NCBI GenBank assembly: GCA_002167845.2
Contig: NHBO02000053.1
Location: 19,582 to 61,607, forward strand
Direction of reading: 5' to 3'
Source of the DNA: Phycisphaera sp. TMED9
Lineage (GTDB): Bacteria > Planctomycetota > Phycisphaerae > Phycisphaerales > SM1A02
DNA length: 42,026 bases
Part shown: positions 1 through 42,026 of the stretch, piece by piece
Position numbering within the stretch: position 1 is the stretch's first letter
Layout of the letters: each line of letters begins with the position of its first letter
Notes under the pieces: generated by a model
The model's input: the letters and a program-made list of their open reading frames with translations, nothing else
What the model was told of the DNA's origin: nothing
Database searches by the model: none
Translations under genes and position numbers: made by a program

Positions 1-2079
1 GCTTCGCTTCGCGAATCCGAAGCTCGCGCCGCCCTTGATCATGTCCGCGCCGATGTTCGACGTCATGATGAGGATCACGTTCTTGAAGTCGACGTGTCGA
101 CCGAAGGAATCGGTGAGACGGCCTTCTTCCATGATCTGGAGGAGCATGTTGAAGCAGTCGGGGTGAGCCTTCTCGACTTCATCGAGAAGCACCACGGCGT
201 AGGGCCGTCGACGGATCCGTTCGGTGAGCTGGCCACCTTCTTCGTACCCGACGTATCCCGGAGGCGCACCGATCAGGCGACTGACGTTGTGCTTCTCCAT
301 GTACTCGGACATGTCGAGATAGATGAGGGCGTCGGCGTCTCCGAACAGGAACTCGGCCAGTGCCTTCGCGAGAAGCGTCTTGCCCACGCCGGACGGGCCG
401 ACGAAGATGAACGAACCCATCGGGCGTCGAGGATCCTTGAGACCCGATCGGGCCTTTCGGATCGCCCGGGCGACCGACTTCACGGCATCGTCCTGGCTGA
501 CCACGGTCTTGTGCAGCTCGTCCTCGAGCGCGAGGAGTCGTTCGGATTCCTCCTTCTCGAGTCGGGTGAGCGGCACACCGGTCATCTTCGAGACGACTTC
601 GGCGATGACTTCCTCATCGACGGTGCCGATGGTCTCGTTCATGCGCTCTCGCCACTCCTGCTGGATCCGTTCCTTCTCCTTGCGGAGTTTTTCGGCGGTG
701 TCTCGCAGTTCCGCGGCCTTCTCGTAGTCCGCGCCCTTCACGGCCTCGTCCTTGTCGACGGAGAGACTTTCGATCTTCTCCTCGAGCTCGGCGAGGTCAG
801 GCGGCTTGGTCATGCTCTTGAGTCGCAGCCGGGCGCCCGCTTCGTCGAGCACGTCGATCGACTTGTCGGGGTGAACCCTGGCCGGGATGTATCGGCCCGA
901 GAGCTCCACGGCGGCTCGGAGGGCGCCATCGGTGATCTTCACCTTGTGGTGGGTCTCGTACTTCTCTCGAATTCCCATGAGGATTTCGATGGTCTGCTCG
1001 GGTGACGGAGGCTCGACGGCGATCGACTGGAATCGACGCTCGAGCGCCGCATCCTTCTCGATGTACTTTCGATACTCGTCGAAGGTGGTCGCACCCACGC
1101 ACTGGATCTCGCCTCGAGCGAGGGCGGGCTTGAGGACGTTCGAGGCGTCGATGGCGCCTTCGGCACCACCCGCACCCACCAGCGTGTGGAGTTCGTCGAT
1201 GAAGAGGATGACGTTCTTGGCTCGTCGCACCTCGTTCATCACGGCCTTGATCCGTTCCTCGAACTGGCCGCGATACTTGGTGCCGGCCACCATCATCGCC
1301 AGATCGAGCACCACCAGACGCTTCTCCCAGAGAAGATCGGGGATCTCCTGGTCGACGATCTGCTGCGCGAGGCCTTCGACGATGGCGGTCTTGCCCACCC
1401 CGGCTTCGCCGAGGAGAACCGGGTTGTTCTTGGTGCGACGACAGAGCACCTGCACCAGACGTTCGATCTCCATCGACCGACCGATCACCGGGTCGAGCTC
1501 GCCCTGCTTGGCGAGTTCGGTGAGGTCGCGGCCGAAGGAATCGAGCGCGGGCGTCTTGCTCTTGCCCGCCGCACGACGGGGGCCGCCCTGGCCACCGGCC
1601 GGCGGTTCACCGGCTTCGGGAGTCTGTTCCTCGGGTTCGACGCCGGCGCCCAGAAGATTGAGCACTTCGTCGCGAACCTCTTCGAGCTTGAGGCCGAGGT
1701 TCATCAGAACCTGTGCGGCGACGCCGTCGTGTTCGCGAAGCAGGCCGAGCAGGAGATGTTCCGTGCCGACGTAGTTGTGGTTGAGGTTCCGGGCCTCCTC
1801 GATCGCGTACTCGATGACCTTCTTGGCTCGAGGCGTCTGGGGAAGCTTGCCCATGGTGACCATCTCAGGACCGCTCTTGACGAGCTTCTCGACTTCGAGT
1901 CGGACCTTTCGGAGATCGATATCGAGATTCTTGAGGACATTGGCACCGACTCCGGAGCCCTCCTTGACGAGCCCGAGCAGGATGTGCTCGGTCCCGATGT
2001 ATTCGTGGTTGAAGCGCTGGGCCTCCTGGTTGGCGAGGGCCATCACTTTTCTAGCTCTGTCGGTCAATCGTTCGAACAT
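1..2079 (-). CDS. clpC: ClpC-type AAA+ unfoldase (partial, C-terminus outside window)
   Basis: Hsp100/Clp ATPase that unfolds cytoplasmic proteins and passes them to the ClpP peptidase. The first 693 residues are present from the ATG at 2079; the C-terminus lies beyond the left edge, perhaps 130-160 residues judging by family length. Two Clp_N repeats occupy about residues 1-150, followed by a Gly/Pro-rich linker. AAA1 has Walker A GEAGVGKT at 224-231. A short coiled middle domain contains YEKAAELRD (UVR-like), and AAA2 has Walker A GPSGVGKT at 561-568. The short middle domain and the double N repeat favour ClpC over ClpB (long middle domain) or ClpA. A GGAG ribosome site sits about seven bases before the ATG. 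The gene is divergent from the secreted-protein gene at 2275, with 195 bases between them. No heat-shock operator of the CIRCE type was seen. Confidence 0.96.
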
Positions 2080-2274
2080 GGGAATCTCCGGTTTGGCTGG
2101 CAGAAGGCCAGTCACCCTCATGGTACGCACGACCTGCAAGTCGGGTCGCCCGATCCTGGAATGGCGGCAACCTCCGTGCCGGAACCACTCGTACTCCTTG
2201 CATCGGCCCCGAAAGTACGCAGATCGACCAGATATCCGGAATCGGCGCCATGAATCTGCCCGTATGGTGGAGTC

Positions 2275-3750
2275 GTGAAGGTCCTCTTTCCTGCCATCCT
2301 GACTGTCTGGATTTCATTCACCTGCGGCACTCGCACCTCGGCGTGGTCGGATTCCCGGCTCTCGGGGGACGTGAGGCCGGATCAGACCGTTGATGACGGT
2401 GACGAGCAGAGTGGCGGAATCACCCCGGCCGCGGTCGCGGATTCGGAGCTTCCAGGCGGTCGGGTGACCGTTGAAGCACCATTTTCAATCCGCATTCGAG
2501 ATCTGGCGGGCGCGACTCGTGTGGGACGGGTGTCGAGCTTCGATGATCAAGGGATGACGGGAGATTTCGGGACCGTTCGCTGGCTCGAGATCGCACCGTC
2601 GGATCGGTTTCGCTTCGGCCGAGAGGCCCTTCGCAAGAGTCGTCGAGACGATGCCGCAGGCCTTGGATGGCTCCTGTTCATGCTTCACAGCACTGATTCA
2701 GGTGAATTCTGCGACCGGGCCGAGAAACTGGTTCGAGCGAGGGCCGGCGTGGAGGCCGATCGGATCATCGGGGCAGCGGAACAAAGAGCGCAGGAAATGC
2801 GCGAGCAGACGGAGCGGGTTCGTCTGGCGTCGGAAGCCGCGAAGTTGAAGCAGGGGCGACCGCACCTGCGATCGACGTCGGTGACGGCCTGGTCCTTGCC
2901 CGATCCGATGCGACAGGGGGCCTTGGCCGAACAACTTCGGGTGCAGGGCGAAGCGGCCGCCGAAGGTCTTGGACTGAAGGGTGTTCGGACCGGGTCGACC
3001 GTGGTCCTCGGGTTGAAGTCGCTGGATTCGCTGGCCCGGGAAGGGGTCGCCTTCGACCGGTTGACCAGCGAGATCGCACCGCGTCTGGGCCTGATGCCCG
3101 GTCGGAATCCTTTCCCCGGAGCTCTTCTGGTGATGGACGTCGTCGACCATGACACCCTTCGTCTCCTGGCGGGCACGATGTTCGATCACTCGGCTCCGCT
3201 CGATGATGATTCGGTTCTCTTCCCGACCGACGACGGACCGTTCGTCATCATGGCGATGCCGGATCAGGAGCGAATCAAGTCGATCACCAACGCGATGTCC
3301 GGTGGGGATCCGCTCCAGATGCTCCGTGGGCTCGAGCGAGCGCGAATCGTGGCAAGATCCTGTCTGCTTCATGCCCACACTCGGCGGGCGCTTCCCCCCT
3401 GGTTGGTCGAGGGAATCGCGGAATACATGGCGTCGACCCTGGTCGTGGATGCGCCGATCGAATCGATCCGTCGCCGACGGGCACTGCGGTCGATGCGAGA
3501 CGGACGTCACCCCGGTTGGATCATCGAACTCGATGGCGATGACGAAGGCTTCGATCTCGATGGCCTCGCGCGAGACGTCGCCTATGTTCTGGTGACTCGT
3601 CTGTTCGAGACCGCCCCGGACCTTCCCGCCGGTCTGGTCGACGATCTCAAGAACGGAATGACGCCCGACCAGGCGTTTCGTCGTCGAATGGGCGGCTCGA
3701 TCAACGCCTGGTTCGACGATTCCGCCGAGTGGTTTCGATTCAACGATTGA
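2275..3750 (+). CDS. Secreted protein with a degenerate gluzincin-like (peptidase MA-like) C-terminal half
   Basis: A 491-residue protein that I do not recognise as a named family. The GTG start at 2275 is preceded by GGTGGAG. Residues 1-23 look like a cleavable signal peptide ending near TSA, so it is probably periplasmic or exported. An Ala/Glu/Arg-rich stretch that is probably helical covers about 145-195. The C-terminal part contains WLVEGIAEY at 376-384, which resembles the WLxEGxAxY segment of HExxH gluzincin peptidases, where the Glu is a zinc ligand. Where HExxH would be expected (about 361-368) the sequence reads RSCLLHAH: a His is kept but the His-Glu pair is missing. It may therefore be an inactive relative. 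The 3' end overlaps the convergent MFS gene by 11 bases. Confidence 0.75.
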
Positions 3751-5125
3751 CCTTCGACGGCACGATGATCAGGGTCGCAAGGAACGCCGCGGCGGCGAGG
3801 CACATGGCGAGGAGATAGCTCGCAGTGACCCCCGGGGCGTAGTTCGTCATGTCGGCACCGCCCATCGACTTGATCATGGTCGCGGAGACGACGACTGCGA
3901 TGTTCCCGCTCATGATGAGCACGGTGAGCATCGAGCCACTGGCGAGGCCGACGTTCTTCTCGGGGACCGTGACGATGCCTCCGGCCTGCGACATCGACCA
4001 GCCCCAGGAACATCCGAAGCCGACGACGAGCAGCCCGATGGCGAGCCAGGGAGAGACGTCCGACATCCAGAAGATGACGCAGGCCGCCGTTTGAATCGCG
4101 GTGGCGAAGAGCAGCATGAGCCGGGTTCCGATCCGGCGCTGAAGGACGGGACCGAGGAAACCGGCGGCGGCGACTGGAACGCTCAGGTAGAGGAACTGGA
4201 AGCCTGCGGTCATCGCGTCCTCCTTGCGGACCTCCTGGAGATACAGGGTCGTGGCGAAGATCAGGATGCACCAGCAGGAGTTGCTCAGACTGCCGCCCGT
4301 CAGGTAGCCGGCGAACGTTCGATTTCCGAGGAGCCGGAGGTCGACGAGCGGGGTCTCCTGCCTGAGCTCCTGCCATGCGAACATCGCGAGCGCGAAGACG
4401 CTCCCGGCGATGATCGAGAGCGAGGTGGTGATCGCATGGTCGCCAAGTCCTGCGATGCCGATCGAGAGTCCGCCGATACCGATGATCAGCAGCACGATGC
4501 CGACGAAGTCCAGACGGCCCGCTTCGCCGTCTTCATTCCGACTTTCCGTCGCGAGGAGGAACATCAGGATGAACGCGACCGCGGAAATCGGCGGGGTGAT
4601 CAGAAAAACCCATCGCCAGTCGATCAACTCGGTGAAGACGCCGCCCACGACGGGACCGATCGCCATCCCGAGCGTTGCGACGCCGGTCAGAATCGACATG
4701 GTTCTCGGCAGTTGCGATTGCGGCATGGCGGCGCCGACCACCGCCGTGGAGAGAGGAAAGAGCAGCCCCGCACCGATGCCCAGAGCAATGCGCGACACGA
4801 CGAGTTCGACGACCGAGCTCGCAAGTCCGACCCAGACCGAGACGGCGCCGAAGAGCACGATTCCCAGGAGCAGAAGTCGCTTCCGCCCGAATCGATCCCC
4901 GAGGGGGCCTGCGATCGCGAGGACGACGGAGAAGGAAAGGATGTAGCCGGTGATGACCCACTGGAGGCTGTCCGCCGAGACCTCGAAGTCCGAGGCCATC
5001 CGGGGCAGGGCGATCGCGGTGGCCGTGTAGTCGATGACCACGAGCATCTGGGCCATGCCTGCGGCGAAGATCAGGGCCAGTTCGGAGAAAGGAGACCGTG
5101 GCTCGCTTCCCGTCGACCTGGTCAT
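3740..5125 (-). CDS. MFS drug/metabolite:H+ antiporter, DHA2 (EmrB/QacA)-like
   Basis: Inner-membrane major facilitator of 461 residues. It opens with a hydrophobic helix carrying an Asp (VVIDYTATAIALPRM, typical of the EmrB/QacA group). Motif A follows as GPLGDRFGRKR in the loop between helices 2 and 3. The antiporter motif C appears as LGMAIGPVVGGVF. About 12-14 hydrophobic segments can be counted, with the second half starting near LDFVGIVLLIIGI. These features point to proton-coupled export; the substrate cannot be read from sequence. The ATG at 5125 overlaps the lolD stop codon (ATGA), so it is probably translated with the ABC exporter genes. Whether it works with them is unknown. Confidence 0.9.
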   Translation of the reverse strand: MTRSTGSEPRSPFSELALIFAAGMAQMLVVIDYTATAIALPRMASDFEVSADSLQWVITGYILSFSVVLAIAGPLGDRFGRKRLLLLGIVLFGAVSVWVGLASSVVELVVSRIALGIGAGLLFPLSTAVVGAAMPQSQLPRTMSILTGVATLGMAIGPVVGGVFTELIDWRWVFLITPPISAVAFILMFLLATESRNEDGEAGRLDFVGIVLLIIGIGGLSIGIAGLGDHAITTSLSIIAGSVFALAMFAWQELRQETPLVDLRLLGNRTFAGYLTGGSLSNSCWCILIFATTLYLQEVRKEDAMTAGFQFLYLSVPVAAAGFLGPVLQRRIGTRLMLLFATAIQTAACVIFWMSDVSPWLAIGLLVVGFGCSWGWSMSQAGGIVTVPEKNVGLASGSMLTVLIMSGNIAVVVSATMIKSMGGADMTNYAPGVTASYLLAMCLAAAAFLATLIIVPSKVNR

Positions 5126-6063
5126 GCAGTGGTCTCCACCACTCGCCCGTCCTCGAGTCGCACCACCCGGTCCGCGTATTCCGCGACGGTCGCATCATGG
5201 GTGACCATGACGATCGTCAGGCCGTCGTCGTGACGCTTCTTGAGCAGGTCGAGGATCTCTCGCCCGGTGGTCGCATCGAGGTTCCCGGTCGGCTCATCGG
5301 CCATCAGGATGCCGGGTTCGCTGGCAAGGGCCCGGGCGATCGCCGTGCGTTGTCGTTCGCCGCCGGAAAGCTGGCTCGGTCGATGACGAAGTCGATGGCC
5401 CAGCCCGAATTCCTCGAGCGTGCTGCGCGAGGTGGCGGCCTGTGGACCGTGGCGAAGCCGCGTGCGTTCCGCAAGAACCTGTCCGATCTGAAACAGCACC
5501 ACGCCGATGGCGGCCCCGAGCACGCCGCAGGTCAACGCCAGCAGGGCGATCTTGGAGGGCGTGGGGGCGTCGGCGGTGGGCAGGATGTCGACGCCGAAGG
5601 TCGATCCGACCACGGCTCCGACACCACCGCCGATCAGCGCCGCCAGCAACGGAAGCGTGGCCGAGATCCATCGGTTCGGAACCAGGCAGGGAAGCATGGC
5701 GTTCTCGAGCACGGAGAGCTCGGGAAGCAGGTGATAGAACTGAAACACGAATCCGACGCTTCGATTCCGGTAGGTGTTCAAGGCGGCACCCCCGAATTCA
5801 CTGACCCGGCGGCCTTCGAATCGGATCATGCCGCCGTCGCGATCAGGTCGATCGAGTCCGCCGAGCAGATGAAGAAGGGTGCTCTTACCACTTCCACTGG
5901 CGCCGAGGATCGCGACCCATTCGCCTGATCGGACTTCGATCGACGCATCCTTGAGTACCTGCACGGGAACCCGTCCCATTCGATACGTCTTGCGCAGTCC
6001 ACTCGCGACGAGCACGGGCTCGCTTGCGGTTTCGGAAGAGGTTCTCTTGTGGGAGGCGTTCAT
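5122..6063 (-). CDS. lolD: LolD-like ABC ATPase with a two-helix hydrophobic insert
   Basis: ATPase of an ABC system of the LolCDE/MacB type, which releases lipoproteins from the inner membrane. The chosen ATG at 6063 overlaps the permease stop (ATGA) and gives 313 residues; the frame stays open further upstream, but that part lies inside the permease gene. Motifs: Walker [10 protein letters not shown] 54-62, Q-loop [15 protein letters not shown] from about 107 (Q108), signature LSGGE 232-236, Walker B ILMADE 252-257, switch His 289 (VTHD). LolD proteins normally run to about 230 residues. The excess is an in-frame block of about 84 residues (roughly 129-212) between Q-loop and signature. It holds two hydrophobic, Gly/Ala-rich segments, about 133-158 and 171-197, either of which could span a membrane. 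The other ATPase motifs are intact, so the protein looks functional. Confidence 0.92.
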
Positions 6064-7688
6064 TCGTATCGCAGGGCTTTGACGGGGTCGGTGTCGGCCG
6101 CTCTGGCGGCGGGAATCGCCGCCCCGAGGACGCTGAAGACGATGGCGCCGGCCATGGTGAGAATGCCGCTGGACCAGTCGACCTCGTTGGGAATCGAGTT
6201 GAAGTAGTAGACCGCGGGATCCCACATCAGGAATCCGCGATGGAGGAGCAACGCCGTTCCGACCCCGGCCAGGAGCAACGCGGCGACGATGGAAAGGAGG
6301 GTGCGAAGCATGCCGCCCTGAAGACTGGCGTGGATCGCGATCCCGAACATCACGGTCGCCAGTGCGAACGCGGTGATCCACGTCCAGCTCGGAGCCGGTT
6401 CCCCCATGGCCTCGTGGATGGCGTTGATGTTGACGACCACGCTCCAGCCCAGAAGGGCGCCGAGGAACGCGCCGACGAGTCCGATCACCAGTCCGTATGC
6501 GAGAAAGACTCCGAGCACTCCCGGGCGTGAGGCACCGATCGCGCGAAGGATGCCGATGTCTCTGGTCTTCTCGTGGACGATCGACCAGAAGATCGAGAGC
6601 ACGAGGCCCGCGCAGACGAGATAGACGATCGAGAAGAGGATTCTCATCAGTTCCCGTTCCTTCTCGACCGGGCCGATCAGGTCGCGGAGCTGTTCTCGCC
6701 AGGTCCGGATGCCCACGAACGCCTCGTCCGGGGGACGGATGGTCATGGCGTCTTCGTCGTCGATCTTCGCGGCGAAGGCGGCGTAGGCGAGATCGACGGC
6801 ATCACGCAACGCTTCGGGAGAGACGCCGTCGGCGGCCCGGACCAGAATCATCTGCACCCGGGCGGGATAGGTTCCGATTCGTTCGAGTTCGCCGGTCTCG
6901 TCGAGAAGTCGGTTGTCGTAGATCGGTGCCTCTTCGAGGCCGAGCATTCGCTGCCCCGTCTCCAGTCCGATCATGGCTCGACGAGAGTCGATCTGATAGA
7001 CGCCGGATTGAAACTCGTTCACCACGTCGAATCGTCGATTGTCCGGCTTCTCGAGGGCGCCGCTGGTGGAGATCGGTATGAGCGTGATTTCGACATCTCT
7101 GAACGGCATCCAGAACGCCGGCGCCTTCACTTCGTACGAGCCGTCCATTCTTCGAACCTTGGCGGCGGAGTCGATCTCCACGCCGAGGATCACGCCGGGA
7201 TCACCACCCTCGGGTCCGGGATCGAGACGGGGCGACTCGTCGAAGGTCGGGATCTCCAGCCCGTTCATCTCGGCGGCGAACGTTTGAACTTCCGGCGGAG
7301 CCTCGCTCCAGACCAGGCTGTCCTTGAAGTCGACGACCTGATCGAAACTCGCCGGGTCTATTCCCCAGACCTGGACACCCTCGGTCCGATTGCCGTACGG
7401 AAGTTTCAAGAGCCCGAAACTCTCGACCACCGGTGTCGCCGCAAGTGCTTCCGGCCGGGACTCGATCTCCTCGATCAACCGGTCGTAGTGGGGGATTCCC
7501 GGGTCGGCGTACCGGATGATGACGTCGCCCATCAAGGTCCGGCCGGAGTTCAGCAGCATGTCGAGGAATCCCGACATGACGCTCACCACGATGATCACGA
7601 GACCGACGCAGAGCGCCACGGCCGCGACCGCGATGAGGGGGATGATCCGGCTGCCGAGGTATCGATTGGCGAGGAGCGGTTGGTACAC
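6060..7688 (-). CDS. LolC/LolE-like lipoprotein-releasing ABC permease (FtsX family) with extra membrane hairpin
   Basis: Permease partner of LolD; it would extract lipoproteins from the inner membrane for transfer to the outer membrane. It has 542 residues from a GTG at 7688, and the N-terminus MYQPLLANRYLGSR is typical of LolC/E. Helix 1 is about 16-38. A large periplasmic domain runs from about 40 to 340, larger than in E. coli LolC/E. Helices 2 and 3 are about 346-370 and 391-419, with the cytoplasmic coupling segment HEKTRDIGILRAIGAS between them. The last helix (about 507-529) ends in AIPAARAADTDPVKAL, a family hallmark. Between helix 3 and the last helix there are two additional hydrophobic segments, about 434-456 and 462-483, giving six rather than four. 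Only one permease gene is present, so a LolF-like homodimer is possible. No clear ribosome site precedes the GTG. Confidence 0.9.
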   Translation of the reverse strand: MYQPLLANRYLGSRIIPLIAVAAVALCVGLVIIVVSVMSGFLDMLLNSGRTLMGDVIIRYADPGIPHYDRLIEEIESRPEALAATPVVESFGLLKLPYGNRTEGVQVWGIDPASFDQVVDFKDSLVWSEAPPEVQTFAAEMNGLEIPTFDESPRLDPGPEGGDPGVILGVEIDSAAKVRRMDGSYEVKAPAFWMPFRDVEITLIPISTSGALEKPDNRRFDVVNEFQSGVYQIDSRRAMIGLETGQRMLGLEEAPIYDNRLLDETGELERIGTYPARVQMILVRAADGVSPEALRDAVDLAYAAFAAKIDDEDAMTIRPPDEAFVGIRTWREQLRDLIGPVEKERELMRILFSIVYLVCAGLVLSIFWSIVHEKTRDIGILRAIGASRPGVLGVFLAYGLVIGLVGAFLGALLGWSVVVNINAIHEAMGEPAPSWTWITAFALATVMFGIAIHASLQGGMLRTLLSIVAALLLAGVGTALLLHRGFLMWDPAVYYFNSIPNEVDWSSGILTMAGAIVFSVLGAAIPAARAADTDPVKALRYE

Positions 7689-7724
7689 GAGGGTCTGGAC
7701 TCGCGGAAGGCGGACTCTTGGGAA

Positions 7725-8516
7725 TCAGGTCTCGGGTGGACCTGCGTCTCCAACATCATCCCCGATCGGCCGGATTCGTGTCGCGGTTCCGAACTCGATC
7801 AGCAGATCGGGCGGTGTCCCGATGTCGATGACCTCGATTCTCCCCGTCCAGGCGGCGGATTCCGGGTTGGACATGCCGAGTTTCGGAGCGACCATCGTGG
7901 CGGTCACATCGGCCCGGACACAGGCTCCCATCGGGACCCCGCGATCGGCGTCCAGCCCGCTCGGCACATCAACCGACAGGACGGTCGCCGTCGAGCGGTT
8001 GAGCAGGTTGACGAGTGTTTCGGGGTCACCTCCGCCCAGCGGGCGATCGAGTCCGATTCCGAAGATCGCATCGACGACAAGCGTGTCGGCAAGATCCGGT
8101 CCCGCCGCGAGTTCCGCCGAGCAGGATGTGGTGGAGGCGGCTTGGATCAGGGTCGCGGCCGAACGAACCGGCAGCCCCATTTCACGGGCGATGTGCTCGT
8201 TGGTCGCCGCATCGGTGCCGGCCCGGGCGGATCCGGTGGAGACGATCTCGACCCGGACCCCGCGGTTGGCGAGGAGTCGAGCGACCGCCCAGCCGTCACC
8301 TCCGTTGTTCCCCGGGCCGCAGATGATGGTGACCGCGGAGAGATTCGCCTCGAGGCGCACCTGATCGACGAGACGGGCGATTCCGATCGCCGCATGCTCC
8401 ATCAGGACGATCCCGGGTATCCCGAATCGTTCGGTCGCGGCCGCATCGAGCCGCCGAGCGGCCGCTCGATCGAGCACGAGGTCGTACTCCGGCGGAATTT
8501 CTCCAGTTTCAATCAT
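7725..8516 (-). CDS. nnrE: NAD(P)HX epimerase (YjeF N-terminal domain)
   Basis: Cytoplasmic repair enzyme that interconverts R and S forms of hydrated NAD(P)H so that the S form can be dehydrated back to the cofactor. It has 263 residues. The YjeF_N signature GPGNNGGDG is at 67-75, VVDAIFGIGLDRPL at 147-160, and SVDVPSGLDAD at 181-191. ADVTATMVAPKLGM at 202-215 matches the potassium- and substrate-binding end of the fold. The C-terminal ADP/ATP-dependent dehydratase domain, often fused in bacteria, is absent, so that activity must be encoded elsewhere. The gene starts with ATG and lies 36 bases upstream of the Lol permease start, probably as the first gene of that operon. It is divergent from the glycosyltransferase gene, with only 43 bases between starts. 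Confidence 0.93.
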   Translation of the reverse strand: MIETGEIPPEYDLVLDRAAARRLDAAATERFGIPGIVLMEHAAIGIARLVDQVRLEANLSAVTIICGPGNNGGDGWAVARLLANRGVRVEIVSTGSARAGTDAATNEHIAREMGLPVRSAATLIQAASTTSCSAELAAGPDLADTLVVDAIFGIGLDRPLGGGDPETLVNLLNRSTATVLSVDVPSGLDADRGVPMGACVRADVTATMVAPKLGMSNPESAAWTGRIEVIDIGTPPDLLIEFGTATRIRPIGDDVGDAGPPET

Positions 8517-8559
8517 CGTGGGAGTGTAGTGGGGGCATCCTCAAGGCCGGCTCTGCTCG

Positions 8560-9795
8560 ATGATCCGCGTGGATTCGTACCATGCGTGGCTCATGTCCCT
8601 CGCGATCAGCATCACCACCCTCGTCTTCGCGGTCCTCGCCGCCGCCACCGCCATCTACTGGGGGTTCGTCTTCGGTCGCCTGGTGAGACTCGCTCGCCAC
8701 ACGCCCGAGCTCCGGGACGGGCTGCAAATGAACGTGGTCGATGAACTGGTCTCGATCATCGTTCCCGCTCATGACGAAGCACGGGTGATCGAGCGGATGG
8801 TCACGTCGATGCGGGCGCAGCAGGACATGAACATCGAACTCATCGTGGTGCTCGACCGTTGTACGGATGACACCTTCGGTCGCCTCACCGAAGCGGCCGG
8901 TGGTGATCCTCGAATACGAGTCGTCGTGAATGACACCTGCCCTGAAGGGTGGGCGGGAAAATGCAACGCGGCAGCGGTTGGTGCGGCCGAAGCCACGGGG
9001 GAATGGGTCCTGTTCACCGACGCGGACGTCCAATTCGATCCCGGGGTGGTCCGGGCGGCGGTGGCGATCGCCGCCGAGAACGACGTCGATCTGCTGAGCG
9101 CCTACACCCGGCTCACCTCCGGACACTGGTGGGAGATCATCGTCCAGCCGCCCGCGGCCATCACGCTCTTGAGGATGTTTCCGCCCGATCGGGTGAACAG
9201 CGAAGATCGGCCACGGTCTTTCGCCAACGGGCAGTTCCTGCTCTTCCGTCGAGCGGCGTACGATCGGCTGGGAGGCCATTCCACGGTGAAGGACGATCTG
9301 CTCGAGGATCTCGCGTTCGCCAAGGCGGTGCATCGCCAGGGAGGACGGGTTCGAGTGGTCCATTCCGACACCATGATCCAGACCAGCATGTACGAATCAC
9401 TCGACGACCTTCTCTCCGGTTGGCGGCGGATCTTCATCGAGTCCTGCCATCGCAATGTCGGGCGATTGAATCGAAACGTGATTCGCGTCGCGGGAGCCGG
9501 TCTTGGACCCGTGGCGTCGTTCTTCGGAGTGGTCGTCGGGTTGGTCTCGTTCGATCGCGGCGAGTTCTGGATCGGGCTTGTGGGGATCATCGCCGGCGGG
9601 TGTGGGGTGGTGATCTCCGGGGTGACGCTCGCGGTCATCTTTGGACGTGGTGGGATGCCTCGCGTCGGCATTCTCGGATGGCCGCTGGGTTGCCTTCTGG
9701 TCGCCGGCGCCCTGCGTCGGGGCGCCACCGATCTGGAGAAGGGCCGTCCCATTCGATGGGGCGGGCGTGAGTACGTGATCGAACCGGGGCGGTAG
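8560..9795 (+). CDS. Membrane-anchored family 2 glycosyltransferase (HpnB/CrtQ-like)
   Basis: Inverting GT2 glycosyltransferase of 411 residues with its catalytic domain in the cytoplasm. An N-terminal membrane helix (about 13-35) precedes the GT-A domain: VSIIVPAHDEA 64-74, the metal-binding DAD at 154-156 (LFTDADVQFDP), the base motif LLEDLAFAK near 247-255, and a (Q/R)xxRW-like LSGWRR at 285-290. Two or three C-terminal hydrophobic segments follow (about 311-332, 337-361, 370-385). It ends in GRPIRWGGREY, a tail seen in lipid- and carotenoid-modifying GT2 enzymes such as HpnB and CrtQ relatives. The acceptor is probably a lipid, but its identity is not readable. Start choice is uncertain: ATG at 8560 or ATG at 8593 (Met12), just before the first helix. 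Confidence 0.88.
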   Translation: MIRVDSYHAWLMSLAISITTLVFAVLAAATAIYWGFVFGRLVRLARHTPELRDGLQMNVVDELVSIIVPAHDEARVIERMVTSMRAQQDMNIELIVVLDRCTDDTFGRLTEAAGGDPRIRVVVNDTCPEGWAGKCNAAAVGAAEATGEWVLFTDADVQFDPGVVRAAVAIAAENDVDLLSAYTRLTSGHWWEIIVQPPAAITLLRMFPPDRVNSEDRPRSFANGQFLLFRRAAYDRLGGHSTVKDDLLEDLAFAKAVHRQGGRVRVVHSDTMIQTSMYESLDDLLSGWRRIFIESCHRNVGRLNRNVIRVAGAGLGPVASFFGVVVGLVSFDRGEFWIGLVGIIAGGCGVVISGVTLAVIFGRGGMPRVGILGWPLGCLLVAGALRRGATDLEKGRPIRWGGREYVIEPGR

Positions 9796-9844
9796 TGGCG
9801 ACTCTTGTTTTCATCTGGGCATTCAATTTCGAACGGAACCTGAC

Positions 9845-10633
9845 GTGAAGATCCTGCTCACCAACGACGACGGCATCGAAGCTCCCGGCATCCGGGCGCT
9901 CCACAGAGCCCTTGAGGGGCTCGGCGACGTCACGACCATCGCACCGTATACCGTTCAGTCGGCGACCAGCCATGGCGTGACCTTCCACGAGCCGCTCATG
10001 GTCCACACCACCACCATGGATGACGGGTCGGTCGGGCATGCCATCGACGGCCGGCCGGCGGATTGCGTCAAAGTCGCCTTGCGTTCCCTCTGGGCCGAGT
10101 TGCACGGCGAAGGAACGCGTCCGGACATCACCATCTCGGGGATGAACAGCGGTGCGAACGTGGGCATCAACGTCATCTACTCCGGCACCGTCGCCGCGGC
10201 CGTCGAGAGCGCCTTCCTCGGCGTCCCGTCGATCGCGGTGAGTCTGCACCTCGGGGATCGCGACCGGATCTTCTACGACCGAGCGGCGGAAATCGCCCGC
10301 AAGGCGATCGATCTGATCGTCACTCATCCTCTCGACCCTCATGCCGTGATCAACGTCAACGTTCCGCGAACCGAGGTCGCCGACGCCCCGATGCCGCCGA
10401 TCAAGGTCTGTGCGATGAACACCGCGGCCGCGGCGGACGACTACGAGAAACGATCCAGTCCGGGTGGGCAGTCCTATTACTGGGCGGCGGGCAATGGAAT
10501 GGCGTTCATGCACACGCATCCGGAGACCGATGTCGAGTTCCTGATGGAGCGATGCGTGACCGTGACGCCGATCGAATTCGATCTCACCGATCATCCGAGG
10601 TTGCAGACCTGGCGAGAGCGGCTCGAAGGGTGA
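9845..10633 (+). CDS. surE: SurE 5'/3'-nucleotidase (survival protein E)
   Basis: Metal-dependent phosphatase that hydrolyses nucleoside monophosphates. It has 262 residues from a GTG at 9845, the normal family size. N-terminal MKILLTNDDGIEAPG carries the metal-binding Asp pair (8-9). APYTVQSATSHGVTF supplies the active-site Ser at 39, and ITISGMNSGANVG contains the metal-ligand Asn at 101. IYSGTVAAAVES is also typical. It lies 49 bases after the glycosyltransferase and probably shares its transcript. Its stop codon forms part of a hairpin shared with the convergent tonB gene. Confidence 0.97.
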   Translation: MKILLTNDDGIEAPGIRALHRALEGLGDVTTIAPYTVQSATSHGVTFHEPLMVHTTTMDDGSVGHAIDGRPADCVKVALRSLWAELHGEGTRPDITISGMNSGANVGINVIYSGTVAAAVESAFLGVPSIAVSLHLGDRDRIFYDRAAEIARKAIDLIVTHPLDPHAVINVNVPRTEVADAPMPPIKVCAMNTAAAADDYEKRSSPGGQSYYWAAGNGMAFMHTHPETDVEFLMERCVTVTPIEFDLTDHPRLQTWRERLEG

Positions 10634-10666
10634 GCAGGCTCGCGGATCCTTCGAGGATCGGGCTCA
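10631..10666. terminator. Candidate bidirectional hairpin between surE and tonB
   Basis: Inner stem GATCCT (10645-10650) and AGGATC (10654-10659) close on a three-base TCG loop. An outer stem TGAGC (10631-10635) and GCTCA (10662-10666) includes the stop codons of both convergent genes. There is no T-run on either side, so this is not a classical Rho-independent terminator. The call as a terminator is an inference from position and symmetry. Confidence 0.4.
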
Positions 10667-11875
10667 GTTCAACAGCAATTGCAACTCGATGGCGACGGTC
10701 TGGTCACCGGTCAGTTCGGTCAGCCGTCTGCCACTGGCACGCCAGCGGAAGAGCATGTCGGTCAGTCGCTCGTCAAGCTCGGCTTCGCCGCTCTTCACCA
10801 CCAGTGTCGCACGTTTCGGCTTTCCGTTTCGATCGAATTCGATCCGGGCGACCGGATTGAATCGGGGATTGTAGCGCAGCCATGCGACGAGCGGGATGCT
10901 TGGTCGGCGGGTTCGAATGTTGAGGCCCTGTGCCGCCAGCGGCTTGCCCTGTTTCCATTCCGAAGCAGGGACCCGCACCAGGCTGGTCGCTTCGGCATCC
11001 TTGTCCGCGTCGTTTCCCGGATCGGGCTCGGGCTCGCCGGGTCCTTTGCCCTCGCTCTCTCCGTCGCCTTCGGATTCCGCCGGATCGGGTGCTGGTTCGG
11101 TCGATGGCTCGGGCGTGGGCGTCGGATCGGGCGCTGGCACCGGAGCCGGCTCCGGCGTGGGCTTCTCTTCGGACGGTGAATCCGGCTCGACGTCCTCCGC
11201 GGGGTCCGCGTCGGTGTCGTCTTTGCTGGCCTCGTCCTTGGTCGTCGTCTGTTCGTCGGGCTTGGTGGTCGGATCGGGCGTGGCTTCCGTTTCGGTGGTG
11301 CTGGAATCCTCCAGCGTCTTGGAGTCGACGGGTTCCGGTTCCTTGGTGGGTTCGGTCTGCTCGTCCATCTGGACTTCCGCATCGATGAGTATCTCGGGCG
11401 TCTCCGTCTCCGGACTCGGGACCGTGGCGGTCGGCGCCGCCGCGGAAGGCTGGGCGGAGAGTGGAATCGCGGGTGCGGCCGCTCGTGCGGTCGAAGGGGA
11501 CGAACTACTTGCCGGTGGGCTTCCACCGCCGCCGGATCTCGGCGCAGCGCTCATCGCGGCTTGTTCGACTTCGGAGAGTCGGGCGAGGTGCTCGGCGTAT
11601 TCCTGGTACCCGATCCAGGTGAGGGTCTCGGCATTGCTCTCTTCGATGCCGAGTGGTTCGGCGGGTGGCTCTTCGTTCTCCCGATCATCCGGGACCTCGT
11701 GTTCGATGGCCTGGGAATCTCCGCTCGCAGTTGACGCCCAGAGGAAGATCGCGGCGGCGGCGGCATGCAGAAGAATCGACAGCAGGACCGCGGTCGGAAC
11801 GGGGAGCGAATCTCGGGTGGTCGATTCCACGGTTGAATGGTAGTCAAGGAGTGGTGCCTGGCCGCGCCGAACCAC
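10664..11875 (-). CDS. tonB: TonB-family energy-transducing protein with a very long acidic/proline-rich linker
   Basis: Inner-membrane protein predicted to carry proton-motive energy across the periplasm to outer-membrane partners. It has 403 residues from a GTG at 11875; a later GTG in the same frame (Val16) is an alternative start. One membrane helix (about 27-48) contains SILLH, matching the conserved SxxxH of TonB helices. Residues about 110-300 are low-complexity Pro/Glu/Asp/Thr/Ser sequence, long enough to cross the periplasm. The C-terminal 90 residues form a TonB-like domain, with ARIEFDRNGKPKRATLVVKSG and a terminal VAIELQLLLN strand. It follows exbD by nine bases. No ExbB/TolQ gene is in the window. 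TolA-like function is an alternative. Confidence 0.85.
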   Translation of the reverse strand: MVRRGQAPLLDYHSTVESTTRDSLPVPTAVLLSILLHAAAAAIFLWASTASGDSQAIEHEVPDDRENEEPPAEPLGIEESNAETLTWIGYQEYAEHLARLSEVEQAAMSAAPRSGGGGSPPASSSSPSTARAAAPAIPLSAQPSAAAPTATVPSPETETPEILIDAEVQMDEQTEPTKEPEPVDSKTLEDSSTTETEATPDPTTKPDEQTTTKDEASKDDTDADPAEDVEPDSPSEEKPTPEPAPVPAPDPTPTPEPSTEPAPDPAESEGDGESEGKGPGEPEPDPGNDADKDAEATSLVRVPASEWKQGKPLAAQGLNIRTRRPSIPLVAWLRYNPRFNPVARIEFDRNGKPKRATLVVKSGEAELDERLTDMLFRWRASGRRLTELTGDQTVAIELQLLLN

Positions 11876-11884
11876 TTCGGTGAG

Positions 11885-12391
11885 TCAGGAATCGACGGGA
11901 ACGGGCGTCAGCGATTCGGTCGGCCGGCCGACCATGCGGATCGGGATCTCCGCAAGTCGCAGCTGGTTCCAGAGTTCCAGAAGCACCGGGATGCGATCGG
12001 TGGGGCCCACTTCATCGGCGACGGCGAGGTAGAGGACGGTCTCCGGGTCTTCTTCGAGGGTCGCCTGAAGGGTGGGGACGACGGCTTCAAGGGCGATGGG
12101 TTCCCGATCAAGGAACATTCCACCGCTGCTGTCGAGGGAGAGGGTGCGAGCCGGGGGCGGGGCGGCATCGGTGACCACCGCGCCGGCTTCCAGGGGCTTG
12201 AGTTCCAGCGGGACGAGCTCGATCCGATCCATCAGAACCATCGCGTAGATGAAGAAGGTGAGCAGCAGGAACACCACGTCGATCAGTGGCGTGAGCTCGA
12301 CGCGGAAGGGAGGTTCGCTGCGGCGAAGCCTGACCTTGCGGACGGAAGCTTCCGGAGGAGCGGTCGACTTATGGACCGTGCCCGAGGTCAC
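11885..12391 (-). CDS. exbD: ExbD/TolR-family proton-channel subunit
   Basis: Inner-membrane subunit of an ExbBD- or TolQR-type motor that powers TonB/TolA. It has 168 residues with one N-terminal helix, LTPLIDVVFLLLTFFIY (about 33-49), whose Asp38 is the conserved proton-carrying residue. The rest is a periplasmic domain. The GTG at 12391 overlaps the stop codon of the STAS gene (GTGA), so the two are probably translationally coupled. tonB follows directly. The matching ExbB subunit is not in the window and would have to come from another locus. Confidence 0.92.
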   Translation of the reverse strand: MTSGTVHKSTAPPEASVRKVRLRRSEPPFRVELTPLIDVVFLLLTFFIYAMVLMDRIELVPLELKPLEAGAVVTDAAPPPARTLSLDSSGGMFLDREPIALEAVVPTLQATLEEDPETVLYLAVADEVGPTDRIPVLLELWNQLRLAEIPIRMVGRPTESLTPVPVDS

Positions 12392-12738
12392 GCTTCAAGT
12401 TGGAGGGACGCGATGGCAGTGGCGGTGCCATCATGGAATTCGAAGAGCTTGTCGAGGCCCGTCACCAGAATCACGCCCCAGACCTGATCTCGGACCGAGC
12501 AGATGCGAAGCCGTGCGCCGCCGGCCGCGAGCCTCTTCCGGAGGCGAAGGAGCTGGGCGATGTTCGACGAGTTCAGGTAGTCGACTTCGGCCAGGTTGAC
12601 GACCATGTCCGGCATCTTCCGGGTTCCCTGTTCGGCGTCCTCGACGATGGTCATCAGCGAAGTCATGTCCTCGCTGAAGGTCGGTTCTTCGCCGGTCTCG
12701 GCGAGAATGATGCTGTCGGACCACTCGTTCAGGCTCAT
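12388..12738 (-). CDS. STAS-domain protein (anti-sigma factor antagonist-like)
   Basis: Small cytoplasmic protein of 116 residues with the fold of SpoIIAA/RsbV anti-sigma antagonists. The region VVNLAEVDYLNSSNIAQLLRLRKRL (47-70) corresponds to the conserved loop and helix where RsbV-type proteins have a phosphorylatable Ser; here Ser57 or Ser58. The downstream VWGVILVTGLDKLFEFHD also fits the family's last strand and helix. No partner kinase or sigma factor is adjacent. It sits 19 bases after gyrA and overlaps exbD by four bases. A link to envelope energetics is possible but unproven. Confidence 0.82.
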   Translation of the reverse strand: MSLNEWSDSIILAETGEEPTFSEDMTSLMTIVEDAEQGTRKMPDMVVNLAEVDYLNSSNIAQLLRLRKRLAAGGARLRICSVRDQVWGVILVTGLDKLFEFHDGTATAIASLQLEA

Positions 12739-12757
12739 GGAGAACTCTCTCTGGAAA

Positions 12758-15472
12758 TCAGGATGTGGATTCGGATTCCACCGGGGACTCGTCTTCGTCC
12801 GGCTCGGCCGGAGTCGTTGCGCAATCGATGAGCCGATCGTCGGACTTGAGCTTGACGACCCGGACGCCCTGCGTGTTTCTACCCAGCCGCGACACTTCGG
12901 CGGCGGAGGTTCGGATCATCATGCCTCCGGAGGAGATGAACATGAGGCTGTCGTCGTCGGTCACGCGTCTGACCGTGACCACGCGGCCGTTCCGGCCGGC
13001 GGTCTTGATGTCGATGCGACCCTTGCCGCCACGGCTCTGCGGGCGGGCTCCATCCTCGGCCTGAACCAGATACTCCTGCAGTGGCGTTCGCTTGCCGTAA
13101 CCGTTGACGGTGACGGTGAGCAGGTCCGTGTCACCTTCGGCACGCACCAGGCCGACGACTTCGTCGCTGTTGGCGAGGTCGATGCCCTTCACGCCGGCGG
13201 CGGCGCGGCCCATCACTCTGGCGTCGTTCTCGTTGAAACGGATCGCCATGCCGTTGGCGGTGGCGAGCAGGACGTGGTCGTCGCCTCTGGTGAGCTCGAC
13301 TCCCACGAGACGGTCGCCGTCGTTGAGGTTGAGGGCGATGATTCCACTGCGGTTGACGTTCCGGAAGTCCTTCAGTGAAGTCCGCTTCACGCGGCCGGCC
13401 TGGGTCGCGAAGAACAGGTAGTCCTCGCTCTTCTCGAAGTCGGCGATGGGGAGGAAGAACCTCGCTGATTCGCCGTCCTTCAGGTCGAGCACGTTGGCGA
13501 TCGACCGTCCCTTGCTGGTTCGGCCGGCCTCCGGGATCTGCCAGACCCGGATCTTGAACACGCGGCCGGTGTTGGTGAAACAGAGCAGGTCGTGATGGGT
13601 GCTCGCGGTGAAGACGTGCTCGATGAAGTCGCCTTCTCGTGCATCGCCCCCCTTGATGCCGACGCCACCGCGACCCTGCTGGCGGTAGGTCGCGACGGGA
13701 AGTCGCTTGATCCAGCCGCCATGGGTGATGGTGACCGCGACGCGATGCTCCTGAATGAGCTCTTCCATCTCGAAGCCTTCGGCTTCGCCATCCTCGATCA
13801 CCGTTCGTCGGGTGTCCGCGAACTTCTCGCGAATCTCCAGGCAGTCGGCCCGGATGAGGTCGAGGACGATGCCCTCGTTGGCGAGAATCGTCTCGTAGCC
13901 TTCGATTTCTTCGTGGATCGCACGAAGATCGGCCGCGAGCTTCTCGATCTCGAGGCCGGTCAGTTGAATCAATCGGAGGGCGCCGATCGCTTCCGCCTGG
14001 ACCTTGGTCAGGAGCGCGCCGACCTTGCCGTCCACTTCGCGGTTCGCGGCGTCGAGCAGTCGCTGCGGAATGAGCGGCGCGTAGGCGTGGTCGGCGGGGA
14101 TCTGGAAGCGGCGTTCCATCAAGCGTTCGATCGCCTCTTCCCGGGTCCGGCTTCCGCGGATGAGACGAATGACCTCATCGATGTCGCAGACCGCGAAGAT
14201 GAGGCCTTCGAGACGGTGGGCCTGCTGGCGAGCCTGTCGAAGCAGGAATTCCGTTCGCCGTCGGATCACATCACGGCGATGGTCGATCCAGTGGTCGATC
14301 AGCGATCGCAGGTCGAGGGTTCGTGGCTGGCTGTTGACCAGTGCGATGTTGATGATCGAGAACGTCGACTGGAGCGGCGTGTGCTGATAAAGCTGCCGCT
14401 CGACGACGTCGGGGTTGCCGCCCTTCTTGAGCACCACCAGGATCCGGGTGCGGGCATCGCGGCCGGAGTGGTTCTTGACGTCGGAGATCTCCGCGATCTT
14501 TCCGGTCTTCGCGGCCTCGACGATCTTTTCGATCAGGCTGCTCTGGTTCACCTGGTAGGGGATCTCTTCGATGATCAGGACGTCCCGACCCTTCTGGATC
14601 TCCTGGCGGACGCGGCCGCGCACCATGATCCGGCCGCGGCCGGTGGTGTAGGCCTGGGCGATGCCCTGGCGGCCGACGATGACGCCTCCGGTCGGGAAGT
14701 CCGGGCCCGGGACGGTCTGGAGCAGTTCGGCGGTCGTCAGGTCCGGGTTGTCGATGACCTGAATCACCGCATCACAGATCTCACCGGCGTTGTGCGGCGG
14801 CATCGAACTCGCCATGCCGACCGCGATGCCGCTCGATCCATTGACCAGCAGGCAGGGGAACTTGGCGGGAAGAACGGTGGGCTCCATCAGCCGTTCGTCG
14901 TAGTTCGCCTTGTGATCCACGGTCTCGAACTTGATGTCTTCGAGCATCGCGACCGCGGCGGCGGTCATGCGGGCTTCGGTGTATCGCATCGCGGCGGGGG
15001 GATCGCCCTCGATGGATCCGAAGTTGCCTTGCTTGTCGATCAGCAGGCAGCGGGTCTTCCAGTTCTGGCCGAGATTGACCAGCGTGGGATAGATCACCGA
15101 CTCACCGTGCGGGTGGTAGTTGCCCGAGGTGTCGCCGGCGATCTTCGCGCACTTGATGTGCTTTCGTCCCGGCGAGAGATTGAGATCGTGCATCGCCACG
15201 AGAATGCGGCGTTGCGAGGGCTTGAGACCGTCGCGGACGTCGGGCAGCGCCCGGTCCATGATGGTGCTCATCGCGTAGGTCAGGTAGGAATCGTGGAGTT
15301 CGCGTTCGATCTCCAGGTCGACCACGTTTCCAACGGCGGCGGAGGGTGGCGCGACGATGTCCGAGTCGGCATCGGCCGGGAGACCGTTCGACCGGGCTTC
15401 GTTCTTCGGATCTTCGTTCGAATCTTCGTTCGATTCTTCGTTCGAATCCGGGGTGATCGAGTCTTCACTCAT
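12758..15472 (-). CDS. gyrA: DNA gyrase subunit A
   Basis: Breakage-reunion subunit of DNA gyrase, which introduces negative supercoils. It has 904 residues from the ATG at 15472; an in-frame TTG at 15529 is a less likely start. Residues 1-45 are an acidic, poorly conserved extension. Catalytic Tyr164 lies in [10 protein letters not shown]. The quinolone region reads [13 protein letters not shown] (120-132), with Ser125 at the E. coli Ser83 position and Pro129 at the Asp87 position. The C-terminal beta-propeller follows; its GyrA-box position reads QQGRGGVG rather than QRRGGKG, and a further QSRGGKG occurs in a later blade. It ends in an acidic tail ([12 protein letters not shown]). The nearby STAS, exbD and tonB genes follow closely. 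ParC is the alternative, but the box-like sequences favour GyrA. Confidence 0.95.
15411..15446 (-). repeat. Three tandem 12-bp repeats in the gyrA N-terminal extension
   Basis: Three head-to-tail copies of TCTTCGTTCGA(A/T) at 15411-15422, 15423-15434 and 15435-15446, differing at one base. They encode the Ser-Asn-Glu-Asp-rich acidic stretch near residues 9-21 of GyrA. The unit is a multiple of three, so copy-number change would keep the frame. Confidence 0.85.
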
Positions 15473-15630
15473 GCGGGTCTTCGAGTCCCTCTGTAAATCG
15501 GTGGAACTCGCTTCCTTCCATCCTTCCAACGAGGGGCGGGAGGGCGAATTCCTGAACCTCGGATTCTACCTGAAACGGGCCTTCAAGGTGGTCTTCGAAG
15601 GCCGATGAAACGGGCATTCCGAAGGTGATT

Positions 15631-16284
15631 TCAGGGGGCCGGATCAGCCTCTTCGAGCGGCGTCAACATCACCACGTATTCGATGTTTCCCGGGACGCCT
15701 CGCCGCTTCGCGGTCTTGCCGCCGACCAGCGGTGATGCGGTCGATCCAAGGACGCTCGCGCCGAGATCCGGCATCGAATCGAGTACCTCTTGAAGCACGC
15801 GCGGGGCGTGTTCCTGAGGGAGGAATCCCTTGTCCAGGAGTCCTTGCTCCTCTTTTCGAACCTCGTAGTGGGGTTTGACGAGCGTCACGATCCGGCGGGC
15901 TCCGGTGGGATCGAGCCATCGAAGCGCGGCAGGCACCGCCAGTCGTTGCGGAGTCCAGGCAAGATCCATCACCACCAGATCGACGCCGTTTTCCGGAGGT
16001 TCGGCATGCAGCGCATTGGTACGTTCGCGGACCTCGACCCTCGCATCCTGCCGCAGCGGCCATGCGAGGACGCCGCGGCCGGTTTCCACCGCGATCACGC
16101 CGTCCGCGCCCCGTTGAAGCAGGCAGTCGGTGAATCCGCCGACGTTCGCGCCGAAGTCGGCGCATCGGAATCCGCGAACGTCGAGTTCGAATTCATCCAG
16201 TCCGCGTTCGAGCTTGAGACCCGCGCGGCTTGCGAACTTTCGTTCCGCGGGGCGGGAATCCCCGGAAGGCGACGGATCAGCCAT
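15631..16284 (-). CDS. TlyA-like/FtsJ-type RNA methyltransferase lacking the S4 domain
   Basis: Rossmann-type SAM-dependent methyltransferase of 217 residues from the ATG at 16284. KFASRAGLKLERGL corresponds to the SRGGxKL segment that precedes the catalytic domain in TlyA, and ADFGANVGGFTDCLLQRGA matches the TlyA SAM-binding motif. VVMDLAWTPQ and LVKPHYEVRKEE continue the fold, and VGGKTAKRRGVPGNIEYVVML closes it. TlyA 2'-O-methyltransferases modify 16S and 23S rRNA and carry an N-terminal S4 RNA-binding domain of about 60 residues; here only about 15 residues precede the core. The open frame extends upstream, but that part lies in lpxI and does not resemble S4. The start overlaps the lpxI end by eight bases. 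The RNA target is unknown. Confidence 0.83.
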   Translation of the reverse strand: MADPSPSGDSRPAERKFASRAGLKLERGLDEFELDVRGFRCADFGANVGGFTDCLLQRGADGVIAVETGRGVLAWPLRQDARVEVRERTNALHAEPPENGVDLVVMDLAWTPQRLAVPAALRWLDPTGARRIVTLVKPHYEVRKEEQGLLDKGFLPQEHAPRVLQEVLDSMPDLGASVLGSTASPLVGGKTAKRRGVPGNIEYVVMLTPLEEADPAP

Positions 16285-17155
16285 CCGTCGAGCCCGCGGC
16301 GAGCGAGGTGGCGGGATCTCCGTCGATGCCGACGATCGCGATGCCCGCGGCATCCGCGGCGGCGAGAACCTTCGGTCGGTCGGCGAGGATGACTTCGCCC
16401 GCGCCGAGCGCGATGCAGGAACATCCGGCGTCGGCGGCGTTCCGGATGGTTCGTTCACCGATGGTCGGGACGTCCGAACGCGTGTCGTGGTCAGGCGAAG
16501 ACGTCTTGAGAAGCGTCCATCCGCCCCGAGGGCAGAGTTCGCCGGTGCGGGCGATCATCGCATCCGTGCCTTCGACCGCCTCCACGCTGATCACGTCTCG
16601 TTGTCGGACCGCGATGGCCTGTCCGATGTCGAGCTCGCTCGTCTTGGTCAGCAGCGACCAGCCGAAGACGACGTCGCCGATTTCGGCGGCGGTGGGTTGG
16701 CGCGAGGTGTTGACACCGGCGGTGGCGAGATGGTCTTGAAGATAGGTGGTGGAGTCCACGAGATTGAGTCCGCGTTCGGCCAGATCGTCGGCGAGGATTC
16801 GAAGGAGTGTGGCGGAGCGGCGGTCGAACCGCAACTTCCGGTACCAGAGGTCGATCACGTACAGGTCGGGGATCTCGCGGAGCATTTCGAGCTTGAACCG
16901 CCGTCGGTGCATCACGTTCTTCCCGACTCTTCCGATGAGAATCGCGTCTTCGCATCCGGCGCGTCTCGCTGCTTTCGCCCACCCGTTCGGCCGAAGAAAA
17001 CCGACGGAGCGAAATTCATCGCACGCATCCGGGAAGGCGTCGTCGTACATTCCGCGAAGACCCAGGCCGATCACGCGGCGGCCCGCGGCTCGCGCCCCTT
17101 GGGCGGTGAGGCGGGGGAGGTCTCCCTGTCCGGCGATGATCGCGGTGGCGGGCAT
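16277..17155 (-). CDS. lpxI: UDP-2,3-diacylglucosamine diphosphatase LpxI
   Basis: Lipid A pathway enzyme that hydrolyses UDP-2,3-diacylglucosamine to lipid X at the inner face of the inner membrane; it replaces LpxH in some phyla. It has 292 residues from the ATG at 17155. The N-terminal domain starts ATAIIAGQGDLPRL and the C-terminal catalytic domain has TLLKTSSPDHDTRSDVPTIG, matching the family pattern KxxxPxxDxRxDxPxxG. ALGAGEVILADRP and AGIAIVGID also fit the C-terminus. It lies 62 bases after the LOG-family gene and overlaps the methyltransferase by eight bases. Its presence argues for a lipid A-containing outer membrane. Confidence 0.93.
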   Translation of the reverse strand: MPATAIIAGQGDLPRLTAQGARAAGRRVIGLGLRGMYDDAFPDACDEFRSVGFLRPNGWAKAARRAGCEDAILIGRVGKNVMHRRRFKLEMLREIPDLYVIDLWYRKLRFDRRSATLLRILADDLAERGLNLVDSTTYLQDHLATAGVNTSRQPTAAEIGDVVFGWSLLTKTSELDIGQAIAVRQRDVISVEAVEGTDAMIARTGELCPRGGWTLLKTSSPDHDTRSDVPTIGERTIRNAADAGCSCIALGAGEVILADRPKVLAAADAAGIAIVGIDGDPATSLAAGSTDG

Positions 17156-17217
17156 GGTTGAAAGAGTAACGGGGCGAGGGTGCACGGCGAGATGCTCGCG
17201 TCGTGCGGGCCGCCGAA

Positions 17218-17814
17218 TCAGCCTTCCAACTCTCCCAGCGGGGGAATCAGATCGGATTGGGTGAGTCCGTGTCCGCGGTCCTCCACGAGCGCGTGCAGGA
17301 CCGCGATCGCATCGCGATCGATCGAGAGCAGTTGTCGGATGGCGGGTCGAATGAACTTCTGTTCGATGCCATGGTCGATCATCGACAGAAGGGGATCGAA
17401 GTAGCCGTGGTCGTTGACGATGCCCACCGGCTTGTCGTGTTCGGCCAGGACGCGGCCGACCAGGGTCTCGAAGAATTCCTCGTAGGTTCCGAGTCCACCC
17501 GGAAGCACCAGAAACGCGTCGCCTCGTTCGACCATGATCCGCTTGCGATCGCGCATCGTCTCCACCGTGATGAGTTCGGTGCAGCCTTCGAAGGCGACCT
17601 CGAGTCCCGCGAGATAACTGGTGATCACACCGATGACCTCTCCACCCGCCGCGGCGCAGGCGCGGGCGACGTCGCCCATCAGCCCGGTCGAGCCGCCTCC
17701 GTAGACCAGACTGAGGCCTCGGGCGGCAAGCTCCCGACCGACCACTTCCGCGGTCCGGGTGAAATGGGGGTCGAGCGAGGCGGAACTCGAACAGTAGATC
17801 GTCACGGATTTCAT
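17218..17814 (-). CDS. LOG-family protein (nucleoside 5'-monophosphate phosphoribohydrolase)
   Basis: Cytoplasmic enzyme of the LOG/TIGR00730 family, which removes ribose-5-phosphate from (cytokinin-type) nucleotides. It has 198 residues, the usual size. VYGGGSTGLMGDVA (37-50) binds phosphate. The paired catalytic motifs ETMRDRK (85-91) and PGGLGTYEE (105-113) are complete. The physiological substrate in this bacterium is not readable; AMP or a damaged nucleotide is possible. It starts at the ATG at 17814, is divergent from the sugar-phosphate transferase gene about 60 bases away, and probably heads the series lpxI - tlyA-like - gyrA. Confidence 0.9.
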   Translation of the reverse strand: MKSVTIYCSSSASLDPHFTRTAEVVGRELAARGLSLVYGGGSTGLMGDVARACAAAGGEVIGVITSYLAGLEVAFEGCTELITVETMRDRKRIMVERGDAFLVLPGGLGTYEEFFETLVGRVLAEHDKPVGIVNDHGYFDPLLSMIDHGIEQKFIRPAIRQLLSIDRDAIAVLHALVEDRGHGLTQSDLIPPLGELEG

Positions 17815-17876
17815 GGGGGGACAGCCTAACGCGCGAATGCCCCCACCGGCGAGCGGTCATCCACGAGGTGGATACC

Positions 17877-19031
17877 ATGCGTTCGATGCTCGGACCGACC
17901 CTCTTCTCGCTGCCCTTCGGCTTTCTGATCGCGATGCCCCTCACGGCCCTGCTGGTTCGGGTGGGTCGCCGTGCCGGCGCCCTTGATTCGGGGGGTACCG
18001 CGGGCCATCGCAAGGACCTTCGGCCGATTCCCAACATCGGGGGGATCGCGGTCGCGATCGCCACTCTCGGTCCGTTGCTGGCCGGCCTGCTCACCTTGAC
18101 CTTCGCTCCGTCGCTTCTCGAGTCGATCGATCTCGGCGGTGCTTCCATCGGAACGTTCGCGGATCGGTTGGGATCGGAACGCACGGCCTGGTGGACGATC
18201 CTCCTCGGTGGTCTGGTCATGCACGCAGTGGGGGTCTACGACGATCGCCGGGCATTGGGCCCGTTCACCAAGTTCGTGGCGCAGCTCGTCGTCGCGACGG
18301 TCGTGGTGGTGGTCGGTGAGCTTCGCCTCTTCACGGCGCTCGATCTGTTCGGTGGGGCCGGCATCGCCTTGTCCGCGACCCTGACGGTCGCCTGGATCGT
18401 GGTGATCTGCAATGCGATCAACTTCCTCGACAACATGGACGGTCTGGCCGGCGGAGTCGCCGCGGTCGCGGCCGCGATCTTCATGGCCGCGACCATCATC
18501 AACGGCCAGTGGTTCACGGCCGGAGCCTTCGGATTGCTCTGCGGCGGGTTGATGGGCTTCCTGGTCTTCAACGTGCCGCCCGCCCGAATCTTCCTCGGTG
18601 ACGGAGGGTCTCTGGTGGTCGGTTGGTTGCTGGCGACGCTCACGATCCGAACCACGTTCGTCGACACCGCCGATCCGGATTTCGCACTGGGGAGTGCCTG
18701 GTACGGCGTGTTGATGCCCGTCGTGGTGCTGGCGATTCCGATCTACGACCTGGTCTCGGTCAGCCTGATCAGGATTCGCCAGGGCCGTAGCCCGCTGGTG
18801 GGTGATCAGCAGCACCTGTCGCATCGACTGGTCGGTCTCGGACTCTCGAAGCGTTCCGCGGTGCTGGTCATCTGGGCCCTTTCGGCGGCAACCGGCATCG
18901 GTGGCATCGTTCTGGGCAGCGTCGAACCCTGGCAGGCCGTGATGATCGGCGCGCAGACCGCATCCATCCTGCTCGTGCTCGGGCTGCTGGAGGCCGGCGC
19001 CCGTCGCCGAGGTGGTGGAGGTCGCGATTGA
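17877..19031 (+). CDS. Polyprenyl-phosphate sugar-1-phosphate transferase (WecA/TagO/MraY family)
   Basis: Multispanning membrane enzyme that transfers a UDP-sugar phosphate to undecaprenyl phosphate, the first step of O-antigen or other surface glycan assembly. It has 384 residues from the ATG at 17877, which has GAGG about eight bases upstream; an in-frame GTG at 17868 is an alternative. The catalytic Asp pair is VYDDR (DD 122-123). The second motif NAINFLDNMDGLAGG is at 179-193, RIFLGDGGS at 237-245, and the His-containing cytoplasmic loop DQQHLSHRL at 310-318. About ten or eleven hydrophobic helices are visible. HRKDLRPIPNIGG near the N-terminus supports a WecA/TagO-type enzyme rather than MraY. 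Its stop overlaps the next start by one base (TGATG). Confidence 0.9.
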   Translation: MRSMLGPTLFSLPFGFLIAMPLTALLVRVGRRAGALDSGGTAGHRKDLRPIPNIGGIAVAIATLGPLLAGLLTLTFAPSLLESIDLGGASIGTFADRLGSERTAWWTILLGGLVMHAVGVYDDRRALGPFTKFVAQLVVATVVVVVGELRLFTALDLFGGAGIALSATLTVAWIVVICNAINFLDNMDGLAGGVAAVAAAIFMAATIINGQWFTAGAFGLLCGGLMGFLVFNVPPARIFLGDGGSLVVGWLLATLTIRTTFVDTADPDFALGSAWYGVLMPVVVLAIPIYDLVSVSLIRIRQGRSPLVGDQQHLSHRLVGLGLSKRSAVLVIWALSAATGIGGIVLGSVEPWQAVMIGAQTASILLVLGLLEAGARRRGGGGRD

Positions 19032-21286
19032 TGGCGGCGCCGAGGTCCGATCGTTCGATCGAGATCGACAAGGCCGTGGAACCGGCGGCTTCCGCGGACA
19101 CCGATCTGCGACTCGGGTTCCTTCTCACGGCCGTGGTGCTTCTCCGGCTCCTGCTTCCAATCGCGCCGGATCGAATCTTCGATGTCGATCCGGGGCAGGT
19201 CTCCGGGCCGATGTCGGCGATCGGGCCGACCGGATCCACGCTTCTTGATGTGCTGTTGATCGGGCTTTCGGCGATCACTTTCTGGTCGGTGGGAAGACGT
19301 CGTGGGCTCGACTTCAAACTCGTGCTTCTGCTCTGTCTTCCGCTCCCGGTTCTGGTCTGGAATTCTTCGGGCGATCTTCTGCAGACCTGGCGGGCGATCG
19401 ACTGGTTCGCGGCGGCGACCACGGGTGTGGCGCTCGCTCATCTGGTCGCTGATCGGCGAGTGCGGGTGGTGGTGTTGGCCATGCTGCTCGGCGGCATCGT
19501 GGTGATGGCCTGTCGGGGTGTGCATCAGGTCGTCGTCGAACATGCCGACACGGTCGCATTCTTCGATGCCAATCGCGCCGACATTCTGGCCACACGAGGA
19601 TGGCTCGAGGAGTCGCCTGCGGCACTGGCGTTCGAACGTCGGCTGCGTCAGCCCGAAGCGACCGGATGGATCGGGTTTTCAAACATCTTCAGCGGCTTCG
19701 CGGCAGCCGGATGCATCGGGCTGGTCGGCGCCCTTGTGGTGTCGAGGCGGCGAGGGCATGAGGCCGGTGGTCCCGTGCTGCTGGGACTCGCGGCGGTCAT
19801 GTTGGCCGTGCTGGTCGGTGTGAACGGTTCGAAAGGTGCGATCGCGGCGGGAACCCTCGGCTTGATCGCCGTGCTGGTCCTCTTCGGTCCTTTCGGGTCG
19901 AGATTTCGAGCTCGGCCCGGCCCGGTCATCGTGGCCGCGGGGGTCGTCGCCTTTCTCGCGATTCTCCTTCGCGGCCTGCTCCCGGAGGCGTTTCTCGGTG
20001 ATCGGAGTCTCCTGTTCCGGTGGCATTATCTTCAGGGTGCGTGGGGGATGTTCACGTCTTCGCCGCTGGTGGGTGTGGGCCCCGACGGGTTCCAGGACGC
20101 CTACCTTCAATTCAAACCAGTTCGCAGTCCCGAGGATGTCGCCAGTGCGCATTCCATGACGGTGGACTGGTTGGCGTCGATCGGCGTGGTGGCGATCGCG
20201 TGGATCATGGCGGCGGTTCGCCTGGTTCTTCCGTCAGCGGAGTCGCCCGCGGAAGATGACGCGTCGACCTCGAGCGGATTCCGCTGGACAGGTCGTCGGC
20301 GGGTCGCGGTCGTCATGGTCGGCCTGGGAATCTTCGCCATTCAATGCTTCGTCGAGTCGCCACTCGAAGTCGATGGGGTGCTGCTTCGCATCGGCGCGGT
20401 CGCGATGGGAATCTTCGTCGCGGCGGTCGTGATCGGACTGTTGGCGGATGTTCCTGAGTCGTTGGTCCGAGCGGTCGCCGTCGCGGCGGCGGCGGTGATC
20501 GCGGCGCAGGCCCAGATCGAGATGCTCTTCTGGCAGAGCGGCTCCGTGGCATTCTGCTGGGCCTTTCTGGCCGTGGCCGGCGGCGCCGGTCCGATCGATG
20601 GGCGTCCGACGTCGAATTCGAAATCTCCGATCCGGGTGCCGATCGTCACGACGTGCTTCGTGGGGTTGGCGATCGGGTCGGCGGTCGTCGCGGTGCGGAT
20701 GGGATTCTCCGAGGCACAGGCGGGCCGAAGCGTGGTCGGTCTGCATCGCATGCTCGATGATGATCGCCCCGCACCTTCCGCGTCGGACCGTCGAATCGCG
20801 GCCTTGGCCCTCTCCGCGGGAGTGGTGGAAGACGGTCGCTGGAACGACGAGCGGCGGGTCCGGGGAGCGATCGAGCAGTTCATGGCCGCCGGCGAACCCG
20901 AGGACGTCGCCGAAGCGCTGAGAATCGCCGACGCATGGTTCGCGGCCCGGCCAGGTCCGGCCTCCAGCGCCGTGCGGGCTTCGGTCCTTCAGGTCGTCGC
21001 GAACGCATCGGTTGAATCCGAAGCCGACCAGCGGGCCCTGGCCGCCATCGACGACGCGATCGAATTCGATCCTCGTGATCCCATCTGGCGAGTGGTCCGC
21101 GCAGAACGACTGGTCGATCTCGATCGATGCGAAGAGGCGATGCTCGCCGTCGCATCGTCGAGAACCCTCGATGCGCAACGGGAACTTGATCCACTGGTTC
21201 GACTCGGGCCCATCGAACTCGAACGACTGGATGCGCTCGAACTCGAATGCCGCGACGGGGCATCGGGATCCGTCAAAGTGGATTGA
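19031..21286 (+). CDS. O-antigen ligase/polymerase-like membrane protein with C-terminal helical domain
   Basis: Membrane protein of 751 residues in the Wzy_C/WaaL superfamily, which joins or polymerises lipid-linked glycans on the periplasmic side. The ATG at 19031 shares one base with the preceding stop codon; an in-frame TTG at 19028 is unlikely. Ten or more hydrophobic segments precede the Wzy_C hallmark (about 19990-20180): an Arg-containing FRWHYLQGAWGMF, then SPLVGVGPDGFQDAYLQF and AHSMTVDWLASIG. More helices follow, and roughly the last 170 residues (from about 20770) are soluble, Ala/Arg/Glu-rich and helical with TPR-like spacing. Coupling to the transferase gene suggests one surface-glycan unit. 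Ligase and polymerase cannot be told apart here. Confidence 0.82.
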   Translation: MAAPRSDRSIEIDKAVEPAASADTDLRLGFLLTAVVLLRLLLPIAPDRIFDVDPGQVSGPMSAIGPTGSTLLDVLLIGLSAITFWSVGRRRGLDFKLVLLLCLPLPVLVWNSSGDLLQTWRAIDWFAAATTGVALAHLVADRRVRVVVLAMLLGGIVVMACRGVHQVVVEHADTVAFFDANRADILATRGWLEESPAALAFERRLRQPEATGWIGFSNIFSGFAAAGCIGLVGALVVSRRRGHEAGGPVLLGLAAVMLAVLVGVNGSKGAIAAGTLGLIAVLVLFGPFGSRFRARPGPVIVAAGVVAFLAILLRGLLPEAFLGDRSLLFRWHYLQGAWGMFTSSPLVGVGPDGFQDAYLQFKPVRSPEDVASAHSMTVDWLASIGVVAIAWIMAAVRLVLPSAESPAEDDASTSSGFRWTGRRRVAVVMVGLGIFAIQCFVESPLEVDGVLLRIGAVAMGIFVAAVVIGLLADVPESLVRAVAVAAAAVIAAQAQIEMLFWQSGSVAFCWAFLAVAGGAGPIDGRPTSNSKSPIRVPIVTTCFVGLAIGSAVVAVRMGFSEAQAGRSVVGLHRMLDDDRPAPSASDRRIAALALSAGVVEDGRWNDERRVRGAIEQFMAAGEPEDVAEALRIADAWFAARPGPASSAVRASVLQVVANASVESEADQRALAAIDDAIEFDPRDPIWRVVRAERLVDLDRCEEAMLAVASSRTLDAQRELDPLVRLGPIELERLDALELECRDGASGSVKVD

Positions 21287-21328
21287 AGAAGAAACGATCG
21301 CCGGCGGCCTGCCCCCTCGGGCGCTCGC

Positions 21329-21652
21329 TCACTCGGAGGCGGGAAGCAGGATCTCGCCGATGGTTCTCGTGAACGTCACTCCGCGGCTCGGCGGGAATCG
21401 ATCGGCGCCCTCGTCCCGCAGTCCGGGCGCGTGGTGTTGGAGATATCGATCGAACGCCGCTCGATCCGGGAAGCGATATCGAACCGTGATGGTCTTCTCG
21501 TCTTCCTCCGGTTCGGTCCAGTGCACGACTTCGGCTCGATCGCCGCCGCCGGCCAGCACCGCCTGCATGTGACCGTATCGGAGCCAGTGCACGAATTCCT
21601 CCGCGACCTCGAGGTCCTCGAACCGGGCGGTGATGGTGTAGGCGATCGGCAT
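21329..21652 (-). CDS. DUF4286-like small protein
   Basis: A 107-residue soluble protein with alternating strands and helices typical of a ferredoxin-like dimeric alpha-beta barrel fold. It opens MPIAYTITARFED and contains FVHWLRYGHMQAVL, resembling the WLxWLxxGHxxxVL segment of DUF4286 proteins. ITVRYRFPDRAAFDRYLQHHAPGLRDEG is also typical. The biochemical role of that family is unknown to me. It starts at the ATG at 21652, 90 bases downstream of dsbD on the same strand, and converges on the ligase gene. Confidence 0.72.
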   Translation of the reverse strand: MPIAYTITARFEDLEVAEEFVHWLRYGHMQAVLAGGGDRAEVVHWTEPEEDEKTITVRYRFPDRAAFDRYLQHHAPGLRDEGADRFPPSRGVTFTRTIGEILLPASE

Positions 21653-21742
21653 GTCGTCATTTCACCATCAAGTCCACCGAGTCAGGGCATGAACGACCGT
21701 TCATCAACAATCGGGTGCCGCACAGGGACTCGTGGACGCCAT

Positions 21743-23713
21743 TCAGGGGCCGCTGCCGTCGGCCTCCGCGATCGCATCGAGGACCTGGCTCGGGGTGTAG
21801 GCGTCACTCTTGAAGATCTCTTCGCCGTTCCGGTCATAGACCACCAGCAACGGGATCGTTCGCCGGGCGGCTTCCAGAAGTCTGGCCTGACCGTCTGGAT
21901 TTTCGCCGGTGAGATCGATCTTCATCGGGACGACGTCGGGGCGCTTGAGTTGTGCGACCACGTCCTCGTCGGCCAGCACCGTCGCTTCGAGCGTCTTGCA
22001 GTTCAAGCACCATTCGGCGGTGAAGTCGAGCACGATCACCTTGTCTTCCGCGACGGCGTCGGCGAATCGCGCGGGCGTGTAGTAGACCCAGTCGATCGGG
22101 CCCTTGGCGGTCATGGTGAGTCCGATCAGCACGGAAAGCGTGGTGATGAACCCGCCGACGAGGGTGAAGATGATCCGGGGTGCCACCTTCTTCGTGAGCC
22201 GGTAGGTCTGGACCAGCAGCCACAGTCCGGCGGCGGTTCCGGCCGCCGCGACGAACCACCAGTAGACGAGCGACGGCGGTTCGTTGGGTTGGATGGTGAG
22301 TCCGGCCATGCCGCTGCCGATGAAGTAGATCCCGGCGGCGAGCAGCAGGAGTCCCATCACCTGCTTGACGACCTCGCTGGCCGCGCCGGTCTTCGGCATG
22401 TTCTGAACCAACTTGGGGAAGGCGCTCAGGATCAGGTACGGCACCGCCATTCCGGTTCCGATCGACGCGAAGACGATCAGCACGGTTCCGGGTGACTGGG
22501 TGGTCGCCCAGGCCGCGGCCGCGCCCATGAGCGGTGCGGTGCAGGGCGTCGAGAGGACGGCGGTCATGATGCCGAAGAGGAAGGATCCGCTCAGCGTGTC
22601 GTGTCGGGTCTGGACCGCATAGAAGCGGTTCGGAAGGTTGATGGTGAAGAAGCCCGCCATCCCGACCGCCATCACCGCGATGATCACGCCGACGCTGATC
22701 GTGAAGATCGGATACTGGAAGAGCTGGCTGATCGACTGGAAACTCTTCACCCCGGCGATCAGGCCGCCGAGGACCATCCAGAAGAAGACCACGCCCACCG
22801 ACATCGAGAAGCCGAGTGCGAAGCAGCGACGCCGATTGTCCGCGACGGCACTGAGTCCCATGATCTTCAGGGGGATCACCGGAAGCACGCAGGGGGTGAA
22901 GTTCAGAAAGAGCCCGCCGATCGCGGCGACCAGCAGGAGAAGAAGAAACCCGCCGCCGCCGGCGACATCGACGGTGAAGGCGAATCCGAAAACGTCGAAT
23001 TCAATGACCTCGGGGGCGGTCTCGCCGCCGCGAATCTTCGCGAAGACCGTCGGGTCGAAGGCGTCGAAGACGGCATCCTCTTCGTTGCTGGTTCCGCTTC
23101 CGCCGGTCGCGACGACCTCCAGCGAACTGGTCACCACCATGTCGACGGGCGCCATGCAGAGCTGATCGTCACAGGTCTGGAAGGTGAGGTTCAGAGAAAC
23201 GTCGTAGGTGCCGACGGCGGCGGACGGATCGACGGTCAGCGGAACCAGGATGGCGACCCGGCCTTCGAAGACGCCGTAATCCTTCGGGCCATCGCCCAGG
23301 TCCGCGGTCGCACCGTGGATCTCCGGCCAGGTGGCGAACCCGGTATGAAGCGTGAAGGGGGTGACGGCGTCGGCGGGGACCGCGATCTCGGTCCGAATGG
23401 CGCCGTCGAATTCCGCGAACCCGCCGCCGATGGGTCCGGGTCCCGGCCAGAGATGCCAACCAGCGTCGATGTCGAGCACCACGGCCACGACCACGTCGCT
23501 CCCGGGCGTCACCGCCGTCTTGGAGAGCAGGATCCCGGGGGTCACTCGATCTCTGGAATCATTGAATTCGGACTCTTCGCCACCGTCGAATCCGAAGTCG
23601 AATTGAGCCTCCGCCCGCTGGCTGATCACCAGCACGGGCAGGATCAAGAGGAGGGGGAGGGCATTCCAGAAGGAGCGATGGGTGGGGATCGAAGTCTTCA
23701 TGTCGTCACTCAT
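21743..23713 (-). CDS. dsbD: Thiol:disulfide interchange protein DsbD (three-domain)
   Basis: Inner-membrane protein that moves electrons from cytoplasmic thioredoxin to periplasmic thiol oxidoreductases and cytochrome-c maturation factors. It has 656 residues, longer than E. coli DsbD. The signal peptide ends near AEA/QF at residue 36. The N-terminal periplasmic domain carries the Cys pair C181/C186 (TCDDQLC). The eight-helix membrane domain has the redox cysteines C275 (FTPCVLP) and C391 (STPCTAP). The C-terminal thioredoxin-like domain has the active site CLNC at 569-572 (AEWCLNCK). All three redox pairs are intact. ATG codons at 23713 and 23701 are both possible starts. Confidence 0.95.
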   Translation of the reverse strand: MSDDMKTSIPTHRSFWNALPLLLILPVLVISQRAEAQFDFGFDGGEESEFNDSRDRVTPGILLSKTAVTPGSDVVVAVVLDIDAGWHLWPGPGPIGGGFAEFDGAIRTEIAVPADAVTPFTLHTGFATWPEIHGATADLGDGPKDYGVFEGRVAILVPLTVDPSAAVGTYDVSLNLTFQTCDDQLCMAPVDMVVTSSLEVVATGGSGTSNEEDAVFDAFDPTVFAKIRGGETAPEVIEFDVFGFAFTVDVAGGGGFLLLLLVAAIGGLFLNFTPCVLPVIPLKIMGLSAVADNRRRCFALGFSMSVGVVFFWMVLGGLIAGVKSFQSISQLFQYPIFTISVGVIIAVMAVGMAGFFTINLPNRFYAVQTRHDTLSGSFLFGIMTAVLSTPCTAPLMGAAAAWATTQSPGTVLIVFASIGTGMAVPYLILSAFPKLVQNMPKTGAASEVVKQVMGLLLLAAGIYFIGSGMAGLTIQPNEPPSLVYWWFVAAAGTAAGLWLLVQTYRLTKKVAPRIIFTLVGGFITTLSVLIGLTMTAKGPIDWVYYTPARFADAVAEDKVIVLDFTAEWCLNCKTLEATVLADEDVVAQLKRPDVVPMKIDLTGENPDGQARLLEAARRTIPLLVVYDRNGEEIFKSDAYTPSQVLDAIAEADGSGP

Positions 23714-23980
23714 GGTAGTTCCGAGGCCGCCTGGGGAGGGGTGTTCGAGCAGTCCGGGCCGCGAAATCGGGTCTGGTGGGCGACCTCCCGATAATCGACG
23801 CTGAAGCCGCCGGATGCCGCGAATGGCCGAGCGAATCGACCTTCTCGGGGATTCTCATGCCGTCTCGTCTCAAGCCCGATCGGACCGCCTGCCGATGATC
23901 AAATGGTCGAGGTGCGGTTGATCTGGATCGGCAGGAGGCCGAATTCAGATTCTCAGCCCCTCGCCGGAGAAGTCCAAGCC

Positions 23981-25036
23981 ATGTCCGATGCCGAGATGCT
24001 CGATCAGAAGGAAGTCGACGCGTTGCTCGACGCAGTCGAATCCGGCAATTTGAAGGATGATCAGCCCCCGGCGCGGATCTTCTCTCGATTCCGACGAGAT
24101 CACGAGAAGGTCGAGATCCGGGTCTATGACTTCAAGCGACCGGAGCGCATCGGCAAGGACCAGATGCGGACGCTTCGGACGCTGCACGAGGCCTTCGCTC
24201 GAGGATTCGGTGCTCAGATGTCCGGGTTCCTGCGGTCGATCGTCGAAGTCCGGGTCGCCAGTGCCGAGCAGATGACCTACGCCGAGTTCATCGGCAGTCT
24301 TCCCAATCCAACCTGTTTCACGCTGCTGGACTGCCCGCCGCTCGGTGGTCAGATCTGCATGGAGATCAGTCCGCTCGTGGTCTATCCGCTGGTGGAGCGA
24401 CTCCTGGGCGGGACCAATCAGAACCTCATGATTCCTCAGCGGCCGTTGACGGGAATCGAAACCCGGCTGATGCGACGCGTGCTGGATCTGGGGATGAATG
24501 CGCTCACCGAGGCCTGGTCCGGCGTCCGTGAGATCGACTTCAGCGTCGCGGCGATGGAATCCAATCCCCAGCTCGTGGAGATCGTTCCGCCCAACGAAGT
24601 GGTCGTGATGATCGGTTTCGAGATTCGGCTGGGAAGTCGGGTGGGGGATGGGGTCGGCACGATGAGCCTCTGTATTCCCTACAACGTCATCGAGCCGGTC
24701 ATGGACGATCTGAGCACCGAGAACTGGTTCGTGGCCGGGGATGGTCGAGCTCGAGAGGCCGAAGAGGCCATCGTCTCCAAACTCCACGACTCGACCGTTC
24801 AGATCGAAGCGACCTTGGCGGAAACTTCGATCACGCTCTCGGATCTCGGCCGGCTTGAAGTCGGCGATCTGCTCACCACCGATCGGCGGGCGGATCAGCC
24901 CGTCCAGGTCAGCGTGGCGGGGAAACCGAAGTTCGAGGCGACTCTGGGGCAGCACCGCGGAATGCGGGCCTTGCGGATCGTCGATCCCGCGAAAGTCGGA
25001 AATTCCGAGATTCCGACCCCCGAAACCGGGTCATAA
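23981..25036 (+). CDS. fliM: Flagellar motor switch protein FliM (isolated gene)
   Basis: C-ring protein that binds phospho-CheY and sets the direction of flagellar rotation. It has 351 residues from the ATG at 23981, with CCGGAGA about ten bases upstream; the frame is open from 23903. The N-terminus has the CheY-binding segment LDQKEVDALLDAV, close to the family consensus SQxEIDALL. The middle domain has MTYAEFIGSLPNPTCF and the dimer-forming core ending LGGTNQ. The C-terminal SpoA/FliN-like domain has LEVGDLLTTDRRADQPVQVSVAGKPKF. No other flagellar or chemotaxis gene is in the window, so the rest of the motor must be encoded elsewhere. Confidence 0.94.
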   Translation: MSDAEMLDQKEVDALLDAVESGNLKDDQPPARIFSRFRRDHEKVEIRVYDFKRPERIGKDQMRTLRTLHEAFARGFGAQMSGFLRSIVEVRVASAEQMTYAEFIGSLPNPTCFTLLDCPPLGGQICMEISPLVVYPLVERLLGGTNQNLMIPQRPLTGIETRLMRRVLDLGMNALTEAWSGVREIDFSVAAMESNPQLVEIVPPNEVVVMIGFEIRLGSRVGDGVGTMSLCIPYNVIEPVMDDLSTENWFVAGDGRAREAEEAIVSKLHDSTVQIEATLAETSITLSDLGRLEVGDLLTTDRRADQPVQVSVAGKPKFEATLGQHRGMRALRIVDPAKVGNSEIPTPETGS

Positions 25037-25601
25037 CCCCCGGATTGTCCTGAAACCGCGTCCATGATGACCGGGGGCCGGGTATCCTCCCCGATCGGCC
25101 TCGCGTTATCGAGGTCGTGATCCCGTCCGTCGTCCGACGCCGGGTAAGGATGATTCACCGATGCTCGTAAACGCTACTGAAATGAGCGCATCGGACCGAC
25201 CCTGCCTCGGGATTCGAGGGTGAGCCAGTCTTTCGGCCATCCCGTTCCCCGTTCCGCAGTCGTCGGCGCACGATCGAACCGGAGTCACCGGTCCATCGTG
25301 GAGGTTCCGATTCTTGACGCTTCGGCGTCGCTGATCGGTCCTGAGTCATCCTTTGCTTCGCTGGAGATCGTCCCAATGAGGTGACGGTCTTTCACAGGAC
25401 GGCATCCGATCGCTCGCGATCGGCTCGACGGGCCACGCTCCCCTTGATTGGGACGCGTGGCTCGCTTCGTGTGACTGGGGCACGGCCGACGTTCGCGGCG
25501 CCGGTGGGTCAGCCACGGGGGCTGGCGATGATGCAACCCGATAGACAGACCATTTCGACAACTCATTCGACAACTCATTCGACAACTCAAAGGAGCGGCG
25601 G
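25037..25601 (+). promoter_or_regulatory. 565-base non-coding leader rich in hairpins upstream of nusA
   Basis: No convincing gene in either strand. Perfect or near-perfect stems seen by eye are: CCTCG/CGAGG at 25099-25114 with an outer GATC/GATC; CCGATGC/GCATCGG at 25158-25194; CCTCG/CGAGG at 25205-25219; CACGAT/ATCGTG enclosing ACCGG/CCGGT at 25269-25300; GACGC-TTCG-GCGTC at 25316-25329; CCGATCG-CTCG-CGATCGG at 25406-25423; GCCACGC/GCGTGGC enclosing TCCC/GGGA at 25432-25461. The series suggests a structured nusA leader or a separate small RNA. It does not match a riboswitch, RNase P RNA, tmRNA or SRP RNA that I could recognise. A possible fliM terminator stem CCCCCGG/CCGGGGG (25037-25077) has a 27-base loop and is weak. 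Confidence 0.5.
25553..25588 (+). repeat. Three tandem 12-bp repeats immediately before the nusA ribosome site
   Basis: Three head-to-tail copies of (T/A)TTCGACAACTC at 25553-25564, 25565-25576 and 25577-25588, differing only at the first base of copy 1. They end right at the AAAGGAG ribosome site (25588-25594) and are AT-richer than the surroundings. Such unstructured repeats could act as a ribosome standby or protein-binding site; this is inference. Confidence 0.8.
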
Positions 25602-27062
25602 GTGAAGCCCGTCCGAAGCACGAGACCAATGAATCCAGAAACCCTTCGAATCCTCGACTCCATCGCCCGTGATCGCAACATCGATCGAGAGCTCCTCATC
25701 GAGGATCTCGAGCAGGCCATGGTCAGCGCCGCACGGAAGCACTTCAACTCCCTGGACACCGAGGAGTTCGGATGCCAGATGGACCGACTCAGTGGTGCGA
25801 TCCGGCTCTGGCGCAACATCGAAGGTGAAGGCATCGAGGAAATCCCCCTCTCCGCGATGGGCCGGATTCCTGCCCAGACCGCGAAGCAGGTGATGATCCA
25901 ACGGTTCCGCGAGGACGAGCGGAACAGCCTGCTCGATGAGTTCGCCAAGCGACAGGGCGAGGTCGTGACGGGTGCCGCGCAACGTTACGAGGGTGGTGCG
26001 CTCGTCGTTCAAATCGACCGGGCGGAAGGGTTCATGCCTCGGAGCGAGCAGATTCCAGGAGAGCAGTTCCACCCCGGCGACCGTGTTCGCTGCCTGATCC
26101 TCGACGTCCGAGACGCGGGCAACCAGGTCAAGATCGTGTTGAGCCGTTCGCATCCGGACTTCATCCGCCGACTCTTCGAGCAGGAGGTTCCGGAAGTCAG
26201 TGAACGCGTCATCGAGATCAAGGCGATGGCTCGGGAGGCGGGATTCCGCACCAAGCTCGCGGTGAGTTCGATCGATTCGAAGGTCGATGCGGTCGGTGCC
26301 TGCGTGGGCGTCCGTGGCAGTCGGATTCGAAACATCGTCGACGAGCTGAATGGCGAGAAGATCGACATCGTTCGTTGGAACGAATCCAGTCAGGTTCTCA
26401 TCGCCAACGCGTTGAAGCCCGCGGAAGTCGAAGAAGTCAGCCTCTGCTTCGAGCTGGGGCGGGCCACGATCATCGTTCGGGAGGATCAATTGTCTCTCGC
26501 CATCGGCCGGCGAGGCCAGAACGTCCGCCTCGCGGCGCGGCTGACCGGTTGGGACATCGACATCCTCACGCCGGAGGAGTTCGCGAAGGGTCTCGAGAAC
26601 CTCGAAGCCACCGTGCGTGGCATCGAAGGCATCACGGAAGTGATGCTCGACCGGATGGGGGCGTTGGGAATGATCAGCGTCTTCGACATCGAAGAAGTCG
26701 GCGAAGGCGTGCTGGTGGAAGAACTCGAACTCACCGACGAACTGGCGGCGACCATCGTGGAACGGGCTGCGGCCCGGGCCCACGAGATCTCCGAAGAACA
26801 GGCGAAGGCCAAGGAAGAGGCGGATGCCAAGGCTGCGGAAGAGCAGTCGGCCGATGCCATCCTCTCCGCGACCGATGCGGATGCGGAATCCTCGGCGGCG
26901 TCGATTCTCGGCGGAGGCCCGGCGGTTCCGGAGGCTCCGGCGTCGACGGAGGAAGAAGCCCAGGTCGAGCAGACCGATGCGGCGGCGGAAGCGTCCGCCG
27001 ATGCGCTGCTCGGCGGCGGGCCGGCGTCCGAGGATGCCGGTGCGACGGATCAGAAGGATTGA
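25602..27062 (+). CDS. nusA: Transcription termination/antitermination factor NusA
   Basis: RNA-polymerase-binding factor that controls pausing, termination and antitermination. It has 486 residues from a GTG at 25602, which has AAAGGAG seven bases upstream. The family-like start MNPETLRILDSIA is an in-frame ATG at 25629 without a good ribosome site, so the protein may carry nine extra residues. The N-terminal polymerase-binding domain is followed by an S1 domain (GEVVTGAAQRYEGGALVVQI onward), two KH domains (VGACVGVRGSRIRNIVDELNGEK, then AIGRRGQNVRLAARLTGW), and one helix-hairpin-helix region. A 70-residue Ala/Glu/Asp-rich tail has two LGGGPA copies. RimP, often upstream, is absent. It heads the operon with infB and rbfA. 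Confidence 0.96.
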   Translation: MKPVRSTRPMNPETLRILDSIARDRNIDRELLIEDLEQAMVSAARKHFNSLDTEEFGCQMDRLSGAIRLWRNIEGEGIEEIPLSAMGRIPAQTAKQVMIQRFREDERNSLLDEFAKRQGEVVTGAAQRYEGGALVVQIDRAEGFMPRSEQIPGEQFHPGDRVRCLILDVRDAGNQVKIVLSRSHPDFIRRLFEQEVPEVSERVIEIKAMAREAGFRTKLAVSSIDSKVDAVGACVGVRGSRIRNIVDELNGEKIDIVRWNESSQVLIANALKPAEVEEVSLCFELGRATIIVREDQLSLAIGRRGQNVRLAARLTGWDIDILTPEEFAKGLENLEATVRGIEGITEVMLDRMGALGMISVFDIEEVGEGVLVEELELTDELAATIVERAAARAHEISEEQAKAKEEADAKAAEEQSADAILSATDADAESSAASILGGGPAVPEAPASTEEEAQVEQTDAAAEASADALLGGGPASEDAGATDQKD

Positions 27063-27064
27063 GT

Positions 27065-27088
27065 GCTCGCCCCCGTTTCGGGGCGAGC
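27065..27088 (+). terminator. Strong hairpin between nusA and infB (possible attenuator)
   Basis: Perfect nine-base stem GCTCGCCCC (27065-27073) and GGGGCGAGC (27080-27088) with a six-base loop, starting two bases after the nusA stop codon. The following GTGTCATTT is only weakly T-rich. It may be a partial terminator, an RNA processing site or a 3'-end stabiliser lowering infB expression relative to nusA. Confidence 0.55.
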
Positions 27089-27202
27089 GTGTCATTTGAA
27101 GACGCCGTGTGGAAGCAGGGTGTCGAGTTGATGGACAGTGTTCGACTGATGGATTGACCGACGGTCCGCGAATGCGGAAGAACCATTCGCGAGGAGAACC
27201 AC

Positions 27203-29983
27203 GTGGCCAAGAAGAAGACGGTAGCCCTGAGAGTTCACACGCTTGCCAAGGAACTTGGGGTGTCCAGCAAGGACATCATCGCCAAGTGCGTGGCCGAGGA
27301 CATTCCCGACATCACCAACCACATGTCGGCGGTCTCGGTCGGTCTCTCGCACACGGTGCGCGAGTGGTTCGGCAACGCGGAAGGGGAGTCGTCCACGGCG
27401 GTTGAGACCGCGGCCAAGGTCGACGTCGTGAAGGCCCGAGCCAAGGTGCGGAAGACGACCAAGAAGGTCGTGGTCAAAGAGAAGGAAGAATCGGCGGCTC
27501 CGGTCGCCGAGGTGGCCGTGGCCGAGCCGCCCGCGGCGCCTCCGGCAGATGTCGAGCCGCCGTCTCCGCCGTCTCCGCCCTCTCCGGCGACACCGGTGGT
27601 CGAGGTGGACCCCCCGTCGAGTACGCCCGACACTCCGAGTGAACCGGAATCGCCCGCGATCGCGGCATCCGCCGGCTCGGACGTCGAGGGTGATTCAGGC
27701 AAGCCGATGATGAACGTTCCCAACCGGCCGGACAGCATCTCGCCGGTCGGGCCGAAACTTGAGCAACCGACCAAGGTGGCCCTGAGTGGTCCCAAGGTCA
27801 TCCGGGTCGAGAAGCCCGACGAACTGCCCGCGCCTCGTCCTCGAGGTCAGCAGGGTGGCGGCATGATGTCGAGCGGCGGACCTCGCCGCGGCGGCGGTGC
27901 CGGTGAGATGGACCAGCAGCAGGATGCACGTCGCGGCGGTGGTGGTGGTCATGGTGGGCCGGGAGGTCCCGGTGCCAAGGGGCGAAGCCCGCGACGCAGT
28001 GGCGGTGGTGACGGCCGATCAGGCCGCGCCGGTTCCGGCCTCGGCGAGAACAAGGCGTTCCAGCCCTGGCGTGCCCAGGACCTCGCCGAACGCGATCAGG
28101 CCTTGAAGCACTCGCAGGGATTCTTCCGCCAGCACCGACAGGATCGGATGCGAGGCCGGGGCGGTGGCGGTGGCCGACGAGGTGCGCCGGTCGCGGCGAA
28201 GCCGACGGGTCCCGTCAAGATCTCGGAACCGATCACCATCAAGGACCTCTCCGCCGCTACCGGCGTGAAGGGGGCGGAGATCGTGAAGAAGCTCTTCCTC
28301 GAGGGCATTCCCGCCACCATCAACTCGGCGATCGAGACCGAGCGGGCGATCGAGATCATGATGGAGTACGAGATCGAGCTCCAGGTCGAGCAGGCGAAGA
28401 CCGCTGCCGAAGTGATCGAAGAGCGGTTCAAGACCCGCGAGCGCGATGACGAGCGATCACGAAGTCCGATCGTGACGATTCTCGGTCACGTCGACCACGG
28501 AAAGACGTCCTTGCTCGACCGGATTCGCAAGGCGAACGTCGCCGCCGGCGAGGCCGGTGGCATCACTCAGGCCACCAGTGCGTTCCAGGTGCCGGTGACC
28601 GCCGGTGAGAAGGAACGAGTGGTCACGTTCATCGACACGCCCGGTCACGAAGCGTTCACCAACATGCGTGCTCGAGGTGCGAAGGTGACTGACGTGATCG
28701 TGCTGGTGATCGCGGCTGATGACGGGATCATGCCGCAGACCGCCGAGTCGATCAGTCATGCGAAGGCGGCCGGCGTTCCCCTGGTGGTGGCGTTGAACAA
28801 GATCGACAAGGCCGAAGCCACCGAGGAGAACATCCAGCGGATCTACGGGCAACTGGCCGAACACGAACTCAACCCCACCGAATGGGGTGGTTCGATCGAG
28901 GTCATCAAGACCAGTGCCATCGAAGGCACGGGTATTCAGGATCTGTTGGACATCCTGGACTACCAGGCTGATCTGCTCGAACTCAAGGGTGACTTCACGG
29001 GCAATGCCGAAGGAACGGTTCTTGAGGCTCAGGTCGAAGAGGGGCGAGGCCCGGTGGCACGCATGCTCGTGCAGGAAGGCATGCTCAAGAAGGGCGACTT
29101 CATCGTCACCGGCCGAGGCTTCGGACGGGTTCGAGACATCGTCGACGATCATGGCAAGCGAGTCGAGTTCGCGGGGCCGTCCACACCCGTCGCGATCAGT
29201 GGAATCGACCAGCTGCCTGATGCGGGCGATCGTTTCTTCGTCGCCGACTCGCTCAAGGAGGCCGAATCGGCCGCCGAAGAACGACGTCGTCTCGAACGAG
29301 AACGGGAGCTTGCGGCTCCGAAGATCACCCTCGACAACATCTTCGATCATCTCGAAGAAGGAAAGAAGAAGGATCTTCCGCTGGTCATCAAGGCCGATGT
29401 GCAGGGTTCCGTCGAGACGCTTCGCGCGGTTCTCGGGAAGATCGGATCCGAGGAGGTCAAGGTTTCGGTCAAGCATGCCGCCGTCGGTGGCATCAACGAG
29501 AGCGACGTCACGCTCGCCGAAGCGACCGGCGCGATCGTGGTCGGCTTCAATGTGACCACCACTTCGAAGGCTCGGCAACTCGCGGAAGCCAAGGGTGTCG
29601 ACATCCGGCTCTATGACGTCATCTACGACATCACCGATGATGTCGAGAAGGCCGCGTCCGGCCTGCTCGATCCGGAACTGAAGCTCGAGGTCCTCGGGCA
29701 TGCCGAGGTCAAGGAGGTCTTCCGGGTCTCCAAGATCGGTGCGGTGGCCGGCTGCTACGTCACCGACGGCATCGTGGAGCGGAGTGCTCAGATTCGTGTC
29801 ACTCGCGAAGGCATCGTCGTCGAGAAGGACCGCCGCCTCGATCAGTTGAAGCGGTTCAAGGACGACGCCAAGGAAGTCAAGAGCGGCATGGAATGCGGCA
29901 TGAAGATCGATGGTTACGACGACATCAAGGTTGGCGACGTCCTGGAGTGCTACAAGACGATCGCCGTGGCTCGGAGCCTTTGA
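27203..29983 (+). CDS. infB: Translation initiation factor IF-2
   Basis: GTPase that brings initiator fMet-tRNA to the 30S subunit and promotes subunit joining. It has 926 residues from a GTG at 27203 with GAGGAG about ten bases upstream. The N-terminal IF2_N helical domain ([20 protein letters not shown]) is followed by a long low-complexity linker: Lys/Glu/Pro-rich to about residue 215, then Gly/Arg-rich to about 330. A second IF2_N-like helical unit begins [20 protein letters not shown]. The G domain has GHVDHGKT at 428-435, DTPGHEAF and NKID. C-terminal domains end in [15 protein letters not shown]. The 140-base gap after nusA contains a strong hairpin. Confidence 0.97.
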
Positions 29984-29992
29984 GACCGGATT

Positions 29993-30511
29993 ATGGCGAG
30001 GCGTCGATTTCAGGAGACCGACCGACAGGATCGGGTGCGACCCAGACAGGTCGCGTCCTTGCTTTCACGTGTGATTCAGGAACGAATCTCCCGTGGCTTC
30101 GCGGATCCTCGAATCCGAGGCCTTGTTTCGGTGACGAAGATCGACCTCGCCGAGAATCTCCAGATCGCCACGATCAGCATCTCGGTGCTTCCCGACAAGT
30201 ACGGCGTCCGGGTCCTGGCCGGACTCAAGAGCGCCAGTGGTCTGTTCAGAAAGACCATCCGCGACGAGACCGCCTTGCGGCGGGTCCCGGATCTTCGTTT
30301 CAAACTGGATGACTCGATCAAGAACGATGCCGCACTGGACGCGGCGATTCGTGATGGTTTCGATTCCCTCGAATCGGATTCAAGTGACACGGATGTGTCG
30401 GTCCCAGATGATTCGGCCAGACGGGATGGTCCCGTGGACGTCGACTCTTCCCGCAACGATTTCGACGACGACTCCGCTCGTCCGCCGGAAGACCACGAGG
30501 TACCTTCGTGA
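29993..30511 (+). CDS. rbfA: Ribosome-binding factor A
   Basis: Binds the 30S subunit late in assembly and assists 16S rRNA maturation. It has 172 residues from the ATG at 29993, nine bases after infB. The first 115 residues have the KH-like RbfA fold: RVRPRQVASLLSRVIQERI, the strand VSVTKIDLAENLQIATISIS, and the final segment LRRVPDLRFKLDDSI. The last 55 residues are an Asp/Ser-rich acidic tail not needed for the fold and unusual in length. Its stop overlaps the next gene's GTG by four bases. Confidence 0.93.
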   Translation: MARRRFQETDRQDRVRPRQVASLLSRVIQERISRGFADPRIRGLVSVTKIDLAENLQIATISISVLPDKYGVRVLAGLKSASGLFRKTIRDETALRRVPDLRFKLDDSIKNDAALDAAIRDGFDSLESDSSDTDVSVPDDSARRDGPVDVDSSRNDFDDDSARPPEDHEVPS

Positions 30512-31593
30512 AGACCAAATGGGCGAAGCCCGCCAAACTCTCGGCACTCCTGAAGAAGCATCATCCGTCGACGGAGAAGGGTGCTCCCGCGGAGGAAACC
30601 GCGTCGGAGGATCCGATCATGGTCCTGATCCACGCATGGCTCCTGTGGGAAGCCAGCAGTGAGCAGGCCGAGACGGCCATGGGTCGTTTGATGGAGTCAC
30701 GGGTCGACATCAACGAGATTCGCGTCTCGCTTCCGCATGAACTCGCGCCAGCGATGGGCAAGCGATACCCGCGGCTTGAAGAACGTCTCACGGGAATCAA
30801 GAAGTCCCTCCACTCGATCTATCTTCGACGCCATGAGATCTCCTTGAACTACGTTCGAGAGAAGGGCAAACGGGACGCCAAGGCCGAGATCGAGAGCCTC
30901 GACGGAATCAACCCCTTCGTGTCGGCTCGAGTGTTGCGACTCTCCTTCGATGTGCACGCCATGCCAGCGGACGAGCAGTTGTCTCTGCTGTTGCACGAGC
31001 TTGGAGTGATCGCCGAGCCGGTCGAGCACGAAGTTCTCGCAAGTTGGCTCGCCTCCGAGGTGAAGGCCGGTGATGCGCATCATGCGATCGCGGCCTTGCA
31101 GTCGGCGGTCGATGCGGCCTGGGCGGATGGAACGATGACCAAACTCGCTCGAAAGCGGCGGCCCGCGAAGCCCCCGGAGCCCGTGGTCGTTCCGGAGACA
31201 ACTGAAGAAGAGGTGCCTTCGGCGCCCGTTGATGCCGGGAAGAAGCCCGCGATCAAGAAGCCCGTGACCAAGAAGCCTGCGACCAAGAAGGCTGCGACCA
31301 AGAAGGCTGCGACCAAGAAGCCTGCGACCAAGAAGGCTGTGACCAAGAAGGCTGTGACCAAGAAGCCCGCGGCCAAGAAGGCTGCGGCCAAGAAGCCCGC
31401 GGCCAAGAAGGCTGCGGCCAAGAAGTCGGCGGCCAAGCCCGTCGCGAAGAAGGCTGCGAAGAAGGCCGCGACCAAGAAGCCTGCCGCGAAGAAGCCCGTG
31501 AAAAAGAAGGCGTCTGCGAAGAAGGTCGCCAAGAAGACCGCCAAACGAAAGACGTCACGACCGGCTCCTGCGGCACGGAAGCGAGTTGGCTGA
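30508..31593 (+). CDS. Endonuclease-III-like HhH protein with a histone H1-like lysine-rich tail
   Basis: A 361-residue protein from a GTG at 30508 that overlaps the rbfA stop (GTGA). Residues about 34-210 resemble the all-helical HhH-GPD fold of endonuclease [24 protein letters not shown] matches the first helices, and [18 protein letters not shown] occupies the helix-hairpin-helix place of LPGVGRKTANVVL. The catalytic Lys position is not Lys, and no 4Fe-4S cysteine cluster follows, so glycosylase/lyase activity is unlikely. Residues 245-361 are a Lys/Ala/Pro tail; 245-309 consist of 13 pentapeptides of type KK(P/A)A(T/A). This suggests non-specific DNA or RNA binding. The cellular role is unknown; its place after rbfA suggests either nucleoid or ribosome work. 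Confidence 0.75.
31240..31434 (+). repeat. Thirteen 15-bp coding repeats (KK-P/A-A-T/A pentapeptides)
   Basis: Thirteen consecutive 15-base units of the form AAGAAG(C/G)C(T/C)G(C/T)G(A/G)CC encode residues 245-309 of the HhH/H1-like protein. Codons alternate in runs (CCT/GCT with ACC first, CCC/GCT with GCC later), suggesting recent expansion by duplication of two sub-blocks. Irregular Lys/Ala sequence continues to the stop codon. Confidence 0.9.
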
Positions 31594-34500
31594 TGACTCT
31601 GGCTCGGACCTGTGACCGGGTTGCGGCGTACGCTCCGCCGCGGGTCGGTCATGTGGTGGCCGTTGCCATCGTTCTCTGGACGTCTCTCGCCGTGGGCTGC
31701 AATTCCCCGGCATCGAAGACCGTGGAGATCGCTCCTGTCGCTTCAGGCGGCGGAAGTTCATCGACCGGTCGAGAGGGACTGCAAAGACGATCGGATGCCG
31801 AGCGGCTCGCCATGCCGGTCGTCTTCCGTGAAGTGGCACTTCCTCCGGGGCTGGCGACGGCGGAGATTCTCGAAGTCCCGTCCGTCCGTCCGCTCGATGC
31901 GCTCGTCGCGGTGCATCTCGACGAGCGGCATGCCGCCACCGATCAGTTGGATGAATCGGGGGCCTCTTCGAGCAACGACGCGGTTCGAAACTACGTGCGA
32001 GGCCGGTCACTTCTCGCTTCGGGGCGCCCGGCGGAAGCGATTCCGTTCCTCGAGTCGGCGATCAGACTTGGTGGAGGGACGGCAGGGATGCGAACTCTGG
32101 CCGAGGCCTGCGATGCCGCGGGCCGTGGCTCGGACGCGCTGGCGATTCGACGACGTCTCGCGGTGTTGGGCTCCGCTTCGGACGAGGATCTTCGGCGACT
32201 TCTCACGGAACTCGTTCGTCGGCGTCTCATGCCGGAGGCGAGGGCGGTTTCGGCGGCCCGTGTACGGAGGTCGTTGGACGCGGGTGATGCGCGACGGTCA
32301 GGTGATGCGGCGTTCCGACTCTCCACGGTTCTGGACGTCGCAGGCGAACCGACGGCGGCGGCCGAAGTGCGGGCATCGCTTCTACGGGCGTCGTCGATCG
32401 ACGATGCGATGCTGACCGGACTTTCCGAAGCCAGATTCGCGGACCTGCATCTTCTGGCTGGCGATGATGCCGCGAAAGCAGGCGATGCGGTGGCCGCGGA
32501 TGCGTTCTGGAGAACCGCGATGGAGGTCGATGTGATCGATCCCGCGGTACTGCGACAGCGTCTTCTCTGGTCATCCGCGGCGCTTGGTCGCGATGCGACC
32601 GTTCAGTGTCTTCTGTTGGAAGCGGCCGCGGCTCCATCCGGCGGTGATCTGGAAATGGCGATCATTCTGGCTGATCAGGGCCTCGAGATGCCGGAGTTGT
32701 GCCGCCGCCTCGCTGCGCGGCTTCGCGATCATCCACACGACGCCGGCGCCGCTCGAATGCTGGCCATGCTTGATCCGGTACGCATGGCAAGTGTTCTCAA
32801 TGACGGGGCGGCGGGGGAGACCACGCCCGAGGCGCGGCGATCGCTGGTGGATGCGGCGGTGGCCGGTGGCCCCGCGACGACGATTCTGGTCGCTGCCGGA
32901 GTGTCGGATTCGATCGATCTGCTGGACGGGGTGGTCGATCGGCTTTTCGAAGGACCGTGGACTGCCGGTGAACTGTTGAACGCCTCTTCCAGCGACGAGG
33001 TCATCAATGCCGGCGTTGACACCGCCTTCGTCCGGGCGGAGATCTTCAGGCGCCATGACCGTTCGGATCTCGCGGCCGTCGCGCTGGAAGGGGCGTCGTC
33101 GAATCCGGACGAGCCGCTTCATCGAGTTCTGGCCATCCGACTGGCCGCTGCTGAAATGGACCCTTCTTCAGTGCTCGCGGTCGAGGCTCATCCGTTCGAT
33201 GAGCGGGTCGAAGCCGAAAGAGTGCTGGGATTGCTCGCTGCCGGCGAACCCGAGATCGCGGTGGAGTTCGCAGAGCGTGCGGTTCGACGATCACCGATGT
33301 CGCCATGGCTCCAGGCCGCGCTCGGACGATCACTCTCTCTGGCCCGTGGTCGTGCCCTCGAAGCGGTCGAAGCAACGGCGCGAGCCATTCGGCTCGGCGA
33401 TCGGCGGTGGTCGACCCGCATCGAACTCGCCCAGTTCATGCAGCTGGTTCGCGCCGATCTCCCCGCCGACTCGGAAGTGAAGCTCTCCCTGGCCATGCTC
33501 GGCGAAGATCCGGTCTTTCGAAGACTCATCGAGGCTGATCAAGCCGCCGCCAGGGGCGATGCCGCGTCGGCGGAGCGAATACTCGACGGGATGCTCGAGA
33601 ACCCGGAAGTCAGGGAGGAAGTTCTCGTTCGCATGCTGGGAATCTGGCGGTCCCTGGGGCAGACCGCCAAGGGGCGACGACGAATCGACTCCCTGTTGAA
33701 GAGACATCCGGGGGATCCGGCGTTGATGGATGCTCGTTTCGCGCTCAGGCTGTCCACGGGCGATCGAGAGGAGCTCATCAACGAACTTCGGACGACGGTA
33801 CGAGAATCGGTATCCGCACTTCCGAGCCGACGTCTGGAATCGCTTCTCAAGGACACGGACTCCGATCGATCGGAGTTGGCGCGACTGCTTCAAATCCGCA
33901 TGGACCGACGGTCGCTCACGCCGGCTCGATCGATCGATGAACTGGAACTGGCGATTCTCGTCGCGGACCCGGTCGGAATCAACGAGGCGATCGAGAAGTG
34001 CGAGGCCATCGACGTCTCCACCTTGACGCCTCGTATTCGTCGACGACTCGCTTCGGTGGCTGCCGCCGTTCCGGATCGAAGAGGTTCCGAGATCGTGTCT
34101 CGAATCGCGAACTGGAGCGCGGATGACCTCGAACCGGTGAACGCCGACGTCGCCGCAGCGATCCTGAGGACTCTTCCCGCCACGGGTTCGGTCCTGCCGA
34201 CTGAACGGCTCGATCCGGCGCCGGCCTTCTCGTGGTTGGATTCGGATTGGCGTGCGGTGGGCCTCTCGCTTTCGGAGACGGATGTGAACGCCGGTGCCGA
34301 GTTGCTGGTGTTCGCCCTCGATTCGCCGGATGCCGGATCGCCCGCGAATGCGGGGCTGATTCGATCGGCCATCGCCACCGGAATCACGGCGGGCTGGTCG
34401 GCGGGGCGGATCCACGACCTGCTCGAGCGGCAGGCTGCCGACGGTTCCTCCGTGGCTGACGCCTTCGGCTCGGAGGGTGCCGACCGACTTGCGCTCGCGG

Positions 34501-35141
34501 AGGTCTCCGGTGATGCCTCGCTGTTGGGACGTCGCGGGCTGGCGATCGAACTGCTCGATATCGCCGCGGCCAAGCCGGGCGCCGCCGCGGCGACCTTGAA
34601 CAACCTCGGATTCGCACTGCTCGAGGGCGACGAGTCCGCGGTGCGGCGGGCGGCCGAACTCCTCGAGTCGGCCTATCAGCAGGATCCGGCCAGTCCGAGC
34701 GTGCTTGATTCTCTCGGTTGGCTTCGTTATCTCGAGGGTCGGCAGGACGAGGAGGACCCGGGGGGAGCGCTGGTCTTGATCTCGCAGTCGATCGAACGGC
34801 GTCTGGCCACCGGGCGTCCGGTTTCCGGAGAGGTTCTCCTTCACTTCGCGGATGCAGCCTGGCGAGCGGGTCGGCAGTCCGATGCGGTCAACGCCTGGAG
34901 CAGGATCACCGAGCAGGCGCTGGCCACCCGTGAACTGGCCGGTCGATTGGCCGCGTATGCGGACTACCAGAAGCAGATCTGGGGCCGGGTCCTGGTGCCG
35001 CCGAAGGAGATGTACGAGAGCATCGATGGTCGGTGGATTCAGGAGGCGGAGCTCAGATTGCGAGCGGTGGCCGAGGATCGATCACCACCCGTCACTCCGA
35101 CCTTTCGGGAGCGTGGCGGCGTGCAGGACGCCTCCGAATGA
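31593..35141 (+). CDS. Large TPR-rich lipoprotein of unknown function
   Basis: A 1182-residue protein whose ATG shares one base with the preceding stop codon (TGATG). The N-terminus has a hydrophobic segment (about 19-34) and a lipobox SLAVGC with the lipidated Cys at 36, so it is probably membrane-anchored in the periplasm. The rest is Ala/Arg/Leu-rich and helical with repeating 34-residue-like spacing. Clear TPR-like helix pairs occur at both ends: ARNYVRG-type repeats near 130-200 ([20 protein letters not shown]) and [17 protein letters not shown] to [14 protein letters not shown] near 1007-1050. The C-terminal [16 protein letters not shown] pair resembles TPR lipoproteins that scaffold envelope complexes. 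No catalytic motif was seen. Position inside a translation operon is unusual. Confidence 0.8.
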
Positions 35142-35213
35142 ATGACAATGGCTCCGGACCCGGCGACGTGCCCGATGGTCCACGACCCGACAGGAAACCA
35201 AGAGGACATCAAG

Positions 35214-35951
35214 ATGGCCGGTCACAGTAAATGGGCCAATATCAAGCATCGCAAAGCCCGGGTCGACTCCAAACGCAGCAAGCAGTGGAGCAACTGCAGT
35301 CGCGCCGTGATCGTCGCGGCTCGAGCTGGCGGAGGTGATCCGAAGTTCAACACCACCCTTCGATATGCGATCGACGACGCCAAGGCGGCGAACATGCCCA
35401 AGGACACGATCGAGAAGGCGATCAAGAAGGGCACCGGTGAGATCGAAGGCGAGACCTACGAGCCCGCGAGATACGAGGGATACGGTCCCGGTGGAATCGC
35501 GATCATCGCGGACTGTCTGCAGAGCAACGCCAACAAGACGGCGCCGGAAATCCGCGCGATATTCGGGAAGGGCGGAGGTAACCTCGGAACGCCCAACTCC
35601 GTCGCCTTCGGCTTCACGCACGAGGGAAGCATTCTCATCGATGGAACCGACGTCGACGAAGACTCCGTCATGGAGGCTTCTCTCGAGGCGGGTGCCAAGG
35701 ACGTCGAGACCGAGGACGGACTGATCTCGGTCACGACGGAACCTTCCGACTTTCTGGAAGTGAAGGACGCCCTGATCGCGGCGGGTTTCACCCTCGAGCA
35801 GGCGGAACTCACCTTCCGGCCGGAGACCCGGGTCGCATTGGACGTCGACAAAGCGAAGAGTGTTCTCCGCCTGATCGACGCGCTCGAGGATCAGGACGAT
35901 GTCCAGAAGATCTTCCATAACGCCGAGATCCCGGACGAGGCCTACGAGTGA
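35214..35951 (+). CDS. yebC: YebC/PmpR family protein (translation or transcription regulator)
   Basis: Conserved cytoplasmic protein of 245 residues. The start at ATG 35214 gives the invariant MAGHSKWANIKHRK and has AAGAGGA upstream; the frame is open from 35142 but the extra residues are unlike the family. GGGDPKFNTTLRYAIDDAKAANMPKDTIEKAIKKG is typical of domain 1, and YEGYGPGGIAIIADCLQSNANKTA of domain 2. YebC members have been linked to ribosome stalling relief and to gene regulation. Its place in an operon with nusA, infB and rbfA favours the translation role here, by inference. Confidence 0.96.
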   Translation: MAGHSKWANIKHRKARVDSKRSKQWSNCSRAVIVAARAGGGDPKFNTTLRYAIDDAKAANMPKDTIEKAIKKGTGEIEGETYEPARYEGYGPGGIAIIADCLQSNANKTAPEIRAIFGKGGGNLGTPNSVAFGFTHEGSILIDGTDVDEDSVMEASLEAGAKDVETEDGLISVTTEPSDFLEVKDALIAAGFTLEQAELTFRPETRVALDVDKAKSVLRLIDALEDQDDVQKIFHNAEIPDEAYE

Positions 35952-36286
35952 ACCGTCGACCCCGTGCCGAAGATGGCCTTCGCCGGGAATGGGTCGAGAT
36001 CACCGGACGGGTCCAGGGCGTGGGATTCCGAGCGATGGTGGCCGAAATCGCGTTGGGCCGGCCAGTGGCGGGTTGGGTTCGCAACGAGCCGCGAGGAAGC
36101 GTCCTGATGCTGCTGGAGGCCGCTGAGGGGGATCTGGACGCCTTTATCGAAGCCATCGTTCAAGAACGTGCGACGGACATCGCCGGGCTCGATCGGAGGC
36201 CGGTCGAGACGGGGGACGCCGAAAAAGGCCCTTCCGGGCCGCTCACAGGCTTCTCCGTCAAGTTCAACCGCCTCCCGGGCCGATGA
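35948..36286 (+). CDS. acyP: Acylphosphatase
   Basis: Small enzyme hydrolysing carboxyl-phosphate bonds such as acetyl phosphate or 1,3-bisphosphoglycerate. It has 112 residues from a GTG overlapping the yebC stop (GTGA). The signature GRVQGVGFRAMV (20-31) supplies the phosphate-binding Arg28, and GWVRNEPRGSV (42-52) the catalytic Asn46. Both expected residues are present. The order of the fold strands is normal; GFSVKF near the end is the final strand, where family members often have F.I.R/Y. Confidence 0.92.
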   Translation: MNRRPRAEDGLRREWVEITGRVQGVGFRAMVAEIALGRPVAGWVRNEPRGSVLMLLEAAEGDLDAFIEAIVQERATDIAGLDRRPVETGDAEKGPSGPLTGFSVKFNRLPGR

Positions 36287-36333
36287 GGGACGTGCGGGGC
36301 CACCTTCCAGCCCCCCGAAGGACTTCGTTCGCA

Positions 36334-36876
36334 ATGCACTCACTTCGAATCACGCTCGTTCTCTTCGTCGGCCTCCTCTTCGCGGGCTGCAGCAGCCGGA
36401 CGGCGACCTTCCCCGGTTTCAGTGACCCCGAGGTCTGGAACGCGATGGTGACGGTGGCCAAGAACCCGGAGTACAAGGACTGGTTCGTCTTCGAGAACGA
36501 GGTCTGGACCAACCGACCTTCCGGAGAGATCGAGATTGATCGATTCCTCCGCCGAGATCTCGTCCAGGTCGGCCAGGATCCGGTGCGGCAGGAGGAACGT
36601 TGGAAGTTCCGGGTCACCTTCGAGCACACCGATCCGCCCACGCTCAAGTTCACGGCGCGGCAGGTGAAGATTCCCGCACTCCTTTGGCGCGAGGCCGATC
36701 GATACTTCGCCGACATGCGAAACATTCTCGGGATTGAAGCCGAGTCGGAGATTGGAGAAGTCGAGATCATCGACTTGGAAGGCGCCGAGGTCGAAGAAGT
36801 CGTTCCGGCCGATGACGGGGTCTCCGAGGTTCCGTTGGAAGTGGACGTGGAACTCATCGACCTGGACGGACGCTGA
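36334..36876 (+). CDS. Small lipoprotein of unknown function
   Basis: A 180-residue protein from the ATG at 36334. A signal helix LRITLVLFVGLLFAGC ends in lipobox LFAGC with Cys19, so it is probably attached to a membrane on the periplasmic side. The frame is open from an ATG at 36283 that overlaps the acylphosphatase stop (ATGA); that longer start would bury the signal peptide 17 residues in and is less likely, although the overlap makes it possible. The mature part is mixed strand/helix with aromatic-rich DWFVFENEVWTNR. It ends in a strongly acidic tail of Glu/Val/Asp repeats. I do not recognise the family. Confidence 0.78.
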   Translation: MHSLRITLVLFVGLLFAGCSSRTATFPGFSDPEVWNAMVTVAKNPEYKDWFVFENEVWTNRPSGEIEIDRFLRRDLVQVGQDPVRQEERWKFRVTFEHTDPPTLKFTARQVKIPALLWREADRYFADMRNILGIEAESEIGEVEIIDLEGAEVEEVVPADDGVSEVPLEVDVELIDLDGR

Positions 36877-36953
36877 GCCAATCCGGGGAAACGGCCATCA
36901 CCACTTCAACCCGCCCAGACGAGTCGGCCGATTCCACGGCAGCGGCTCCCCAC

Positions 36954-37718
36954 GTGATTCCATCATTGGACGCATCCGAGCGACGTGAACTTCGCCCGGT
37001 GGGAATTCTCGCGATCTGCTGGGTCGTGCTTCCCGCCGCGGGTGGATTCGTCCTGCTTGCGAACGTGGGGGAGGCGTCGGAGATGCTCGATGCCATCGCG
37101 GTCTCGTCGGGCGTCGCGGTCTCGCTGTTGGTCTTCGCGTCGTTCTTCGCCATCACATCCGGGCTCGGTCTGCTTCCAACCTACGCGCAGGCCATTCTGG
37201 CGGGGTGGGCCTTCGGGACCACCTTCGGAACCATCGGCGCGATTCTTGGAATCCTGCTTGGAGCCACGATCGGTTTCGGTCTGGCGCGGTTGATTTCAGG
37301 CCCCGCGATCGAGAGCATCATCAACCGAAGACCAGTGGTCGCCGCGGTCCGAAACGCCGTGATCGGAAGTGGTTTCTTCCGGGCCACCTACATCGTCGGT
37401 CTGCTTCGTCTGAGTCCGAACAGTCCGTTCGCCCTGTCGAATCTGGCGCTCGGCGGCGCCCGGACTCCGGTGACCGCCTATCTGCTCGGAACCATGCTCG
37501 GCATGCTCCCCCGAACCGCGATCGCGGCCGGGATCGCGGCGGCGGCAGCCGCCGATGGAAGCGAAGGACTGGCCGAAGTGGTGGAGAAGAAAGGCTGGGT
37601 GATGACCATCTCCGGCGTCATCGTCCTCGTGGTCGCGGTCGTGATCATCGGATCGATCGGCAAGCGGGCGTTGAAGCGAGCGCTCGAAGATCAGGCGGAC
37701 ACGACGGCGTCAAGTTGA
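36954..37718 (+). CDS. VTT/TVP38-DedA superfamily membrane protein
   Basis: A 254-residue inner-membrane protein from a GTG at 36954, with no obvious ribosome site. About six hydrophobic segments are visible. The family core is GWAFGTTFGTIGAILGILLGATIGFGLARLI, with the re-entrant G/F-rich pattern of SNARE-associated/VTT proteins. The second motif is a RATYIVGLLRLSPNSPFALSNLALG segment, matching the FxxxLLRLxPxxPFxxxNxxxG of TVP38/YdjX proteins. Members act as lipid scramblases or influence membrane homeostasis; the substrate here is unknown. The 3' end overlaps the convergent kinase gene by 28 bases. Confidence 0.87.
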   Translation: MIPSLDASERRELRPVGILAICWVVLPAAGGFVLLANVGEASEMLDAIAVSSGVAVSLLVFASFFAITSGLGLLPTYAQAILAGWAFGTTFGTIGAILGILLGATIGFGLARLISGPAIESIINRRPVVAAVRNAVIGSGFFRATYIVGLLRLSPNSPFALSNLALGGARTPVTAYLLGTMLGMLPRTAIAAGIAAAAAADGSEGLAEVVEKKGWVMTISGVIVLVVAVVIIGSIGKRALKRALEDQADTTASS

Positions 37719-40537
37719 CGTTTGAGCCTTCCTTGGAGGAATCCGTCGGCTCCCTGCTCTCGTGACAACTCGAACAGTCTCTTGGCTTCCTCAAGATCCT
37801 CTCGAGCGGTCTCGTCGTTCTTCGGTCGCAGGCTCGCGCGGTACGCCAGGCAGAGTTCGACCTCGGCGGTCAGTTCCGAGTCCCGGGTCTCGATCTCGAG
37901 GATGGCGCGTCCGATCGCGATCGTCTTGTCGAGACGTCGGAGAATCAAGGCATCGCCGCTCGGTTCGCCGCCGGCTTCGATCGATTCGGCACGGTCGGCG
38001 ATGGCGACTTCCGTCAGGTATCGATCGGCTCGGATCGCGAGTCGTCTGGCGTCCGCGTCGGGAAGAGTCTGAAGCCTCGGTTCGATGATCGAATCTCGAA
38101 ATCGGGCGATCTCCGAAGCGAAGGCGGACGTGTCGCCGCCATCCAGTTTCACCAGTCGGGATGCGATGGACATCGCCTTCATCAGATCGACGACGGCGCC
38201 TCGGCGATCCATGGGATCAAGCCAGGCCACTTCGAAGGTCAGGTCGAGATGTTGTTTGAGATGTCGACGAGCGGTCGCAGGGGCCTCTTCCATGAGGAGT
38301 TCCTGCAGATAGAGATGGGCCTTGGCGAGATCCCGGCGGGTCCGTCCCGATTCGATGCGGGCGGACTCGTCCGCGAGGCGCTCGCGCCGAGCGAGAGAAT
38401 CTTCCATCAGTTTTCGAGCACCGGGCCGATCACCCAGGTTCTTCCGGGCATCGGCCATCCTCATTTCGAGGATCGCCAGATCTCGAGTGGCGATCTCACC
38501 CCGACTGGCATGGAAATCGTGGGATCTCTGATACTCGTCCAGGGCGCCTTCGATGTCTCCGGAGAGAAAGAGCAGGTCCGCCCGATCGGTCCCCAGCATG
38601 GCGAGTTGACGTGCGAACTTCTGGCCCGAGACCGACTCGATTTCGTTGAAGAGCGCGATGGCGGAATCAAGATGTGCGGCGCGGTCCTTGCGGGGACTCG
38701 CATCCGCCTCTTCCATCGAGAGTTGTGCCTCGACCAGAAGGAGCTCGATCGATTCCGGATGCCGACGTCGTGCCTCGACGAGTTCATCGGCGATGGTGGC
38801 ACGGATTCGGGCTGCTGCGGCGCGATCGCCAAGGGAAGGATTTCTTCGCTGCCATTGGATTCGGGCCTGTTGCAGGCGGAGTCCGAGTCGTCGGGCGAGA
38901 ATGATGGCGTCGTCCGGGACCGCTCGGTTCGCCGCATCCAGCCGTTCGAGCATGAGTTCACCGAGCGAGCTCGCGGTATCGAGCTGATTGGCTTCCTGAA
39001 GCGACTGAATCAGATTTTCGGTTCCCAGGGCGGCCGACTCGATCTCCAGATCCGCCAGTGCTTCCCGAACCAACTCGGCCGATTCGGCTCGGCTCGCCTC
39101 GGTCTCGGCGCGGGCCGATGCGAGATCGGCTTCGCTCTGCGCGGCCCGCGCCGTCAGGACCGCGACGGCGGCCAGCGAGGCGAACGCGATGGCGATGACG
39201 CAGGCGGTGGCGATGGCGAGACCGGCACGGTGTCGGGCGACGAACCGGGTCGTGATGTACGCCATCGACTCGGGCCGGGCTTCGACCGGAAGGCCATCGA
39301 GATGTCGCTGCAGATCCGCGACGAACTCGCGTGGCGAGGAGTAGCGACGCGACGGTTCTCTTCGGAGCGCCTTGAGGATGATGACGTCGAGATCGCCGTC
39401 CAGACGTCGGCGGATTCGATCGATCCGGCTGTTTCGGACGGAGGCGATCTTCTCGGCGGTGTCCGGATCGACGGTGGCCGTCGACATCGCTTCGCTCGGT
39501 CGGATCGGCTCGGTCTCGAGCTTGGCGTTGCGAATGCTGACATATCCGCGATCGACGTCTGCGAACGGGAGACGTCCGGTGAGCAGTTCGTAGAGGACCA
39601 CTCCGAGGGAATAGACGTCCGCGCGGGTGCCGATCGCATCTCCCGTGAACTGTTCCGGGGCCGCGTAATCGGGGGTGAGGACGCCTTCGCCGGCCTGCGT
39701 CACCTTGCTTCCCAGCCCGCCGATCTCGGGGTTGACGATCTTCGCGATGCCGAAATCCAGGAGTTTCGGATCACCGTTGGGAGTCACGAGAATGTTGTCG
39801 GGCTTGATGTCTCGATGCACGACGAGGTTTTCATGAGCATGTTGAACCGCCAGGGCGATCCGCATGCAGAGTCTGACGCGGTCGTCGATCGAGAGTCGTT
39901 CCCGGTCGCAGTAGGTGCTGACCGAGACGCCTTCGACGAATTCCATCGCAAGCCACGGCCGATCATCTTCCAGAGTTCCACCATCGATCAGTCTCGCGAT
40001 GTCCGGATGATCCAGTGATGCGAGCACCTGTCGTTCCAGCTCGAAACGCTTGACCACCGTCTCGTCGCTGGAGGATCGGGAGAGAATCTTGATGGCCACT
40101 CGCTGGCGGAAGCCGCCTTCGGCTCGCACGCCTTCCCAGACCTCTCCGAATCCACCCCGTCCGATGGGAACTTCGGCTTCGATTCGAAACACGCCGACGC
40201 GATCCGGTCGACGAAATCGTCCCCCGGAACGCCGCCCGTTCGTTCCGGCCCCGCCGCGACTGGGAAGTGAAGGAACGCCGGATTCCGGCGCGATCGCCGC
40301 GGTTTCCATTCCGGTGTGCGGCTGTGCGATGTCGACGGTCGCGTCGAGGGGCGCAGATTCCCGCTCGAGGAGGGCCTTCAATTCCTCATGGAGGGTCTCG
40401 TCCTCGCCGCAGGTGGTGCGGATGAACGTCGCACGCTCGTCCTCGGGCCGATCCATCGCCGCGAGCATGATCTTGCGGACGCGAATGGCATGCGAGCCTT
40501 CATCCGGCGAGTCATCCTCATGCGTGTGCTCTGCCAT
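37691..40537 (-). CDS. Transmembrane Ser/Thr protein kinase with C-terminal helical sensor region
   Basis: Hanks-type kinase of 948 residues from the ATG at 40537, which has GGAG about eight bases upstream; the longer open frame to 40657 is not needed. Residues 17-60 form a helical segment (DEALKALLE-type, with MDRPEDERATFIRTTCGEDE) common before planctomycete PknB domains. Kinase motifs: GRGGFGEV 126-133, VAIK with Lys150, HRDIKPDN 241-248, DFG 261-263, APE 293-295. All catalytic residues are present. A single membrane helix is at about 437-462, followed by a coiled-coil-like stretch and about 450 residues of helical TPR-like sequence that probably sits outside the cytoplasm. The signal and targets are unknown. 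Confidence 0.93.
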   Translation of the reverse strand: MAEHTHEDDSPDEGSHAIRVRKIMLAAMDRPEDERATFIRTTCGEDETLHEELKALLERESAPLDATVDIAQPHTGMETAAIAPESGVPSLPSRGGAGTNGRRSGGRFRRPDRVGVFRIEAEVPIGRGGFGEVWEGVRAEGGFRQRVAIKILSRSSSDETVVKRFELERQVLASLDHPDIARLIDGGTLEDDRPWLAMEFVEGVSVSTYCDRERLSIDDRVRLCMRIALAVQHAHENLVVHRDIKPDNILVTPNGDPKLLDFGIAKIVNPEIGGLGSKVTQAGEGVLTPDYAAPEQFTGDAIGTRADVYSLGVVLYELLTGRLPFADVDRGYVSIRNAKLETEPIRPSEAMSTATVDPDTAEKIASVRNSRIDRIRRRLDGDLDVIILKALRREPSRRYSSPREFVADLQRHLDGLPVEARPESMAYITTRFVARHRAGLAIATACVIAIAFASLAAVAVLTARAAQSEADLASARAETEASRAESAELVREALADLEIESAALGTENLIQSLQEANQLDTASSLGELMLERLDAANRAVPDDAIILARRLGLRLQQARIQWQRRNPSLGDRAAAARIRATIADELVEARRRHPESIELLLVEAQLSMEEADASPRKDRAAHLDSAIALFNEIESVSGQKFARQLAMLGTDRADLLFLSGDIEGALDEYQRSHDFHASRGEIATRDLAILEMRMADARKNLGDRPGARKLMEDSLARRERLADESARIESGRTRRDLAKAHLYLQELLMEEAPATARRHLKQHLDLTFEVAWLDPMDRRGAVVDLMKAMSIASRLVKLDGGDTSAFASEIARFRDSIIEPRLQTLPDADARRLAIRADRYLTEVAIADRAESIEAGGEPSGDALILRRLDKTIAIGRAILEIETRDSELTAEVELCLAYRASLRPKNDETAREDLEEAKRLFELSREQGADGFLQGRLKRQLDAVVSA

Positions 40538-40610
40538 GATCGATCTCCGTGTCCGGGGAGGATACCCGCACCATCGGGAGGGACCTGCGCGAGGCGGCGT
40601 GGACGAACGG

Positions 40611-40627
40611 GGAGGAGATTTTCCTCC
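40611..40627. other. Inverted repeat downstream of the dockerin gene
   Basis: GGAGGA (40611-40616) and TCCTCC (40622-40627) flank GATTT, in the 202-base gap between the dockerin-type gene and the kinase gene. A T-run is missing on both sides. It could end transcription of the dockerin gene or simply be chance in GC-rich DNA. Confidence 0.3.
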
Positions 40628-40739
40628 TGCCGAAGGTGTCCTTCGTCCCCGTGTCAAGACTCAACGGGTGGGGGGTGGTCTTCCCGGGGTCAGTGGCGGT
40701 CCCGCAAGGTACGACGACCTCTCTTGCGACTCGGTGACC

Positions 40740-42026
40740 TCAGAACGTGCATGGTCCCCAGAGCGAGAACAGAAGGCCGAGGTCTTCGGCATCCACGATC
40801 CCGTTGCCGGAGAGGTCCTGCGGGCAGTCACCACATGGACCCCAGGCGCCGATCAGGCTTCCGATGTCGGTTCCGTTCACCATGCCGTCTCCATTGAAGT
40901 CGGCCTGATTGCATGGTGGAATCGGGAGTGTCTCGACGCCAACGAGATTGATCGCGGGATCGATCTGCTCCGCGGGATCCAGACCGAGGCTCAAGGTCGG
41001 TTGACCCTCCTGCCTCGTACCACCCTGCCCGATCGCGATCACGGGTGCTTTCCGGTCCAGGGGAACGATGCTCACGACTTCAAGAACGAATCGCCCGAAG
41101 TTCTCCGAGTTGGCGATGGCTCGAAGGATCATGATTTCCGGGGTCGGTCCTCCGGTCGCGATGATGATCTCCGGTCCGGCCTGCGCGTCGAGGGAACCGG
41201 CGGCGATCGCCGACAGTGGTCGATTGAGTTGAATGCTCGAGGTCGCGAAGTTGATCGGACTGGTGATGTCCAGGCTTCCCGCCGACGTCACGGTGAGCGT
41301 TTCCGCTCGGCCGTCCCCATCGATATCCGCCGAGGCGATGTCGATGGGAAGACCGGAGAGATTCGCGGTCGCGATGACCTCCAGCAGCCCGCTCGATGGA
41401 TCCGCTTGGACGATGCTCAAGATTCCTCTCGTCGTCTCCCCCTGTAGTGACGTGCGTGATCCACCCACGCCCAATGGCGCATCGGGGTCCTTCTTGTTCT
41501 CGTCGTCGATGGGTGAAGATGGGCCGGGCTCGTCGCCGACTTCGACGTCCGAGGTCTTCGTGAAGGTTCCGTCTTCGTTGGATCGATAGCCCGTGGCGTT
41601 GCCGGAGTCTTTGGAGACCACGACGATGTCGGTTCCATCCGAACCGAAGTTGGCGGCATCGTTCCCGAGATTGGCCGGACACAGTGAGATCGGACCTCCA
41701 TCAACCGCCAGCGGGGTTGCTGGAAAGAGCTCGCTCGGGTCGTTCAGGGGATTGCGATAGATCGAAACCGTTGAATCACCGAAGTTCGATATCGCGAGAT
41801 CGATGGTGCCATCCGCGTCGAAGTCGCCGCTGGCGATGTCGCTGGGTTGGTTTCCGACGGGATAGTCGATCGGGCCGATCAGGCCACCGCTGACGGTGGG
41901 ACTGTAGATCTGCATTTTTCCAGCGATGGTCGCCGTGATGATCTCATCCAATCCGTCACCGTTGAGATCGGCCGTTTCGATCGCGGCCGGAGCCGCTGCA
42001 AGCGCCCGTTCGTTCTCGATCGTCGA
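40740..42026 (-). CDS. Secreted FG-GAP/VCBS-repeat protein with C-terminal dockerin-like domain (partial)
   Basis: The last 428 residues of a protein whose N-terminus is beyond the right edge. The frame is open to 42026: ADLNGDGLDEIITATIAG is already an FG-GAP-type repeat. More Asp/Gly repeats follow, such as IASGDFDADGTIDLAI and IASADIDGDGRAETLTV, consistent with a calcium-binding beta-propeller. The C-terminus has two dockerin-like calcium loops, DFNGDGMVNGTDIGSLIGAWG and DLSGNGIVDAEDLGLLFSLWG, each followed by GPC; five cysteines lie in the last 60 residues. This resembles the Cys-containing dockerin tails of Phycisphaerae, probably used for surface sorting or anchoring. A 202-base gap separates it from the kinase gene. 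Confidence 0.88.
   Translation of the reverse strand, partial: STIENERALAAAPAAIETADLNGDGLDEIITATIAGKMQIYSPTVSGGLIGPIDYPVGNQPSDIASGDFDADGTIDLAISNFGDSTVSIYRNPLNDPSELFPATPLAVDGGPISLCPANLGNDAANFGSDGTDIVVVSKDSGNATGYRSNEDGTFTKTSDVEVGDEPGPSSPIDDENKKDPDAPLGVGGSRTSLQGETTRGILSIVQADPSSGLLEVIATANLSGLPIDIASADIDGDGRAETLTVTSAGSLDITSPINFATSSIQLNRPLSAIAAGSLDAQAGPEIIIATGGPTPEIMILRAIANSENFGRFVLEVVSIVPLDRKAPVIAIGQGGTRQEGQPTLSLGLDPAEQIDPAINLVGVETLPIPPCNQADFNGDGMVNGTDIGSLIGAWGPCGDCPQDLSGNGIVDAEDLGLLFSLWGPCTF

Follow-up and report, generated by a model that had tools for sequence, protein, structure and literature searches.

A candidate transcription attenuator with a two-codon open reading frame in the nusA-infB leader of Phycisphaerae

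Results

Gene order and RNA structure upstream of nusA

On the + strand of the window, by which we mean the whole stretch of 42,026 nucleotides that was analyzed, the order is fliM, leader, nusA, and infB. The upstream neighbour fliM (23903..25036, +; Pfam FliM and FliMN_C) lies outside the element described here, nusA (25629..27062, +; Pfam NusA_N, S1, and KH_5) opens the operon, and infB, encoding IF2 (27203..29983, +; Pfam IF-2, IF2_N, and GTP_EFTU), follows it. The nusA-infB operon is almost universal in bacteria (PMC2965389).

The initial annotation had proposed a structured RNA, seen as a chain of hairpins, upstream of nusA. A check of the sequence showed that all the stems it had named were present where it had placed them, and the region 25078-25530 folded with a z score of −3.91, none of 100 dinucleotide shuffles being equally stable. 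Over a 604-nt span including the flanks the z score was −1.77, and this weaker signal indicates that the structure is concentrated in 25078-25530.

All hairpins are given for the + strand. The 5' hairpin CCTCG/CGAGG (25099..25114) has 5/5 pairs invariant in seven genomes, and hairpin A (CCGATGC/GCATCGG; 25158..25194), which overlaps the start of the upstream open reading frame uORF1, has 7/7 pairs invariant in the genus. Further downstream, the sequence and the genus alignment show the compound hairpin B2 (25269..25300), with CACGAT...ATCGTG around ACCGG...CCGGT (6 + 5 pairs), and the hairpin GACGC-TTCG-GCGTC with its TTCG loop (25316..25329) has double changes at three of five pairs in the genus. 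Hairpin C (25363..25392), with 92.9% of its cells paired across the genus, encloses the Shine-Dalgarno sequence and start codon of the two-codon frame uORF2. Hairpin D (CCGATCG-CTCG-CGATCGG, seven pairs; 25406..25423) shows one double change in the genus and, as aligned, has partly lost its pairing in two genus members. The last hairpin, T (CGGGCCACGC/GCGTGGCTCG; 25429..25464), has the tail CTTCGTGTG, which is T-poor in this genus.

Six same-genus genomes hold the stretch upstream of nusA with 74-92% identity. The mean pairwise identity in the genus was 0.79-0.98 in the blocks between 25077 and 25156 and near 25417-25476, and high again (0.83-0.92) in the last blocks before nusA (25577-25616), as compared with 0.65 for the third positions of nusA codons and 0.31-0.64 for most of the remaining intergenic sequence on either side. 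The eight named helices were 95.5% paired across seven same-genus genomes, with double changes at 4 pairs (6 cells) versus 1.5 pairs and 1.6 cells in shuffles, a modest excess; several helices are invariant among the seven genomes and hence uninformative on covariation. Beyond the genus, the last hairpin (25429-25464) covaries clearly across the order.

In line with the annotation, which had recognised no known RNA family, the window matched no Rfam family, riboswitches and the T-box among them, at the gathering threshold and gave no meaningful match at a relaxed E-value, and a search with the window and the loci of 28 relatives gave only below-threshold chance matches at both settings. RNase P RNA was ruled out, as it sits elsewhere in the genome, and the window contained no tRNA or tmRNA. 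The proposal of a structured RNA was borne out in that the RNA is real, selected, linked to nusA, and outside the described families, but it had missed both uORFs and the terminator-type hairpin at the end, and the element is not a loose chain of hairpins. The best conserved logic of the element appears to be translational, residing in uORF1 and above all in the two-codon uORF2 with a Shine-Dalgarno sequence of its own. Likewise, the statement that no coding frame explains the region holds for long frames, but not for the two short conserved ORFs inside it.

The element as a leader linked to nusA

DNA similarity to the stretch fails beyond the genus, and the loci were therefore anchored on NusA. 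We compared the upstream DNA of about 130 such loci, drawn from six families in the order and from several in the class; the named relatives in the comparison were Phycisphaerales/Phycisphaerae within the Planctomycetota. Across the loci, nusA was constant and the upstream gene varied (FliM, an ABC-transporter ATPase, others, or divergent genes), indicating that the element goes with nusA, within a set in which the anchoring means that copies elsewhere in these genomes would be missed.

The sequence TATCCT (25083..25088, +), the putative −10 box of a leader promoter, is invariant in the genus. Of the two promoter boxes only the −10 is clear in the window; this genus has a degenerate −35 box, and a sister-genus locus (L019) has TTGACC-N18-TATCCT. 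Sigma-70-like promoter signals of the form TTGAC-N15..19-TANNNT were found in 28 of 58 leaders, versus 0.4 expected and 0 on the reverse strand, and the promoter-like signal is located at a median of 180 nt 5' of uORF2. A generic scan of the window detected neither a promoter nor a terminator at the leader. In the last 150 nt before nusA, a second promoter-like signal was seen in 2 of 159 leaders.

The element could instead be a stable small RNA transcribed separately from nusA, with a promoter and a terminator of its own, that lies before this gene by chance; its promoter-type and terminator-type signals and stable fold agree with this. We consider it improbable, since the element stays 5' of nusA in the loci read (all of them nusA-anchored) though the other neighbour changes, a promoter-like signal is absent between T and nusA, and open frames with Shine-Dalgarno sequences lie inside the element. 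The linkage to nusA, the promoter-like signal 5' of the element, and the absence of one between the element and nusA favour an mRNA leader rather than a separate transcript. The annotation's view of the nusA leader as a regulatory site thus appears right as regards the leader, and a nusA operon attenuator is a known kind of site.

An upstream frame of conserved openness

The frame uORF1 (25161..25223, +) has 20 sense codons (MLVNATEMSASDRPCLGIRG, then a stop), and AAGGA (25146..25150, +) is its putative Shine-Dalgarno sequence. Its frame, start, and stop are kept in 7/7 genus members, and the other frames are broken in the genus alignment at this site. A conserved peptide in the genus was ruled out, because non-synonymous changes dominate and the open frame alone is kept. 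There was no run of regulatory codons in uORF1, and the peptides were diverse. Among the leaders compared, a uORF of exactly 14 sense codons was present at 16 loci (1.0 expected), and one of 13-15 codons at 24 loci (3.1 expected).

In several genera, the uORF1 peptides end in His-Asp-X-stop or Arg-His-Asp-X-stop, and this end overlaps a hairpin. The loci with His-Asp-X-stop ends are L029, L032, L034, L037, L041, L043, L046, and L052, and the ends may reflect a constraint at either the RNA level or the peptide level.

A two-codon ORF conserved in the class

The second frame, uORF2 (ATG-AGG-TGA; 25376..25384, +), has an invariant start and stop in the genus, and its start-NNN-stop signature is found order- and class-wide. 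Its Shine-Dalgarno sequence GGAG (25363..25366, +), located within the 5' strand of hairpin C, is invariant in eight sequences. The middle codon is AGG in the window and GGG or CGG in sister species.

The leaders were searched with the rule Shine-Dalgarno sequence, 4-11 nt, [A/G/T]TG, one codon, and stop. The pattern was found in 58 of 96 non-redundant leaders versus 2.3 expected from shuffles, a count inflated by shared ancestry, as the loci are not independent events. The built-in controls (other ORF lengths, CTG, and non-stop triplets) were drawn from the same sequences, and the results showed that: (i) ORFs of 1, 3, 4, and 5 sense codons numbered 5, 8, 0, and 2, with approximately 2-3 expected for each; (ii) the starts ATG (41), GTG (9), and TTG (8) were enriched, while CTG (1, with 0.5 expected) was not; and (iii) when all 64 triplets were tested at the third position, there was clear enrichment only of TGA (43), TAG (10), and TAA (5). 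The unchanged rule gave 34 of 52 held-out leaders versus 2.3 expected, with the stops TGA 21, TAG 8, and TAA 6 and the starts ATG 31, GTG 5, TTG 0, and CTG 3. Outside the class, the two-codon ORF was found in 1 of 27 leaders, which is chance level. A genome-wide search by the uORF2-T pattern proved too unspecific.

The strict two-codon pattern is missing from about 40% of the leaders. The f11 family (L125, L127, and L135) has a version with three sense codons (ATG AGC GGG TGA; ATG AGG GGT TGA), and the two-codon ORF was absent in the f9 loci examined. At L088, the uORF2 module (GCGGAGCGCGCCATGACCTGAGCGCGCG...) occurs twice in tandem about 480 to 250 nt before nusA, a natural duplication that includes the hairpin.

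The choice of middle codon is free across 116 distinct leaders, with Arg, Thr, Gly, Ala, or Ile as the commonest residues. Arg (AGG, CGT, CGC, CGG, CGA) is frequent there in the genus and in deeper lineages. The deeper lineages L121, L128, L130, L211, L218, L231-L234, L241, and L248 often have CGT, CGC, CGA, or CGG at this position and use all three stops; these Arg codons hint at an amino-acid-level preference for fMet-Arg.

In 59 leaders, the sequence around uORF2 had a mean fold z of −1.56, and the Shine-Dalgarno sequence and start codon were mostly paired in the predicted folds. The segment from uORF2 to T folded better than shuffles in 59/59 loci, with a mean z of −3.66 that is inflated by the choice of T for its stem. 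It could be that start-NNN-stop is an untranslated structural or protein-binding RNA motif belonging to hairpin C, as it sits in a hairpin and its second codon and stop are paired in many family members (ACCTGA with CAGGT). Such a motif fails to account for the use of all three starts and all three stops but not of CTG or non-stop triplets, or for the presence of a Shine-Dalgarno sequence, and the ORF stays while the hairpin differs among clades. Hence, we judge this explanation to be of low probability.

The terminator-type hairpin T

Hairpin T has homologues throughout the order with the core GG(C/T)CACG..CGTG(G/A)CC, followed by an interrupted T-tract in most relatives. Its arms are often GGGCCACG..CGTGGCCC across the order, and those of the window are GGGCCACG..CGTGGCTC without a T-tract. 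Among 41 distinct stems, double changes occurred at five of eight pairs, in 26 cells versus 7.4 in shuffles. The outer positions, at which the search did not require pairing, were paired in 62/68 and 66/68 cases. Since the inner pairs were required by the collecting search, what carries information is the surplus of coordinated changes together with the outer pairing. The spacing from the uORF2 stop to hairpin T is about 45-65 nt in most loci.

Among about 60 leaders, the MFE folds showed no antiterminator, i.e. no consistent upstream partner of the 5' arm of T. In some family members uORF2 (CCGTGACC) pairs perfectly with the 5' arm of T (GGTCACGG), but this pairing was rejected as a switch, as it is absent in other clades and in the window. 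Because the T-tract is eroded and the −35 box is unclear in the genus, termination here, if any, must be strongly factor-assisted.

The leaders examined outside the class are short, and those read by eye have a GTGGG..CCCAC hairpin with a T-tract. In L140, L147, L150, L153, and L160, from other classes of Planctomycetota, it lies just 5' of nusA; these hairpins resemble the terminator of the rimP-leader, yet they had no Rfam match.

Discussion

At the sequence level, our comparisons demonstrate that the element is structured, under selection, and linked to nusA, that signals of promoter and terminator type occur throughout the order, and that start-NNN-stop is constrained. Read from the aligned leaders, there is a recurrent plan in Phycisphaerae of putative promoter, short uORF, Shine-Dalgarno sequence with two-codon ORF, and terminator-type hairpin. 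We propose, with a probability of roughly 60%, that the stretch is the 5' leader of nusA-infB and acts as a transcription attenuator that would be read by RNA polymerase and ribosomes. Most likely, the leader would be a translated variant of the nusA/rimP-leader attenuator.

The rimP-leader attenuators of rimP-nusA-infB operons were described by Naville and Gautheret in 2010 (PMC2965389). They have no visible antiterminator and form a general motif without larger conserved elements (PMC2965389). The present element shares with them the position in a nusA-infB operon leader, a terminator-type hairpin with a G-rich 5' arm and a C-rich 3' arm, the lack of a visible antiterminator, and NusA as the likely regulator. 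It differs in that there is no rimP in front of nusA in the window, where nusA directly follows the leader, and in that the leader is far longer, with two conserved uORFs as larger elements. The rimP-leader terminator reads GGGc(...)gCCC plus a T-stretch, whereas the core here is GG(C/T)CACG..CGTGNCC and the genus has an eroded U-stretch. Given the larger elements and an operon that does not begin with rimP, we did not file the element as a rimP-leader.

A plain NusA-autoregulated terminator leader of the rimP-leader type, in which the uORFs are signal-free and serve only to retain ribosomes on the leader or to shield the RNA, would suit the short hairpin leaders of other Planctomycetota classes, where only GTGGG..CCCAC and a T-tract precede nusA and the two-codon ORF is at 1/27. 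The missing antiterminator would suit it as well, as the rimP-leader also has none (PMC2965389). However, this explanation does not account for the start-one codon-stop pattern, which is kept despite sequence drift, or for the peak of uORF1 at 14 codons, and we regard it as rather unlikely.

An attenuator read by polymerase and ribosomes could work as follows. Transcription would start near 25090, the leader would fold into its row of hairpins, and ribosomes could load at uORF1 and uORF2. Hairpin T, about 45 nt past uORF2, would halt some of the polymerases, and those reading through would transcribe nusA and infB. NusA would probably favour this halt at T, as it does in the B. subtilis operon, and thereby feed back on its own level. 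A ribosome that initiates or terminates on uORF2 would alter hairpin C and the pausing of the polymerase, and uORF2 occupancy could tie the output to translation-initiation capacity, including that of IF2, the next gene product. We infer uORF translation, termination at T, a role of NusA in it, and the direction in which ribosomes would shift the outcome, as well as the switching mechanism itself, the latter because the search for an antiterminator came up empty and the genus has a degenerate T-tract and −35 box.

Parts of this scheme have counterparts elsewhere. In B. subtilis, NusA autoregulates by stimulating termination in the leader of its own operon (reviewed in PMC12288461); the operon type, the place, and the proposed logic are alike, but the uORFs are added here and the NusA dependence is putative. 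The axe-txe leader contains a two-codon minigene that acts in cis on the downstream gene (PMC8708949) and, like uORF2, has a Shine-Dalgarno sequence and start-one codon-stop inside a leader. That minigene affects translation and mRNA stability of the toxin gene in a toxin-antitoxin cassette (PMC8708949), whereas uORF2 is conserved over a bacterial class, precedes a terminator-type hairpin, and would act in cis only putatively. With the classical leader-peptide attenuators (trp, ilvB1; PMC13236596), the leader shares the arrangement of promoter, uORF, hairpins, terminator, and structural genes, including what appears to be a short ORF with a Shine-Dalgarno sequence between promoter and terminator. 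Unlike trp and ilvB1, it has no run of regulatory codons, no conserved antiterminator was found, and its second ORF has two codons.

More tentatively, and with the odds against it, uORF2 could be the sensor of a new attenuator type, in which initiation at fMet-X-stop, dipeptide formation, and termination would set the read-through into nusA-infB. If so, the operon would measure initiation and termination capacity (IF2 and release factors) and NusA together, and it would need no elongation through regulatory codons, unlike the leader-peptide logic.

So far, NusA and a terminator have been taken as sufficient to explain the control of the nusA-infB leader. A nusA operon attenuator and single leader minigenes are known; the surprising part is the class-conserved two-codon ORF. 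The class-wide occurrence of this ORF suggests that the cell lets the first steps of the ribosome help to set the amount of NusA and IF2. If true, it would be the first minigene of this kind to be conserved over an entire class of bacteria in the literature searched, and a way to couple the supply of a transcription factor and an initiation factor to the starting and ending of translation. The searched literature, consisting of openly licensed papers and therefore no proof of absence, contained no two-codon minigene in a nusA leader or class-wide. ORF callers miss ORFs of two codons.

A further observation concerns the last 80 nt before nusA, where CAA-rich, apparently unstructured repeats (ACAACTCAACAACT) lie just 5' of the gene in the window (25550-25600) and in the loci L020-L046, with eight tandem units in L025. 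Words of the ACAAC/ACATC type were present in 109 of 159 leaders, and the CAA-rich stretch is possibly a translation-enhancing UTR.
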